In this document: piece after piece, positions 1-64,000 of the stretch
Position numbering within the stretch: the first letter of the stretch is position 1
Layout of the letters: each line of letters begins with the position of its first letter
NCBI GenBank assembly: GCA_029248525.1
Contig: JAQWJE010000014.1
Location: 62,001 to 126,000 of the forward strand
Direction of reading: 5' to 3'
Source of the DNA: Candidatus Binatia bacterium
GTDB taxonomy: Bacteria; Desulfobacterota; Binatia; UBA12015
DNA: 64,000 nt
Position numbers and translations under genes: made by a program
The notes under the pieces: model-generated
Databases searched by the model: none
The model's input: only the letters and a program-made list of their open reading frames with translations
What the model was told of the DNA's origin: nothing

Positions 1-1594
1 TGGCGCCTTCCTTCAACTCACGGACTCGCCGAATCCAGCCGTCCTGTGTGACCAGGACGGTCGCTTCCTCGTGCACCACGTACGCTTCCGGATCGTACGC
101 AAGATCCTGCTTTCCGCTGACGGAAACTTCCGTCCGACGGCGATCCCCATGCGCCTTCTGGAGGTCCACAAGTTCGCCCCGAACCAGTTTCCAGCGTTGC
201 TTTTCGCTGCGCAGCAAACGATCGACTTCCTTCAGGCGCTTGGTCTTGGCGTCATGCTCCTCACGAATCTTGCCGATCTCGAGTTTCGCCAACTGATAGA
301 GTCGAATCTCGAGAATCGCATCCGCCTGAATCTCGTCGAGCTTGAAGGCCTTGCGGAGCTTCGCGTTCGCATCAGCCTTGCTTTCGGCAGAACGAATAAT
401 CCGAATCGCCTTGTCGAGGTCTTTGTAGATGGCCAGGAACGCATTCAGGATATGTAATCGTTCCTTGAGTTTGCGCTGCTCGAATTCAAGCCGACGGGTC
501 ACCACCTCGAGGCGGAAATCCAGAAAGGATCGACAAAGCTGGAGGAGGGAAACGCGCCCTGGCTGGCCTGCCTCCGACTCGCCGTCCGGCATCAGGCAAG
601 TCAGATTCACATGAAAATTGACCTGGAGGTCGCAGTGCTTGAACAAATAAGCCATGGCGGCTTCCGGATCCGCTCCCGATTTCAGCTCGAGAACGATTCG
701 AACATCTGTCGTCGACTCATCACGCACATCGGTGAGCAGGGTGAGTTTGCGGTCCATGATCAAGCCAGCGATCTGCTCGATCAAGGTAGCCTTGTTCACA
801 CTGTAGGGGATGTTCTGAATGACGATCTGCGTCTTCCCGCGAGGCGCTTTTTCGAGTTTATAGGTTCCACGGAGCTTCACCGGACCATGGCCGGATTCGT
901 ACACGGCCAGGAGCTCCTTGCGGCTCGAAAGTAGTTCGCCTCCGGTCGGGAAATCCGGCCCCTTGATCGACTTCAACAGGTCCTTCACCTGCGACGAAGG
1001 TTTGTCGATCAAGCCGACGAGTGCGTCACAGACCTCGGTGAGATTATGCGGCGGGATATTGGTGGCCATCCCCACAGCAATTCCGGTCGAGCCATTGACG
1101 AGGAGTTGCGGCAGGCGACTCGGCAATACCACGGGCTCTTCGTTGGTCGCATCGTAGTTCGTGCGCCAGTCAACCGTATCGGAGCCCAGATCCTCGAGGA
1201 TTTCCTCCGCGATGCTGGTGAGCTTGGCTTCCGTGTATCGATAAGCCGCGGCCGAGTCCCCATCCAGCGAGCCAAAATTCCCCTGGCCGTTCACCAGAGG
1301 GTAACGAAGCGAGAAATCCTGGGCCATGCGCACCATGGCTTCGTAGGCCGCCGAATCGCCGTGCGGGTGATATTTGCCGATGACCTCGCCGACGATTTGG
1401 GCAGATTTTCGAGGCTTCGCCGTGGCCGACAATCTCAGATTGCGAAACATTGCGAAGAGAATTCGCCGCTGGACCGGCTTGAGACCGTCGCGCACATCGG
1501 GCAAGGCACGGGAGGTAATCACCGAAAGCGCGTAGCTGAGGTAGCGGTGCTCCGCCGCAGACTGCAGGTCCGCTTCGTTAGCCGATTCGCTCAT
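1..1594 (-). CDS. parC: DNA topoisomerase IV subunit A / gyrase A-like (partial, C-terminus off the left edge)
   Basis: The start ATG is at 1594 on the reverse strand, and about 531 residues are visible before the window edge. The sequence contains the winged-helix signature of type IIA topoisomerase A subunits: [20 protein letters not shown] near residues 73-92, then [12 protein letters not shown] and RYTEAKL. The catalytic tyrosine falls at residue 120, the same number as in E. coli ParC. The quinolone-region residues are Ser81 and Glu85, which is the ParC pattern rather than the usual Ser/Asp of GyrA. It would cleave and pass DNA duplexes together with a ParE/GyrB partner that is not in this window. 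The distinguishing C-terminal beta-pinwheel is missing, so ParC versus GyrA is not settled. It is divergent from typA. Confidence 0.9.
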
Positions 1595-1779
1595 CTATCC
1601 CCACCTCGCCGGTAAATCCCCACGGCATCCTTGTAGGACGAAGTGACGCTTTTCTCCAGTGCAGGAGGCGACAATTATCGGCGTCCGGCAAAAATCGGAC
1701 GAGACGACCACCCTGATCGAGGGGCTGCAGGAAGGAGCCGGACTTGGCGGCTCCAGTCCCCGTCTGCTAACAGCTTTGG

Positions 1780-3633
1780 GTGACTGGAAGTGCTGAACAG
1801 GAATCTTCGTCGGAACGACGCGCGGATGTGCGCAACATAGCGATCATCGCACACGTCGACCACGGCAAGACCACTCTTGTGGATGCCATGCTGCATCAAG
1901 CTGGCACCTTCAGCCAGCATCAGGCGGTCGCCGAGAGGGTGATGGACTCCGGTGCCATCGAGCGTGAACGCGGCCTCACGATTCTAGCCAAGAATACCGC
2001 GGTCGAATACGATGATGTCCGCATCAATATCGTGGATACGCCCGGCCACGCCGATTTCGGCGGCGAGGTCGAGCGAACTCTCGCGATTGTGGATGGCGTC
2101 CTGCTTCTCGTGGATTCATCGGAAGGTCCGATGCCACAGACTCGCTTTGTCTTGCGCAAGGCGCTCGAGGCTGGCCTGCAACCCGTCGTCTGCATCAACA
2201 AGATCGATCGGCCCGATGCCCGCATATCCGAAGTCCTCGATGAAATTTACGGCCTCTTCATCGATCTCGATGCAACAGACGACCAACTCGAGTTCCCGAT
2301 CGTCTACACGAACGCTCGATCAGGAACTGCAGCACGGGAACCCGATGAGCCGGCTTCCGACTTGTCTTCCTTGTTCCGTCTGATCGTGGAGGATCTACCT
2401 GGCCCCAAGGTCGAGGCAGGTCGGCCGACTCAATTTCAGGCAAACAACCTCGACTATGACGACTATATCGGTCGACTGGCTGTCGGGCGCGTCGAGTCGG
2501 GAGAGCTCCGCACCGGTGAAACCTATACCGTGCTCGGAGCCGACGGTGCCGAGCAGAATTTCCGCTTGACGAGCCTCTTTGGATGGCTGGGGCTCGAGCG
2601 ACAACCTCTGAAGACCGCGTCTGCCGGAGATATAGTGGCCATCGCCGGCGTAGAAGATATCCAGATAGGCGATACCGTTGCTGATCGGGAGGAGCCGATT
2701 GCGCTACCGCGACTTCACATCGACGAGCCCACCATCACCATGGTATTCGGGGCGAACACTTCTCCATGGGCCGGGCGTGAGGGCGACTATGTGACTTCGC
2801 GCAAACTGCGTGAACGTCTGGAACTGGAATCGAAGCGTAATGTCAGTCTGCGCGTCGAAGACACGGACACTCCGGAGCGATTGCGGGTATCGGGACGAGG
2901 AGAGCTTCAACTCGCAATCCTCATCGAGACCATGCGCCGTGAGGGTTATGAGATCGAGGTCTCCAAACCCGATGTCGTGACCCGAGAGATTGACGGCAAG
3001 AAGCACGAACCGATGGAGACTGCGATTATCGATCTGCCCGAGGAGTTCATCGGTGTGGTTTCGCAACTTCTTTCGATGCGCAAAGGCGTCATGAACCATA
3101 TGAGCCCGCCAGCCTCCGGTCGCGTGCGGCTGGAATTCGCCGTACCTTCTCGGGGACTGATCGGCTTTCGCTCGCCTTTTCTCACGGATACTCGTGGGAC
3201 GGGAATTCTGCATGCCGTCTTCAACGGCTGGGCTCCCTGGGCGGGAGCGATCAACCGTCGTTCCAATGGCGCTCTGGTTTCGGACCGCGAAGGAAAAACC
3301 ACCGCCTATGCCTTGGACCATATGCAGGAACGCGGAACACTTTTCGCGGCCGCTGGCACACCTGTCTACGAGGGCATGATCGTCGGGGAATACTCGAGGC
3401 AAGGCGATCTGGACGTCAATGTCACAAAGGAAAAGAAACTGACGAATGTTCGGGCAGCGGGGCGGGATGATGCTGTGCGGCTGACCCCGCCGCGCCAGAT
3501 GGGCCTGGAAGACGCTCTCGACTGGATCGCGGACGATGAATTGATCGAAGTGACGCCGCAATCCATCCGAATTCGGAAACGCGTCCTCGACCATGTCCAG
3601 CGCCCCAAACGACGCAAGGACAAGCAGGACTAG
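1780..3633 (+). CDS. typA: Ribosome-associated translational GTPase TypA/BipA
   Basis: A 617-residue protein starting at GTG 1780, of normal length for TypA. The G1 motif AHVDHGKTT lies near residue 25, G3 is DTPGHADF, G4 is NKIDRPDA, and the elongation-factor domain II and EF-G-like C-terminal domains follow, including the family signature [19 protein letters not shown]. The family binds the 70S ribosome and is used in stress, cold and 50S assembly responses. Its TAG stop overlaps the stop of the convergent FHA-sigma54 regulator. It is divergent from parC across about 185 bp that must hold both promoters. Confidence 0.95.
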
Positions 3634-5075
3634 CGGAGTCCGAAGTCCTTGAGCTTGCGGTGCAGCGCACCGCGAGACACGCCTAGCGCCCTGGCCGTTG
3701 CGGAGACGTTTCCGTTTTTCTTCTCCAATACGTCTTCGATATGCTGCCTTTCGAAACGGGACAGAGCGCCCCGCAAACTGGCATTATCACCGGAAGTGTC
3801 ACTGTCGACATCCGTCAACGCCGTCCCGACCGCCCCCCCTCCGGGAACCTCCGAGTCTTGCGAGCCCGAAGCGGAATTGAGTGATTCAAGCGCATCCGAT
3901 CCGGCCTCCGGGGCGAGAATTCGAGAGGAAAGGTCTGCTTCCTCAAGGATTTCCTTTTGGGGATTCATGGCAACCGCGCGCAAAAGCTCATTTTCCAGTT
4001 CCCGCACATTCCCGGGCCAGGAGTATGCGCTCAGCACGCGGAGGGCACCTGCAGACAAGCCAATCTCCGGGCGCTCGTGACGGCGACAAGCCCGAGCGAG
4101 GAGCCGGCCTGCCAGCAAGGGCACATCTTCAATTCGATCCCGCAGGGGAGGGAGAGAGATCATGATCGGGGTCAGCCGAAAGAACAGATCTTCCCGAAAA
4201 CGACCCTCCCGCACCTCGTCAGCCAAACAGCGATGAGTCGCCCCGAGCACCCGGACGTCCACATTCCGGGGTTGATTCTCACCGATGCGATGGATCTCGC
4301 CCTCCTGCAGGAACCGCAGCAACTTCGGCTGCATGGCTGGTGGCATCTCGCCGATCTCGTCGAGCAGCACCGAGCCTCCGTGCGCCGCCTCCAGAAGGCC
4401 GATTCGATCCGTGCTGGCCCCCGTGAACGCGCCTTTTCGATGACCAAAAAGCTCCGACTCGAGCAGCCCTTCCGGGAGCGAAGCGCAATTGATTGCGACA
4501 AAGGGCGCATCGGCCCGTGGCCCGTCCGCGTGGATCGCTCGCGCGAGAAGCTCCTTCCCGGTTCCCGTTTCCCCCTCGATCATCACCGGGATCGGAGACT
4601 GGCTCGCTTGATGTGCAAGCTCCAAAGCCGCCATCATCAGAGGTGCTCTGGCAATCAGTGTCGGCTGAACCTCGCCTGCCTGCTGCCCCATCGTTGATGT
4701 CGCATCCAGAGTCTCCCGAACCGAGGCCCCCCGATGGCCTTCATGGACTCCACGCGGGGCGAGGAATCGCATTTCGACCGATCCCATCCGCAGATCGTCG
4801 CCGTTACGCAGCGGAACGGGCAGGGCGATCCGATCCCCATTGCGCCACGTACCATTGGCGCTTCCGAGGTCTGCGATCACAAACTGCGCACCGTCCTCCC
4901 AGCGCAGCAGGGCGTGCTGTCGAGATACCGAGGGATCCTCCAGAACCAGATCCATATCCTCCGCTCGGCCGACGCGCGTATCCCCATGGAGTTCGTGGAA
5001 TTCTGTCTCCCCATCCGGGCGGCGGACCAGCAGGCGTCCTGTTTCATTGATTTCCGGCACTTTGGAGAACTCCAA
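3630..5075 (-). CDS. FHA domain-containing sigma-54-dependent transcriptional activator
   Basis: A 481-residue enhancer-binding protein with three modules. An N-terminal FHA domain (about residues 15-105, motifs VGRAED, SRQHALL, SANGT) would bind phosphothreonine, so a Ser/Thr kinase rather than a two-component histidine kinase is the likely input. The AAA+ domain follows, with Walker A GETGTGKE near residue 168, the sigma-54 contact loop GAFTGA near 215, and VLLDEIGEM as Walker B. A C-terminal Fis-type helix-turn-helix is seen around [23 protein letters not shown]-EBPs are a hallmark of myxobacterial-type regulation. No kinase or obvious sigma-54 target promoter was recognised next to it, so its regulon is unknown. 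It is divergent from the cyclophilin gene over about 75 bp. Confidence 0.93.
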
Positions 5076-5150
5076 ACAACCAACTCTTCTGGTTCCCTTA
5101 TCGCGCGAACCCTCGGGCCGCTAGCGTTGACGGCCTCTCTGCCTCCCGGT

Positions 5151-5777
5151 ATGTCGTCTCCCATGAGAGAAATATTTCGCACCAGCCTCGCCCTGATCGC
5201 CGGATTCGGACTTCTTTTGAGCGCTCCCACCCAGGCACCAGCCGCCCACCACGAAGTGGCGGAGGCAAAATCGGCAAATCCGATCGTCCTCATCAAGACC
5301 TCCAAGGGGACGATCGAAGCTGAGCTATATCGAGACAAGGCACCCATTACGGTTGCCAATTTCCTCGAGTACGTGAATTCGGGATTCTATAACGGCACCA
5401 TTTTCCATCGCGTGATACCGAGCTTCATGATTCAGGGCGGGGGGTTCGATACCGATCTCAAAAAGAAGCCCACCCAGGCTCCGATCAAGAATGAAGCCGC
5501 AAACGGCCTGAAAAACGACATCGGAACGCTCGCCATGGCTCGAACCGGGGTAGTCGACAGCGCGACGGCCCAGTTCTTCATCAACACCAAGGACAACGCC
5601 TTCCTGAACCACAAGGACACGACCCAGCGAGGCTATGGCTATGCCGTCTTCGGCAAGGTCATCGGCGGGATGAACGTCGTCAAGAGCATCGAGGACGTCA
5701 AAACCGCCCGCACGGGAGTGTCCGAAGGCCAACCCGTAGAAAACGTGATTATCGAATCGATCACGGTCAAGAAGTAG
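5151..5777 (+). CDS. Exported cyclophilin-type peptidyl-prolyl cis-trans isomerase
   Basis: The product is 208 residues from ATG 5151; an alternative in-frame ATG at 5163 starts closer to the signal peptide. An N-terminal hydrophobic segment ending in [10 protein letters not shown] looks like a signal peptide, so the enzyme should act in the periplasm. The cyclophilin core includes [34 protein letters not shown] and [10 protein letters not shown], which carry the catalytic Arg and the substrate-binding Phe/Gln. The open frame continues upstream to 4734, but that stretch is antisense to the conserved FHA region and lacks cyclophilin homology. It is convergent with the gamma-carbonic-anhydrase-like gene. 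Confidence 0.93.
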
Positions 5778-5791
5778 CGCCGGTAGCGGCT

Positions 5792-5814
5792 CGACCGGGC
5801 GTTGCTTTCGGTCG
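5792..5814. terminator. Hairpin between convergent genes
   Basis: A 6-bp stem CGACCG/CGGTCG (5792-5797 and 5809-5814) lies in the 42-bp gap between the convergent cyclophilin and gamma-carbonic-anhydrase-like genes. It could serve both as a weak terminator. There is no good T-tract on either side. Confidence 0.3.
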
Positions 5815-5819
5815 GGCCC

Positions 5820-7996
<2,177 letters not shown>

Positions 7997-8047
7997 GAGG
8001 ACGGCTCGCCCGAGTCGTCGAGCAGGAGTTTGAACGGTAACCAGAGA

Positions 8048-9637
8048 ATGCAGAGCGAACCCGCAGATATTCACGCCGAACGGCTGCTCATCATCGACTT
8101 TGGTTCCCAATACACCCAACTGATCGCACGCCGCGTGCGCGAATGCGGGGTATATTGCGAAATTTACCCCTTCGACGTGGATGCCAAGGTCATCCGCGAG
8201 TTCTCACCGAAAGGGATCATTCTCTCCGGCGGCCCCGAGAGCGTAACGGAGCAGGCAACGCCCACGATTCCCGGGGTCGTATTCGAACTCGGCGTGCCCG
8301 TGCTTGGAATCTGTTATGGCATGCAGGCTATGGCGCAGAGCTTCGGCGGTCGAGTCAGCCCCTCCGAGCAGCGCGAATTCGGCCACGCCAGCATTAGGGC
8401 CGATGTGAGCAGTCGGTTCCTGGGCCACCTGTTGAGCGAAGCCGAGAGCTGCGATGTCTGGATGAGCCACGGCGACAAAGTAACCGAGCTCCCGACCGGT
8501 TTTGTGCGAACCGCAAGCTCGGCGAATGCCCCGATTGCGGCAATGGAGGAGCCGGACAAGCAGATCTACGGGGTACAATTCCATCCGGAAGTCACTCATA
8601 CCCATCGAGGAGCCGAGCTGCTCAGTGGGTTCGCCAGAGAGATCTGCGGCTGCACGGGCAGCTGGACAGCCGAGAATATTGTCGATGACGCCATTGCGCG
8701 CGTGCGGGAGCAAGTGGGAAGCGATCAGGTCGTGCTCGGACTCTCGGGAGGCGTCGACTCGTCGGTCGTGGCCGCACTGCTCGCGCGGGCCCTTGGCGAC
8801 CAACTCACCTGCATTTTTGTGAACAATGGTCTGTTGCGAAAAGACGAAAAGGGCGAAGTCGAAGCTGCCTTTGCCAACGCCATGGACACCGGCGAACTGT
8901 TGCCGCTGAAGATCCTGACGATTGACGCGGAGGATGAATTCCTGACCAAGCTGGCCGGCGTCGAGGACCCCGAGGCCAAACGCAAGATCATCGGTGCCAC
9001 CTTCATCGACGTTTTCGACCGGGAGGCCAACAAACTGCAAGGCGTCAAGTGGCTCGCGCAGGGTACGATCTATCCGGATGTGATCGAATCGGCCGCCTCG
9101 AAATACGGCAAGGCCCACGTGATCAAATCCCATCATAATGTCGGAGGCTTGCCCGACAGGATGTCGCTGAAACTAGTCGAGCCTCTTCGCGAACTCTTCA
9201 AGGATGAGGTTCGAAAAATCGGTCTTTACCTCGGACTGCCCAAGACTCTCATCCAGAGGCATCCCTTCCCGGGCCCCGGCCTGGGGGTACGCATTCTGGG
9301 CGCGATCGAGAAGCATTACGCGGACGTATTGCGCGAGGCTGACGCGATCTTCATTCAGGAACTACGTGACGCGAACCTCTATGACCAAGTTTCACAGGCC
9401 TTCGCTGTCTACCTGCCCGTGAAATCGGTAGGCGTCGTGGGTGATGCGCGTCGCTACGAGCATGTGATCGCACTCCGCGCCGTCGAGACTATCGACTTCA
9501 TGACCGCTCGCTGGGCGCGGTTGCCTTACGAGTTTATCGAGCGAACCTCAAATCGAATCATCAATGAGATTTCCTCTGTGTCCCGAGTGGTCTACGATGT
9601 CTCCAGCAAGCCACCCGCAACAATCGAGTGGGAGTAA
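8048..9637 (+). CDS. guaA: GMP synthase (glutamine-hydrolysing)
   Basis: The product is 529 residues from ATG 8048. A TTG at 8030 would add six residues but sits only 3 nt after the GGAG, so the ATG is preferred without being proved. The N-terminal class I amidotransferase domain has the nucleophile in [11 protein letters not shown] and the His/Glu of FHPEVTHT. The ATP pyrophosphatase domain carries GLSGGVDSS, and the C-terminal dimerisation domain carries [13 protein letters not shown]. It converts XMP to GMP using glutamine and ATP, directly after GuaB in the pathway and 51 bp downstream of guaB. Confidence 0.97.
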
Positions 9638-9649
9638 GAAAATACCTAA

Positions 9650-12600
9650 ATGAGTTTCGTCCACCTCCACACACATACGCAATATTCGCTCCTCGACGGG
9701 GCGAACAAGATCAAGGATCTCGTTCCTCACGTCGCAAAGGCAGGAATGCCGGCATTGGCCATGACGGATCATGGAAACATGTTCGGGGCGGTGGACTTCT
9801 ATCAGGCCTGTGAGGCGGGTGGGGTACAACCGATTATCGGCTGCGAGGTCTACGTGGCACCGCGGTCGCGCTTCGACAAGAGCCAGGCTCGCAGCGAGGA
9901 TCCCGAGACAGGCGGCAACTATCATCTGGTCCTTTTGGCGAGGAACGAGAAGGGATACCGCAATCTCTGTCGTATGGTGACCCAGGCCTATACGGAGGGC
10001 TATTATTACAAGCCTCGTATCGACCGCGAGTTACTCAATGAATTCAACGAAGGCATCTTCTGCCTTTCGGGCTGCCTCGGCAGCGAGGTCAATCAGGCGA
10101 TCCAGCGCGGCGACACCGGGCGGGCACGCGAGGTAGCCAAGGAATTCGCCCAGATTTTCGACAAGGATCGATATTATATCGAGGTGCAGGATAATCATAT
10201 GGCCGAGCAGGAACTCTCGAACCGAGAGCTTTTCTCGCTGGCCCGTGACCTCGGCCTCCCGTTGATTGCGACCAACGACTGCCACTACCTCCAACCAGGC
10301 GACGCACATGCCCATGAAGCGCTCCTCTGCATCCAGACAGGACGGACACTAAGCGATCCCGACCGCTTCAAATTCCCGACCGATCAGCTCTTTGTCAAAA
10401 CGCCGGAGGAGATGAAGGCCGCTTTCCCGGAATTCCCCGAGGCCATCTCCAATACAGTCGACCTCGCAAAACGATGCGACTTCAAGATGAGCTTCGGTCA
10501 ATACGAATTCCCGGAATTCGAACTCGACGACAACGACACCCTCGAAGCCGCTCTCGAGCGCGAAGCCGCCGAGGGACTTGAGCGACGGCTCGAGAAGATT
10601 CGTAAAATCAGTAAAAACTGGGGTGAGGACATCCTCAAGGAGTATCAGGATCGCCTCCGTATCGAGTTGGACATCATCAAATCGATGGGGTTTTCCGGCT
10701 ATTTTCTGATCGTCTCGGATTTCATTCTCTGGGCCAAGCGCCGCGGCATTCCAGTGGGGCCGGGGCGGGGGTCGGCGGCGGGCAGCCTGGTTGCCTATGC
10801 CATGGAAATCACCGACATCGATCCGATTCCCCTGGGCCTGCTTTTCGAGAGATTCCTCAATCCGGAACGCATCTCGATGCCGGATATCGACGTGGACTTC
10901 TGCTACGAGCGTCGCGACGAAGTGATTCAATACGTCCGCGAGAAGTACGGCGAGGATCGCGTGGCCCAAATCATCACGTTCGGAACCCTCAAGGGAAAGG
11001 CGGCACTCAAAGATGTGGGCCGCGTGCTGGAGTTTACCTACGGCGAGACGGACAAGCTGGCCAAGCTCTATCCCGCAGCTCGTCAGGGCAGGGACTTCAA
11101 CCTCGAGCAGGCGCTGAGCATGGAGCCAAAGCTGCGCGAGATCGCCGAGACGGGCGATCGAGAGCGCCAACTCTTCGATTACGCCGGCAAGCTCGAAGGT
11201 CTGATGCGACATTCCTCCAAACACGCGGCCGGTGTCGTGATTGGGTCGCGCCCGTTGGTGGAATCCCTTCCGCTTTGCGTGGACAAGGGAAACCTCATCA
11301 CCCAGTTTAGTGGCGGTGACGTCGAAGCCGTTGGCTTGATCAAATTCGATTTTCTGGGCCTGAAAAATCTCACGCTGATCGCCGACATCGTCCGCCGCAT
11401 CAAGCAAACCCGCGGCATCGAAATCGATGTTTCCGCGCTCCCGCTGGACGACGCCAAAAGCTACAAGGTCTTCTCCGAAGGGAAGACTGTCGGTATTTTC
11501 CAGATGGAGTCCAGTGGAATGAGTGAACTCGTTCAGCGACTCAAGCCCACAACCTTCGAGGAAATTACCGCAATCAATGCTCTCTACCGACCGGGCCCGC
11601 TCGACTCGGGGATGACCGACAACTTCGTCGATCGAAAGCACGGACGAGAGGCTGTTGCCTACCCCCACCCGAAGTTGGAGCCCATTCTGAAAGAGACCTA
11701 CGGAATCATGGTCTATCAGGAGCAGGTGATGCAGGCGGCCCAGATCCTTGCGGGCTATTCGTTGGGAGATGCCGACAACCTGCGCCGAGCCATGGGCAAG
11801 AAGAAAGTCGAGGTCATGGCCAAGGAGCGGGAACGCTTCCTTCAGGGCTGCGAAAAGAACGGTCTCGAGGCGCAGAATGCCGGCGAGATCTTCGACCAAA
11901 TGGAAACCTTCGCCGGTTACGGCTTCAACAAGAGTCATGCGGCCGCCTATGCGCTGATCTCCTTCCAGACAGCCTATCTCAAGGCGCATTATCCGGAAGA
12001 ATTCATTGCCGGCCTGCTGACTCTCGAAATGGGCGACAGCGACAAGACGCACAAGAATATTGCCGAAGCGCGCTCTCGGAAAATCCCCATCCTTCCGCCG
12101 GACATCAACGAGAGCCGCGAAGATTTCACGGTTGTCACAGATGGCAAGATTCGCTTCGGCCTCGGTGCCGTCAAGGGATTGGGGAGCAAGGCGATCGACG
12201 CCATCCTCAAACATCGCGACGAGGATGGCAATTTCAACGGACTCGATGAACTCGTCGTCCGGGTACAATCCGCGCCGGTGAACCGAAAGGCCCTGGACAG
12301 CCTGATCAAATGCGGGGCGTTCGATTTCTCGGGAATCGAACGCGCTTCGATGGCAGGCTCATTGGAGAACCTTCTGCGCTGGGCACAGGTCGCCGCCAGC
12401 CACGTGAATCAGCATAACCTCTTCAGTGCAGCCAGCGGTGGCGAGCCGGAGAAGTTCCGGTTCGATCGCGATGCCGAGTGGCCCGAGGCCGAAAAGTTAC
12501 GGCAGGAAAAGGAAACGCTCGGATTCTTCATCACCGGACACCCACTGGACCGCTACAAACGACAGCTTACGAAATTGGTGACGGCACGGACTCTGGACCT

Positions 12601-13114
12601 TCGCCAGATGCCCAACCAACAGAAGGTCACTCTCGCCGGAGTCGTGCAGGGCCTGAAGCCAAAAAACACTCGAAAAGGGGACCGATACGCAAGTTTCTAC
12701 TTCGAAGACCTGCACGGTCACGTCGAGGTCATTGCCTGGCCCGATACCTATCGCAAGCATGAAGAACTCCTTTTCGTGGAAGAACCGCTCTGCCTCAATG
12801 GAAGACTCGACGTCACCGAGGAGCGATGTCAGGTCATCGCCGAATCGCTCGTCCGACTCGACGACGCTCGCTCGCGCGCTGTTCGAGAAGTTCAGATCCG
12901 AGTCCGCGAATCCGAGATCACCGCAGCCGAGATTCAGGGACTCAAGCGCACTCTCGAGATGCATTCGGGAGACATTCCCAGCTACCTGCATGTGATCCGA
13001 GAACGGTTCGAGACCCGAATTGCGCTGGAGTCCTTCCCGGTGACAACGAACGACAAGCTGCTTGCCGCTCTGGGCGAACGGTTCCGCAAGGCCGAAGTGA
13101 AATTCGTTTCCTGA
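9650..13114 (+). CDS. dnaE: DNA polymerase III subunit alpha (replicase)
   Basis: A 1154-residue class C polymerase of normal DnaE1 length. The N-terminal PHP domain starts FVHLHTHTQYSLLDGANKI and continues with AMTDHGNMFG. The palm carries the catalytic acidic residues in MPDIDVDFCYERRDEV. Finger and beta-binding regions are intact, and an OB-fold sits near residues 985-1065 (VTLAGVVQGLKPKNTRKGDR). It lies 12 bp after guaA and 7 bp before hflX, which suggests co-transcription. No proofreading DnaQ is in the window. Confidence 0.97.
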   Translation: MSFVHLHTHTQYSLLDGANKIKDLVPHVAKAGMPALAMTDHGNMFGAVDFYQACEAGGVQPIIGCEVYVAPRSRFDKSQARSEDPETGGNYHLVLLARNEKGYRNLCRMVTQAYTEGYYYKPRIDRELLNEFNEGIFCLSGCLGSEVNQAIQRGDTGRAREVAKEFAQIFDKDRYYIEVQDNHMAEQELSNRELFSLARDLGLPLIATNDCHYLQPGDAHAHEALLCIQTGRTLSDPDRFKFPTDQLFVKTPEEMKAAFPEFPEAISNTVDLAKRCDFKMSFGQYEFPEFELDDNDTLEAALEREAAEGLERRLEKIRKISKNWGEDILKEYQDRLRIELDIIKSMGFSGYFLIVSDFILWAKRRGIPVGPGRGSAAGSLVAYAMEITDIDPIPLGLLFERFLNPERISMPDIDVDFCYERRDEVIQYVREKYGEDRVAQIITFGTLKGKAALKDVGRVLEFTYGETDKLAKLYPAARQGRDFNLEQALSMEPKLREIAETGDRERQLFDYAGKLEGLMRHSSKHAAGVVIGSRPLVESLPLCVDKGNLITQFSGGDVEAVGLIKFDFLGLKNLTLIADIVRRIKQTRGIEIDVSALPLDDAKSYKVFSEGKTVGIFQMESSGMSELVQRLKPTTFEEITAINALYRPGPLDSGMTDNFVDRKHGREAVAYPHPKLEPILKETYGIMVYQEQVMQAAQILAGYSLGDADNLRRAMGKKKVEVMAKERERFLQGCEKNGLEAQNAGEIFDQMETFAGYGFNKSHAAAYALISFQTAYLKAHYPEEFIAGLLTLEMGDSDKTHKNIAEARSRKIPILPPDINESREDFTVVTDGKIRFGLGAVKGLGSKAIDAILKHRDEDGNFNGLDELVVRVQSAPVNRKALDSLIKCGAFDFSGIERASMAGSLENLLRWAQVAASHVNQHNLFSAASGGEPEKFRFDRDAEWPEAEKLRQEKETLGFFITGHPLDRYKRQLTKLVTARTLDLRQMPNQQKVTLAGVVQGLKPKNTRKGDRYASFYFEDLHGHVEVIAWPDTYRKHEELLFVEEPLCLNGRLDVTEERCQVIAESLVRLDDARSRAVREVQIRVRESEITAAEIQGLKRTLEMHSGDIPSYLHVIRERFETRIALESFPVTTNDKLLAALGERFRKAEVKFVS

Positions 13115-13121
13115 GCAACTG

Positions 13122-14453
13122 ATGGCAAAATCACGCACCTCACACTCGATCGTCCCCAAGCAGGAGACCGCCTACCTGGTCGGCTTCGACAACGGACGCA
13201 TCGACGCGGACAACCTGCCTCTCCATGAGTCCCTAGACGAACTGGAACGACTCTGCGAAAGCGCGGGCGCTCGAGTGATCGGGCGCAATTCACAAAAACG
13301 ACCGCAGGCCGATATTCGGACCTACGTAGGTGCGGGCAAGGTACAGGAGATTCGCGACGAGGTTTACGAACACTGCGCAGATCTGGTGGTCTTCGACGAT
13401 CCTCTCACGGTCGCTCAATTGCGCAATCTCGAACGCGAACTCGGTCTCGGGCCCGGCGGAGAGCCCTGTGTCCGTGTCATCGATCGCAGCCAGCTGATTC
13501 TCGATATTTTCGCAGGCCGAGCCCAAAGCCTTGAGGGAAAACTGCAGGTCGAGTTGGCACAGCTCGAATACCTTGTTCCACGACTCACCCGCCACTGGAC
13601 CCACCTCTCGCGGCAACGAGGGGGAGGGGTGGGGACCCGCGGGCCTGGCGAGACCCAGCTCGAGGTCGACCGCCGTAGCGTGCGGGACCGGATGGCCATG
13701 CTCCGCCGACGCCTGAAGGAGGTCGCCCGGACCCGCGACCTGCACCGACGAGAGCGGGCCGAAGTCCCGTTCCCCACCGTGGCCCTTGTCGGCTACACCA
13801 ATGCCGGCAAATCCACACTGATGCGGGCCTTGACGGGGGCGGATGTCCTGATCGACGATCTGCTTTTTGCCACGCTCGATCCCACGGTGCGAAAGTTGAA
13901 CCTCGAGCGGTCGGGGCGAGTGCTTTTAAGCGATACGGTTGGGTTCGTTCACAAATTGCCGCACGAACTCGTCGAGGCCTTCAAGAGCACACTCGAGGAG
14001 GTGCGCCAGGCAGATTTGCTGATCCACCTCATCGACAGCTCGAGTGCCGCGCAGGAGATTCACCGCAGTGTCGTGCGTCAGGTGCTCGCGGAGATCGACG
14101 CCAGCGATATTCCGATACTCGAAGTCTGGAACAAAACCGATCGCGTACCACAGGAAGCGCAGATGGAGATACAGGCGATAGCGCGACGCGAAGGCGGTGT
14201 CGCCATCTCGGCCGCAGCAGAGATCGGCCTCGAGGATCTGCAAAGAGAGCTGGATCGGCGAATTTCCAGAAATTTGATCCGAGAACAGTTTTTCATACCG
14301 ATCGAGCGAGGCGATCTCCTCGCCCGACTGCACCGTGAAGGCTCGGTCCTGAAAGCCACGAGCGATGATCGCGGGACTCAGGTAGAAGCTTTGGTGAACG
14401 AGAAGCTTGACGGTCAGATTCGGCGAGCTCTCCAGAGACCCGAACCATGCTGA
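13122..14453 (+). CDS. hflX: Ribosome-associated GTPase HflX
   Basis: A 443-residue protein. The N-terminal HflX domain has the family glycine-rich stretch GGGVGTRGPGETQLE, followed by a predicted coiled linker (RRRLKEVARTRDLHRRERAE). The G domain carries G1 GYTNAGKST near residue 224, G3 DTVGF and G4 NKTD. The family splits stalled 70S ribosomes under heat and antibiotic stress. Its stop overlaps the pgsA start by 7 nt, so the two are translationally coupled. Confidence 0.96.
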   Translation: MAKSRTSHSIVPKQETAYLVGFDNGRIDADNLPLHESLDELERLCESAGARVIGRNSQKRPQADIRTYVGAGKVQEIRDEVYEHCADLVVFDDPLTVAQLRNLERELGLGPGGEPCVRVIDRSQLILDIFAGRAQSLEGKLQVELAQLEYLVPRLTRHWTHLSRQRGGGVGTRGPGETQLEVDRRSVRDRMAMLRRRLKEVARTRDLHRRERAEVPFPTVALVGYTNAGKSTLMRALTGADVLIDDLLFATLDPTVRKLNLERSGRVLLSDTVGFVHKLPHELVEAFKSTLEEVRQADLLIHLIDSSSAAQEIHRSVVRQVLAEIDASDIPILEVWNKTDRVPQEAQMEIQAIARREGGVAISAAAEIGLEDLQRELDRRISRNLIREQFFIPIERGDLLARLHREGSVLKATSDDRGTQVEALVNEKLDGQIRRALQRPEPC

Positions 14454-14995
14454 ATATCCCGAACAGCCTGACGCTTTTGCGAATTGCCGCGATCCCGGGA
14501 ATCGTCATCGCGCTGGACTACAGCCACTTCGGGCTCGCTTTTGCACTCTTCATTGCCGCCGGAGTCACCGACAGCCTCGACGGCGCCATCGCGCGCATGA
14601 TGAAAACGCGCACGGAACTCGGGGCCTATCTCGACCCGCTCGCCGACAAGGGCCTGGTCCTGACACTCCTGATATCGTTGGCTTCCCTGGGCAAAGTACC
14701 GGAGTGGGTCGTCACCATCATCGTGACCCGAGACGTGGTCTGTCTGGGCGGGTATTCCTTGCTCTTTTTCCTGACCGGGGAGCAGATGGAGGTTCGACCG
14801 AGCTGGACAGGCAAGCTGGCCACATTTCTCCAGATTACCGGGATCGGCGGGGCGCTGCTCCTCCTATGGCAACCACAGCTCGACCTTGCAGTGATCGATC
14901 AAATCCTTCTGCAATCCGCCGCGATCGTAACTGCATTCGCAGGATCCGAGTACGTGCTCCGCGGCCTTCAGTGGTACCAGACCCGCCCCGACTAA
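14447..14995 (+). CDS. pgsA: CDP-alcohol phosphatidyltransferase, probably phosphatidylglycerophosphate synthase
   Basis: A 182-residue membrane protein with about five hydrophobic segments. The CDP-alcohol phosphotransferase signature DGxxARxxxxxxxxGxxxDxxxD is complete (DGAIARMM through YLDPLADK, near residues 46-70). The family condenses CDP-diacylglycerol with glycerol 3-phosphate to make phosphatidylglycerophosphate for anionic lipids. The exact alcohol cannot be read from sequence, so PgsA is the best guess from length and N-terminus (NIPNSLTLLRI). It overlaps hflX by 7 nt and shares its last bases with the convergent TANGO2-like gene. Confidence 0.87.
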   Translation: MLNIPNSLTLLRIAAIPGIVIALDYSHFGLAFALFIAAGVTDSLDGAIARMMKTRTELGAYLDPLADKGLVLTLLISLASLGKVPEWVVTIIVTRDVVCLGGYSLLFFLTGEQMEVRPSWTGKLATFLQITGIGGALLLLWQPQLDLAVIDQILLQSAAIVTAFAGSEYVLRGLQWYQTRPD

Positions 14996-15738
14996 CGACA
15001 GGCCAGAGGCTTGTAATCGTGACGACAGGGCGGTCCGGCGGCATGATGAAACTCTGCCACTCCCGCATCGTCAAGCATGACCATGGTGGAGGATCGGGTG
15101 CCATACCCCTCGGTATGAATACAGATTTGGTCCGTCGGCTGTCGATCATCAACAGCCGTGAGGTGATCCGACAACACCTCCCGCAAATCGGAGCGAAGTC
15201 GAGCGCGGTCGTTGTGCTCGAGAAAGCTGTCACCAGCACGAGAAAAGAATTTCCATGAATGCGAGATGCGTGAACACTCGTGATCGTTCACGTCGAGGTT
15301 GGTGAGCACGTGAAGCCCGGGCGCCAGTTCGAGGACTTCGGTTGATGCAGCTCGGTTCTGAGCGACGTAGGCATTCCGCCCGTCGGCTACCAGGATATTG
15401 AAGGGATTATGCTGTTCAGGCGATACGCCTCGCAGGAACTCGGCGGCCACCGATGCATCCGCCAGCTTGGCGAGATCGAGACACAACTGGCCCCGAGACT
15501 CTCGCGCTTCGTCCGAGGGATGCTCGACCCGCCGATTGAGCACTCCAACCACCAGCCCCGACTCCGAGAGAGTCAGCCACGACCCGCCGGCAACCTGGTC
15601 CTGGCCGCCAAAGACCCTCGGCGACTCGGCCAGAATATGCGGATCCAGTGTCGGGCGAGCCAGAAACTCATCACGGTTCGCCGCGACCACGACCGGAAGG
15701 TCACGGAAAAGGCGGTGGTAGATCGCCAAAGTGCACAT
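14992..15738 (-). CDS. NRDE/TANGO2 family protein
   Basis: A 248-residue protein beginning MCTLAIYH with Cys2 positioned as an N-terminal-nucleophile-type residue. The defining NRDE motif occurs in VVAANRDEFLARPT. Further family blocks are GGSWLTLSESG and VVGVLNRR. The eukaryotic homologue TANGO2 has been linked to haem or lipid trafficking, and the bacterial role is not established. Cytoplasmic, with no signal peptide. It is divergent from the MoxR gene and convergent with pgsA. Confidence 0.88.
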   Translation of the reverse strand: MCTLAIYHRLFRDLPVVVAANRDEFLARPTLDPHILAESPRVFGGQDQVAGGSWLTLSESGLVVGVLNRRVEHPSDEARESRGQLCLDLAKLADASVAAEFLRGVSPEQHNPFNILVADGRNAYVAQNRAASTEVLELAPGLHVLTNLDVNDHECSRISHSWKFFSRAGDSFLEHNDRARLRSDLREVLSDHLTAVDDRQPTDQICIHTEGYGTRSSTMVMLDDAGVAEFHHAAGPPCRHDYKPLACR

Positions 15739-15845
15739 CGCGGCTCATCCTAGCGAAGCCGGGACTCCGGATCGAGTCAGCAGAGTTCTCGGCAGAACTT
15801 CCGTTGCGCCGTTCCAGATGCCACACTGTGGGCAGGAGTCACATC

Positions 15846-16820
15846 ATGTTTGCATCGATCGAAGAGGTTATGGAGCGGTTCGCCGCCCAGCAATATATCT
15901 GCAACCGGGCTATCGCGACGGTCGTTTTCCTGGCCGCCAAAATGCGAAAGCCCATCCTCGTCGAAGGCCCGGCAGGCGTCGGCAAGACCGAACTGGCCAA
16001 GGTCGTCGCACTCGCGACTGGCCAGCCCTTGATTCGGCTGCAGTGCTACGAGGGTCTGGACGAAGCAAAGGCCCTCTATGAGTGGGAATACGGCAAGCAG
16101 CTTCTATACACCCAGCTGCTCAAGGACAAGATCAGCGATATCTTGACCGGAACGACGACCTTGGACGAAGCCGTGCAACGAATCGGCGATCAGGATGGCG
16201 TATTCTTCTCGGAACGGTTCATTCTGCCTCGGCCACTTCTCGCTGCAATCAAGTCCGAGGAACCGACGGTACTGCTGATCGACGAGATCGATAAGGCCGA
16301 CGCCGAATTCGAGGCCTTCCTGCTCGAGGTCCTGAGTGACTTCCAGGTCAGCGTCCCCGAACTCGGGACCATCGAAGCTCGCTCGCGTCCTCTCGCCATC
16401 CTGACCAGCAACAATAGTCGAGAAGTCTCTGACGCGCTGAAACGTCGCTGTCTCCATCTATTCATCGACTTCCCGAACCGAGAACAAGAAGAAAAAATTG
16501 TTCGGCTCAAGGTGCCCGAGCTCGAGTCCGCTCTGGCGGAACAAGTGGTCGCCTTGGTGCAAAAGGTCCGCCGACTCGATCTGAAAAAATCACCCAGCAT
16601 CAGCGAGACCCTCGACTGGGCCAAGTCCCTGGCCATCCTCAACGTCGACTCGCTTGGCGAAGAAGCCGTGCGCGATACGCTGAGCACGATTTTCAAATAC
16701 GAAACCGATATCCGAAAAGCCGAAAAGGAATTGCGAGATTTCGTCGCGCGAAAGAAGGCCGCTGCTGATGCCGCAGAAAAAGCGTCCGCAGATACGACCA
16801 AAGACGATATTCTCCACTAG
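15846..16820 (+). CDS. MoxR-family AAA+ ATPase
   Basis: The product is 324 residues from ATG 15846, preceded by an AGGAG; a longer frame from 15648 is antisense to the TANGO2-like gene. Walker A is GPAGVGKTE near residue 43 and Walker B is VLLIDEIDKAD, with sensor ILTSNNSREVSD and the arginine-rich RRCLHLFIDFP. MoxR ATPases remodel or load metal cofactors into partner complexes together with a VWA protein. The next gene, 6 bp downstream, is such a VWA protein. This is the CoxD/YehL-type subgroup, but no molybdenum hydroxylase genes are near. Confidence 0.93.
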   Translation: MFASIEEVMERFAAQQYICNRAIATVVFLAAKMRKPILVEGPAGVGKTELAKVVALATGQPLIRLQCYEGLDEAKALYEWEYGKQLLYTQLLKDKISDILTGTTTLDEAVQRIGDQDGVFFSERFILPRPLLAAIKSEEPTVLLIDEIDKADAEFEAFLLEVLSDFQVSVPELGTIEARSRPLAILTSNNSREVSDALKRRCLHLFIDFPNREQEEKIVRLKVPELESALAEQVVALVQKVRRLDLKKSPSISETLDWAKSLAILNVDSLGEEAVRDTLSTIFKYETDIRKAEKELRDFVARKKAAADAAEKASADTTKDDILH

Positions 16821-16826
16821 ATTAAA

Positions 16827-18245
16827 GTGCAGTCACGACTCCTCGAATTTGCGGAGCTTCTCCGCCACCACGGACTGAGAATCAGTCCGGCCGAAAGCCT
16901 TGATGCTCTGGCAAGCCTCGAGATTGCGGGGCTGAGCGATCGCGAAATCATGCGCGGGGCCCTCCGCGCCACGATGATCAAACGCGCCGTGGACGTACCG
17001 GTATTCGACGACCTCTTCGACGTCTACTTCTCGGCTCTCGGGGATAGCGTCCGTGAGGCCTCCGCCAATGCCGAAGGTGCACTCGAGCAATCGCTTGAGG
17101 AGATGCGGGAACTTCTCGCCAAACTGGAGGAGATCCTTCAGGGACAGGATATGGAGCTGTCAGATATCGCGAAGGCGCTCCTGGAACAGGATGAGGGCGC
17201 TCTCGAACAACGCCTGCGAGAGGCGATGGAAGAGGCTCAGGGACAAGCGCAGGGGGAGGGCAACCTCCGATTTCGACCCGGACAGTTCGCGAACGCCCTT
17301 GGAGAAGCCTTTGGCCTTCCTACCCTGGGAGGCGAGCTCGACGGGGCTGCTGATGCGGCCGAAGAAGGTCTCGGCGATGAAGACGCCGCCAAGCTACGCG
17401 AAATGATCCGTCAGCGAATGGCCGAGATGCGCGAGATGATGAAGCGCGCGGCGAACGTCGAGAAAAGCCAGCAGCAAGGCCAGCCAAGGGACGATGCCGG
17501 TCTCGGTGAAATAGGCGAAAAGAGTTTCTACTATCTGACCGAGGATGAAATTCGTCGGATGAAGGAAGCTGTCGCCAAGCTGGCGCGCCGACTGCGCAAC
17601 GTGATCGCGGTCAAACGGAACCGTGCAAAACGTGGCAACTTCGATCTCCAGCGCACGCTGCGCCACAATATCGGGTACGGCGGCATTCCGTTCGACGTGC
17701 GCTTCCAGCGAAAAAAGAAGCACAAACCACAGATCGTCGTGCTCTGCGACGTCTCTGATAGCGTGCGAAATGTTTCTCGCTTCATGCTTCAGTTTGTCTA
17801 CGCCCTGCAGGACCTTTACTCGCGTGTGCGCAGCTTTGTCTTCGTGGCCGAGATCGGCGAAGTTACCGAGCTATTCGAGGAACACGAAGCGGGCAAGGCA
17901 CTTGAATTGGCGCTCCGCGGGGACATCATCAACATCTTCGCGCACTCCGACTTCGGCCGTGCCTTCAAGGACTTCCACGCCGACCATTTACAAGCCATCG
18001 ATCGGCGCACCACGGTGATCATTCTCGGGGATGCCCGAAACAACTATAATCTCCCCCAGGGCTGGGTGCTGCGCGATATCCAACAAAAAGCGCGTCAGGT
18101 CATCTGGCTGAACCCCGAGGGACGCACGACTTGGGGGTTCGGAGACAGTGAGATGGACCAGTACAGCCCATATTGCGACGTCGTGCAGGAGTGTCGGAAT
18201 CTCAACCAGCTGTACCGGGTGATCGACGAGTTGTTGGTCGTCTGA
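16827..18245 (+). CDS. VWA domain-containing CoxE-like protein
   Basis: A 472-residue protein starting at GTG 16827, six bases after the MoxR gene. The N-terminal half is helical and rich in Glu and Gln, with predicted coiled coil around residues 75-215. The C-terminal VWA domain has the metal-ion-dependent adhesion site DVSDS (DxSxS), and further on AHSDFGRAF and ILGDARNNYN. In the carbon monoxide dehydrogenase system, CoxE acts with the ATPase CoxD in active-site maturation. The target here is unknown, since no client enzyme lies next to the pair. Confidence 0.92.
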   Translation: MQSRLLEFAELLRHHGLRISPAESLDALASLEIAGLSDREIMRGALRATMIKRAVDVPVFDDLFDVYFSALGDSVREASANAEGALEQSLEEMRELLAKLEEILQGQDMELSDIAKALLEQDEGALEQRLREAMEEAQGQAQGEGNLRFRPGQFANALGEAFGLPTLGGELDGAADAAEEGLGDEDAAKLREMIRQRMAEMREMMKRAANVEKSQQQGQPRDDAGLGEIGEKSFYYLTEDEIRRMKEAVAKLARRLRNVIAVKRNRAKRGNFDLQRTLRHNIGYGGIPFDVRFQRKKKHKPQIVVLCDVSDSVRNVSRFMLQFVYALQDLYSRVRSFVFVAEIGEVTELFEEHEAGKALELALRGDIINIFAHSDFGRAFKDFHADHLQAIDRRTTVIILGDARNNYNLPQGWVLRDIQQKARQVIWLNPEGRTTWGFGDSEMDQYSPYCDVVQECRNLNQLYRVIDELLVV

Positions 18246-18330
18246 ACCCCTCGAGAAATCACAGCAAGAATGTCAGCCCCGGTTTGCTCTCAGGTTTGAC
18301 CCCGACCCGGACCGTCGCTACGACTAAGGC

Positions 18331-18849
18331 ATGGAAACGTCGGAAGCGATCCGCATGAAGGTCGGAGAATTGACCGTGGACCCGACCTCCAAAACCCCGA
18401 TCGTCGTTCTGCGCGACGCCGAGAACCGCTTGAGCCTGCCGATCTGGATCGGAGGCCTCGAAGCGAACGCTGTCGCCAGTGAGCTTGAGGGGTTCAAGGT
18501 CTCACGACCACAGACACACGATCTCCTGACGAATATTTTGCAGGAGGCCTCGATCGAGGTCCTGAGCGTAGCGATCTGCGATATCCGCGAGAACACCTAC
18601 CACGCCGAAATTACCCTTCGCTCCGGCGAGAACACCTGGAGCACGGATGCTCGGCCGAGCGACGCAATCGCATTGGCCCTGAGAGCCAAATGCGAGATCT
18701 GGGTGGCCAAGCATGTTCTCGAACAATCCAGTATGGTTGCCGACGAAGACGCCGGAGCTGACAATACAAACCTGTCTTCCGTAGAGCCCGAAAAGTGGTC
18801 GGAGATCCTGCAGGATATGGGGCCCGACGATTTCAAATACAAAATGTAG
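18331..18849 (+). CDS. Bifunctional nuclease (BFN/DUF151) domain protein
   Basis: A 172-residue cytoplasmic protein. The BFN/DUF151 fold is recognisable from LPIWIGGLEANAVASELEG, the central ILQEASIEVLSVAICDIREN, and the signature SDAIALALRAKCEIWV. A family member in plants has been reported to have DNase and RNase activity, while most bacterial copies are uncharacterised. The start may be ATG 18331 or the internal ATG at 18355 (MKVGELTVDP). It lies 85 bp after the CoxE-like gene and 32 bp before the TPR membrane protein, on the same strand. Confidence 0.87.
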   Translation: METSEAIRMKVGELTVDPTSKTPIVVLRDAENRLSLPIWIGGLEANAVASELEGFKVSRPQTHDLLTNILQEASIEVLSVAICDIRENTYHAEITLRSGENTWSTDARPSDAIALALRAKCEIWVAKHVLEQSSMVADEDAGADNTNLSSVEPEKWSEILQDMGPDDFKYKM

Positions 18850-18881
18850 TCAGAAATGACTCTCCCGACTGAAAGCATCTG

Positions 18882-19613
18882 ATGAGCAAAAGCCAATCGA
18901 AGAAAAACTTCCGCAAAGAGATCAAGCAACCGGATGAGTTCGTCGTCCAGAGCAACCGGGCCATTCTCTGGGCGCAGGACAACCCCGACAAGCTCAAGGT
19001 CGGATTGGGAATCTTCGCGGTTGCCCTGGTCATCATCGCCGTTGTCGGAACTTGGCAGGAATCGCGAAATCAGGAGGCGGTTTCCGACTTCTACGCTGCC
19101 AGCGAAATTTACCGTGGTGAAAAATGGGAACCCGCCTTGGCCGATTTCGAGACTCTCGCGGCAAACTATGACGGCACCACCTATGGCAAGCTTGCCAATC
19201 TCTACGCCGGCAGCAGCGCCTTGCACCTGGAAAAATACGCCGATTCCATCAAATATTATGAGGCCTATCTGGCAGACAGCATCAACAGCGATGCGATCAA
19301 TCAAATAGCGCGCCTCAATCTCGCGGCCGCCATGACCGGCGCCGGAGACGCCGCGGCCGCCCGCGGCCAGCTCGAGAAGGCTGCCGCTGCCTCAGGACCC
19401 GCAAACCCCGAAGTCCAGCTGGCCCTCGCCAGAAACTACGAGGATGCGGGCGACGCCGACGACGCCGTTGAGGCGTACAAAGCCTATCTCGAGGCCGCAC
19501 CGCAGGGCGCTGCCGTTTCGGCCGTTCAGGCAGCCGTCGTCAATCTCGGAGGTACGCTGCCGGCACCCGCAGCGCCAAGCTTCCCCGGCAACATTCAGGT
19601 CAGTCAGCAGTAG
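18882..19613 (+). CDS. Membrane-anchored tetratricopeptide protein (YfgM-like)
   Basis: A 243-residue protein. A charged cytoplasmic N-terminus (about 40 residues) precedes one transmembrane helix at about residues 44-65 (VGLGIFAVALVIIAVVGTW). A periplasmic TPR-type domain follows (FYAASEIYRGEKWEPALADF, then repeated Ala-rich helices). The layout matches the YfgM/TPR_21 family of SecYEG-ancillary proteins, which pass exported proteins to periplasmic chaperones. Function is assigned by layout only. Confidence 0.8.
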   Translation: MSKSQSKKNFRKEIKQPDEFVVQSNRAILWAQDNPDKLKVGLGIFAVALVIIAVVGTWQESRNQEAVSDFYAASEIYRGEKWEPALADFETLAANYDGTTYGKLANLYAGSSALHLEKYADSIKYYEAYLADSINSDAINQIARLNLAAAMTGAGDAAAARGQLEKAAAASGPANPEVQLALARNYEDAGDADDAVEAYKAYLEAAPQGAAVSAVQAAVVNLGGTLPAPAAPSFPGNIQVSQQ

Positions 19614-19955
19614 GCTGCGCGGCGGAACGACTTCAGGCCCTCAGTCGTTCGCGGGCAAGCCCTGAGGCCCCCGGTGCGCTTGTCCGCGCGGAATCGCGAG
19701 CATTTGAAGCCCCCGGACGGGAAAAATCCCCGGAGCGAAGCCATCACAGGATCCGGGCACTGCCGACCCAATCGCCCCCGGCTTTGCGACGTCGCAATGT
19801 CTGATAAGATCCATTATGACAAATAGCAAGAATCGGACACGGCGCTCCTGACGGGCTGCTCCCCGGCCCCTTGACCTAAGGGATCCGCGTCTCCGCCGGA
19901 CCGAACCCCGTGCCGACTTCAAGCGCCGAGCTCAACAGCTGGCGTCGAGTCTCGC
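19614..19955. other. 342-bp gap between convergent genes with a perfect palindrome
   Basis: No supported coding region. Near 19635-19672 there is an imperfect hairpin (CCTCAG/CTGAGG core) that may terminate the TPR gene. At 19784-19797 lies a perfect 14-bp palindrome TTGCGACGTCGCAA, followed within about 10 bp by a TAAGAT-like -10 box. Since both flanking genes converge here, a promoter in this gap would have to serve an RNA or an undetected small gene. Confidence 0.4.
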
Positions 19956-20573
19956 TCAGTCCTCCGCTGGCGAATCAGGTGGATCGGGAACGTCGGCCAT
20001 TCGCTCGCGTGCGGACTGAGCGTCAGCTGGCTGGATACGCGCCAAGGCGCTGCGCGTGCGAACGCTGTCCGGCTCGAGGCGCTGCAACTGCTCCAGATAA
20101 CCCCGGGCCGCGAGTCGTCGATCCTCGTGCAAGGCAATCTCGGCGAGCAGCGACAGTACGGTACCATCCGCTGGATCCGCCTCACGCGCCCGAACGAGCA
20201 ACTGGCGCGCGGCATCGGCTTGGCGGTTGCGATAATACAGCCGGCCCAAGGCTTTCAGCGCATCCGGATTCCAGGGAGAAAGCTTCAATGCCTCCTCATA
20301 GTGCCCCAGCGCGCTGCGTGGGCGCCCTTTCCGGACGGCTTCGCGGCCCATCCGCAGCAGATTGCGACTTTCGGCCGTAAACTCACGGACCTCGGCTGCC
20401 ACGTGAAGCTCATCGTCCTCGAGAGCTGCCGACTTTAGCTTACCCTGTGGCCCGAGATAGGCTCTCACCAAGGCCAGAGACTCCTCCCGGTCCGAAACAC
20501 CCAGGAAAACCCTTCCGAGAGAATCGACTGTATGATCCTCGCGGTGAATCCTGAGAAAGAGCTCCCGTCTCAT
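19956..20573 (-). CDS. Tetratricopeptide repeat protein
   Basis: A 205-residue cytoplasmic protein without a signal peptide. After about 70 N-terminal residues, TPR repeats are clear (RKGRPRSALGHYEEALKLSP, NPDALKALGRLYYRNRQADA, and further copies to about residue 185). The acidic, proline-rich tail is probably disordered. Its ATG overlaps the stop of the dGTPase gene upstream by 4 nt, so the pair is translationally coupled. It is probably a scaffold, with no known partner. Confidence 0.75.
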   Translation of the reverse strand: MRRELFLRIHREDHTVDSLGRVFLGVSDREESLALVRAYLGPQGKLKSAALEDDELHVAAEVREFTAESRNLLRMGREAVRKGRPRSALGHYEEALKLSPWNPDALKALGRLYYRNRQADAARQLLVRAREADPADGTVLSLLAEIALHEDRRLAARGYLEQLQRLEPDSVRTRSALARIQPADAQSARERMADVPDPPDSPAED

Positions 20574-21721
20574 ACCTTCTCGAGCGGATCGAAGAGCTTG
20601 CGATATTCCACCAGCGCAAAGCGGTCGGTCATACCGGCAATATAATCAGCAATCACCCGTGGCTTGTCGCGCCCCTGGCTGATCTGGGCCACAATATGAG
20701 GCGGCATCTGCCGTGGCTCATCGAAATAGGCCTCGAAGATGCCCGTCATCACGGTCTTTGCCTTCACACCCATCCGTGTGACGCGGACATGGAGATAAAG
20801 CTGCTCCATCAGAAAATCCTTGAGCTCACGAATCTTGATGGCCATATCCTCGCTGTAGCGAGCCACGTTGGGGGTCGCCTGGCGCAGATCTGCGTTTGAC
20901 GAAACTCCGCGGCGAGCGATCTCCTCTTCGACGTTCTGAATCAGATTGGAAACCATAGCGTCAAGAATACGTCGCACCGTCTGATAGCGCAGGATCGAAA
21001 ACGGAGCGTCCGGCCAACGCTCCGAAGTGACCGCGAAATGCTCTCGCCACAAGGCGACATCCCCCATACGTTCGCGCTCCAGCATTCCCGACTGAAGTCC
21101 GTCATCGATATCATGACAGTTGTATGCGATCTCGTCGGCATGATCGGCGATCTGAGCCTCGAGGCTCGGCGCCAACCCCGGATCGAAGGCGCGCACCTGA
21201 GGACGATCGAACTCCGAGGAATGCTTTACGATTCCCTCGCGAACCTCCCAGCTCAAGTTCAACCCCGGGAATTCCGGATAGCGCTGTTCGAGTTTTTCCA
21301 CGATCCGCAAACTCTGCGCGTTGTGTTCAAAACCACCAAATTCAGCCATCAATCCATCGAGAACACGCTCACCCGCATGCCCAAAAGGCGTATGACCCAG
21401 ATCATGCGCAAGAACGACCGCTTCCGCGAGATCCTCATTGAGCCGCAGCGCACGCGCAATCGTGCGGCTGATCTGGGCGCCCTCCATCGTGTGCGTCAGC
21501 CGCGTCCGGTAGTAATCGCCCTCGTGGTTCACAAATACCTGAGTCTTGTACTCGAGCCGTCGGAACGCGGTCGAATGCACGATCCGATCGCGATCGCGCT
21601 GAAACGCCGTCCGCAGCGGATGCTCGGGCTCCGGATGGGCGCGCCCCCGGGAATCCGACGCCATCGAAGCCCATGGTGCCAGCGTATCCCGTTCTCGTTC
21701 TTCGTAATCCTCGCGTCGCAT
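20570..21721 (-). CDS. dgt: Deoxyguanosinetriphosphate triphosphohydrolase-like HD protein
   Basis: A 383-residue protein of the dGTPase type 2 family. The HD metal centre is intact: the histidine in TRLTHTMEGAQISR, the HD pair in AVVLAHDLGHTPFGHAGE, and the later Asp in QIADHADEIAYNCHDIDDG. It hydrolyses dNTPs to deoxynucleosides and triphosphate, controlling dNTP pools. The typical N-terminal HPLRTAFQRDRDRI, HSTAFRRLEYKTQVF is present. It lies in an operon with a small membrane protein upstream (2-bp gap) and a TPR protein downstream (4-bp overlap). Confidence 0.93.
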   Translation of the reverse strand: MRREDYEERERDTLAPWASMASDSRGRAHPEPEHPLRTAFQRDRDRIVHSTAFRRLEYKTQVFVNHEGDYYRTRLTHTMEGAQISRTIARALRLNEDLAEAVVLAHDLGHTPFGHAGERVLDGLMAEFGGFEHNAQSLRIVEKLEQRYPEFPGLNLSWEVREGIVKHSSEFDRPQVRAFDPGLAPSLEAQIADHADEIAYNCHDIDDGLQSGMLERERMGDVALWREHFAVTSERWPDAPFSILRYQTVRRILDAMVSNLIQNVEEEIARRGVSSNADLRQATPNVARYSEDMAIKIRELKDFLMEQLYLHVRVTRMGVKAKTVMTGIFEAYFDEPRQMPPHIVAQISQGRDKPRVIADYIAGMTDRFALVEYRKLFDPLEKV

Positions 21722-21723
21722 CC

Positions 21724-21897
21724 TTACCGACTCCTCGGCTCTGAGGATATCGCCTCCGCGGCGGCCTCTTTCTCAGCATGGCGTGCGGCGCGACTTGCGT
21801 CCACTCGCGCACCCAGCCGCCCCGAAAGGATCAGCCAGAGCGTCGAAATCACGAATGCCGCCAGCCCAACCCAGATCAGTCTCCGTACCCACTCCAT
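21724..21897 (-). CDS. Small single-pass membrane protein
   Basis: A 57-residue product from ATG 21897 (MEWVRRLIWVGLAAFVISTL...), with one hydrophobic helix at about residues 7-27 and a charged, Ala/Glu-rich cytoplasmic tail. The frame extends to 21963, but the inner start puts the helix at the N-terminus. The stop lies 2 bp before the dgt start, which supports a real gene co-translated with dgt. No family was recognised. Confidence 0.5.
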   Translation of the reverse strand: MEWVRRLIWVGLAAFVISTLWLILSGRLGARVDASRAARHAEKEAAAEAISSEPRSR

Positions 21898-22032
21898 CAA
21901 TCTCAATCCTAACCGCCCCAACCCCCTTTCGGCAATCGCTCGGGCCCCAACCCGACGATTCATGTTGATGTTACCGGCAACACGCCGTAGAGGTCTCCAC
22001 CACCCAAGGACCGTGACCCGGGAGACAAGACG

Positions 22033-23172
22033 ATGAACGAGCCAAACTTACCGATCGAGCGCTTTCGCCGTACCTTTCTTCTGGCGCTGGTGGGCCTGAT
22101 CACCGCGGCATTCCTATGGATGATTCGGCCCTTCCTGACGCCGCTTCTCCTTGCCGCGATCCTGACGGGCCTGAGCTACCCACTACAGCAGCGAATCTCC
22201 CGCTTCACCGGTGGTCGAACAGCGCTGGCAGCAGCTCTGACCATCCTGCTTCTCCTTTTGGTCGTGGTCGGTCCCCTGCTCGCCTTTCTCGGCGTCGTTG
22301 CAAATCAGGCAGGAGACGTCACCGCCTCGATCACACCCTGGTTGCAAGAGCAGTTGGCGGCGTCCAAGGAAGGGAATCTCAGCGCAAGATTTCCCCTCCC
22401 GGAATTTCTCGCTCCCTATCAGGCCCAAATCTACTCCAAGCTGGGTGAGCTGACCTCCCTCGTCGGGCAATTCCTTTTCGCTACCGTCACCGCAGCCACG
22501 CGCGGGACGGCCAGCTTCCTCTTTGCGCTCTTCATCATGCTCTACTCCATGTTTTTCTTCCTTCGCGACGGCGAGAGCCTCCTCAAGCAAGTGCTCTACT
22601 ACATTCCGCTGCGCACACAGGACGAGCTTCGCATGGTCGAGAAGTTCGTCTCCATCACACGAGCAACTCTCAAGGGTTCTCTCGTGATCGGTGTTCTTCA
22701 GGGCGCCTTGGCAGGAAGTGCCTTTGCCGTCTCGGGCGTTCCGGCCGCAGCTTTCTGGGGGACCGTGATGGCCGTGCTGTCAACGATCCCCGGCCTCGGG
22801 GCGGCACTGGTCTGGGTGCCGGCCGCTGGATGGCTCTATGTGAGCGGTCACACAGGTGCGGCCGCGGGCCTGACGGTCTGGTGCCTCACGGTCGTCAGCA
22901 TGGTCGACAACGTGGTGAGGCCTCGCGTCGTGGGTCGCGATACGCAGATGTCGGATCTTATGATCATGCTCTCGACGCTCGGCGGCCTCCTCTTGTTCGG
23001 AGCAACGGGCCTCCTGGTCGGCCCGATCCTTGCGGGACTCTTTGTCACCGTCTGGGAAATCTATGGCGAGGCATTTGCGAGCTACCTGCCGGAAGTTCAC
23101 CTCACGCGAGACAACGTTCCCAAATCGGCGGACGGCTCTGCCCCTGACGCGGCCGATCCCCCGAGATCCTGA
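22033..23172 (+). CDS. AI-2E family (PerM/YhhT-like) membrane transporter
   Basis: A 379-residue polytopic inner-membrane protein with about eight predicted helices. Family features are the early FLTPLLLAAILTGLSYPL, the long periplasmic helical region with amphipathic residues at about 95-150, the GVLQGALAGSAFAVSGVPAAAFWG block, and MVDNVVRPRVVG near residue 292. Members are proposed autoinducer-2 exporters or Na+/H+ antiporters, and the substrate cannot be inferred. It is divergent from the small membrane protein/dgt operon. Confidence 0.92.
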   Translation: MNEPNLPIERFRRTFLLALVGLITAAFLWMIRPFLTPLLLAAILTGLSYPLQQRISRFTGGRTALAAALTILLLLLVVVGPLLAFLGVVANQAGDVTASITPWLQEQLAASKEGNLSARFPLPEFLAPYQAQIYSKLGELTSLVGQFLFATVTAATRGTASFLFALFIMLYSMFFFLRDGESLLKQVLYYIPLRTQDELRMVEKFVSITRATLKGSLVIGVLQGALAGSAFAVSGVPAAAFWGTVMAVLSTIPGLGAALVWVPAAGWLYVSGHTGAAAGLTVWCLTVVSMVDNVVRPRVVGRDTQMSDLMIMLSTLGGLLLFGATGLLVGPILAGLFVTVWEIYGEAFASYLPEVHLTRDNVPKSADGSAPDAADPPRS

Positions 23173-23382
23173 ACCTAAGCGCCCACGAGGACAACGCCCG
23201 GTAGGGTCGCCACGACCACTCCTGTCCTAGGTTCCAAGCCCTAATTTCGGTTGCCAATGAGGGGTGCGTTGGATAACCTTCGCTTTGTGCGAGGGGTGCC
23301 CAACTGCCGACTTCTTGAGCAGGAGCAACCGCCGAAACCGGGCAGCAGTCGCCCTGCCCCCAGGAAAGAATAGGACGAATCA

Positions 23383-24663
23383 ATGGCTTGGGACTTTTCT
23401 ACGGATCCGGAATTTCAGGAGAAACTCGACTGGGTTGCAAAATTTTGCCGGGAGGAAATCGAACCTCTCGACCTGATTTTCCCATACGCCGTCCGCTCGA
23501 AAGATCCCAAGATCAAAGCACTCGTCAAGCCGTTACAGGATCAGGTCAAGGCTCAAGGCCTCTGGGCACTCTTTCTGGATGAGGACCTCGGCGGACCGGG
23601 ATTCGGGCAGCTCAAACTCGGTCTGATCAACGAAATTCTCGGTCGCTACGGCTCAGCCCCGCAGATCTTCGGCGCCGCGGCACCCGACACCGGCAACATG
23701 GAAATGCTGGCGGCCTACGGCACCGAGGAACAGAAGGAACGTTGGCTCACGCCGATGCTGAACCAGGAACTCTGGTCCGCCTATTCCATGACCGAACCCC
23801 AGGGCGGCTCGGACCCTCGGCTCTTCAAAACCTTCGCGGAACGTGACGGCGACGAATGGGTCATCAACGGCGAGAAGTGGTTCACAAGCGCCGGGCGCGT
23901 AGCCGATATCCTCTTTGTGATGTGCACCAACGGCATGTTTGTCGTCCCCCGCAAAAGTCCGGGCGTCGAAATCATGCCCGAGCCGCGCTCCCACAACCAC
24001 ATCAAGTACACCGACGTTCGGGTTCCGGCGGATCACCTGCTCGGCCCGGAAGACGGTGCACGCGTCCTCGCGCAGCGCCGACTTGGAGGCGGTCGAATCC
24101 ACCATGCGATGCGTACGATCGCGCAGTGCAAGCTGGCGTTCGACATGATGTGCGAGCGAGCACTCAGCCGAGAGTCACACGGCAAGGTCATCGGCGAGCA
24201 TCAAATGGTTCAGGAGAAGATCGCCGAGTCCTACGCATCGATTCAAATGCTGCGACTATTCGTTCTCGAGACAGCCTGGAAGATCGACAACTCGAGCACC
24301 CAAGAGACTCGGACCGATATCGCCGCGGTAAAATATACAATGGCCAAAGTGCTGCGCGAGGTATCTTTCAACGCGCTTCATATTCTCGGATCATTGGGGA
24401 CCACCAACCTCACCCCGATCCAGGCGATGTATGCTGCGGCCCCCACCATGGGTATCGCTGACGGTGTCGACGAGGTTCATAAGGCCACAGTCGCTCGCAA
24501 TGTCCTGAAATCCTACACACCCCATGAGGGCTTTTTCCCAACAGAGTATTTCCCTGCCAAAAGAGAAGCCGCGTGGGAGAAGTACGAGCCCAAATTCGTC
24601 GCAGACCCCCAGCTCCGCGAAATGGCCGAGGGTTACGCAAAATATATCGCCTCGCGGACCTGA
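23383..24663 (+). CDS. Acyl-CoA dehydrogenase, ACAD10/11-like clade
   Basis: A 426-residue flavoprotein of the acyl-CoA dehydrogenase fold. FAD/substrate-binding blocks are AYSMTEPQGGSDP and WVINGEKWFTSAG. At the catalytic-base position the family consensus YEGT is replaced by ADGVDEVHKATVAR, so Asp would be the base, as in the ACAD10/11 clade. It introduces an alpha,beta double bond into an acyl-CoA, passing electrons to ETF. An amidohydrolase follows on the same strand after a strong hairpin, and a racemase operon converges from the right. Confidence 0.92.
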   Translation: MAWDFSTDPEFQEKLDWVAKFCREEIEPLDLIFPYAVRSKDPKIKALVKPLQDQVKAQGLWALFLDEDLGGPGFGQLKLGLINEILGRYGSAPQIFGAAAPDTGNMEMLAAYGTEEQKERWLTPMLNQELWSAYSMTEPQGGSDPRLFKTFAERDGDEWVINGEKWFTSAGRVADILFVMCTNGMFVVPRKSPGVEIMPEPRSHNHIKYTDVRVPADHLLGPEDGARVLAQRRLGGGRIHHAMRTIAQCKLAFDMMCERALSRESHGKVIGEHQMVQEKIAESYASIQMLRLFVLETAWKIDNSSTQETRTDIAAVKYTMAKVLREVSFNALHILGSLGTTNLTPIQAMYAAAPTMGIADGVDEVHKATVARNVLKSYTPHEGFFPTEYFPAKREAAWEKYEPKFVADPQLREMAEGYAKYIASRT

Positions 24664-24683
24664 TTTTTCAACGCGGAAAATTT

Positions 24684-24722
24684 GGCGTCCCGGCAGGTCA
24701 CAACATGCCCTGCCGGGACGCC
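24684..24722 (+). repeat. Perfect 14-bp inverted repeat between two catabolic genes
   Basis: The arms GGCGTCCCGGCAGG (24684-24697) and its exact complement (24709-24722) enclose an 11-nt loop. There is no T-tract after it, so it is not a typical intrinsic terminator. The hairpin begins 20 bp after the acyl-CoA dehydrogenase stop and ends 47 bp before the amidohydrolase start. It may stabilise or process the message, or bind a dimeric regulator. Confidence 0.75.
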
Positions 24723-24769
24723 TGAATCGTTCGACAGCGATCGCGAACGACGACGGGAGGCCGCTCCAA

Positions 24770-25933
24770 ATGAGTTATGCCGAACACCGAAGAATCATTG
24801 ATGTCGACAGCCATGTCATCGAACTCGATGACTTTCTGAGCAACGCCGCCACCCCCGAGGATCTCGCGCTGCTGCCAGCCATGTCCGACCAGCAAGACCT
24901 GGCAATGTCCGACGAGGGCCTCTCCCGTGGCAAGGAGCTTTTCGCAAAGCGACAGGCAGACCCCCGCGTCATGGCCAAATTCGAGGCGAGCCTAATGCAG
25001 GCACGCGGCAATGGTTGGAGTCGCCTCGGCGCCTTCGATCCGCACGAAAGATCGCATGCCCTCGACCTGATGGGCTTCGAGCGCCAATTTATCCTGCCGA
25101 CATTTTCCTTCCACCAGATCGGCCACTTGCAGGACAACGCCGCGTTGACCGCGGGTGCCCGGGCTCTGAATCGAGCCATGGGCGCCTTTTGCGCCCACGA
25201 CGAACGACTGTCCGCAATCGGTTACCTGCCCCTTCGGCTGGGCCCTGAGGTCGCCGGCTCGCTTCTGCAGGAAGGCCTCGCCGCCGGCTGCTTTACGTTC
25301 ATGGTCGATACCAACGAGCCTGATGACGACGCTCGCTCGTTCACGCACCCCGACTTCGATCCGGTCTGGGCCGCATTCGAAGCGGCCGGCCGGCCGTTTG
25401 TCGTTCATGTGGCCGTCAATGGCGAGTACGAGGCTGTCTCCAAAAGTTTCCAAAACAACGGCCGCGAACAACTCCAAGTCGCAGGCGATGCACCCTCGTC
25501 GCTGATCGGCTTTGTGGCCATCAAGAACAGCGCCGAACTTTTCCTCTCGGCCATGGTGCTCGACGGCGTCTTCGAGCGACATCCGGGGCTCCGAGGCATC
25601 TCCATGGAACATGGTGCCTTCTGGGTGCCGTCGTGGCTGCAGGCACTCGACTTCACGGCCAACTCGATGAAGCGCTTTGCACCGATGCCGGAGATGCCTT
25701 CCGAGACCGTGAGGCGTCATCTCAAATTCGCTCCCTTCGCCGGCGAGCCGCTGGGGTGGATCATCAAGAATATCGGGCCAGAGATGCTTGTCTTCGCATC
25801 AGACTACACACATCCCGAAGGCACCTCGGATCCGATCGGTAAATTCGAGGCCACCATGGGAGATTGCGACCAGGCCGTTTTCGACGCGTTCTATCACGGG
25901 AACATGGTCGAGATGCTCGGCCTCGACGAGTAG
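24770..25933 (+). CDS. Amidohydrolase-2 family metal-dependent hydrolase
   Basis: The product is 387 residues from ATG 24770, which has GGAGG about 10 nt upstream; the longer frame from 24524 overlaps the acyl-CoA dehydrogenase. It has a TIM-barrel amidohydrolase (COG2159-like) pattern: IIDVDSHVIE at the N-terminus, a histidine in VVHVAVNGE, a histidine in SMEHGAFW, and the late aspartate in VFASDYTHPEGT. Family members decarboxylate aromatic acids or hydrolyse lactones and amides. Its location in a lipid/terpenoid-type catabolic block suggests a ring or lactone substrate, but this is inference. Confidence 0.85.
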   Translation: MSYAEHRRIIDVDSHVIELDDFLSNAATPEDLALLPAMSDQQDLAMSDEGLSRGKELFAKRQADPRVMAKFEASLMQARGNGWSRLGAFDPHERSHALDLMGFERQFILPTFSFHQIGHLQDNAALTAGARALNRAMGAFCAHDERLSAIGYLPLRLGPEVAGSLLQEGLAAGCFTFMVDTNEPDDDARSFTHPDFDPVWAAFEAAGRPFVVHVAVNGEYEAVSKSFQNNGREQLQVAGDAPSSLIGFVAIKNSAELFLSAMVLDGVFERHPGLRGISMEHGAFWVPSWLQALDFTANSMKRFAPMPEMPSETVRRHLKFAPFAGEPLGWIIKNIGPEMLVFASDYTHPEGTSDPIGKFEATMGDCDQAVFDAFYHGNMVEMLGLDE

Positions 25934-26021
25934 CCCGCCCGAGAACGCAGTCCTTTCCCGCACTCGATCCCTCGCGGACCGGGGAGCGCACAGAAAAAGA
26001 GATCCAGGCTTTGCCGGGGCG

Positions 26022-26852
26022 CTAAGATTTCCCGGTCAACCAACGCGCGGGTTGCTCTTCGTCGGAGAAGAGCTGCGCTTGCCATCGCTGCATCCCCGAC
26101 AACCAGCGATCCACGTCAGCCCCCTTGCGCTTCACGTACTCCCCGACATCCGTGTGCGGAAGCACGTGAAATCGTTCTTCGGCAAGCGCCTCCATCACGC
26201 TATCGGCCACAGCCTCCGGCTGAAGGACGCCATCGCCGGCAGCCACATCCTTGCTGCCGGCAGCCAACTTGTCGGCGTCCGGACTGTTGAGCTCGATATT
26301 GGTCGCAACCGCCTGCGGACAAAGCACCGAGACACGAATCCCCTGATGCCCGTGCGTGATCGCGATCCACTCGGCAAGCCCGACCGCCGCGTGTTTGGTC
26401 ACCGCATAATGCATGGAGCCAAATTGAGACAGAAGGCCGGCTGCTGATGCCGTGTTCAGTAGATAGCCCTCACCGCGTTTCGCCATCGACGGAATCACCG
26501 CGCGCGCCGCATAGAGATGCGCCAGGACGTGGACCTCCCACATCCGCTGCAGATCCTCGACAGGTGCCTCCAATCCGCCGATCGTCACATAGCCTGCGTT
26601 GGAGACAAATAGATCGATCGGTCCCTGATCGCGTTCGGTTGCCTCAACCAAGCCCACAATGGCCTGCTCGTCGGTCACATCCACCCCCACGCCAGTCCCG
26701 CCAATGCCGGCCGCAACCTCTTGCGCTCCGGATTCGTCAAGGTCCGCGACCACCACATGACGCGCACCTTCGCGATGGAACCTCTCAGCCAGGCTGCGCC
26801 CAATCCCGCTGGCGCCACCCGTCACAACCACAACTTTGCCTTCGACTTTCAT
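26022..26852 (-). CDS. Short-chain dehydrogenase/reductase (SDR)
   Basis: The product is 276 residues from ATG 26852, which has a GGGGAGAG ribosome binding site. The Rossmann nucleotide motif is VVVTGGASGIGRS, the structural NAG motif is VSNAGYVTIGG, and the catalytic YxxxK is YAVTK. It is a classical SDR, probably oxidising a hydroxyacyl or alcohol intermediate. It is the last gene of the reverse SnoaL-racemase-SDR series and is convergent with the amidohydrolase. Confidence 0.9.
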   Translation of the reverse strand: MKVEGKVVVVTGGASGIGRSLAERFHREGARHVVVADLDESGAQEVAAGIGGTGVGVDVTDEQAIVGLVEATERDQGPIDLFVSNAGYVTIGGLEAPVEDLQRMWEVHVLAHLYAARAVIPSMAKRGEGYLLNTASAAGLLSQFGSMHYAVTKHAAVGLAEWIAITHGHQGIRVSVLCPQAVATNIELNSPDADKLAAGSKDVAAGDGVLQPEAVADSVMEALAEERFHVLPHTDVGEYVKRKGADVDRWLSGMQRWQAQLFSDEEQPARWLTGKS

Positions 26853-26938
26853 ATTCGCTCTCCCCGATTCGGTTCTCGGCCGCACCCCGAGCCTCGGCGA
26901 ACCGAGTCGTCGCGGTGATCCGAGTCATCGCGGAACGA

Positions 26939-28081
26939 TCAGGCGATCGCTCCATCCTTGCGCAGTGCGCTGATCTCAACGGGGCTGAACCCGCTTTCCT
27001 CCAGAACGGGATCCGTATCGGCCCCGGTCCAGGCCGGTGACGGTCCAGGCTCGCCAGGGGTCCGGTCCAGTCGAGGTGTCGGCACCATCTCGGGCATGGC
27101 GGCACCTTCCACGAAGGTGCCGCGCGCCACATGGTGCGGGTGCTCGCGTGCTTCGCTGAAGTTCAGGACCGGCGCAAAACACGCATCGGTCCCCTCCAGC
27201 AGTTCGCACCAATGGTCGCGCGTCTGGGTGGCGAAAATACTCGCCATCTTCTCGCGAAGTGCGGCCCATTGCTTCGGGTCGTCGCGGTCGGGCAGCTCGG
27301 CTGGGTCCAGGCCGAGCTTTTCCAGCAAGAGCGCGTAGAAATGTCCTTCGATCGGCGCCACGCTGACGTATTTTCCGTCGCTGGTCTCGTAGACATTATA
27401 ATAAGGCGCGCCGCCGTCGAAAAGATTCGAGCCCATGGCGTCGGTGTGCATGCCGGACTCATGCATCGCGTAAAAAGGTGCAGCCAGAGACATCACCCCG
27501 TCGATCATGGCTGCATCCACGACCTGCCCCTTGCCGGAGCCCCGCGCTTCCAGCAATGCACAGACCACCCCGTAGGCCAGAGACATCCCGCCGCCCGCAA
27601 AGTCACCCACCACCGTCAGCGGCGGCACCGGAGGACCGCCGCGGGGCCCAATCGCCCGCACGACGCCGGTCAGTGATTCGTAGTTCAGAGAATGTCCGGC
27701 GGATTGCGCAAGCGGACCCTCCTGCCCCCAGCCCGTCAACCGGCCGTAGACCAACGCCCGGTTGCGCTGCAAAAGCACATCGGGCCCCAGACCGAGCCGC
27801 TCGACCACACCGGGACGAAAGGATTCCAGAAAGATTTCAGCTCCTTCGACAAGACGACAAACCACCTCGACACCCTGCGCACTCTTGAGGTCGACGGCAA
27901 TCGACCGACGACCGCGGTCCCAGAAGTTATGAGGGCGAGCCACGGGGTCTGCCGGCACATCCGAGATCCGATCCACCCGAATCACCTCGGCGCCCATATC
28001 GCCCAGTTTCAATGTGGCAAACGGCAGAGCCCCCATCCCGGCCAACTCGATGATCTTTACTCCCTGCAGCGGTCCACCCAT
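26939..28081 (-). CDS. Alpha-methylacyl-CoA racemase (CoA-transferase family III fold)
   Basis: A 380-residue protein. It matches the alpha-methylacyl-CoA racemase branch rather than generic CaiB: the histidine in SAGHSLNYESLTG, the aspartate in QVVDAAMIDG, and the block FDGGAPYYNVYETSDGKY are all characteristic. The enzyme interconverts 2R- and 2S-methylacyl-CoA, which is needed before beta-oxidation of branched-chain and sterol-side-chain acids. It is flanked by an SDR downstream (86 bp) and a SnoaL-like gene upstream (172 bp), all reverse. Confidence 0.9.
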   Translation of the reverse strand: MGGPLQGVKIIELAGMGALPFATLKLGDMGAEVIRVDRISDVPADPVARPHNFWDRGRRSIAVDLKSAQGVEVVCRLVEGAEIFLESFRPGVVERLGLGPDVLLQRNRALVYGRLTGWGQEGPLAQSAGHSLNYESLTGVVRAIGPRGGPPVPPLTVVGDFAGGGMSLAYGVVCALLEARGSGKGQVVDAAMIDGVMSLAAPFYAMHESGMHTDAMGSNLFDGGAPYYNVYETSDGKYVSVAPIEGHFYALLLEKLGLDPAELPDRDDPKQWAALREKMASIFATQTRDHWCELLEGTDACFAPVLNFSEAREHPHHVARGTFVEGAAMPEMVPTPRLDRTPGEPGPSPAWTGADTDPVLEESGFSPVEISALRKDGAIA

Positions 28082-28253
28082 GAGACACTCCTTTTATTTC
28101 CCGCGGGACAGCTCCAAAAGCCCCGACCCTTCCCTTAGAGCAAATCTGGAGAAAACGACCAACCCCGCATCCATCGCAAATCCGCGAACGAACACCCGGC
28201 AAAACACGCCATCGAGCCATTTGTGCCCGGCGCGCGCACCGCACCGGTATCCT

Positions 28254-28706
28254 TCAGGAAGTCGGAGCCCGTCGAACAACGCCATCCGTTTCCACGTGGA
28301 CCCGGTCCAGACGCAAGGATGCGATCTGCCAATGCCCCGTCTGATCGGCGCGATAGCGTTCCCGGTACCAGCCGAATCCGTGAATACAGGCACCGCCCTG
28401 GTCCTCGGGAAACCACAACCGGTCCTCCATGGCCCAGACGCCCGATGCGCGATCCGGTTCGGTAATATCGATCTCATGGGTATGCCCGTGATGAACGGTG
28501 CGCACGCCGGCGAGAATCGGCGCCAGAAAGGCGCAGAAGGCAGCGCCGCCTTCGAGCAAGGGCGCCCCGTCCGCAGTCGTGTCGATCGATGCGTCGAGGG
28601 TGAATAGTTGCTCCATCATAGGCCAATCCTGCCCATCAAGCGCCCTGAAATACCGGGCCTTGAGATGCCGGATAGCCTCGATCGCCACAAGATCGTCCAA
28701 CGTCAT
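28254..28706 (-). CDS. SnoaL/NTF2-like protein
   Basis: The product is 150 residues from ATG 28706; the frame reaches 28889 without homology. It has an NTF2-fold pattern: DDLVAIEAIRHLKARYFRALD as the first helices, then WPMMEQLFTLDASIDT, and beta strands ending HWQIASLRLDRVHVET. This is the SnoaL_4-type family seen next to sterol and xenobiotic catabolism genes, which includes cyclases, isomerases and dehydratases. The catalytic role is not predictable. It probably leads the reverse operon and is divergent from the PD40-TPR gene. Confidence 0.8.
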   Translation of the reverse strand: MTLDDLVAIEAIRHLKARYFRALDGQDWPMMEQLFTLDASIDTTADGAPLLEGGAAFCAFLAPILAGVRTVHHGHTHEIDITEPDRASGVWAMEDRLWFPEDQGGACIHGFGWYRERYRADQTGHWQIASLRLDRVHVETDGVVRRAPTS

Positions 28707-28855
28707 TTCGTTCACCCCTTCGCCGCTGCAGGGGATCATTTTGGCGGCCTCCGCGCAAAGGACCATGAATCGGCCCGCCCTTGGAGTCGGGGTGCTCCAT
28801 TGACGGTCCCCCAGCCTTCCGGCAACAATAGACCGTGAGCCGAGCCAACCCAGCG

Positions 28856-31321
28856 ATGCGAAGTATGATTTTGGGAGCGACCATCGCACTTACCCTGTGC
28901 GGCGGCATCTCGTCCGGCGCTGCCGAGGTGGCCGAGGTGGCCGGCGGAACCGCGGTCCGCAATCCCCACGGGGCAAACCTTGCAGCCGCTGCAGCCGGTG
29001 CGATCGCGAAGTCCGAGTCCCTCTTTCCGCTCGAGTCTGCGGGCGTGCCAATCGAGCCGGGCGTGCAGCTTCTCTACCCGGCTGATCAGACTCTTTTTCC
29101 ACCCGATATCGTCTCCCCGACGTTCCTGTGGCGCCCTGGATTTCCGACAAAAGGCCCCTGGGAGGTCACGGTGATCGACGATTCCGGGCGCCCCTTCGTG
29201 CGCGAGCGTACCGAGCATCCGAAGTGGCTTCCTGAAAGAGATCTCTGGAATGAGATCAAGCGGGTCAGCACCGGACAGAACGTCGAAGTGCGCGTCCGTA
29301 ATCTCGGATCCGGCAGCGGCGAGGATTCCGCAACGGAGACTGCGGCCACATCGTCGACGATCAGAATCAGCACATCGACCGACCCCGTCGGGGATTCGCT
29401 TTTCTACCGCGAAGTCCCTCTGCCCTTCTTGAAGGCAGTTCAGGATCCGTCCAAAATCCGTTGGCGCTACGGCACAATCGACATGGAAGATGGCCCGCCG
29501 ATCGTTCTGGAAAATCTGCCGGTTTGCGGCAATTGCCATTCCTTCGCCGACAATGGCTCGGTGCTGGGACTCGACGTCGACTATGGCAACGACAAGGGCG
29601 GTTACGGCTTGCTGCCGGTGTCCTCCCATATGGTGATGGACGACGAAAGCATCATCTCCTGGTCGGACTACAAACGCGACGATGGTGAGCTGACTTTCGG
29701 ATTGCTCTCGCGCGTTTCGCCCACCGGGCGCTATGTGATCAGTACGGTGAAAGACCGCTCGGTCTTCGTCGCTCGCGACGAGCTCATGATCTCCCAGCTC
29801 TTTTTCCCCATCAAGGGCATTCTTGTCGTGCACGACCGCGAGACGGGCAAGTTTTTTGCCCTGCCGGGCGCCGATGACCCGCGCTACGTGCAGACCAATC
29901 CGGTCTGGAGTCCTGACGGGAAAGAGATCCTCTTCGCCCGTACCGAGGCCCATCCTGACGACAAACTCGATCGCCCCAAGGCAGCTCTGCTGGATTTCAG
30001 CGATGTGCGCGAGTTCACCCGGGACGGCGAACCCTTCCGATACGACCTCTACCGAATCCCCTTCAACGCAGGAGAAGGCGGCACGCCCCTCCCGGTCGAA
30101 GGCGCGTCCGCCAACGGGATGAGCAACTACTTCCCGAAGTACTCACCGGACGGGAAATGGATCGTCTTCACCCAGTCCCGGGACTATATGCTGCTGCGGC
30201 CGGACAGCGAACTTTTCATCATACCGGCAGCCGGAGGACCGGCACGACGGTTGCGGTACAACACGGACCGCATGAACTCGTGGCATAGCTGGTCGTCGAA
30301 CAGTCGTTGGCTGGTATTTTCGTCCAAACAAAACGGGCCCTACACCCAGATGTGGCTCACGCATATTGACGCCGAAGGCAACGATACGCCGCCGGTGGTG
30401 CTGGACCGCTTCACGGACAGCGATCGAGCCGCCAACATTCCCGAGTTCGTCAATCTTCCCGGCGATGCGATCGCGGAGATTCGCGAAGAGTTCCTCGACC
30501 CGTACTCCTTTCTTCGTGCGGGTACGGCAAACGAGCGCACCGGCGACTACGTCGGCGCCGAACGAGCCTTTCGACGCGGGCTCGGGATCGCCCCCGAAGA
30601 CCCCGACCTGCGCAACTCGCTGGGTTGGACCCTTTTCCAGACCGAGCGAACGCCAGAGGCGCTTATCGAGTACCGACGAGCCCTCAAGGCGGATCCCGAC
30701 CACTCTCGCGCCCACAATAACCTGGCGCTCGCGCTTTTGGAGTTGGGGAACTTCACGGAGGCACTACGGCACCTGCAGCAATCGGCTCAGCTGGAGCCCC
30801 GCTGCGAGGTTTTCGCTGACCTCGGGCTGCTTCAGGACCAGCTCGGGCGAGAGGATCTGGCCCGGGAAAGCTACGAGAAGGCTTTTGCTCTCGGCGACAT
30901 CTGTCCGCAACCCCGCATGAATCTAGCCTCGATGCTCATGGAGGACGGCGCGTACGAAGAGGCGGTGGTCCACTACCGAAAGGCTGTTGCCATCAAGCCC
31001 GGGGCTCAGGCCTATACCGGCTTGGGATTTGCTCTCGACCAACTTGGGCAGTCCGACGAAGCAACAGCCGCTCATGAGAGCGCGGTCGCACTCGACCCCC
31101 AACTCGAGCAGGCACATCGGAATCTTGCACTGAACCATGCGCGAAAAAATCAGCTGGAGAAGGCCGTCGTTTCCTACCAGCGAGCCATCGCCTTGAACCC
31201 GCGGGTCTCGACCTATTATTCGCTCGCGGGAGTCCTGCGCGCACTCGGACGCGAAAAAGAGGCCGAGATCGAGTACGACAACGCCCGAGCCCTCTCGAAA
31301 CGACAACCACAAGCCTCTTAG
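28856..31321 (+). CDS. Secreted PD40 propeller/TPR protein with a CxxCH motif
   Basis: An 821-residue product from ATG 28856 (GTG 28835 is possible). A signal peptide is seen at residues 1-28. Residues 50-215 resemble an extracellular beta-sandwich. CGNCH at residues 224-228 is a c-type haem-binding motif inside the block LPVCGNCHSFADNGSVLGLD. A TolB/PD40-like beta-propeller follows (TNPVWSPDGKEILFA, FPKYSPDGKWIVFTQS) to about residue 540. At least seven TPRs fill residues 555-815. Similar single-CxxCH/TolB/TPR fusions are known from other phyla, but their function is not. It should act in the periplasm or outside the cell. Confidence 0.85.
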   Translation: MRSMILGATIALTLCGGISSGAAEVAEVAGGTAVRNPHGANLAAAAAGAIAKSESLFPLESAGVPIEPGVQLLYPADQTLFPPDIVSPTFLWRPGFPTKGPWEVTVIDDSGRPFVRERTEHPKWLPERDLWNEIKRVSTGQNVEVRVRNLGSGSGEDSATETAATSSTIRISTSTDPVGDSLFYREVPLPFLKAVQDPSKIRWRYGTIDMEDGPPIVLENLPVCGNCHSFADNGSVLGLDVDYGNDKGGYGLLPVSSHMVMDDESIISWSDYKRDDGELTFGLLSRVSPTGRYVISTVKDRSVFVARDELMISQLFFPIKGILVVHDRETGKFFALPGADDPRYVQTNPVWSPDGKEILFARTEAHPDDKLDRPKAALLDFSDVREFTRDGEPFRYDLYRIPFNAGEGGTPLPVEGASANGMSNYFPKYSPDGKWIVFTQSRDYMLLRPDSELFIIPAAGGPARRLRYNTDRMNSWHSWSSNSRWLVFSSKQNGPYTQMWLTHIDAEGNDTPPVVLDRFTDSDRAANIPEFVNLPGDAIAEIREEFLDPYSFLRAGTANERTGDYVGAERAFRRGLGIAPEDPDLRNSLGWTLFQTERTPEALIEYRRALKADPDHSRAHNNLALALLELGNFTEALRHLQQSAQLEPRCEVFADLGLLQDQLGREDLARESYEKAFALGDICPQPRMNLASMLMEDGAYEEAVVHYRKAVAIKPGAQAYTGLGFALDQLGQSDEATAAHESAVALDPQLEQAHRNLALNHARKNQLEKAVVSYQRAIALNPRVSTYYSLAGVLRALGREKEAEIEYDNARALSKRQPQAS

Positions 31322-31399
31322 AGTCCAATCAAAAGCCCCGAATAATCGAGCACCCCCAAGCAAATCGCAGTTGCTTTCGGCACCCGATGATGTCACATT

Positions 31400-32533
31400 T
31401 TGAGAATGATGATGCGGATGTTGGCGCTTGTGACGGTTCTCCTTTTTTCCAGTAGCTGCGGTGACAGCGACGGTGGTGGTAATACCATCACCGTGAACCC
31501 GGGCGAGTCCCTGCAGGAAGCTGTCGATGCCGCGCCTGCAGGCAGTCGGATTCTGGTGAATCCGGGTACCTACGTAGCGTCGCACAACGGCCAGGCTGCG
31601 GTTCTGATCGAGAAATCCCTGCACCTGATCGCCAATGTGGTCGACGGCGAGACGGCGATTATCGTCCCCGGCCCCGGCAACACCGAAGGCATTCTGGTTC
31701 AGGGCACCGAAGACGCATTCGTCGAAGATGTCGTCATCCGCAATTTCAGCATTCAGGGTTTTGAGGAGAACGGAATCTGGACCCGTTACGTGGATGGATT
31801 CGAGATCACGGACAACGATGTTGGCGACAGCGACCATGTCGGAATTTACCCGACGCTCTCGGCTAACGGTCTCGTGCGTGACAATATCGCGTACGGCGGC
31901 ACCGACAGTGCACTCTGGGTGACAGGGGCCGAAGATATTCGCGTCATCAACAACACCGTGCATACCTCGCCCACGGGCCTCGAAGTCACTGTTTCGGAAC
32001 GCATCGAGATGGTCGAGAACGTCGCCTACAACAACGTCGTCGGGATCGGTCTCTACCACGATAACGACGCAGGCATTAACCCCGAGGACGGATTGGGGTA
32101 CCAGGGATTGACCGGTCTGGTCGCCCGCAACAACGTCTACAACAACAATCTGCAGAACCCGGCGACCGGCGGCGTCGTTGCCGACCTGCCCACCGGCCTC
32201 GGCATTCTGGTTCTTGGAAATGATGGGGCCGATATTCAGGACAATACCGTAACCGACAACGGGTTTGCCGGGCTGGTTCTGATCGACTGGTGTCTGGCCA
32301 CCGAGCGCGAAGATGACGACTGCAAACCCGACGACGTTCGGATCGTCGGAAATACGGTGACGGGCAACGGCACCAATCCGCCCGAGCACCCCTTCGCCGG
32401 GCTCGCCAGTGACGTCATCGTGCTCAGTGCCGGCGAGCGCAATTGCATGGCCGACAATACCTATGGGACGACGCTCACCCCGGCCGAGGTTGATGCGATC
32501 ACCGAACCAAGCTGCCCGCCGGTGGGTGGGTAA
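31400..32533 (+). CDS. Right-handed parallel beta-helix lipoprotein
   Basis: A 377-residue protein. A signal peptide ends in the lipobox FSSSC, with Asp at +3 of the lipidated Cys (CGDS), which hints at inner-membrane retention by the E. coli rule. Pectate-lyase-like repeats run through the protein (NPGTYVASHNGQAAVLIE, ENGIWTRYVDGFEITDND, IRVINNTVHTSPTGLEV, ADIQDNTVTDNGFAGLVL), giving a NosD/PbH1-type helix. Members bind or cleave polysaccharides or act as surface scaffolds. No catalytic residues were identified. It lies 78 bp after the PD40-TPR gene, possibly co-transcribed. Confidence 0.82.
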   Translation: MRMMMRMLALVTVLLFSSSCGDSDGGGNTITVNPGESLQEAVDAAPAGSRILVNPGTYVASHNGQAAVLIEKSLHLIANVVDGETAIIVPGPGNTEGILVQGTEDAFVEDVVIRNFSIQGFEENGIWTRYVDGFEITDNDVGDSDHVGIYPTLSANGLVRDNIAYGGTDSALWVTGAEDIRVINNTVHTSPTGLEVTVSERIEMVENVAYNNVVGIGLYHDNDAGINPEDGLGYQGLTGLVARNNVYNNNLQNPATGGVVADLPTGLGILVLGNDGADIQDNTVTDNGFAGLVLIDWCLATEREDDDCKPDDVRIVGNTVTGNGTNPPEHPFAGLASDVIVLSAGERNCMADNTYGTTLTPAEVDAITEPSCPPVGG

Positions 32534-32862
32534 CCAGCGCAAAACCAAGGCCCTGCGATTCAAGGAATTGCACCGCAGGCACCACTGAGGTCCGGGAACA
32601 AAGGCAAGCTGGTTCGATCGCGTTGGGCGAATGCGCAGCGCCGTCGTCGCGAGGCGACGGGGGAAGACTAGCAAGCGCCATGAGGCGGGGCTGAAAAAAC
32701 CGACTCCCCCGAGACCTCTCGCCGGTAAGTGGTGCGATCCGCGGTCGCGGCCTGGGCCAAGCCCGATCCGATGAGCCACGGTATAGGCGGGTCGACAACC
32801 CGAGTGGACCGGAGACGTGCGCCGGATTGTACACCCGAGTTGCTTCAGTCTAAGCTCGGCGG
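32534..32862. other. 329-bp gap without a supported gene
   Basis: The gap separates two lipoprotein genes on the same strand. A short hairpin CCGTCG/CGACGG lies at about 32641-32660, and AAAAAA follows near 32694. No RNA gene, repeat or convincing reading frame was found. A long antisense frame crosses it from the neighbouring genes but has no family features. Confidence 0.5.
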
Positions 32863-33987
32863 ATGGTCCGATTACCGCCTGCAGGGTTCGCCATATTGCT
32901 CACATTACTTGCCGCTTGCGGTGACTCAGGCCAGAGCCGCCCGCCTGTCTATGATTTCACACCGGCGGATGAGGTCATCGAGAACTTCCTCGAGGAAACG
33001 CCGAGGCTCGAGGGGGCCAATCTCATTATCGTGCATCGTGACCACGGTATCCTTCATCACAGTAGTTATGGCGGGTTCGATCGAGACCGGATCTCGCTGG
33101 TTGCGTCGTCTTCCAAAAGCGTGACGGCCGCGGTCCTGATGGCCCTCGAGGACCAGGGCCTCCTCGATACGAACGAACCCATTCAAGACTATTTGGGGTG
33201 GGAAGGCATCTACCCGGACGTATCCGTAGTCCAGCTCCTCTCCAACAGCTCCGGACTCGTCGGACTGGGTCCGAACGTCGCCTATGCCCCCTACCTGTGC
33301 CAATTCCTGTGGTGGCTGGATCTGGCTTCGTGCGGCGAACAGATCTTCACCTCACCCGAATCAGCACCTGATGTCCTGCCCCCGGACACCGTCTATCGCT
33401 ACGGTGGCGGCCAGTGGCAAGTTGCCGGCGCAGTGGCCGAAACTGTCAGCGGGCAAAGCTGGGCTGAGCTGTTCGAGGAAATTTTGATCGATCCCTGCGG
33501 GCTCGAAAATTCCGGCTACAACAATCACTATGTGCAGTTCTCCGGCGACGATTCGGTTGCTTACCCTCGTGATTTCCTGGCAAATCCGGACAACCTGTCG
33601 CCGACCGAAAATCCCAACATGGAAGGTGGGCTGTGGACGACCACTCGTGACTACGGGGAGTTGCTATTGATGCAATTACGTGGCGGGACCTGTGGCGAGA
33701 ATCGCGTCCTGTCGCAGGAGTCTGTCAACAAGATGCTCTCCAACAGAATCTACGATGCCTACGGAGGCAACACAGGCGGAAGTGGGGGCTACGGATTGGG
33801 CTGGTGGACCTGGCCCCAACCCAGCGACGTCCGCTCGGACCCGGGTGCCTATGGATCCTATCCATGGATCGATCGAGAAAGGGGCTACGCGGCATTTTTG
33901 ATTATCGAGGATCGTGCCAACACGGGCGCTCAGATCGCAGAAGGCCTGATCCCGGCAGTACAGTTCGCCATCGAAAACCCGGAGTAA
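32863..33987 (+). CDS. Beta-lactamase-fold serine hydrolase, lipoprotein
   Basis: A 374-residue protein. The signal peptide has lipobox LAAC (Cys19). The serine-hydrolase/class C beta-lactamase fold is indicated by the SxxK motif in VASSSKSVTAAVLM, the NSSGL motif in VVQLLSNSSGLVG, a Tyr in YRYGGGQWQVAG, and GYGLGWW near the C-terminus. Such enzymes are esterases or D,D-peptidases, and the substrate is unknown. The cysteines in YLCQFLWWLDLASCGEQIF could form a disulfide. It acts in the envelope. Confidence 0.88.
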   Translation: MVRLPPAGFAILLTLLAACGDSGQSRPPVYDFTPADEVIENFLEETPRLEGANLIIVHRDHGILHHSSYGGFDRDRISLVASSSKSVTAAVLMALEDQGLLDTNEPIQDYLGWEGIYPDVSVVQLLSNSSGLVGLGPNVAYAPYLCQFLWWLDLASCGEQIFTSPESAPDVLPPDTVYRYGGGQWQVAGAVAETVSGQSWAELFEEILIDPCGLENSGYNNHYVQFSGDDSVAYPRDFLANPDNLSPTENPNMEGGLWTTTRDYGELLLMQLRGGTCGENRVLSQESVNKMLSNRIYDAYGGNTGGSGGYGLGWWTWPQPSDVRSDPGAYGSYPWIDRERGYAAFLIIEDRANTGAQIAEGLIPAVQFAIENPE

Positions 33988-34138
33988 AGCGGGTAGCGCA
34001 CGCAATCCCCGTCAATACCGGCAACCTGCCATAAACCGATCAGCTTTCGGAGACTAAAACTGGCTCAGCTTCCAAGGTACGCCGAAAACATGGCTTGCCG
34101 GCACTTGCGATGCTGGCCGACTCCGCGATGATTGAAAG

Positions 34139-35005
34139 GTGCCCGAGGGACCTGAAACCAGACGTGCAGCCGACAGATTGGCGCGGGTCCTTGTTACAGA
34201 TCAAACCGTGGAGCTCAACTTCCCTCACCCGAATCTAACGCCGTGGCGCGACGAGCTGGCCCAGAGCCGGATCCTCGAGGTGACCAGCCGGGGCAAAGCC
34301 CTCCTGATTCGCTTCGAGAACGGGCTGACTTTTTACAGCCACAGCCAGCTATACGGCCGTTGGACCGTGCAGCGCCGCGACAGGGTATTCAAAACCGGGC
34401 GAAGCCTCCGAGCCGAGTTCCTGACCCCCACCCACACGGCACGTCTCTGGTCGGCTACCGAAGTTCGTGTCCTCTCCCCGGGAGAGGAAGCTACCGACCC
34501 TTTCCTCAGCAAATTGGGCCCCGACGTTCTCGATACGTCCAGCACGCCCCGGCGCTTACTCGCGCAGCTCGATAAACACGCCCGAAAGTCAGGCGCGCAT
34601 ATGATGCTGGATCAAAGTGTTTTCGCGGGATTGGGTAACTACCTGCGTTCCGAGATCCTGTTTGAAGCCGGCGTGTATCCAGACGACCGACCCATCGACC
34701 TCGAGCCCGAACAAAGACTAAAATGGGCGCAGGCGATCCGCCGTGTCACTCGCCGGGCCTACCGAGAGGCAGGCGTCACCGTGCCAGCCGCAGTCGCGAA
34801 GCAAGGGAAATCAGCTGGCGAACCCCGGCGCACCTGGAGGCATTGGGTATTTTGCCGCAACGACAAAGCTTGCCGGGTATGCAACACAACGATCGAGAGG
34901 CGGCGTTATGGGGGCCGGCGCCTCGACTTCTGTCCGACCTGCCAACCCGCCCGGCGATTAGCCGACAAAAAAACCAAATCCGGAAAACCGCGGAGGGCGA
35001 ATTGA
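34139..35005 (+). CDS. nei: Endonuclease VIII (Nei) DNA glycosylase
   Basis: A 288-residue product starting at GTG 34139 and giving the essential N-terminal MPEGPE, with Pro2 the Schiff-base nucleophile and Glu3. The block TRGKALLIRF-like SRGKALLIRFENGLTFYSHS resembles E. coli Nei closely, as do QLYGRW and the H2TH region LDQSVFAGLGNYLRSEILF. A C-terminal zinc finger with CRVC and CPTC is complete. It excises oxidised pyrimidines and nicks the abasic site. Its TGA overlaps the TTG start of the photolyase gene, so the two repair genes are coupled. Confidence 0.93.
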   Translation: MPEGPETRRAADRLARVLVTDQTVELNFPHPNLTPWRDELAQSRILEVTSRGKALLIRFENGLTFYSHSQLYGRWTVQRRDRVFKTGRSLRAEFLTPTHTARLWSATEVRVLSPGEEATDPFLSKLGPDVLDTSSTPRRLLAQLDKHARKSGAHMMLDQSVFAGLGNYLRSEILFEAGVYPDDRPIDLEPEQRLKWAQAIRRVTRRAYREAGVTVPAAVAKQGKSAGEPRRTWRHWVFCRNDKACRVCNTTIERRRYGGRRLDFCPTCQPARRLADKKTKSGKPRRAN

Positions 35006-36534
35006 GAACACTCGCCCTGATCCTCGGTGATCAGCTCGACCCTCGCTACCTTGAGGCACTCGAATTGAAGCGAGACCGAGACTGTCTCCTCATGGTCGAA
35101 AGCCGACCTTCCTCGGAGCAACCTGCGAGCCATATCCAACGGTCCGCCCTATTCCTCTCGGCCATGCGTCATTATGCTCGCGACCGCATCAAGGAGGGCT
35201 GGAGCGTGATCTACCGCGACCTGAGGCATCCGGCGGCCCACGGTTCGATCACAGCCGCCATTCCGGATGCAATATCCGAAAGCGGAGCCAACGCTGTCGC
35301 CAGTATCCAGCCGGGATCCTGGGCGACCTTGCGTTCCCTCGAGGCAGCGTGCGGCAAGGCTGGCATACCCCTCCGAATCGAGGATGACTCCCATTTCCTC
35401 TCTACCCCCGAAGAGTTCGAGAGCTGGGCCGAGGGAAGAAAAACTTTGGTCATGGAGTATTTCTATCGAGAGCAACGCCGGCGGCATGACGTCCTTGTCG
35501 ATGAAAACGGAAAACCCGAAGGAGGGAGCTGGAATTTCGACAAGGAAAATCGCAAAAATTTTCGCTCGGCCCCCGAGGTTGCTCCGCGCCTGCGTTTTCG
35601 ACCCGACAAGATCACCAAGGAGGTCCTCGGCGACCTGGGCGAGTTGTTGCCCGAGCTGCCGGGCTCTGCAGCAAACTTCTGCTGGCCGGTCACGAGGCGT
35701 CAGTCACTGCGCCTTCTGGACGATTTTGTGAACCATCACCTGGCTTCTTTTGGCGATTATCAGGACGCCATGTGGAGCGGTGAGGATACCCTGCACCACT
35801 CGCTGCTTGCCGCGGCCCTCAATCTCAAATTGCTCGACCCGCGTGAGGTGATCGCCGCCGCCATCGAGGCCTGGAAGATCGGTTCAGCACCCCTGAATGC
35901 GGTTGAGGGATTCGTGCGACAAATACTCGGATGGCGCGAATTCATTCGTGGAATCTACTTTTTTGCCGGCGAGGATTACTCCCAACTGAATGCAATGCAG
36001 GAGACCGGAGCGCTGCCTGAATTTTACTGGGACGCGAATACGGATATGGCTTGCCTTGCCGATGCGCTGCGTAGCGTTCACGACAATGCCTACGGCCACC
36101 ACATCGAACGGCTGATGGTCACAGGCAATTTTGCGATGATGGCCGGGGTCGAGCCGCAACAAGTTCTCGACTGGTATCTCGGCATGTACGCCGATGCTGT
36201 GGAGTGGGTCACCACGCCCAACACCATCGGTATGGCCCTTCATGCAGACGGAGGACTGGTCGGCAGCAAGCCCTACGCGGCCAGTGGCCGCTATATCCAC
36301 CGAATGAGCAATCATTGCAGCGGTTGCCGTTACGACCCCAAGGCACGTCAGGGCGAGGACGCCTGCCCATTCACCGTGTTCTTTTGGGACTTTCTCGCCA
36401 GACATGAAGGCAACTTCCGCAAAAACCCCCGCATGTCGATGATGCTTCGGAACCTCGACCGGATCGAACCGGCAGAAATCGAGGGAATACGTACCCAGGC
36501 CCGCACGCTGAGAACACGCTTCGGGGTCGCATAG
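35002..36534 (+). CDS. Iron-sulfur cryptochrome/photolyase (FeS-BCP, PhrB-type)
   Basis: The product is 510 residues from TTG 35002, which follows GGAGG and overlaps the nei stop (ATTGA). It is the CryPro/FeS-BCP class: the N-terminus LALILGDQLDPRYL is typical, and four cysteines match the 4Fe-4S ligands, one in DMACLADALR and three in SNHCSGCRYD and EDACPF. The FAD region includes HIERLMVTGNFAMMAGV, WVTTPNTIGMALHADGG and KPYAASGRYIHRM. Characterised members repair (6-4) photoproducts and carry a lumazine antenna. A longer frame to 34723 overlaps nei and is not homologous. Confidence 0.93.
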   Translation: MRTLALILGDQLDPRYLEALELKRDRDCLLMVESRPSSEQPASHIQRSALFLSAMRHYARDRIKEGWSVIYRDLRHPAAHGSITAAIPDAISESGANAVASIQPGSWATLRSLEAACGKAGIPLRIEDDSHFLSTPEEFESWAEGRKTLVMEYFYREQRRRHDVLVDENGKPEGGSWNFDKENRKNFRSAPEVAPRLRFRPDKITKEVLGDLGELLPELPGSAANFCWPVTRRQSLRLLDDFVNHHLASFGDYQDAMWSGEDTLHHSLLAAALNLKLLDPREVIAAAIEAWKIGSAPLNAVEGFVRQILGWREFIRGIYFFAGEDYSQLNAMQETGALPEFYWDANTDMACLADALRSVHDNAYGHHIERLMVTGNFAMMAGVEPQQVLDWYLGMYADAVEWVTTPNTIGMALHADGGLVGSKPYAASGRYIHRMSNHCSGCRYDPKARQGEDACPFTVFFWDFLARHEGNFRKNPRMSMMLRNLDRIEPAEIEGIRTQARTLRTRFGVA

Positions 36535-36622
36535 CTGGCCGTTTTGGTGCTCCGAACCAGCTGTACTCCCCAGAGCCCCAAGCGAACTCCTTGTTACTTG
36601 AGAGCACCCGATAGATTTTTTT

Positions 36623-36671
36623 TCCCTGCTTTTTCAATTGGTTATGTGATTCCCTGCTGATTTAATCGGTT
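36623..36671 (+). repeat. Two imperfect 21-bp direct repeats upstream of the fasciclin gene
   Basis: CCCTGCTTTTTCAATTGGTTA at 36623-36643 is repeated at 36651-36671 with 17 of 21 positions identical and a 28-bp period. The stretch is unusually AT-rich for this sequence. It lies 96-144 bp upstream of the fasciclin gene, a position suited to tandem regulator sites. Confidence 0.5.
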
Positions 36672-36725
36672 AAGCGGGCACTTCGCGCTTGACGAATGCC
36701 TCGGGAGCACTAGGGTTGTCCGTGA

Positions 36726-36743
36726 ACGTTTTGGACGTTTTGG
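36726..36743 (+). promoter_or_regulatory. Tandem 9-bp repeat near the fasciclin start
   Basis: ACGTTTTGG is repeated twice without a gap, 23 bp before the fasciclin ATG. It could be part of the promoter or an operator. A GAGGGAG ribosome binding site follows at about 36753-36759. Confidence 0.3.
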
Positions 36744-36766
36744 GGACTAACTAGAGGGAGAATGAA

Positions 36767-37660
36767 ATGATAAAGTTTTGGAAACACTCGTTGTTGGCGG
36801 TGGCTTTGGTCGTCGGTACTGTCGCTTGCGGAGACTCGACAAAGCCGGCGCCCGAGCCGAATATCGTCGAGGTCGCACGCGCAGCAGGCGACTTTACAGT
36901 TCTGGTCGGCGCCCTCGAGGCAACTGGTCTGGACGAGACTCTCTCCGGAGACGGCCCCTTCACCGTATTCGCGCCTACAGATAATGCGTTTGCACTTCTT
37001 CCCGAAGGCTTGGTTGGCTCCCTGTCCACATCGGAACTGTCCGGCCTTCTAGCCTACCACGTCGTGGCAGGTGCGGTTGATGCCGCGACCGTTGTGACGC
37101 TGACGGAAGCAACCTCCGTGGAAGGTAGCCCGATCTTTATTCAGGTAGAAAATGGTACCGTCGTTCTCGATGGCCGAGTTCAAGTGATCGTCACGGATAT
37201 TCAAGCCTCCAACGGAATCATTCATGTCGTCGATGCCGTCATGGTGCCCGGGAATGCATTTCCCAGCACGATCGTTGGCACCCTGGCTGCCTCGCCTCGT
37301 TTCGCGGCCCTCGTGGACGCAGTAGTGGTGGGAGAACTCGCCGAAGCGCTGAGCAGCGACAATGGCGGGCTCGGATTCACCCTGTTCGCACCTACGAATG
37401 ATGCTTTCGAGGCATTGGGACCCGTCGACCTCACGCTTGAGCAGCTTCAGGCAGTTCTACTCTATCATGCAGCAAGCGGAGAGGTTCCGGCGGAAGTCAT
37501 CGTCACCCTCTCGTCGGTCGAGACCCTCGAAGGTAGCGACGTGAGCATTGAAGTCGAAGGCAATGCTGTGATCCTGAACGGTTCCGCCCGAGTCGAGTGG
37601 GTCAATCTTCAGACCACCAACGGCATCGTCCACGTGATCAGTGAAGTCCTGATTCCGTAA
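36767..37660 (+). CDS. Two-domain fasciclin (FAS1) lipoprotein
   Basis: A 297-residue protein. The signal peptide has lipobox TVAC followed by GDS. Two FAS1 domains follow at about residues 32-160 and 163-297. Each has the H1 motif (DGPFTVFAPTDNAFALLP and LGFTLFAPTNDAFEALG), the central YH (LLAYHVV, LLYHAAS) and the H2 motif (NGIIHVVDAVMVP, NGIVHVISEVLIP). FAS1 domains mediate adhesion to matrix or other cells. Upstream tandem repeats and a separate terminator suggest independent regulation. Confidence 0.93.
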   Translation: MIKFWKHSLLAVALVVGTVACGDSTKPAPEPNIVEVARAAGDFTVLVGALEATGLDETLSGDGPFTVFAPTDNAFALLPEGLVGSLSTSELSGLLAYHVVAGAVDAATVVTLTEATSVEGSPIFIQVENGTVVLDGRVQVIVTDIQASNGIIHVVDAVMVPGNAFPSTIVGTLAASPRFAALVDAVVVGELAEALSSDNGGLGFTLFAPTNDAFEALGPVDLTLEQLQAVLLYHAASGEVPAEVIVTLSSVETLEGSDVSIEVEGNAVILNGSARVEWVNLQTTNGIVHVISEVLIP

Positions 37661-37681
37661 ACACCTCGGCCTTGCCCCGCG

Positions 37682-37718
37682 GATGCCCGGATCGACGCCT
37701 GCGTCGAGTCCGGGCATC
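37682..37718 (+). terminator. Terminator hairpin after the fasciclin gene
   Basis: A 10-bp perfect outer stem GATGCCCGGA/TCCGGGCATC (37682-37691 and 37709-37718) encloses a smaller CGAC/GTCG stem. It lies 22 bp after the fasciclin stop. There is no T-tract, so termination may be weak or bidirectional, but the stem is strong. Confidence 0.55.
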
Positions 37719-37847
37719 TCGTGGCCGGCGATTTCCGCAGACTCAAGCTAACCTCACCTGCCGAGGTCCCGATCAGTCGAGACGATGGCGGATCCAATAC
37801 CCGGACTGTCGATTCCGTAATCCGGCAAACAACTCCGCCAGGACGAT

Positions 37848-38156
37848 ATGCTGCGGCGAAGACTCCCCGGCGGAACCGATTGCGCCACGGAATCGCGCGC
37901 CGCATCCAAGATCACTCGAGCAGCGGTCAAGCTCGAGGCCAAGATCCAAAGCAGGTGCAAAGACGCGGACGTTTCGGCCGCGTCCTTTGCTGCCGCCTGC
38001 GCCACTGCCGCGACCGTCGAGCAGCTGGTTGCGTGCACTCGCGAGGCTCACAGCAATGCCGTGATCGCGATGCTCCCGGACGTCGGCGATTTAAACCTCG
38101 TGGGCCAGAACGATGCCCAAAAGTGCCGCAAGACCGCCCGGGTCCGCTGGAATTGA
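37848..38156 (+). pseudogene. Fragment of a cysteine-containing repeat protein
   Basis: A 102-codon frame whose middle (AVKLEAKIQSRCKDADV, then CATAATVEQLVACTREAHSN) has the spacing of a Cys-containing helical repeat seen in large secreted proteins of uncultured deltaproteobacteria-like genomes. A second repeat seems to start at AQKCRK and then stops. There is no signal peptide and no ribosome binding site of note. The rest of the 37661-38362 gap shows nothing else. It is probably a decayed remnant of a longer gene; the family match is from memory of the pattern only. Confidence 0.35.
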
Positions 38157-38362
38157 GGCCGGGCGCCCGGCAAACGGAAGTGCTAACTGTCTACCAGTGC
38201 CGCCCACGAACAGACTTACGGGCAGGATCGGAAACGGAGAAAGGTCGTGAGCGAATCTGACAACGAGAGGACGTTCTCCTCTTTTGTGCACGGATACACG
38301 AAGCTCCCGGTGCGCGTGAAGCGACGCCGAGGCATCACCAACGGACCGACCTGATTTACGCT

Positions 38363-39400
38363 ATGACCACGCTGACCCTGACTCGCCCGGACGATTGGCA
38401 CCTTCATTTTCGGGATGGCGATGCGCTCGCCGCGTTGGTGCCGGCGACGGCGCGCTGGGCCACTCGCGCGATCGTGATGCCGAACCTGAGCCCGCCGGTC
38501 ACGACCACGCAACAGGCAATCGCGTACCGCGAGCGCATTCTCGGCCACCGCCCGGCGGGCAGCGGGTTCGAGCCCCTCATGATCCTGTACTTGACCGATA
38601 CGACTCACCCCGAGGAGATCGACGCGGCGAAGGCCAGTGGTGTCGTGTTCGGAGTGAAGCTCTACCCGGCGGGCGCGACCACGAACTCCGATTCGGGAGT
38701 GACCGACCTGCGCCGATGCGACGACGTTCTTGCGCGCATGGCCGAGGTTGGCCTGCCGTTGCTCGTCCATGGAGAGGTCACGCGGAGCGATGTCGACATC
38801 TTTGATCGCGAGCAAGTCTTCCTGGAGGAGACGCTCGGGCCGCTCGTGGAGCGGTTTCCGAACCTGCGCATTGTCCTCGAGCATATCACGACGAAGGAGG
38901 CTGCCGCGTTCGTGCGGAGTGCGCCGGCGCGCGTGGGTGCGACCATCACGCCCCAGCATCTTCTGGTCAACCGCAACGCGATGCTGGTGGGAGGCATCCG
39001 TCCGCACTATTATTGCCTGCCGATCCTGAAGCGGGAGGAGGACCGCGTGGCGCTCGTCGAGGCGGCCACCAGCGGATCCCCGAAGTTCTTTCTCGGGACC
39101 GATAGCGCGCCCCACGCCCGGCTGACCAAGGAGACGGATTGCGGCTGCGCCGGCTGTTACTCGGCACCCTACGCTCTGGAACTCTACGCTCAGGCCTTCG
39201 ATGATGCGGGGGCCCTCGACAAGCTCGAAGGTTTTGCGAGTCACCACGGCGCGGACTTCTACGGGTTGCCGCGGAATGAAGACGAGGTGCGCCTGGTCCG
39301 TCGTGAGCAGCGGATCGAAGAAGCTTTTGAGATGGGTGACGAGGTGGTCGTACCGCTATGGGCTGGGCAGGTGCTTCGCTTCTCGCTTGAGGTGGACTGA
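38363..39400 (+). CDS. pyrC: Dihydroorotase, class II (PyrC)
   Basis: A 345-residue product of the length of E. coli PyrC. The metal ligands are HLHF near residues 13-16 ([11 protein letters not shown]), the carboxylated lysine in [17 protein letters not shown], the histidines in LVHGEVT and LEHITTKEA, and the catalytic Asp in [10 protein letters not shown]. It closes carbamoyl aspartate to dihydroorotate in pyrimidine synthesis. Codon use is visibly richer in G/C and GCG/CGC than its neighbours (line 38881-38940 is 43 of 60 G+C). With a gene remnant on one side and a repeat on the other, this suggests transfer. It has no pyrimidine neighbours. Confidence 0.94.
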
Positions 39401-39618
39401 CCACCCGGGTGTCGGGCTCGGGTCGTAAGGGACAGCGAAGTCATCGACGCCTGCAAAAATTGCGGTGGCGCGAGACACACCACTCCATCGGCGACCGGCA
39501 ATACCGGGAAGGCCTTTTTCGCAAACACCGAACGTCTGCACTCCATTCCGCAATCATGGGTCATTTCGGCTCCCGAGGCGAATATTCCGGGGACTCGAAA
39601 GACCACGGGCGCCGAAAT

Positions 39619-39646
39619 TTGTATTCTGCCGGCCGTTGCGCAAAGA
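39619..39646 (+). repeat. Copy 1 of a duplicated 28-bp sequence
   Basis: Twenty-six of 28 bases are identical with 40408-40435 (core ATTCTGCCGGCC and TTGCGCAAAGA). In both copies ATGGCTGAG starts exactly 37 bp after the repeat begins. Here that ATG (39656) opens only six codons (MAEREV) before a stop. The element therefore looks like a duplicated promoter/leader with start codon. Confidence 0.7.
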
Positions 39647-39677
39647 CGACAGGAAATGGCTGAGCGCGAGGTGTAAC

Positions 39678-40376
39678 ATGAGGGAGACGAAGCAGCCTGT
39701 TGGTGCCACAATCGAATGGAAGCCGGTAGAATCACCCGGCCGCCATCCGATTCCGGGACGGTATGTCACTTTGGAGCCAATCGAAGCAGGGCAGCACGAA
39801 GCGAGCTTATGGAAAGCCAAAGGAGAGGATTCTACTCTCTGGACTTACCTGTCGGACGACCCCTGCGGCAGCTTCGAGGAATTTCAGCGCTGGCTGGCAA
39901 GATCCGGTCGACCCGATGACCCACTCTGCTTCGCGATCGTCGACAATGCCGATGGAGAGGCGAAAGGTATGGCCAGCTATATGCGTATCCAGCCCGCCCA
40001 CGGAGTCATTGAAATCGGATCGATCTGGTTCGGGCCCGGAATCCAGCGTCGGCGCGAATCGACCGAGGCGATCTATCTTCTTGCCCGCCAGGTTTTCGAA
40101 GAACTGGGCTACCGCCGGCTGGAGTGGAAATGCGATTCATTGAACGCGGCTTCGCGCCGCGCCGCCAAGCGTTTCGGCTTCAGCTATGAAGGGCTCTTCC
40201 GGCAGGCCATCGTATACAAGAATCGCAACCGCGATACCGCCTGGTATGGAATGATCGATACCGAATGGCCTGAAACCCGCGGCGCTTTCGACCGCTGGCT
40301 CGATCCTGACAATTTCACTCCAGAGGGAGACCAGAAATCACCGCTCACGGCCCGACGAGATTTTGGCCCTAATTAG
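39678..40376 (+). CDS. GNAT N-acetyltransferase (RimJ/RimL type)
   Basis: The product is 232 residues from ATG 39678; the upstream extension to 39465 includes the repeat and has no homology. The GNAT fold is seen in RYVTLEPIEAGQHEASLW, the acetyl-CoA loop GPGIQRRRESTEAIYLL, and the end RLEWKCDSLNAASRRAAKRF followed by GFSYEGLFRQ. RimJ/RimL-type enzymes acetylate protein N-termini, small amines or toxins, and the substrate is unknown. It lies between two copies of a 28-bp repeat, with DUF3556 following. Confidence 0.9.
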   Translation: MRETKQPVGATIEWKPVESPGRHPIPGRYVTLEPIEAGQHEASLWKAKGEDSTLWTYLSDDPCGSFEEFQRWLARSGRPDDPLCFAIVDNADGEAKGMASYMRIQPAHGVIEIGSIWFGPGIQRRRESTEAIYLLARQVFEELGYRRLEWKCDSLNAASRRAAKRFGFSYEGLFRQAIVYKNRNRDTAWYGMIDTEWPETRGAFDRWLDPDNFTPEGDQKSPLTARRDFGPN

Positions 40377-40407
40377 GGTCGACGCTCCGGCATGCGGTGG
40401 TCCGATG

Positions 40408-40435
40408 TTGAATTCTGCCGGCCATTGCGCAAAGA
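40408..40435 (+). repeat. Copy 2 of the duplicated 28-bp sequence
   Basis: This copy directly precedes the DUF3556 gene, whose ATG at 40445 is the conserved ATGGCTGAG found 37 bp after the start of the repeat. See copy 1 at 39619-39646. Confidence 0.7.
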
Positions 40436-40444
40436 GGGAACCAC

Positions 40445-42100
40445 ATGGCTGAGAGCAATGTCGACCCAAGGTTCGAGCCGGAGGCTTGGGCAACCCTGGG
40501 ATTTTCGGAAAAGGTTCGGATCAGCTGCGAGGGGTATGTGCAAGAAGGAATCGCGCTCCCCTGGGTCGGGTACGCCTACCATGCGCTGAAACTCGCCTTG
40601 CTGGTAGCGGGCTGGTTCTATTTCGTGAGCTTCACGCCCGGCATGGGAGGCCTTCAGGACTTTTCGGCGTGGTGGGCCGAAGGGATCGCTTTCCAGAAGG
40701 CGTTTTTGTGGGCGAGTCTGTTTGAGGTCATGGGTTTTGGCTGCATGAGCGGACCACTCGGCGGACGCATGCTGCCGCCCCATACTTCGTTTATCCATTA
40801 CCTATGGCCGGGCAGCGTGAAACTCGCGCCCTTTCCGAACCTGCCGCTCTTCGGCGGGCACCGAAGGTCGTGGCTCGATGTCGTGCTCTACGCGGCCCTG
40901 CTCTTCTCGCTGGCCCGCACTTTGGTTCTGCCGGAACTCTACACCGAGGACTTCTTGCCGATCATCATCCTGCTGCCACTATGTGCGCTGGGCGACAAGA
41001 CCATTCCGCTGGCGGCCCGCGTGGAGCACCACTTTGCCATGCTGATCTGCTTCCTGCTGTCGGATAACTGGATCGCCGGGGCCAAGTGGGTGCAGCTGGC
41101 CATCTGGTTCTGGGCCGGCGTCAGCAAGCTCACGGTTGCGTTTGCCTACGTCGTTCCGATCATGACGGCCAATAATCCGCTGCTGAAGAACGAGGCGCTG
41201 CGCAAACGCCTCTTTGTATCCTACCCCGACGATCTGCACCCATCGCTATTGGCCAAGGGCATGGCGCATGCCGGAACGTTTTTGGAGTTTGCCGCCCCGC
41301 TTACCCTGATTTTCGTGACCGGACCCGGTCCGCTTCAGGTCGTGGGCATCGTCTGGGTGTTGTTGTTGCATGGATTCATCCTGAGCAACCTGCCTATCGC
41401 CGCCGTGTTCGAATGGAACGTGCTGAGTCTCTATGCCGCCTTTTTCCTTTTTGTCGGCCATCCCGAGATCAGCCTGCTTGCCGTCGGTTCTCTACCACTG
41501 GCGGGCTACTTGCTGGCAGCGCTGCTCGTCGTGCCGATCCTGGGCAATCTCTTCCCGTCGGCCATCTCGTTTCTGCTCTCGATGCGCTACTACGCGGGAA
41601 ACTGGGCTTGGAACGCCTGGTTATTCCACGGTGACAGCTACAAGAAGCTCGAGCGGATCAAACGGGTGGCACCTCTGCAATTCGAGCAACTCGAAAAGCT
41701 ACTGCCTCCGGCCGATGCGGTGCGGACAAGTGCGGGCTATCTCGCCTTCCGGACCATGCACCTGCAAGGCCGCGTTCTGGGCCTTGTGTTGCCGCAGGCC
41801 ACGGCTGGAAATCCCTTTCAGGAATATACCTATGTCGACGGTGAGATGGTCTCGGCCATGGCGCTGGGATGGAATTTCGGCGAAGGCCACCTCGGGAACG
41901 AACGCCTGCTCGAGGTACTCCAAAAAGAATGCGGATTCGAAGAAGGCGAGGTCCGCACGATCATGGTCGAGGCACAACCACTCGTGGGCAATAGCCTGCA
42001 TTGGCGCGTCGCCGATGCCAAAACGGGCCAGATCAATGAGGGCTATGCGACGCTGGACGAGCTGGCCGCCCGAAAGCCGTGGGACCTGGGCCCGCTTTGA
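40445..42100 (+). CDS. DUF3556 transmembrane protein
   Basis: A 551-residue polytopic membrane protein with about ten hydrophobic segments over residues 40-400. It matches the DUF3556 family known mainly from mycobacteria: the blocks WAEGIAFQKAFLWASLFEV, LPPHTSFIHYLWPGSVKL, SLLSMRYYAGNWAWNAWLF (seen as LSMRYYAGNWAWNAW), and the C-terminal DGEMVSAMALGWNFGEGH and VRTIMVEAQPL. The cytoplasmic C-terminal third is soluble. The function of the family is not known. Its start lies within the duplicated 28-bp-plus-leader unit. Confidence 0.85.
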   Translation: MAESNVDPRFEPEAWATLGFSEKVRISCEGYVQEGIALPWVGYAYHALKLALLVAGWFYFVSFTPGMGGLQDFSAWWAEGIAFQKAFLWASLFEVMGFGCMSGPLGGRMLPPHTSFIHYLWPGSVKLAPFPNLPLFGGHRRSWLDVVLYAALLFSLARTLVLPELYTEDFLPIIILLPLCALGDKTIPLAARVEHHFAMLICFLLSDNWIAGAKWVQLAIWFWAGVSKLTVAFAYVVPIMTANNPLLKNEALRKRLFVSYPDDLHPSLLAKGMAHAGTFLEFAAPLTLIFVTGPGPLQVVGIVWVLLLHGFILSNLPIAAVFEWNVLSLYAAFFLFVGHPEISLLAVGSLPLAGYLLAALLVVPILGNLFPSAISFLLSMRYYAGNWAWNAWLFHGDSYKKLERIKRVAPLQFEQLEKLLPPADAVRTSAGYLAFRTMHLQGRVLGLVLPQATAGNPFQEYTYVDGEMVSAMALGWNFGEGHLGNERLLEVLQKECGFEEGEVRTIMVEAQPLVGNSLHWRVADAKTGQINEGYATLDELAARKPWDLGPL

Positions 42101-42134
42101 AACCAACACCAGATTCTCGCCAGTGTCCTGGCTC

Positions 42135-43640
42135 TCACTCGAACCCGGGCTCTGCCAGCAAGCCCCATGCGCCACCGTCAGCGCGAGCGCGCAGCAGAAG
42201 CTCGCCGCCCGCACCTTCGACCAATGAGACCTCGCCAAGGCCCACGACCGAAACCTCCGGGGCGCCATGTAACGATACCGGATAAAAAACCTCGAGAACC
42301 TGACCGCGCCGGGCGTCGACACCAAGGACTTCGAAGCGCCCCGAATCCGGACCGTAGTCCATAGCAGTCACCTGCCCGGGCGAAAAACGAGCATAGGCTC
42401 GGGTCAGGTCCGCAAAAAGGATCGACCTTTCCCCGAGAATCTCATTGGTGCGGCAATCCACCTCAAATTCGCCCCACGGGATCGGAACCCCGGTATCCCG
42501 CACCTTATGCGGGTCGCCGCAGGACTCACGCCACGTCCACAAAGTCGCGGAGAATCCGAATTCGTCTTGCAGAGCCTGATGGTTGCGAAAATAGCCATCG
42601 GCATTGGGCCCGGCACGGTCGGGGTTGGCGCCCCATTCACCCACCAGAACGGGCGCGCCGCCAAATAGCGCCGCGTCCGCCAAAGCTCGATCGAAGGAGC
42701 CCCGGGTAATCGCCCCGTTATCAAAGCCGCCCTCGTAGAGATGAGGTGCATATCCGATATTTTCATCCCGCGCGAAATCTGGCGGGGCCGAAAGCCACGC
42801 GATCGACGGCTCGAAAAACGCGATATGAGATGGCGCACCTGCCCGACGTTCTCCAGCTCGAATCTCGACGATCGCGTCGGCGTACATCGCGACGAGGCCC
42901 TCGAGGTCGGAGTCCGTATAGGCACCCGGTTCGTTCATCAGGTCATACCCGACGACTGCGCGAGACCCCGAGAGGCGTTCCGCCACATGGCCCCACATCT
43001 CCGCATAACGAGTCCGAATCCCGACCCCTCCCGGCCCTTCCTGATTTGTAAAGAACGCTGTCCAGGAGGCCGTTACCGCCGCCGTCAGATCGCGAAAACC
43101 ACCCGGTACGCAACGCGCCCTACCCTGATCGAACGTGGCCCAGTCCGGGGCGCCATCCCACCCGATCGCGGGTGGGAAAATATCCGGGCATTCCTCATCA
43201 GGGCGCGCGGCGAGATTCGCGGTCCAGGCATCTTGATGCATGTCAAGCAAGGAGTAGATACCTCGCGCCTCGAGGAGAGCCACCGCCTCGGCGATCTCAT
43301 CGAGGTAAGCCTCATCATAAACGCCTGGCGCGGGCTCCACCCGGGACCACGACATCAGCAGTCGCACCACATTCCAGCCAACAGAGGCCATTCGGTCGGC
43401 GTCTGCCTCGGTAAAGGGAAAGGTTGTGGGGAAGTCGTTCCCGCTCCAATAGTCGACAAAGGAGTTCATATTCACTCCGCGCAGGATCACCTCGCGGCCG
43501 TCACCATCGACGATCCGACCGCCTTCGATCGGATCGGGTTGCGCCCGCAAAAGAGGCATCCTGGAGTCGGGAGCAGAACTGCCACCGCAGGCCGAAACCA
43601 GCAGGACAAGAAGAGGCAGAATGAGCTTCATTCGATTCAT
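42135..43640 (-). CDS. Glycoside hydrolase family 5 lipoprotein, endoglycoceramidase-like
   Basis: A 501-residue product. The signal peptide has lipobox VSAC (Cys18). The GH5 barrel includes LRGVNMNSFVDYW, NVVRLLMSWSRVEP, LLDMHQDAW, the acid/base Glu in YDLMNEPGAY and the nucleophile Glu in LVGEWGANP. The DMHQD block and overall length resemble the endoglycoceramidase subgroup, which cleaves glycans from glycosphingolipids. A C-terminal beta domain starts at about residue 420. The gene is convergent with DUF3556 and stands alone. Confidence 0.88.
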   Translation of the reverse strand: MNRMKLILPLLVLLVSACGGSSAPDSRMPLLRAQPDPIEGGRIVDGDGREVILRGVNMNSFVDYWSGNDFPTTFPFTEADADRMASVGWNVVRLLMSWSRVEPAPGVYDEAYLDEIAEAVALLEARGIYSLLDMHQDAWTANLAARPDEECPDIFPPAIGWDGAPDWATFDQGRARCVPGGFRDLTAAVTASWTAFFTNQEGPGGVGIRTRYAEMWGHVAERLSGSRAVVGYDLMNEPGAYTDSDLEGLVAMYADAIVEIRAGERRAGAPSHIAFFEPSIAWLSAPPDFARDENIGYAPHLYEGGFDNGAITRGSFDRALADAALFGGAPVLVGEWGANPDRAGPNADGYFRNHQALQDEFGFSATLWTWRESCGDPHKVRDTGVPIPWGEFEVDCRTNEILGERSILFADLTRAYARFSPGQVTAMDYGPDSGRFEVLGVDARRGQVLEVFYPVSLHGAPEVSVVGLGEVSLVEGAGGELLLRARADGGAWGLLAEPGFE

Positions 43641-43787
43641 ATCCCTGTTCTGCGCCAGATCCGTCCCAATCGCAAGATCCGGAACTGCTCAGCGACAGCC
43701 CCGCTCGACTCTCTCAGAGGCGGGAATGCCGTCGAAGCACGCCATATGCGGGTCCACTGCTGGCCCCCACGACTGAGAGCTCCCGAA

Positions 43788-45071
43788 TCACTTCCCGATA
43801 CAGCGCAGAACCTCGGCCTGATAAGCCTCCCCGCGCTCGTTGAAAAGGTCGAGAACATGGAGTGCTGTCGGCACAAAGGCAAAGCCGATTTCCTGTTCGG
43901 GGTTCCATTGAAAAACCGAACCACCGAATCCCATCCAACCGTAGAAACCGACGCGACCATTATTAAACGCCTGATCAATTTCCGAGGCCTCGGGGCCCTG
44001 ATGCGTAAACAAGTTGACCCCGCCCTGGGTAAAGTTGCTGCCGCCAAACCCCATGCTCGCCCGCTGGGGGTGGTCGTGCAACGCACTCCATCCTTCCCGA
44101 CTGATATACTCGCGCCCCTCGAATGTTCCACCCGCGGCCATCATCGCGGCCACCTTCGCCAGACCGCGCGCGGACGCGTTCGCGGCCGCCGAAGGTGTCT
44201 CTCCCATAGCGACTGCCGCCTCGTTGAAGAACTCCACTCGTTTCATGCCCCGAAACGGCGGCGGCGCCTTGCGCGTCGTCGAGTGGCGCATTGCGGGTAG
44301 CAACTTCGCCAGACGGCCAAATAGCTGCCAGGCACCATGCATCGTTTTCCGGCCCAGAAAAGCCGGCTTGAACGTCTCGCGCAGCAGCAGGCCAGACGGA
44401 AGCAGCTTCACGGCGGACACCCGGCCCAGCTCTGCTTCAGAAACCCCCATGATCACATCCGCGCCAAGAGGACCGCGAAGATCGTCGCGCAAAAACTCAC
44501 CGATCGTCCGACTCGCCGGGTCTACCCTTCGGAAAATCTCGTTCAGGATCCAACCGCGTGTCACCGCGTGATACTCCCTTTTCCGTCCATCTTCCTCCGG
44601 GAAGCGCAACGACAGGCCCTCGATCAACTCGCCGACCTTGTTCTGCTTGATGCTCTCGGTGCGCAGATCCTGCGGGTCCAGAGCCTTCGGGAAAGCGGCC
44701 ATACCTCCCTCATGGCGCAGAACATCAGCTACCGTCAGATCATCCTTGCCGCCGCCGACAAATTCCGGCCAATAGGCAGAGACGCGGGCGTCGTAGGCCA
44801 ACAGCCCCTTGCCCACCAGCCAGGCCATGGCGATGGAAGCAAGGCTCTTGCCGCTGCTGAAAATATTGACAACCGAGTCGGCAGTGAAGTGCTCGTCGCC
44901 CGAAGCACTGGCCCAGAGGTCGACGACTCGCTCACCGCGGTGATAGACGCAAAGCTGTGTATTTTGCTCGGCCGAGCGCTGCATCTGGTCGACGTAGAGC
45001 GCCTTTACGGACTCGAAGCCGGGTGCGACCGAGCCCTCGATACGAATCGGGCCTCTTTTGTAATCACTCAA
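43788..45071 (-). CDS. Beta-lactamase-fold serine hydrolase (EstB/LACTB-like)
   Basis: A 427-residue protein without a signal peptide, probably cytoplasmic. The SxxK nucleophile motif is in NIFSSGKSLASIA, the second active-site Tyr in EYHAVTRGWILNEI, and a late glycine-rich block in VGFYGWMGFGGSVF. DVLRHEGGMAAF is the family equivalent of LLxHTSGL. These enzymes are esterases with broad specificity. It is transcribed divergently from the ZIP gene over about 219 bp. Confidence 0.9.
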   Translation of the reverse strand: MSDYKRGPIRIEGSVAPGFESVKALYVDQMQRSAEQNTQLCVYHRGERVVDLWASASGDEHFTADSVVNIFSSGKSLASIAMAWLVGKGLLAYDARVSAYWPEFVGGGKDDLTVADVLRHEGGMAAFPKALDPQDLRTESIKQNKVGELIEGLSLRFPEEDGRKREYHAVTRGWILNEIFRRVDPASRTIGEFLRDDLRGPLGADVIMGVSEAELGRVSAVKLLPSGLLLRETFKPAFLGRKTMHGAWQLFGRLAKLLPAMRHSTTRKAPPPFRGMKRVEFFNEAAVAMGETPSAAANASARGLAKVAAMMAAGGTFEGREYISREGWSALHDHPQRASMGFGGSNFTQGGVNLFTHQGPEASEIDQAFNNGRVGFYGWMGFGGSVFQWNPEQEIGFAFVPTALHVLDLFNERGEAYQAEVLRCIGK

Positions 45072-45290
45072 CGTTTTCTCCTTTGGCCAACCGGTCGTCC
45101 GTAACGATGTCTAACGGAATTCCCGGGCCCTGCTCTCGGGCTATAGCGCGCAGGGGACGGACGGTAAAACCCCACTCTCTCGAGTCGACACCCTTCCTCC
45201 CAGACACTCCACCGGCAGACCGCAATCTGTCGCGAGCTTCCGCTCGGACCTTGGAGGGCGGACTTGTCGAATCGATGTTAGGAATCGCGG

Positions 45291-46091
45291 ATGCCGAACG
45301 CATTCAGCTGGTTCTCCATTGTCATCATCAGCCTGGCGACTCTATCCGGCGGGTTACCGCCGCTTCGGGCCAGCAAGCCAGAGCCCGACCGCTACCCCTT
45401 GGGGGAAGCGTTCGCGTCGGGGGTCTTTCTTGCACTAGCGCTCACCATGATGCTTCCGGCGTCGTTCCAGCTATTCGGAAAGGCTCTACCCGGAGTCAAT
45501 CAACCTATCGCCTCCTTGATCGCGATTGCCGCCATGCTCGCGCTGCTCGGAATCTCGCACGCGATTCGCCATCTCGACGAGGATATCCAGGACCAACATG
45601 CAGACCAGAGCGCTCCCCCGAGGCCTTTGATTCCCATCCTCATGACCGTCATGATCGCCATTCCGTCTTTTTTCATGGGCGCGGCACTCGGCGTGAGCGA
45701 AACCCAGCAGGCCGTGCTCCTTCTGATCGCCATCCTCCTGCATAAATCCTCAGCTGCATTCGCGCTGGCACTCAAGCTTTCGGACAGCTCGCTATCGAAA
45801 GGAGGCGTCCGACTCGTCTTCGGCCTTTTTGTTCTTGCGACGCCCGCCGGAATTTTCTTCGGCAGCCTTCTCGGGGGACGAATGGGGGCGGAATCCCTTT
45901 TGATCGCCCGGGCCTCGGTCCTCGCGATGGCGGCGGGCACCTTCCTTTTCATGGGAATGCTCAATGAGCTGCAAAGCACGCCAATGATCAAGCGATGCCG
46001 GCACTGGCGCGGCTTTGCCGCCATGCTCGCCGGGCTCGGCGTGACCATCTGTGCGAGGTTTCTGATCGGCGAAGCCCACTCGATGGGCTAG
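45291..46091 (+). CDS. ZIP-family metal transporter-like membrane protein
   Basis: A 266-residue protein with about eight membrane helices. The first helix SIVIISLATLSGGLPPL and the helix-V motif ILLHKSSAAFALALKL (HKxxxxF) are ZIP features. The key helix-IV motif HSxxEG is replaced by PSFFMGAALGV, so the metal-binding His and Glu are missing. The charged loop around residues 95-115 contains a few His and Asp residues. The substrate may differ from Zn or Fe, or the protein may be inactive as a metal carrier. Confidence 0.75.
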   Translation: MPNAFSWFSIVIISLATLSGGLPPLRASKPEPDRYPLGEAFASGVFLALALTMMLPASFQLFGKALPGVNQPIASLIAIAAMLALLGISHAIRHLDEDIQDQHADQSAPPRPLIPILMTVMIAIPSFFMGAALGVSETQQAVLLLIAILLHKSSAAFALALKLSDSSLSKGGVRLVFGLFVLATPAGIFFGSLLGGRMGAESLLIARASVLAMAAGTFLFMGMLNELQSTPMIKRCRHWRGFAAMLAGLGVTICARFLIGEAHSMG

Positions 46092-46131
46092 GCCGGATGC
46101 GTCTGCAGGGCAATCCAATTCGGCTGCCCGG

Positions 46132-47337
46132 CTAGCTGACCGATCCCGTCGACCGCAGCGCGGCGATTTCCTCTTCTGAATATCCGAATTCGCGCAGCAC
46201 AGCATCGGTATGCTCTCCAAGCTTGGGCGGATGCGCACGGAGAGAAACCGGAGTCTCGGAGAACCTGGCCGGGCTCTTCACGAGACGCAGAGCTCCCGCA
46301 TCCGGATGATCGACGTCCATGAACAAGCCGGCATGGACGACTTGGGGATCCTTGATTACCTCGCCGAAGGAGTTAGCGGGAGCGACGGGAGCATCGAATT
46401 CCCGGCACCTTGCCACGAACTCGGCCGTATCCCATTTCCGCATCTCGTCTTCCATCTCCACAAAGAGCGTATCCGCATTCATGAAGCGATCGATCAGCGT
46501 GGCGCAACGGGGATCGTCGATCAAATCGGCCCGGTTAAGCGCTCGGCAGATCCCCTGGAATTGCCGGTCTTCCACAATCATCATCACAACATGACCGTCC
46601 CTGGTTTCCCAGGTTCTGTGAATGGAAGGCGCCGGGCCGGGCTCTGGTGCGTCACGCCATGTCCGGTCCTGAATGACATCCGGCAGAATGAATGCGACCC
46701 AGCTATCGAGCATCGGAATCTCGATATGCTGTCCGGTACCGCCATTTTTTTCCCGCGCATAGAGCGCGGCAAGCAGTGACCAGGTCGCCGTCATCCCACT
46801 GGCCTTGTCGGCTGCGATCGAGGAGATGAGCTTGGGTTCCCCGCCGCCCCCCTGGGTGTGCATGAAACCACCGATTCCCTGAATCACCGAGTCGTAGGCT
46901 GGCAGGTCCCGGTAAGGCCCGTCGGAACCAAACCCGTTGATCGAGACATAGATCAGACCCGGATTGTCCCCGACGAGACGGGGGTAATCGATTCCCAACC
47001 GCTCGGCCACGCCCGGCCGGTAGTTTTCGATTACAATGTCGACTTCTTTCGCAATCCGGCACAGGGCCGCGCGGCCGCCGTCGGTCTTCAGATCGAAGGA
47101 GACGCCGCGTTTGTTCCGGTTGAACTGAAGGTACCAACCCGTAAATCCCGACGCATCGGGCAAGCCCATTTTCCTTGTCGCGTCCCCCGTGGGAGCCTCG
47201 ACCTTGATTACGTCGGCGCCAAGGTCGCCCAGCACCTGCGCGCAAAGCGGTCCGGAGACCACAGTGGAAAGATCCAGGACACGGACACCGTCTAGCGGCC
47301 CTTTTGGCGCCGCTTCATTTCCAAGAACAATTTTCAT
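46132..47337 (-). CDS. CaiB/BaiF CoA-transferase family protein
   Basis: A 401-residue class III CoA-transferase. The N-terminus GPLDGVRVLDLSTVVSGPLC and the knot-fold blocks VIKVEAPTGDATR, YLQFNRNKRGVSFDLKTDGG and VIENYRPGVAERLG are typical. At the anhydride-forming position the sequence is QHIEIPMLD, so Glu stands where formyl-CoA transferase has Asp169; this Glu is common in a CaiB subfamily. The acyl substrate is unknown. It differs from the racemase at 26939-28081, and it is divergent from the MFS gene. Confidence 0.88.
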   Translation of the reverse strand: MKIVLGNEAAPKGPLDGVRVLDLSTVVSGPLCAQVLGDLGADVIKVEAPTGDATRKMGLPDASGFTGWYLQFNRNKRGVSFDLKTDGGRAALCRIAKEVDIVIENYRPGVAERLGIDYPRLVGDNPGLIYVSINGFGSDGPYRDLPAYDSVIQGIGGFMHTQGGGGEPKLISSIAADKASGMTATWSLLAALYAREKNGGTGQHIEIPMLDSWVAFILPDVIQDRTWRDAPEPGPAPSIHRTWETRDGHVVMMIVEDRQFQGICRALNRADLIDDPRCATLIDRFMNADTLFVEMEDEMRKWDTAEFVARCREFDAPVAPANSFGEVIKDPQVVHAGLFMDVDHPDAGALRLVKSPARFSETPVSLRAHPPKLGEHTDAVLREFGYSEEEIAALRSTGSVS

Positions 47338-47585
47338 GAGTTTTCTCCGAAGAAGAGTTGTCGCAAGCCCGGGCCCAGAATTCCTCGACCAACCGCGATC
47401 AGCAAAATAGTCCCTTTTGGCGCACCAAGCCTGTGTTCGTCAACTCGATACAGTCCGCGTTCCCAAACAATCTCTGTAGAGATGACGCCGAAAACCCTGT
47501 AAGGACCACCCTGAGATCGTTTGGATTTCCGGGGATGATCCAGGCACCGCGTTGGGTCGCAGGGAAACAGGATGGGGTGCTTGGA

Positions 47586-48812
47586 ATGAACGCCGAAAGA
47601 TCGGAGAGAGGCCCGAGAGGGTTCAGGGTCTGGTGGCCCTGGTGCGTCGCGGTGCTCTTTCTTCTCTGGCAGGTCGATTTTCAATTCGCCTACAGTTTTT
47701 TTGCCGACTCGATCCAACGAGAGTTCCAGCTCACAGCGTTCGAGACCGCCTCGATCTCGCTTGCCTACTTGCTCGCCTACGGTCTGATGCAATTGCCGGC
47801 GGGGATTCTTCTCGATCGATTCGGGGCCCGTCGCCTTCTTCCGATTGCCGCCGGCTTTTCGGCGCTATCGGTCTTCTTGTTTTCCGAAGCCCAGGGCTTT
47901 TGGACCCTCCTCGCCTCGCGAATTCTGGCCGGGGCCTTCATGGCTTTTGTGTTTCCGGGGACCGGAAAGATCGCACGTGATCGGCTCCCCGCGCGTCGCT
48001 TTGCCCTGGCGATGGCACTTGCGGATATGTGCTTCGGGATCGGCGCCATTTCCGCGGTCTTTATCCCAACCCTTTTCGCCGATACTCCATGGCGACTCCT
48101 CATGCAGGGCCAGGCGCTTCTGGGCCTGGCCCTGGCCGCGGCGCTCTGGACCACCCTCTTTTTTACGGACTCCGACCACGGGCCGCCTCAGGCGGAGGGC
48201 AGCAGTGAAGGTCGTATCAGACGAAGGATCATAGACGCGCTCAGGCTACCGCTCGTGCGCTACGGGATCGGCCTCTATGCTTGGGGTGCCGGACTCACGT
48301 TCGGCTTTGGTGGCTACTGGAACATCAAGCTCCAGGAGGCGTGCGGCTGCACGGCTGCCGAGATCTCAAAATTGGAGATGGGGCTCTTCTCAGGGCTTGC
48401 CGCAGGCATGCTCATCGCCGGAATCCTCGGCAGCCGCGTCGAGCGCCTCCGCGGGATCTTCCGAATCTCGACGACCTTGACGCTGCTCCTGATGGCGGTG
48501 ACTCTGATGGTTTCGTCATCCGCCTCCACCGACCAGCTTCTGGCTCTGATGGTGGGCCTCGGCCTGCTTTTTGGAACCTGCTCGCTGAGTTTTGCGGTCG
48601 CCGGCTACGGACTTCCGGCAAATCAGTCGGCCACCGTTGTGGCCATCGTCAACGCAGCCGGCTGTTTGAGCGGGGCTCTTCTGCAGGCGCTTCCGATCTG
48701 GCTTGGCGCCGGCAGCGCCAGCGACTCGACCGTCAGTATCACCTATCTCGGAATCGCATTATTCGGGGTCTGGGTCGCCTGGCGATTGCCGAGCCTGAAG
48801 GATCCTGACTGA
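47586..48812 (+). CDS. Major facilitator superfamily transporter
   Basis: The product is 408 residues from ATG 47586; an in-frame ATG at 47535 would add 17 residues. There are twelve predicted helices. The MFS loop motif is LPAGILLDRFGARRLLP between helices 2 and 3, and a central cytoplasmic loop lies at about residues 205-225. The early FADSIQREFQLTAFETASI fits the ACS/OFA-like pattern of anion-cation symporters. The substrate cannot be inferred. It is divergent from the CoA-transferase gene, so a CoA-activated acid is possible. Confidence 0.88.
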   Translation: MNAERSERGPRGFRVWWPWCVAVLFLLWQVDFQFAYSFFADSIQREFQLTAFETASISLAYLLAYGLMQLPAGILLDRFGARRLLPIAAGFSALSVFLFSEAQGFWTLLASRILAGAFMAFVFPGTGKIARDRLPARRFALAMALADMCFGIGAISAVFIPTLFADTPWRLLMQGQALLGLALAAALWTTLFFTDSDHGPPQAEGSSEGRIRRRIIDALRLPLVRYGIGLYAWGAGLTFGFGGYWNIKLQEACGCTAAEISKLEMGLFSGLAAGMLIAGILGSRVERLRGIFRISTTLTLLLMAVTLMVSSSASTDQLLALMVGLGLLFGTCSLSFAVAGYGLPANQSATVVAIVNAAGCLSGALLQALPIWLGAGSASDSTVSITYLGIALFGVWVAWRLPSLKDPD

Positions 48813-49009
48813 GCACAAAACTGCACAGAGAAAAATCAGTGCCTCCGGCCACGGCAACGGCGCCGCTTCTTTGAGGGATTCGTCAGCCAGCGGGAGTCCT
48901 GATCCGGACCCCGCGAGAGTTCTCGCTTCTGTCGCAACAGCCGAGTCGCTGCGGGAGGTTTAACGAAGAGCCTCTTGAGTGTAACCCTCAAACGATTATA
49001 GATCACGGC

Positions 49010-50458
49010 ATGGCCATCAAATACTCCAAATCCCTCTCCCGCGCCCTCCTGGGCTGTCTCCTGGCCAGCCTCGCGGTGCAATGCGGCGGTGGTTCCCTCC
49101 CTCCCGGGCCATTTCAGGGCAATTGCCCGGAGCTGAATGGCCGTCCAACCTCTGACGACTACTACTGTGAACTCCGGAAGATGGTTGGTTTCGGACCTCG
49201 CCTGACGGGTTCGCCGGGCCATAAGGATTTCCTCGATCATATTCAGACGACTCTGCAAGAGTCCGGTTTTACGGTCAGCAATGATGTCATGAACTTCCCC
49301 CGATGGAAGACAGAACGCACCTCCCTGGTCCTCCATACCGCAAAAGGCGACGAGGAGGTGACCGTCGCTTACCCGTTCGTCCGCTCGAAATTCACGGGGG
49401 ACGAGGGACTGAGGCTCCCTCTTGCGTATGCCGACAACCCCAACCTCTCCAATCAAGAGAGGATCGTACTCGGCTACGCACAATTTACGACAGACGAGGG
49501 CTTCGCAGGGTGCCAGCTTCGATTCCAGGATATGGCCGCCGCCCCTGCCAGCAAGCCGGTCGTGTTCGCCGATGTCGACGCAAACGTCAAGGGCCTCATC
49601 TGCTGCGTGGACCAGCCGCTCGACCGCATCCAGGATGACTATCAGGACTTCGAAAGCACCATGGTCGGCCGCGACACCAAGGACAACTGGGAAAACTCGA
49701 TTCCGACACTGATTCTTGACCAGAATTCGTGCACGGCCGTCGCCGCAGCGATCGACGACGAAGAAGATGCGACACTGACGCTGACGGGCACCTACAACGA
49801 GGACACCACTCGACACATCTGGGGAACTTTACCTGGCCGAGAACCCGACAAGTACATTCTGCTCGGCACCCACACCGATGGTCAGAATGCCGTCGAGGAA
49901 AACGGCATCGCCTCCAAGCTCGTGATGGCAAAGTATTTCGGAGATCTCGCCGACGCCGGTGTCGAGTTCCAATATTCGCTTCTTTTCGTCGGCGTCACCG
50001 GACATATGTCGGCTTATGATGTCCCCTACGCCGGCACTTGGGGATTCTGCAACTCCCATCTCGAGTTGATGTCGAAGGTCGAGGCCGCCATAAACTTCGA
50101 GCATCTCGGCGTTCCCGAAAAAGATTCCAGTGGCGCCTACGGCTACTACACCACAAGGGAGAGTGGCGCCGAACTCTACGAGGGAACCGCCATCATGGAA
50201 TCCTCGGACCATCTTCCCGTCACAATCAGCCACGGACTGACCCCACCAATGGCCGGTTCCGCCGTCGGGTTCCGCCCCCCTTATTGCGGAGAGAGGCAGA
50301 TCGGAAAAGACATCAACACATTCGCAGGCGTAATCTACCCCTGGTACTACCTCAATCTTGAGTACGGTGGCATCGACAAGATCGACAAGCGCTACCTCTA
50401 CCAGCAATCCGACACCATCCTGTCCATCACGGAAAAACTGCTGGACGGACAAGGTTGA
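49010..50458 (+). CDS. Divergent M28-peptidase-like lipoprotein
   Basis: A 482-residue product. The signal peptide has a lipobox-like VQC. The N-terminal part (MVGFGPRLTGSPGHKDFLDH) and ILLGTHTDGQNAVEENGIASKLVMAKYF resemble the M28 zinc aminopeptidase core, where HxD supplies zinc ligands. The usual catalytic EE pair after a strand (FVFFxxEE) is here FVGVTGHMSAYD, so the key glutamates are absent. About ten cysteines suggest disulfides. Peptidase activity is doubtful, and the assignment to the fold is moderate. Confidence 0.6.
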   Translation: MAIKYSKSLSRALLGCLLASLAVQCGGGSLPPGPFQGNCPELNGRPTSDDYYCELRKMVGFGPRLTGSPGHKDFLDHIQTTLQESGFTVSNDVMNFPRWKTERTSLVLHTAKGDEEVTVAYPFVRSKFTGDEGLRLPLAYADNPNLSNQERIVLGYAQFTTDEGFAGCQLRFQDMAAAPASKPVVFADVDANVKGLICCVDQPLDRIQDDYQDFESTMVGRDTKDNWENSIPTLILDQNSCTAVAAAIDDEEDATLTLTGTYNEDTTRHIWGTLPGREPDKYILLGTHTDGQNAVEENGIASKLVMAKYFGDLADAGVEFQYSLLFVGVTGHMSAYDVPYAGTWGFCNSHLELMSKVEAAINFEHLGVPEKDSSGAYGYYTTRESGAELYEGTAIMESSDHLPVTISHGLTPPMAGSAVGFRPPYCGERQIGKDINTFAGVIYPWYYLNLEYGGIDKIDKRYLYQQSDTILSITEKLLDGQG

Positions 50459-50526
50459 CGCCAAACCGAGAGCAGCAAATGCCTGCATCGGCATGGCTCC
50501 AAAAAAACTCGGTTTCTGCTGTCACC

Positions 50527-50548
50527 GGGCCGGAAAAAACGCCGGCCC
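50527..50548. terminator. Hairpin between convergent genes
   Basis: A 7-bp stem GGGCCGG/CCGGCCC (50527-50533 and 50542-50548) with an A-rich loop lies in the 102-bp gap between the M28-like gene and the convergent amidase. It probably acts as a bidirectional terminator. Confidence 0.4.
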
Positions 50549-50560
50549 GCAGCTCGAGCG

Positions 50561-52009
50561 TCAGTAAGCAGGAGGCGACACGAAGCCCCCAAACTCGTTT
50601 GCCATCAGACGAGCAAACTCGATGCACGTGCGATCCTGATACTCGCCGCCGACCGCCTGCAGGCCGATCGGCAGACCTGCTTCCGACAGGCCCGTCGGAA
50701 AGACCGTGCTGGGCAGATAGGCGACCGTGATCAGACCGGCCCAAAAAACCTGTTGGAAATAGGGCTGGGCTATACCGTCCACGTCGAGGGTACGCGCGCC
50801 TTGCGGCGCATGATCATGGGGGAAGGCCACCGTCGGCGACTGCGGGCAGAGCAGAATATCCCATTCCTGATAGAAATTCTTCCAGGCCATCCGCAGGGCC
50901 GCACGCTGGTTATTCTGCCGAATCCAATCACGGTGGGTCTGCACTACGGCTCGCAGCATCTGTGCATTGGCAGACGGATCACCGGGGTCCATGGCGGCTG
51001 CATGCCCCTGCAAGCCGGAAAATTCCGCATCCGGAATCCCGGCGCTCATCGCTCCCTGCAACATGGATTGATAGACATCGTGACTGAGCGAGGGATCAAA
51101 CGCGGGTCGCGCATGATCCGAAACCGTTGCACCAAGCCTCGCGAGCCGATCCCCCACCGCCTGCACCCGCGCGGAGATCTCGGCACTCACAGGCGCCCGC
51201 TCATCGTCGGCCCACAGGGCCACCCGGAAGTCTGCGAGCGTTTTCTGTCGCGGTGCTGGCAGGTCGAGTTTCCAGCCGGCTTCCACGAGTTCCTCGGGGC
51301 CGCTTACCAACTCCAGCGCCAGCGCCAGATCCTCGGCGCTGCGCGCCAGAGGGCCGACGACCGCAATATCAGGGGAGGCCAACATGCCGGGTAATGCGTG
51401 CCCTCGCTGCGGCACGATATTCCAGGTCGGTTTATGACCATATACTCCGCAGAAATGAGCCGGGTTCCGGATCGATCCGCCAATATCCGAGCCCGCTTCC
51501 AGCGCCGTCAGACCGGCCGCCAAAGCCGCGGCTGACCCGCCCGACGAGCCCCCGGGGATGCGCTCGAGGTTCCAGGGATTATTGGTGGTTCCATAGATCT
51601 CGTTATAGCTCTGAAAATCAGCAAGCTGGATCGGCACGTTCGTCTTGCCCAGAAAGTGCGCACCGGCTGCCTTGAACCGCCGTACGCTCTCGGCATCCGT
51701 GGATGCGATATTCCGGGCAAAGGCCGGGATCCCCCAGGTCGTGGGTAGCCCTTCGATGTCATAGGCTTCCTTGATGGTCATGGGCACGCCGTGCAAAGGG
51801 CCGAGCACCTCACCCCGTGCCAGTGCAGCATCCGCGGCATCAGCCCTGTGCCGGGCACCCTCGAAGTCCCGGACAACAACGGCATTGATCTGGCCGTCGT
51901 ACGCATCGATCCTCTCAATGTAGAGATCCGTCAGTTCGCGTGAACTGATTTCTTTCTCACGAATCTTTGCAGCAAGGGTTGCAGCGGTAGCAAACGCCAA
52001 TTCCATCAA
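50561..52009 (-). CDS. Amidase signature family hydrolase
   Basis: A 482-residue protein. The Ser-cisSer-Lys triad is complete: Lys in VPMTIKEAYD, cis-Ser and Ser in GGSSGGSAAALAAG and AGSDIGGSIRNPAHF. It is of normal length for the family, with no signal peptide, so it is cytoplasmic. It hydrolyses amides to acids and ammonia. The C-terminal PSTVFPTGLSEAGLPIGLQ is typical of fatty-acid-amide and generic amidases rather than GatA. No gatB or gatC is adjacent. Confidence 0.93.
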   Translation of the reverse strand: MMELAFATAATLAAKIREKEISSRELTDLYIERIDAYDGQINAVVVRDFEGARHRADAADAALARGEVLGPLHGVPMTIKEAYDIEGLPTTWGIPAFARNIASTDAESVRRFKAAGAHFLGKTNVPIQLADFQSYNEIYGTTNNPWNLERIPGGSSGGSAAALAAGLTALEAGSDIGGSIRNPAHFCGVYGHKPTWNIVPQRGHALPGMLASPDIAVVGPLARSAEDLALALELVSGPEELVEAGWKLDLPAPRQKTLADFRVALWADDERAPVSAEISARVQAVGDRLARLGATVSDHARPAFDPSLSHDVYQSMLQGAMSAGIPDAEFSGLQGHAAAMDPGDPSANAQMLRAVVQTHRDWIRQNNQRAALRMAWKNFYQEWDILLCPQSPTVAFPHDHAPQGARTLDVDGIAQPYFQQVFWAGLITVAYLPSTVFPTGLSEAGLPIGLQAVGGEYQDRTCIEFARLMANEFGGFVSPPAY

Positions 52010-52100
52010 TCACTCCCAAAGTTCAGCGTTCTCTAATCTTGCGGATGATCTTCCAATCATTGCTTCATCCATCCCTCACCGATCCCGGTCTCGCTCGAAT

Positions 52101-52544
52101 CTATTTCTGATCGATCACGTAGGCGAGCATTTCGACCACCTGATCCGTAGTCTGCGCCCACGCCATGGCAGCGCCATCGACCTCCTTCAGCGGATGAATG
52201 ATCGCCTCATCATGCAATGTGATATACGGCTTGCCCAGCGCCGCGCAGCAACCGGCATCGAAAGCGGCATTCCACTGCTTGTACTTCTCACCGAACCGCA
52301 CCACCGCCAGATCGCATTTCTCGATCAGGGTTCGCGTCCGCATCGAATTTACTTTGGCGGACTTATGGTCCCGCCAGAACGGATTCCCCTCGGCACCCAA
52401 AAGGTCGCCGGCGGCATCACTGGCGTCATGGTCGGTCACCGCCGAGGTGAACTCCACAGGCAGCTTGCGTAACCCCGCACCCTTGAGGATCTGCTCGCGC
52501 CAGTCGGTATGGATCTCTCCCGACAAATATACATTCCAGGTCAT
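52101..52544 (-). CDS. YtoQ family protein
   Basis: The product is 147 residues from ATG 52544; the frame extends to 52685 without homology. It matches the YtoQ family from end to end: WNVYLSGEIHTDWREQI, VTDHDASDAAGDLLG, FWRDHKSAKVNSMRTRTLIE, and RFGEKYKQWNAAFDAGCCAA. The fold resembles nucleoside 2-deoxyribosyltransferases, but no activity has been shown. It is in the same direction as the amidase, 91 bp upstream of it. Confidence 0.92.
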   Translation of the reverse strand: MTWNVYLSGEIHTDWREQILKGAGLRKLPVEFTSAVTDHDASDAAGDLLGAEGNPFWRDHKSAKVNSMRTRTLIEKCDLAVVRFGEKYKQWNAAFDAGCCAALGKPYITLHDEAIIHPLKEVDGAAMAWAQTTDQVVEMLAYVIDQK

Positions 52545-52808
52545 TTCTATTCTCGCTTTGCAAAGAAGTAAATTTTCGATTCCCGAGCCCGCCGACCACC
52601 GATTCCAGCGTATCCACAAGATCCCTCCCGAGGGCCCCTCGCCACCCGCTGCTCCGGCCTCGGCAACACGGCCAACAACCTCCATGACTATCGGTTCGGG
52701 CTTGCTGTCGCGATCGGTGGGCTGATGACACGGTCTTTCTGACGGAAGAACCGGGCACTCGTCAAACTCGACCCCGAGCGAGCACCATTAGGGTTCAACC
52801 GATCTGGC

Positions 52809-53741
52809 GTGCTACCAAGCCGCATGGACCAGATGCGATTGACTCGGATTACATGCCCCAAGGGAAGCCCGAGAAATCTATCGCGGCCGCATTCAGGGGC
52901 AGGTGCCTTGTGGTGCATCTTTCTGGCCTTGTTCACCCTTGCTGCCTGCGGCGGTTCCGGGGAGAGCAAGCCCGTGCTTGGAAGTGATGGCGAAAGCTTC
53001 GAGCCCTGTACCTTTGCGCCCGGCTACGGCGCCGATGAATCCAGCTCCTGCACCCCTGCCGATTCGAGTCGGACCGACCCCGCCGCGGGCTGCGCAGCGG
53101 ACCAGGCGCTGCTCTGTCCCGACCCATGGAATTCGACACCAGCCGATTGGGGTTGTCAGATCGGCGCACCAACGCCCGGCTACGTGGGATTGGGGCCACT
53201 ATGCGGACCAAATGCGGGAGCATCCCGAGACACCCCATGGCTCTGGGACAAGAGCCAGAATTCGTGTGTCCTGCGCGGCGGCGATTATCCCTTGCTCACC
53301 TATACCGGCTGCGGCCCGTCGAAATATACGGCGGACCTTGATGCGACGAGCTACCTGAACTTGCAGGAAAGATGGCAGTCACACGCCCGGCAGAAGGCCG
53401 CGCCCTATCGGTTGGCAACGGGCGAAACCGCCTACCTTGTGGACGTTGCGATCGACGGCGGCACTCGAACCGTAAAGGCGGCGATGGCACTTGGACATGG
53501 CACGCTCGACGGGCTCTGCGGCGATTGTTTTCTCATCCGCTCCGACCCCAGCCTCTGGGGAGGCGAGGAGCGTTATGCCGTGCTTCTGCAGGCGGGCGTC
53601 CGGGCTTGGAGTTTTGAAATGTCGCCAAGCGCGCAGAACTACCTCATCGAAAACTCTGGATGCAAGGGAGACGCAACCACCAGCGAATCGTGTTGCATCC
53701 CGGACGTCCAGGCAATCGATTGTTCAATTGTCCTCGATTGA
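52809..53741 (+). CDS. Unrecognised Cys-rich lipoprotein
   Basis: A 310-residue product from GTG 52809 (ATG 52824 or 52833 also possible). A long basic n-region, a hydrophobic core and lipobox LAAC predict a lipoprotein. It has about 16 cysteines after the lipobox, many in pairs (ESSSC, AGCAAD, LCPD, WGCQ), suggesting an extracellular disulfide-stabilised protein. The C-terminal part has GHGTLDGLCGDCFLIRSD and AWSFEMSPSAQNYLIENSGC, faintly like a double-psi or expansin-type fold, but no family was recognised. It starts a forward cluster of three envelope genes. Confidence 0.7.
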   Translation: MLPSRMDQMRLTRITCPKGSPRNLSRPHSGAGALWCIFLALFTLAACGGSGESKPVLGSDGESFEPCTFAPGYGADESSSCTPADSSRTDPAAGCAADQALLCPDPWNSTPADWGCQIGAPTPGYVGLGPLCGPNAGASRDTPWLWDKSQNSCVLRGGDYPLLTYTGCGPSKYTADLDATSYLNLQERWQSHARQKAAPYRLATGETAYLVDVAIDGGTRTVKAAMALGHGTLDGLCGDCFLIRSDPSLWGGEERYAVLLQAGVRAWSFEMSPSAQNYLIENSGCKGDATTSESCCIPDVQAIDCSIVLD

Positions 53742-53884
53742 AAGAACATCTCACATGCAAAACAGCGATTCTCTGAAATCCGATGGCCCGTGCCGTATCA
53801 GTAGCCGCGGACGAGACACTGTCGGGACTTCGCGCAGTTCTCGACAGCTTTCCGCAGTACCAAACGAAAGTCAGGAGAAGTAAA

Positions 53885-54037
53885 ATGTTCGGACTGATCT
53901 GGCGTATCTACACGGGTGGAATTTTCGTTTTTTTCCTTCTCTTTCTGATCGTCGAAGAACTCCCTTTTGCGACGGCGCTCACCAACTCCATTCTGTGGCC
54001 GTGGGGGGTCTACCAGCAATACATCGCCGGCTCCTGA
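53885..54037 (+). CDS. 50-residue membrane protein
   Basis: ATG 53885 has an AGGAG about 9 nt upstream. The product is MFGLIWRIYTGGIFVFFLLF and 30 more residues, with one strong transmembrane helix and an aromatic C-terminus (LWPWGVYQQYI). The frame can be extended to 53783, but the inner start has the ribosome binding site. It lies between two lipoprotein genes on the same strand. No family was recognised. Confidence 0.55.
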   Translation: MFGLIWRIYTGGIFVFFLLFLIVEELPFATALTNSILWPWGVYQQYIAGS

Positions 54038-54128
54038 AACAGCCCATTACTCGCGGGATGCCGCGCCTATCCAACGCCTGCCGGGGATACTCACCAAATC
54101 TGTTCCGTCGTCAGGGGAAAGTATATTC

Positions 54129-55391
54129 ATGCAAAGAATCGCCAAATCTCTCGCCTGTATTCTCGCCGCATTTCAACTTGCCAGTTGCGGATCCTCCGAC
54201 TCCTCAATCGACACCAACAATGCGAAGACCACCGATCTCCTTCGCAAGCTCGACTGGGACACCTCAATTTCCGATACCGTGAAGGAGGAACCGGTAGGTG
54301 GAATCCAAACCCTGCTCGAGGACTCCCGGTTCACCGGCCCGGTGCACCAGATCAATACTCTGGCGATATTTGCCGACTGGTTCTACCAATGCCTTCCTGA
54401 GGGTTCTGATACCCGCCATTTCCTCGATTACTTCATTGCCAGCGCCTACCAGAGCGAGAACTTCATCTGGAACCAACGGGGCCTCCTTCCGCTGGGCTAC
54501 GAGGTCGGCTTGCCGGTCGTCCGCGGGTCGACAGACTACCTGCCCGCGGTCTCCTCCTGGGCGACGGATAGCCAACGAGGCCGGCAGTTTCCGGTACTCA
54601 ACTCGTCTGCGGCCGATGCCGTGATCGGCCTTGTCATGAACGAGTTTTCTCGTGATTCGTGTGCTCTCGGCTTCGGTCAATGGCAGCAGAGCCACGTCTC
54701 GGGATCGATCCTCAGTCTACCTTGGTCCGTCCCGGTAAATACCGATCAGAATCCGGTCCTCTTCAAGGATATCCCGCTCGCGGACGGAAATATCCGGATC
54801 GAAAACCCGAACCGCCACAAATTGGTCCTCGGCCCCATCACCTGGCTCTCCATGGGGCTTGATGTGCGCGTCTGGCACAATGAACCCGACCAGGCACGCT
54901 TCGCCACCGCAGTGTCCCGAGGAAAAAAAATCTGGCAGAAAGTACACGAGAATGTCGCGGTGAACCATGCTCTCTGCTCGGAGTTCCAATCCGAAGCAGG
55001 AAAAGGAGGCTTCTTTCGCACCGAAATCGACGAGCTGGTCAATGCCTTCATGAAGGTGCTCTGCGAGAGGCCCGCATCTTGCGCGACAGAACCGGAATGG
55101 AGGCTTGTGGTTGGCGCCGCAGCCCGCGCGATCGAAACCGTCGCTTGCAACATCCCGGGGCATAACTGGGATCATATGACCTATGATCGCGGTGTCGCCG
55201 CGCTGGCAGATGCACAAAACGCGCTCAGCAATACTTCGGGGCCCGGCGGAGGCCCCGACCTCGCCTCGATCGGCAACGCGGCGACCGCAGTGCAAAAATT
55301 CTACTTTGGCGAGAACTTCGCCCAACGACCGTTTCTCGATCCGCCCGTTGCGCCTCTGCTGCCGCCGGCGACCACGATACCCGCGCCATAG
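54129..55391 (+). CDS. Unrecognised lipoprotein of 420 residues
   Basis: ATG 54129 gives a signal peptide with lipobox LASC (MQRIAKSLACILAAFQLASC). Most of the mature protein is helical, with eight or so cysteines (YQCLPEGS, DSCALGFGQ, ALCSEF, VLCERPASCATE, ETVACNIPGH). FADWFYQCLPEGSDTRHFLD and HNWDHMTYDRGVAALADA are candidate active regions, but no family was recognised. The tail is proline-rich (DPPVAPLLPPATTIPAP). It follows the 50-residue membrane protein by 91 bp. Confidence 0.7.
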   Translation: MQRIAKSLACILAAFQLASCGSSDSSIDTNNAKTTDLLRKLDWDTSISDTVKEEPVGGIQTLLEDSRFTGPVHQINTLAIFADWFYQCLPEGSDTRHFLDYFIASAYQSENFIWNQRGLLPLGYEVGLPVVRGSTDYLPAVSSWATDSQRGRQFPVLNSSAADAVIGLVMNEFSRDSCALGFGQWQQSHVSGSILSLPWSVPVNTDQNPVLFKDIPLADGNIRIENPNRHKLVLGPITWLSMGLDVRVWHNEPDQARFATAVSRGKKIWQKVHENVAVNHALCSEFQSEAGKGGFFRTEIDELVNAFMKVLCERPASCATEPEWRLVVGAAARAIETVACNIPGHNWDHMTYDRGVAALADAQNALSNTSGPGGGPDLASIGNAATAVQKFYFGENFAQRPFLDPPVAPLLPPATTIPAP

Positions 55392-55532
55392 CCACAGCCC
55401 GGCGAATCGGAGGCGGGGCGATCCGCTCGGGGCGACCTTTCGAGAGGAAGTTTTGCGGTCGGGACGCCAAAGGCAAGGGAGACGCACTCAGGTCGGCTGA
55501 CACGACGGAAATTTCACGCTAAGGAGAGCCCT

Positions 55533-55919
55533 GTGTCAGAAGAGCAGATTGATCAATCGACCAATGTTTTTGGAGAACCCCTCGAGGACTGCAGCCACAA
55601 TCCTCTGACCGGATTTTTCCGCGACGGATGTTGTAATACCAGCAAACTCGATGGGGGCTCCCACACTGTGTGCGTCGAGCTGACGGCAGAGTTCCTCGAC
55701 TTCTCGCGCCTCCGCGGCAACGACCTCTCGACGCCGCGACCCGAGTTTGGCTTCCCCGGTCTCAAACCCGGAGATCGCTGGTGCCTATGTGCCGCACGGT
55801 GGCTCGAGGCGCAACAGAACAAGGCGGCTCCTCGGGTGTGGCTGACCAGGACCCACCAAAGGGCGCTCGAAGTCGTGCCCCTGAAGATCCTGCGCGAATT
55901 CGCGATCGACCTGAACTGA
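55533..55919 (+). CDS. DUF2237 family protein
   Basis: A 128-residue product starting at GTG 55533 with an upstream AAGGAGAG. The family signature is complete: NVFGEPLEDCSHNPLTGFFR, DGCCNTSKLDGGSHTVC, and RGNDLSTPRPEFGFPGLKPG followed by DRWCLCAARW. Conserved cysteines (CC, CLC) suggest metal binding. Function unknown in the literature I know. It is convergent with the P450 gene, with stops 5 bp apart. Confidence 0.93.
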   Translation: MSEEQIDQSTNVFGEPLEDCSHNPLTGFFRDGCCNTSKLDGGSHTVCVELTAEFLDFSRLRGNDLSTPRPEFGFPGLKPGDRWCLCAARWLEAQQNKAAPRVWLTRTHQRALEVVPLKILREFAIDLN

Positions 55920-55923
55920 AGCT

Positions 55924-57195
55924 TCAAGCTCGGGTGCGGCGCGCGCGCCTGCCGGGCCGCAGCCGGTAGCGCAGGGGCATTCGCTTTACACCGCCAAGAA
56001 AGCTCGAGCGCATTCGCTCGACCGGGCCAGCAAGCTCCACCGACTCCAACCGCGCAGACAGCTCCTCGAAGATCACGCGCAACTCCAGCCGCGCCAGGTG
56101 CGCGCCCAGGCAGAAGTGCTCTCCAATGCCGAATCCTACGTGCGGGTTCGGGTTTCGATCCACGCGAAACCGATCGGGGTCCTCGAACGCATCCTCATCT
56201 CGATTCGCCGACGGGTAGAGCAGACACATCGACTCGTTCGCCCGGATCGTCTGACCACGAAGCTCAAAGTCCTCGGTCGCGGTGCGGCAGAACTGAATCA
56301 CAGGGGCCGTCCAGCGGGCGATCTCCTCGACGGCATCATCGACCAGAGAAGGGTCTTTTTGCAGCTTTGCCATTTCCTCGGGATGGTCGATCAACGCGAG
56401 CAGGCCTCCACTGGCCGAGTTCCGAGTGGTCTCGTTTCCCGCAACGACCAGCAACAAGAAGTAGGACAGGAGCTCGAAGGCCGGCATCGGCCCCCCGTCC
56501 ATCTCCACGTTCGCCAGAACACTGACCATATCGTCGCGCGGCACCTTGCGGCGCTCCTCGGCAAGATCCGTGAAATACTCGAACAAACCAACCCGCGCCT
56601 GCTCAAGTCCGTCATAAGGCTCATCGCCGCTCTGATATTCCTCGTCTGCGGACCCCGCGATCTGATTGGTCCACTGAAACATCAAATGCCAGTCCTCGCG
56701 CGGCACCCCGAGCATATCGGCCAGAACGTTTAGTGTGAGAGGCGCGGCAAAATCGGCCACGAAATCGCCCTCGCGCTCCTCGCCATCGCCGGCCATCTCG
56801 TCCAACAAATCGCGTGTGATCCTCCGAACCTCCTCGCTGCGTCGCTGGATACTGCGCGGCGTAAACCAACCGGCACCCACGCGGCGAAACGCCTGATGGT
56901 CCGGTGGGTCCATATTGAGCAGGTGACGGGCGAGAGTCCTCTCGCCCTCGACCGGCGCGCCCTCTTCAAAGATCGCCAGACGGGGGCCGTTCAGGAAGCG
57001 ATTTGGTTGCTTCGAGATGGAGACGATGTCCTCACGCTTCGTAATCGCCCAAAAGCCCACCCCTCCTTCGAGCTCGAACCAATGAACGGGCGCTTCGTTT
57101 CGAAGCCTCTTCCAGGCAGCGTGAGGATACCCATGCTGTGCGAACGTATCGGGCCCGATGATATCTTCGGTCGTCGGCAAAGAGGACTTTTGCAT
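55924..57195 (-). CDS. Cytochrome P450, CYP125/CYP124-like
   Basis: A 423-residue soluble P450. The I-helix is LLVVAGNETTRNSASGG, the K-helix ExxR is EEIARW, and the haem-thiolate Cys is in GFGIGEHFCLGAHLARLEL. The C-terminal ERMRSSFLGGVKRMPLRYR resembles the mycobacterial CYP125/CYP124 clan, which hydroxylates sterol side chains and methyl-branched lipids at the terminal carbon. It would need a ferredoxin and reductase from elsewhere. Upstream lie a hydrolase remnant and the ECH1-like gene, all reverse. Confidence 0.93.
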   Translation of the reverse strand: MQKSSLPTTEDIIGPDTFAQHGYPHAAWKRLRNEAPVHWFELEGGVGFWAITKREDIVSISKQPNRFLNGPRLAIFEEGAPVEGERTLARHLLNMDPPDHQAFRRVGAGWFTPRSIQRRSEEVRRITRDLLDEMAGDGEEREGDFVADFAAPLTLNVLADMLGVPREDWHLMFQWTNQIAGSADEEYQSGDEPYDGLEQARVGLFEYFTDLAEERRKVPRDDMVSVLANVEMDGGPMPAFELLSYFLLLVVAGNETTRNSASGGLLALIDHPEEMAKLQKDPSLVDDAVEEIARWTAPVIQFCRTATEDFELRGQTIRANESMCLLYPSANRDEDAFEDPDRFRVDRNPNPHVGFGIGEHFCLGAHLARLELRVIFEELSARLESVELAGPVERMRSSFLGGVKRMPLRYRLRPGRRARRTRA

Positions 57196-57262
57196 TCTCG
57201 TATCCTAGCAGGCTCCAACGATGGCGACAGGAGGCAAGTCTGGAATGTACCTGCAATGCCTC

Positions 57263-57478
57263 GCCCGGCAGGTCTCCAGCAAGAAACTCCACAATCCGCC
57301 GCCAGGCACTGGCATCCTGCAGAAGGAAGGCATGGCCGCCATCAAAAAACTCCAGCTCGGCATTTGGGATGCGCGACAAGAGGCGTTCCATATTCGCGAG
57401 GTTGCCAAGCCATCATGACGCCCCATACCCCGCGCGTTCGAAATAGAACCGCAAACCCCGAAGTTCGACGAACGGCAT
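57263..57478 (-). pseudogene. Alpha/beta-hydrolase remnant with the middle deleted
   Basis: Reading in reverse from ATG 57478, the frame gives an alpha/beta-hydrolase N-terminus (MPFVELRGLRFYFERAGYG) and stops at TGA 57413-57415. Seven codons later the same frame continues with a typical hydrolase C-terminus (ERLLSRIPNAELEFFDGGHA, with the catalytic-His GGHAF, then WRRIVEFLAG). The central 180-200 residues, including the nucleophile elbow, are missing. It sits between the ECH1-like gene (13 bp upstream) and the P450. Confidence 0.75.
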
Positions 57479-57490
57479 TGCGCCGAAGTC

Positions 57491-58330
57491 CTAGCTACCG
57501 CTGAACTTCGCGGGGCGTTTTTCCATAAAGGCCGACATCGCCTCCATCAAGTCATTCGAGTTCAGGGTCGTCGCCATGGTCCAGAGACCGTTGAGCAACA
57601 GGCTTTGCTCAGTGGTCAGTTCTTCACTTTGTCGCAGAATGAACTTCGTTCCGCGCACCGCCAAAGGGGCGTTGGCGGCTATGTCCTCCGCCATCGCCAA
57701 TGCCGCGGCCTGAACGGCGGCTTCGTCCTCGTAGACATCGTTGACCAAACCGATTTTCTCCGCACGCTTCGCGTCGATATCCTTGCCGGTATAAGCCAGT
57801 TCGGCGACATGACCGTCTCCGACGATCCCGGGCAGTCGCTGCAAGGTGCCCACATCGGCAACAATACCGATTTTGGTCTCCCTGACCCCGAACGTCGCAT
57901 CCTGCGAGGCGAGGCGGATATCACAGGCCGTCACCAAGTCGATCCCGGCACCGAGACAATGCGAGTGAATCGCCGCGACGACCGGCAACGGGCATTCGGC
58001 CACGGCTGTGATCGCATCCTGAAAGGCGCGCGTCACTTCCATCTGTCTGAGATTCGCAAGAGCGCCCGACGTCTTGCCTGCCCCCCGATCGTCACCCGCC
58101 GCCGGCTGGTTGCCCAAATCACCCAGATCGATACCAACACAAAAGCTCTTGCCACGACCTGCCAGCACGACAGCGCGAACTTCGGGTTCAGCTGCAATGG
58201 CATCGATCGCAGGTCGAAGGTTACTCCACATTTCGTGGGACATGGCATTTCGCTTCTCCGGGCGATCCAGCCAGAGCGTGGCTACGTGCCCATCGATTTC
58301 GATGCTCAATACGGGCGAGGAAAAATTCAT
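57491..58330 (-). CDS. Crotonase family, delta3,5-delta2,4-dienoyl-CoA isomerase-like (ECH1 type)
   Basis: A 279-residue crotonase. The acyl-CoA oxyanion loops are GRGKSFCVGIDLG and AIHSHCLGAGIDL. The three acidic residues of mammalian ECH1 all align: Asp in LVTACDIRLA, Glu in GVRETKIG, Asp in IVADVGTLQRLP. This predicts a dienoyl-CoA isomerase, used for odd-numbered double bonds in unsaturated acids, rather than a simple hydratase. It leads the reverse ECH1-hydrolase remnant-P450 series. Confidence 0.9.
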   Translation of the reverse strand: MNFSSPVLSIEIDGHVATLWLDRPEKRNAMSHEMWSNLRPAIDAIAAEPEVRAVVLAGRGKSFCVGIDLGDLGNQPAAGDDRGAGKTSGALANLRQMEVTRAFQDAITAVAECPLPVVAAIHSHCLGAGIDLVTACDIRLASQDATFGVRETKIGIVADVGTLQRLPGIVGDGHVAELAYTGKDIDAKRAEKIGLVNDVYEDEAAVQAAALAMAEDIAANAPLAVRGTKFILRQSEELTTEQSLLLNGLWTMATTLNSNDLMEAMSAFMEKRPAKFSGS

Positions 58331-58471
58331 GATTGGCTCCTTGTCTTGGTCGTCGGCGACCTGAAGGCATTGTTTGCCTCAAGGACATCACCCTCGTCAA
58401 CTCTCCACCGGCCTCGCGTTTCGACGCACCCGTACCGAGGGATTCCGCATCCGCTCCTGGGGCAAGCCCGC

Positions 58472-59899
58472 TCACGGGACGATCTTCAGCTCGATCAGCG
58501 CAAGGCTGGCCGTGCTGCCCAGCGCGCCGCCTTGAGGCTCAAAATCGACATGCAGTCTGCCACTCGTATCGGCAGCAAGCCCCTCAAACATCACAACCGT
58601 GTCCTGGTTCCCCGCAAACCCGTCGCCGGAAGCCAGCTCATCACCAGACGAGTTCAGCGTCCGCGATTGCGGCGCGCCGGCCCCCGATACTCGATAGACG
58701 ACGGTTTCCATCTCGAGGCCGGCCCTGCTGGCAAACAGACGGAGTTGCAGCGAGGCGTCCGGATCAAGCCCCTCGAAAGTTAGTGAACCTCGGCCGACAA
58801 GCACCGTGCCGGTCGCAGATACATAAAGAAAATCTGCGGTGGCTTCCGGCACCGCGAGATCGCCCAGAAACGCTTCGGAAGGATCGAGGAGGCCACCGTC
58901 ACGCAAGCCTGCGCTAAACTTCGTCGCACCGGAAAACGTCAAGCGAAGCGAAGTGGCTTCTCCTGATGTCGTGACAAGACTTCCCAGATGTTCGCCGGAA
59001 CTCAACAACGTATTCGCCTCGACAGGATGCCAGCTGTTCCAATGCCGGCCAAAACCATCTGGCGAGGGCGCCAGCAGTCCATCCTCCGGATTTCCGGGGC
59101 CGAGGTCGACAAGCAGGGTGGTTCCGGGCTCCAATGGATCGAACACTGCTGAAAATTTCGGCACGGTCGCTTCGAGATGCTCACGAATTTCCTCTGCCCA
59201 GATGGCATACCCTGCGTCGGATAGATGGAGCCCATCCGAGATGAAGAGATCGGCCGCAGGGGGCTCTCCGGTTGCCAGGAAGGCCGGAGAAGTATCGATG
59301 AAATGCAGTCCACGCCACTGGCTTGCCAATGCCGCGATCTCCTCGTTGGCCTGGTTGGCCTCACTCCACTGATCCCAGCGCAACGGCGTCGGTGTGATTG
59401 CGATGTAGTGAATCGAGACATCGTCCCCCAGTTCCTGAGCGACTGTCTCCACGATACACCTGTAAGAATCGACCACGACTGTCGGTCCCAGGTCGACGGC
59501 GATATCGTTGGTGCCCACGAAGATCACGACAGCTGCGGGGTCGTGACGGATTATCGTTTCGTCGATATATTCGACCAGATTCCAGCTGATTGCTCCGCCG
59601 AAACCTCTTTGAATCGGCGCCCAGGGAGACAGGTCTTCCTGGAGTTGTTCCCAGAAGCGAATACTGGAACTGCCGGTGAACACCATACGGCCCGCTTCGA
59701 ACGGGGCCGCATCGGTCTGTTCCTTCCACCGCGACATCAGACCGTCGTATTGGTTCAATGAAGAAACCGTTTCGCACGGAGCATCCTCCCACGCGGGAAG
59801 CGCTGGGCCTGAATCGCTATCCGAGCATCCAGCCGTCAGGGAAATGCAGCACAGTAGAGCGATCTGCCATGGGAAATTTATCAAAATTCTCATTCGCAA
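58472..59899 (-). CDS. SGNH/GDSL hydrolase lipoprotein with C-terminal beta domain
   Basis: A 475-residue product. The signal peptide ends in lipobox TAGC (Cys25). The SGNH blocks are present: block I FTGSSSIRFW (nucleophile Ser), block II RGFGGAI (Gly), block III FVGTNDIA (Asn) and block V SDGLHLSDAGY (Asp/His). The catalytic domain spans about residues 40-245. Residues 250-475 are beta-rich and may bind carbohydrate. It is probably an envelope esterase or deacetylase. Confidence 0.9.
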   Translation of the reverse strand: MRMRILINFPWQIALLCCISLTAGCSDSDSGPALPAWEDAPCETVSSLNQYDGLMSRWKEQTDAAPFEAGRMVFTGSSSIRFWEQLQEDLSPWAPIQRGFGGAISWNLVEYIDETIIRHDPAAVVIFVGTNDIAVDLGPTVVVDSYRCIVETVAQELGDDVSIHYIAITPTPLRWDQWSEANQANEEIAALASQWRGLHFIDTSPAFLATGEPPAADLFISDGLHLSDAGYAIWAEEIREHLEATVPKFSAVFDPLEPGTTLLVDLGPGNPEDGLLAPSPDGFGRHWNSWHPVEANTLLSSGEHLGSLVTTSGEATSLRLTFSGATKFSAGLRDGGLLDPSEAFLGDLAVPEATADFLYVSATGTVLVGRGSLTFEGLDPDASLQLRLFASRAGLEMETVVYRVSGAGAPQSRTLNSSGDELASGDGFAGNQDTVVMFEGLAADTSGRLHVDFEPQGGALGSTASLALIELKIVP

Positions 59900-60167
59900 C
59901 CTCTATTCTTACCAATCCTCACCCGGCCCCGGCGAATCTGATTCTCGCCCGGCATGAATCCATGAAACACGAAATCACCAATAAGCCGCAAAACAACGAA
60001 CAGACAAGGTCTCCCTTCTGACGCAAAATTCGGGCCCGCGTCAAACTTGCTGGTCCTGCGCCGCCCTTTGAAGACTTCCAACAATGCCTTCGCGCGTCCC
60101 GATTCTGAACGACGGGTTTTGGCGATCGTTCGGTTCGAGGATGCAGGTAGACAAAACAGGAGGCACT

Positions 60168-60461
60168 ATGTTCAGAATCTTGATCGTACTGGTAACGTTG
60201 CTCGTGCTGACCGCACCGGCAGCCGAAGCATCCCGCTACTACCGCACCCGGCCGGCCTGGCGCGCAAAACCGTCCGCGATTCAGGTTCGTGCGGCTCCCG
60301 GTTCCCGAATACGATTGGTCGTCAAACGACCGCCTCGGCCCGGGCCTCGGTATACGTGGCGCGCAAGCGAGTGGGTCTGGCGCCCCCGTGGTTGGTATCG
60401 AATACCGGCCGCATGGGTCCTGCGGCCCTCTTCCGATCACAACCAGTGCAGGCACCGCTGA
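60168..60461 (+). CDS. Small secreted YxWxxxxW-type protein
   Basis: ATG 60168 has AGGAGG 5-10 nt upstream. The product is 97 residues: a signal peptide (MFRILIVLVTLLVLTAPAAEA), then a basic, Pro/Trp/Arg-rich domain with YTWRASEWVWRPRGW and YRIPAAWVLRP. The pattern recalls the YXWGXW repeat proteins of the envelope, with few repeats. The longer frame from 60084 lacks a signal. Function unknown. Flanked by the divergent SGNH lipoprotein and the convergent isocitrate-dehydrogenase-like gene. Confidence 0.65.
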   Translation: MFRILIVLVTLLVLTAPAAEASRYYRTRPAWRAKPSAIQVRAAPGSRIRLVVKRPPRPGPRYTWRASEWVWRPRGWYRIPAAWVLRPSSDHNQCRHR

Positions 60462-60515
60462 GCGGCTGCGACGATCGGGAATCGCAACGGGCCCGCCCTG
60501 GGCCATTCGGGCGGG

Positions 60516-61547
60516 TCAGGCTGCGGCGGGAAGTCCGGCGATCACGGCCTCCGCGAAGCCCGCGGTTCCGAGACTCCCGCCGATATCCGCTGTGGTCTGG
60601 CCCGTCTCGAGAGCATGGTCGTAGCCGGCCTTGATTCGCCGCGCGGCGGCGGCACATCGGCCATCGCTTCGAGTCTCTGCGAGATGATTGAGCATCATCA
60701 CACCGGACATCAGGAGGGCGAGAGGATTTGCCCGATTCTGGCCGGCGATGTCCGGCGCAGAGCCGTGAACCGCCTCAAATATCGCCCGACCGTCACCGAG
60801 ATTCGCCCCCGGGACGACACCAAGCCCTCCCACAAGGCCTGCGCAAAGATCACTGACAACATCCCCGTAAAGGTTCTCCATCAGGAGAACATCGAAGCGA
60901 GAGGGATCCTGCACCAATTTCATGCAGCCGGCATCGATGATCAATTCCTCCAATTCGATATCCGGAAAGTCTTCGTGAACCTCACGGGCGCACCGCAGGA
61001 ACAGCCCATCACTGAGTTTCATGATATTCGCCTTATGAAAGACGGACACCCGATTGCGGCCTCGACTCGCGGCATAGGCAAAACCCGTCCGTGCAATCCG
61101 CAGGCAGGCTTTTTCGGTGGCCACCTTCAGCGAAGTGACTACCCCGTCCGTGATTTCATTCTCCACACCGCTATAAAGGCCTTCGGTATTTTCCCTGACG
61201 ACGATCAGGTCCACGTCCTCATAGCGCGTCGCTACACCCGGCAAATTCCTTACAGGGCGGAGCGCTGCATGCAGCGAGAGTGTGCGCCGCAGCTGCACAT
61301 TGACCGAAGAAAAACCCTCCCCGACCGGCGTTGTACAGGGCCCTTTCAGCGCGATCCCGGTTCGACGAACAGCGTCGAGAGTGCGACCCGGCAGGACTTC
61401 GCCCTCACGCTCGATCGCCGCGAGACCGGCAAGCTCCTCCGTCCACTCAATAGGAGCGCTCGCCGCATCGAGCACCCGCCGGACTGCCTCCGAAACCTCC
61501 GGCCCGATACCGTCGCCGGGGATCAATACAACTTCATGGTCTGACAT
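60516..61547 (-). CDS. Isocitrate/isopropylmalate dehydrogenase family, NAD-isocitrate dehydrogenase-like
   Basis: A 343-residue beta-decarboxylating dehydrogenase. The N-terminus VVLIPGDGIGPEVSEAVRRV, the substrate-binding SSVNVQLRRTLSLHAALRPV, VVRENTEGLYSGVEN, and the Mg2+ aspartates in MENLYGDVVSDLCAGLVGG are all present, with the nucleotide motif VHGSAPDIAGQNRANP. The SxNxxLR substrate motif and RENTEGxYSG fit NAD-dependent isocitrate dehydrogenase better than LeuB. The cofactor region suggests NAD+ by homology to mitochondrial IDH3, but this is inference. It stands alone. Confidence 0.85.
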   Translation of the reverse strand: MSDHEVVLIPGDGIGPEVSEAVRRVLDAASAPIEWTEELAGLAAIEREGEVLPGRTLDAVRRTGIALKGPCTTPVGEGFSSVNVQLRRTLSLHAALRPVRNLPGVATRYEDVDLIVVRENTEGLYSGVENEITDGVVTSLKVATEKACLRIARTGFAYAASRGRNRVSVFHKANIMKLSDGLFLRCAREVHEDFPDIELEELIIDAGCMKLVQDPSRFDVLLMENLYGDVVSDLCAGLVGGLGVVPGANLGDGRAIFEAVHGSAPDIAGQNRANPLALLMSGVMMLNHLAETRSDGRCAAAARRIKAGYDHALETGQTTADIGGSLGTAGFAEAVIAGLPAAA

Positions 61548-61740
61548 TCACCTGAACCTCCGTTCTCATCCAAGCCCTTATTTCCGGCCGGCGCTAGACG
61601 TCACGGAAATACTTTCTCATCGGGCGCCACTCGTGGTTTGACCAATCCACGGTCTTTGGGGCAATAAATGCCCCTATGTCGTCCCAACTTCGCCCCCTGC
61701 TCTCCGCTGCACCTCTCAGGCGGCGCGCACCAGGCTGCTC

Positions 61741-63858
61741 GTGAGCGGGTTGAACACCAAAGAGATTCGGTTCGGCGCACACTTCTGGGCCCTGGCCGGA
61801 TTCGGATTGCTGGCCCTGAGTTTGTCATGGCCTCTCGCAGCCCATTTGCCCACCGAGTTGCCCGCCCCGCCAGTCCGACCCGAAGGCTCTGGTTTCTTCG
61901 AGCGCGCCGACCTCGACCTTCTCGTCTGGATCCTTGCGTGGACAGCACGGAGCGTGGTCCTCGCCCCCTTTGAACTCTTCGACGCAAATATTTCCCACCC
62001 CGCGCGAAATGCACTCGCCTCCTCTGAGCACCTGATCGGGATGACCCCTCTGGCCACACCGCTATGGTTTGCCACCCGAAACCCGATCCTTACCTATAAC
62101 CTGACCGCCCTTGGGGTCAGCGTGATTACGGCGTTCAGTCTCTGGTTGGCCGTGATTGAGGAAGAAAAGGCCCCTGTAGCGGCATTCGTTGTCGCCGCAC
62201 TCTTCGCCTTCGATCCCAATATCAGCCTTGTCTGGGTTCGCCTCCACGAAAGCGCGATCTGGCTTTTCCCACTGGTTCTGCTGCTTGCCTTGCGCGTGGC
62301 ACGAAATCCCAGCGGGCCGGGTTTTGCGATGCTGGTCCTCGTGACAGCGATCCAATTCCTCGCGGGCGCCTACCTGACCTTCATTCTGGCAATTTTTCTC
62401 GTTGCGCTGAGCCCGGCCCTGGTCCTGGAGGCCAGGAAGTACGGACGCTCGGGACTGCTCCCGCTGCTTGCACTTGCTTGCGGAGCGCTCCTCGCCGCCC
62501 CCTCCGCCTTGCCGTATTTGGATAGTGCGAATCCGCCAGGCTCGAGCTTGGAGCGAATCCTGGCCAGTGGCGCTCGGCTCAGCTTTACCGATTCGATACA
62601 ACGCTTGTTCGAAGGCTCGGGGGTGCTGCTCTTCCCACTCGCGACTCTGGGACTGGTCTTTGGTCGCGCTCCTCGCTCGCTTCGCTTCTGTCTCGCGGGT
62701 GCCGTTTTATGCGGCGCTTTGCTGGCAATGGGACCACAGGGCTCTCTGATTCCGGGAACCGACCTTCCCAGTCTCTACCGACTCCTCATGGATACGATCC
62801 CGGGGTTCGGTACGATGCGAGCACCGGTACGTTTCCTCGTCGTCTCTCGCCTCGCCGTGGCGCTACTGGCGGGGTTCGGTTTGAGCTTCGCCTTGCGCGG
62901 CAGCCAAAGCTGGCGCTCTGGTATTCAGAAGATCATGCTGCCCACCGCGATCGCGGTGCTCTTCGCCATTCAGCCCGCGTGGCCCCTGTCACTTACGGGC
63001 CTCCTTCGCGCTCCATACACCACGGGCGCGCACAGCTGGCTTGCCGAGAACGGTGTCGATGGCGCCGTCCTCGACTTGCCGCCAACAACGCAGGTCGGCG
63101 ATCGCCAGAGAGAGACCGGCCTTGCGATGCTGGGAGCGACCGAACACTGGCTGCCGCTGCTCAACGGATACTCGGGGTACCAGCCACCTTCGTTCTGGAT
63201 GCTGATGTCAGTGGCGAGTCAACTCCCCGATCCTGCGGCTTTCGAGACCCTGTGTCGATTCACGGACCTGCGCTGGATCGTCGCTCATTTTGGACGCATG
63301 GACAAAAGTGAGGCAGCCTTCGTGAACCAACTTCCGATTGTTGAGCGCGCACGCTTTGGTCGCGATGTCCTTTTCGAAGCGCGTGTTGGCTGCGGCCGCG
63401 AAAAAGAACGACTCCTCGCACAGATGGAGATCCCCAAACCAGAGAGCCTGGACGGCTTGCCGACCACCGAGCTGCCCCTGCGAGATCGCCACAGTGACAT
63501 CGTAGTCGTTCCGCTCGGCGCCAGCGAGGGCGGAACGTTCCGGCGAGCCCTGGTCACAGTCACAAACACGAGCACAAAAAGTTGGCCCGGTCTGGATATC
63601 GAACGCGCCGGTCGAGTTGAACTGGCGGCACGACTCCGGCTGGAGGACGGCACCGTGATCAAGGATTATCATATGCCGCTGGGTCGGGATCTTGCACCCG
63701 GACAGAGTCTCACTCTGGAGTTTGCTGCACCCGGCGCGATTCCGTGGGCCACATCCGCCGTCGAGTTCGGGCTGCGACAACGCGGCTTCGGCTGGTTTGC
63801 CGACCGCGGGGGTAGCGGCATCGAGCGCTTTCTCCTCGGGCCAGACGTCGCAGGGTAA
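61741..63858 (+). CDS. Large polytopic membrane protein, GT-C/YfhO-like
   Basis: A 705-residue product starting at GTG 61741. About eleven to twelve hydrophobic segments fill residues 10-425, and a periplasmic C-terminal domain of about 270 residues follows. The early periplasmic loop has an acidic stretch (ERADLDLLVWIL), and the FGTMRAPVRFLVVSRLAVAL block near residue 360 is characteristic of YfhO-like and other GT-C-related membrane proteins. A polyprenyl-linked sugar transfer role is possible but not shown. The partial SGNH gene runs convergently 12 bp on. Confidence 0.7.
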   Translation: MSGLNTKEIRFGAHFWALAGFGLLALSLSWPLAAHLPTELPAPPVRPEGSGFFERADLDLLVWILAWTARSVVLAPFELFDANISHPARNALASSEHLIGMTPLATPLWFATRNPILTYNLTALGVSVITAFSLWLAVIEEEKAPVAAFVVAALFAFDPNISLVWVRLHESAIWLFPLVLLLALRVARNPSGPGFAMLVLVTAIQFLAGAYLTFILAIFLVALSPALVLEARKYGRSGLLPLLALACGALLAAPSALPYLDSANPPGSSLERILASGARLSFTDSIQRLFEGSGVLLFPLATLGLVFGRAPRSLRFCLAGAVLCGALLAMGPQGSLIPGTDLPSLYRLLMDTIPGFGTMRAPVRFLVVSRLAVALLAGFGLSFALRGSQSWRSGIQKIMLPTAIAVLFAIQPAWPLSLTGLLRAPYTTGAHSWLAENGVDGAVLDLPPTTQVGDRQRETGLAMLGATEHWLPLLNGYSGYQPPSFWMLMSVASQLPDPAAFETLCRFTDLRWIVAHFGRMDKSEAAFVNQLPIVERARFGRDVLFEARVGCGREKERLLAQMEIPKPESLDGLPTTELPLRDRHSDIVVVPLGASEGGTFRRALVTVTNTSTKSWPGLDIERAGRVELAARLRLEDGTVIKDYHMPLGRDLAPGQSLTLEFAAPGAIPWATSAVEFGLRQRGFGWFADRGGSGIERFLLGPDVAG

Positions 63859-63869
63859 TGACCGCGGAC

Positions 63870-64000
63870 TCAATCTTCGGGCGACCCGCTGGCTGCCGCG
63901 CGGCCTCTCTCGCGTTCGTAGAGACGAATCACCTCGGGCCCGACAAAATCGTTGGCCAGTCGCAAAGAGCCTTCGGCATCGAGATGAGTTCCATCCGGAC
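63870..64000 (-). CDS. C-terminal end of an SGNH/GDSL-type hydrolase (partial)
   Basis: The TGA stop is at 63870-63872 on the reverse strand, and 42 codons are visible before the window edge. The sequence DGTHLDAEGSLRLANDFVGP is the block V (DxxH) region of SGNH hydrolases, with the catalytic Asp and His. The rest lies to the right. It is convergent with the large membrane protein, so an O-acyl or glycan-modification pair is possible. Confidence 0.65.
   Translation of the reverse strand, partial: PDGTHLDAEGSLRLANDFVGPEVIRLYERERGRAAASGSPED

Follow-up and report, generated by a model that had tools for sequence, protein, structure and literature searches.

Can a blade of a TolB-type propeller itself carry a c-type haem, and what would such a protein do at the cell envelope? 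The question is raised by an 821-residue protein encoded in the window, as we call the whole 64,000-nucleotide stretch of Candidatus Binatia DNA that was analysed (contig JAQWJE010000014.1, positions 62,001 to 126,000). An initial annotation, made from the letters and reading frames of the DNA, had described it as an exported fusion of a single haem motif, a propeller and a TPR tail, belonging to a family without a function that could be named.

Architecture and predicted fold of the propeller protein

The reading frame, its parts and the neighbouring gene that recurs with it are as follows.

28856..31321 including the stop codon (coding to 31318), + strand: CGNCH propeller-TPR protein, 821 aa from an ATG
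28856..28930, + strand: N-terminal export signal (approximate), from the sequence; hydrophobic segment 5' of the core
29063..29380, + strand: N-terminal beta domain, residues ~70-175 (AlphaFold2)
29387..30460, + strand: TolB-like six-bladed propeller with the haem motif, residues ~178-535 (PD40; VIA-align)
29525..29539, + strand: CGNCH haem c attachment motif, residues 224-228, blade 1 (C, C and H in 73 of 73 homologues)
30275..30295, + strand: NSWHSWS, residues 474-480, in which H477 is a candidate distal haem ligand (72 of 72 homologues; blade alignment weak)
30500..31303, + strand: eight TPR repeats, residues 549-816 (Pfam; AlphaFold2)
31400..32533, + strand: probable lipoprotein with a parallel beta-helix (TIGR03805/NosD-like), a neighbour conserved in the cassette (profile match)

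An alternative in-frame GTG at 28835 is also a possible start of the propeller protein. Within the best 25 of 30 Pfam matches (E<=1), TPRs (E 2e-35) and TolB-like PD40 repeats (E 1.1e-13) were recognised, which bears out the propeller and long TPR tail of the initial annotation; neither Cytochrom_C nor CBB3 was among them. No NCBIfam family exceeded its cut-off among the matches listed, and the TolB family TIGR02800 was missed at 32.7 bits against a cut-off of 343. The hydrazine synthase alpha families PF18582 (HZS_alpha) and NF052339 were not among the matches listed for the protein (P0001), and genome G000 gave no PF18582 match at E<=1e-8. A sequence search of the PDB gave no solved relative, just generic PD40 and TPR matches.

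AlphaFold2 modelled the full-length protein at a mean pLDDT of 83.9, with the beta domain and, further on, 16 helices forming the eight TPRs at residues 549-816. As TPR proteins swamped the full-length Foldseek search, the core was folded separately (mean pLDDT 87.9, pTM 0.90). VIA-align of the predicted model matched TolB at Z 28 (~275 residues, rmsd 2.6-2.9) over residues 74-535, and the CxxCH therefore lies inside the TolB-like region, within blade 1, rather than just before the propeller as initially annotated. The top structural match other than TolB was hydrazine synthase alpha (5c2v; Z 23.3, 289 residues), and a Foldseek match to cytochrome cd1 (1dy7_B) was weak, at E 3.5e-6. The tail of the CGNCH motif, H-S-F-S-x-D-G, occupies the slot of the blade motif W-S-P-D-G; the longer C-H-S-F-S-x-D-G resembles the W-H-S-W-S-P-N-S at H477, and both replace that blade motif. 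In a profile self-comparison of the blades, H228 aligned with H477 in the best of the five blade-1 pairs, itself a weak one (E 0.012).

Conservation of the motif and spread of the family

The protein contains five cysteines and, as initially annotated, exactly one CxxCH. A chance origin of this motif was ruled out by its rate in 20,000 shuffles of the protein (0.045%) together with its conservation. In an alignment of 74 rows, one of them a fragment, C224, C227, H228 and R185 are invariant (73 of 73); the widespread loss of CxxCH that the initial annotation had envisaged as counting against its reading was thus not seen. The asparagine of C-x-N-C-H is present in 71 of 73 and H477 in 72 of 72, H228 and H477 being the only invariant histidines, and each complete homologue has one CxxCH and no more. 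In all 66 complete family members, the window protein included, the core follows a hydrophobic N-terminal segment, in agreement with the export first proposed. The host genome also encodes CcmE and CcmC/CcmF-type (Cytochrom_C_asm) proteins. Given the conservation of CxxCH and H477, the N-terminal segment and the Ccm genes, the protein very likely carries a c-type haem. On balance H477, in a later blade, is favoured as the best candidate for its sixth (distal) ligand, and a haem bound by H228 and H477 would lie at the mouth of the propeller.

A search with the core returned twenty relatives (best-segment identity 47-72%, and one weak PD40 match) on contigs labelled Deltaproteobacteria/Binatia, Planctomycetes, Bacteroidetes and Verrucomicrobia. 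Whole-genome searches found the propeller in 27 of the 148 genomes taken from the window's class, in 5 of 297 drawn from its phylum, and in 6 of 199 and 5 of 198 genomes from the phyla of loci L021 and L020, respectively; some Planctomycetes have many propeller paralogues. The TPR tail is variable, with two relatives (L029, 583 aa; L030, 546 aa) stopping soon after the core and a set of CLNCH paralogues of ~530 aa being devoid of TPRs. These short paralogues, at ~24% identity, also retain the CxxCH and H477 sites. In four loci of Verrucomicrobia, Bacteroidota and Planctomycetes (L159:8708-13411, L139, L140 and L015) a short CxNCH propeller is clustered with a DUF6057 membrane protein and a chorismatase-like gene. 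A literature search and the curated families yielded nothing that covers the CxxCH propeller-TPR family, in keeping with the initial remark on its function. It is an undescribed architecture in a family across four phyla, which libraries register just as "PD40" and "TPR".

A recurring gene cassette and the window copy

Neighbourhood analysis of homologues, a check suggested with the initial annotation, revealed a cassette that the annotation itself had missed. Its members are a NosD/TIGR03805-like beta-helix protein, a chorismatase-like protein, the CGNCH propeller and a tetrahaem protein with conserved haem motifs. Across the 26 loci of the window's class with enough flank, the beta-helix gene is present in 25, the chorismatase-like gene lies immediately upstream of the propeller in 19, and the tetrahaem gene lies downstream of it in 12. 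Counted apart from these is L118, where a single fused protein combines the tetrahaem part with the beta-helix, tying the two together. Four loci have an additional small protein with one CxxCH. The beta-helix proteins of the class score below curated cut-offs, the one in the window (31400-32533) reaching 82.2 bits against 141.5 for TIGR03805. Many proteins across the class carry the C-terminal domain of the tetrahaem protein, and most matches to the protein were rejected as tetrahaem evidence because they span that domain alone. The same domain is found in dozens of otherwise unlike large proteins (genomes G370, G371, G372 and G403).

The chorismatase-like family matches the FkbO/Hyg5 fold (Hyg5, 5ag3; profile E 2.5e-35), and it keeps Hyg5 Cys327 and Glu334, catalytic residues of 3-hydroxybenzoate-forming chorismatases, which correspond to C376 and E383 in the L009 protein. 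PF21168 scores vary between loci, being over the cut-off in L128 and L020, under it in L124, L139 and L140, and without a match in L015. When the gene was counted at E<=1e-40 in the 148 genomes of the class, 27 had the propeller, 26 the chorismatase-like gene and 24 both (Fisher p 3e-22, a figure overstated by the relatedness of the genomes). Outside the class, the two genes are again paired in members of the Planctomycetes, Bacteroidota and Verrucomicrobia (L015, L128, L139, L140 and L159). A chorismatase-like gene with no CGNCH partner can still sit amid haem proteins: in four Planctomycetes loci (L153, L154, L156 and L160, from G304, G308, G613 and G305) it lies a few kb from large HZS_alpha (PF18582) proteins, and in G382, a genome without the CGNCH propeller, its cluster holds an HZS_alpha protein and a ten-CxxCH ExtM-like protein. 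At L163:5277-8459, a 1060-aa protein with ten CxxCH motifs, related to the selenite/tellurite reduction cytochrome ExtM, adjoins a chorismatase-like gene.

In the tree, the window copy groups with L005-L007 (100/100), on a branch that is nested among chorismatase-adjacent copies and itself has no chorismatase-like gene. Copies with and without an adjacent chorismatase-like gene are both present in G370 and G371. Neither a tetrahaem partner nor a complete chorismatase-like gene was found in the window genome; the latter had no match at E<=1e-40 and a single partial one at E 1e-23. For the window copy in its present form, the share of these two genes in the explanation developed below thus falls away. 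The sole cassette neighbour left beside the window propeller is the beta-helix gene. The ancestral cassette informs function, and the role of the window copy may be reduced or changed. Elsewhere in the window, at 34139-36534, an Fpg/Nei-type DNA glycosylase gene and an overlapping reading frame for a photolyase-related (DPRP) protein form a possible DNA-repair pair, and a probable lipoprotein with two fasciclin domains is encoded at 36767-37660.

Proposed role of the haem and comparison with known systems

As a whole, the best explanation, which we regard as probable, is that the protein is an envelope monohaem c-type cytochrome acting as the redox subunit of a cytochrome relay. The protein would be extracytoplasmic, either membrane-anchored or secreted, with CGNCH attaching the haem to blade 1 of the TolB-type propeller, on its inner strand. 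H228 would serve as the proximal ligand and H477, from the equivalent position of a later blade, as the distal one, and the TPR tail could be a docking site for a partner. The relay would be shared with the tetrahaem protein, and the beta-helix protein would be an extracytoplasmic partner; the chorismatase-like enzyme would be cytoplasmic, with a predicted 3-hydroxybenzoate-type product. Taken separately, the electron-transfer role is a proposition on which we are evenly balanced. The presence of the chorismatase-like enzyme hints, more doubtfully, at the involvement of an aromatic acid or a derived compound. The fullest version is put forward tentatively: a CxxCH in one blade of a TolB-type propeller, with the second ligand coming from another blade, would be a new way to carry a c-type haem, and the protein would act, by redox or catalysis, on an aromatic compound derived through the chorismatase, in an envelope pathway that spans phyla.

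The structural match to hydrazine synthase alpha suggests a different use of the propeller haem, not simply as an electron carrier but as a catalytic centre comparable to haem alphaI of that enzyme, transforming a small molecule such as an aromatic that the chorismatase-like enzyme helps to make. The HZS_alpha proteins near chorismatase-like genes in four Planctomycetes, the one in the G382 cluster and the many propeller paralogues of some Planctomycetes all point the same way. However, the protein has no HZS_alpha domain among the matches listed, and its invariant second histidine suggests six-coordination. HZS_alpha domains are also very abundant in some Planctomycetes, through a huge paralogue expansion (84 places in G304, 121 in G306), so their adjacency to chorismatase-like genes may partly be chance and is a lead only; a catalytic haem is in our judgement unlikely. 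A reading in which the CxxCH serves a structural purpose or binds a metal and no haem is bound would fit the want of a classical cytochrome c domain in the best Pfam matches, and the CxxCH histidine of haem alphaI in hydrazine synthase (His587) does bind zinc, with a tyrosine ligating the haem, yet that motif retains its haem (PMC12607021). Full conservation of both cysteines and the histidine, export, the Ccm genes and recurring multihaem neighbours argue against such a reading, which we consider less likely still.

The initial annotation had also offered redox sensing coupled to protein scaffolding. Propeller folds are common in scaffolds, and the TPR tail could recruit partners to a redox or haem-based sensor, but the protein has no signalling domain, and the TPR-less short paralogues keep both the haem motif and H477. 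The tail is likewise absent from L029 and L030. A sensor or scaffold is the least probable of the readings weighed here. What stands of that proposal is the single c-type haem, strongly supported by conservation, the Ccm genes and the cassette cytochromes, and electron transfer at the envelope, which fits best; for sensing and scaffolding the tail was the one feature found. If the relay explanation is true, it would describe a cytochrome fold whose propeller blade itself bears the haem and would unify a family over four phyla. It would also connect chorismatase-like enzymes, hitherto known from secondary metabolism, with cytochromes of the envelope and, perhaps, with HZS-alpha-like proteins, giving a genetic and biochemical entry to an unnamed pathway.

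Among known systems, TolB of Tol-Pal has the six-bladed PD40 propeller fold in common with the predicted model, whereas the CxxCH, the TPRs and the low TIGR02800 score set the protein apart. Hydrazine synthase alpha likewise has a propeller within a c-haem protein, but with two haems and a haem motif in the HZS_alpha middle domain, against one haem motif that lies inside the propeller here. The short CLNCH propellers found with DUF6057 (PF19529) share the core, CxNCH, SWHS and a nearby chorismatase-like gene, and differ in their missing TPR tail, their divergence and their membrane-protein partner. The chorismatase-like neighbour of the relatives resembles FkbO/Hyg5 in its profile match and in the two retained residues, its activity being a predicted one; class members differ in their N-terminal part and in a CxCxxC insert, and the gene is absent beside the window propeller. 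Cytochrome cd1 nitrite reductase also has haem in a propeller context; its propeller is eight-bladed, its d1 haem is bound non-covalently, and its cytochrome c domain stands apart. Cytochrome cd1 and hydrazine synthase alpha are thus known examples of c-type haem proteins that contain a propeller, and what is new here is the motif within a TolB-type propeller.
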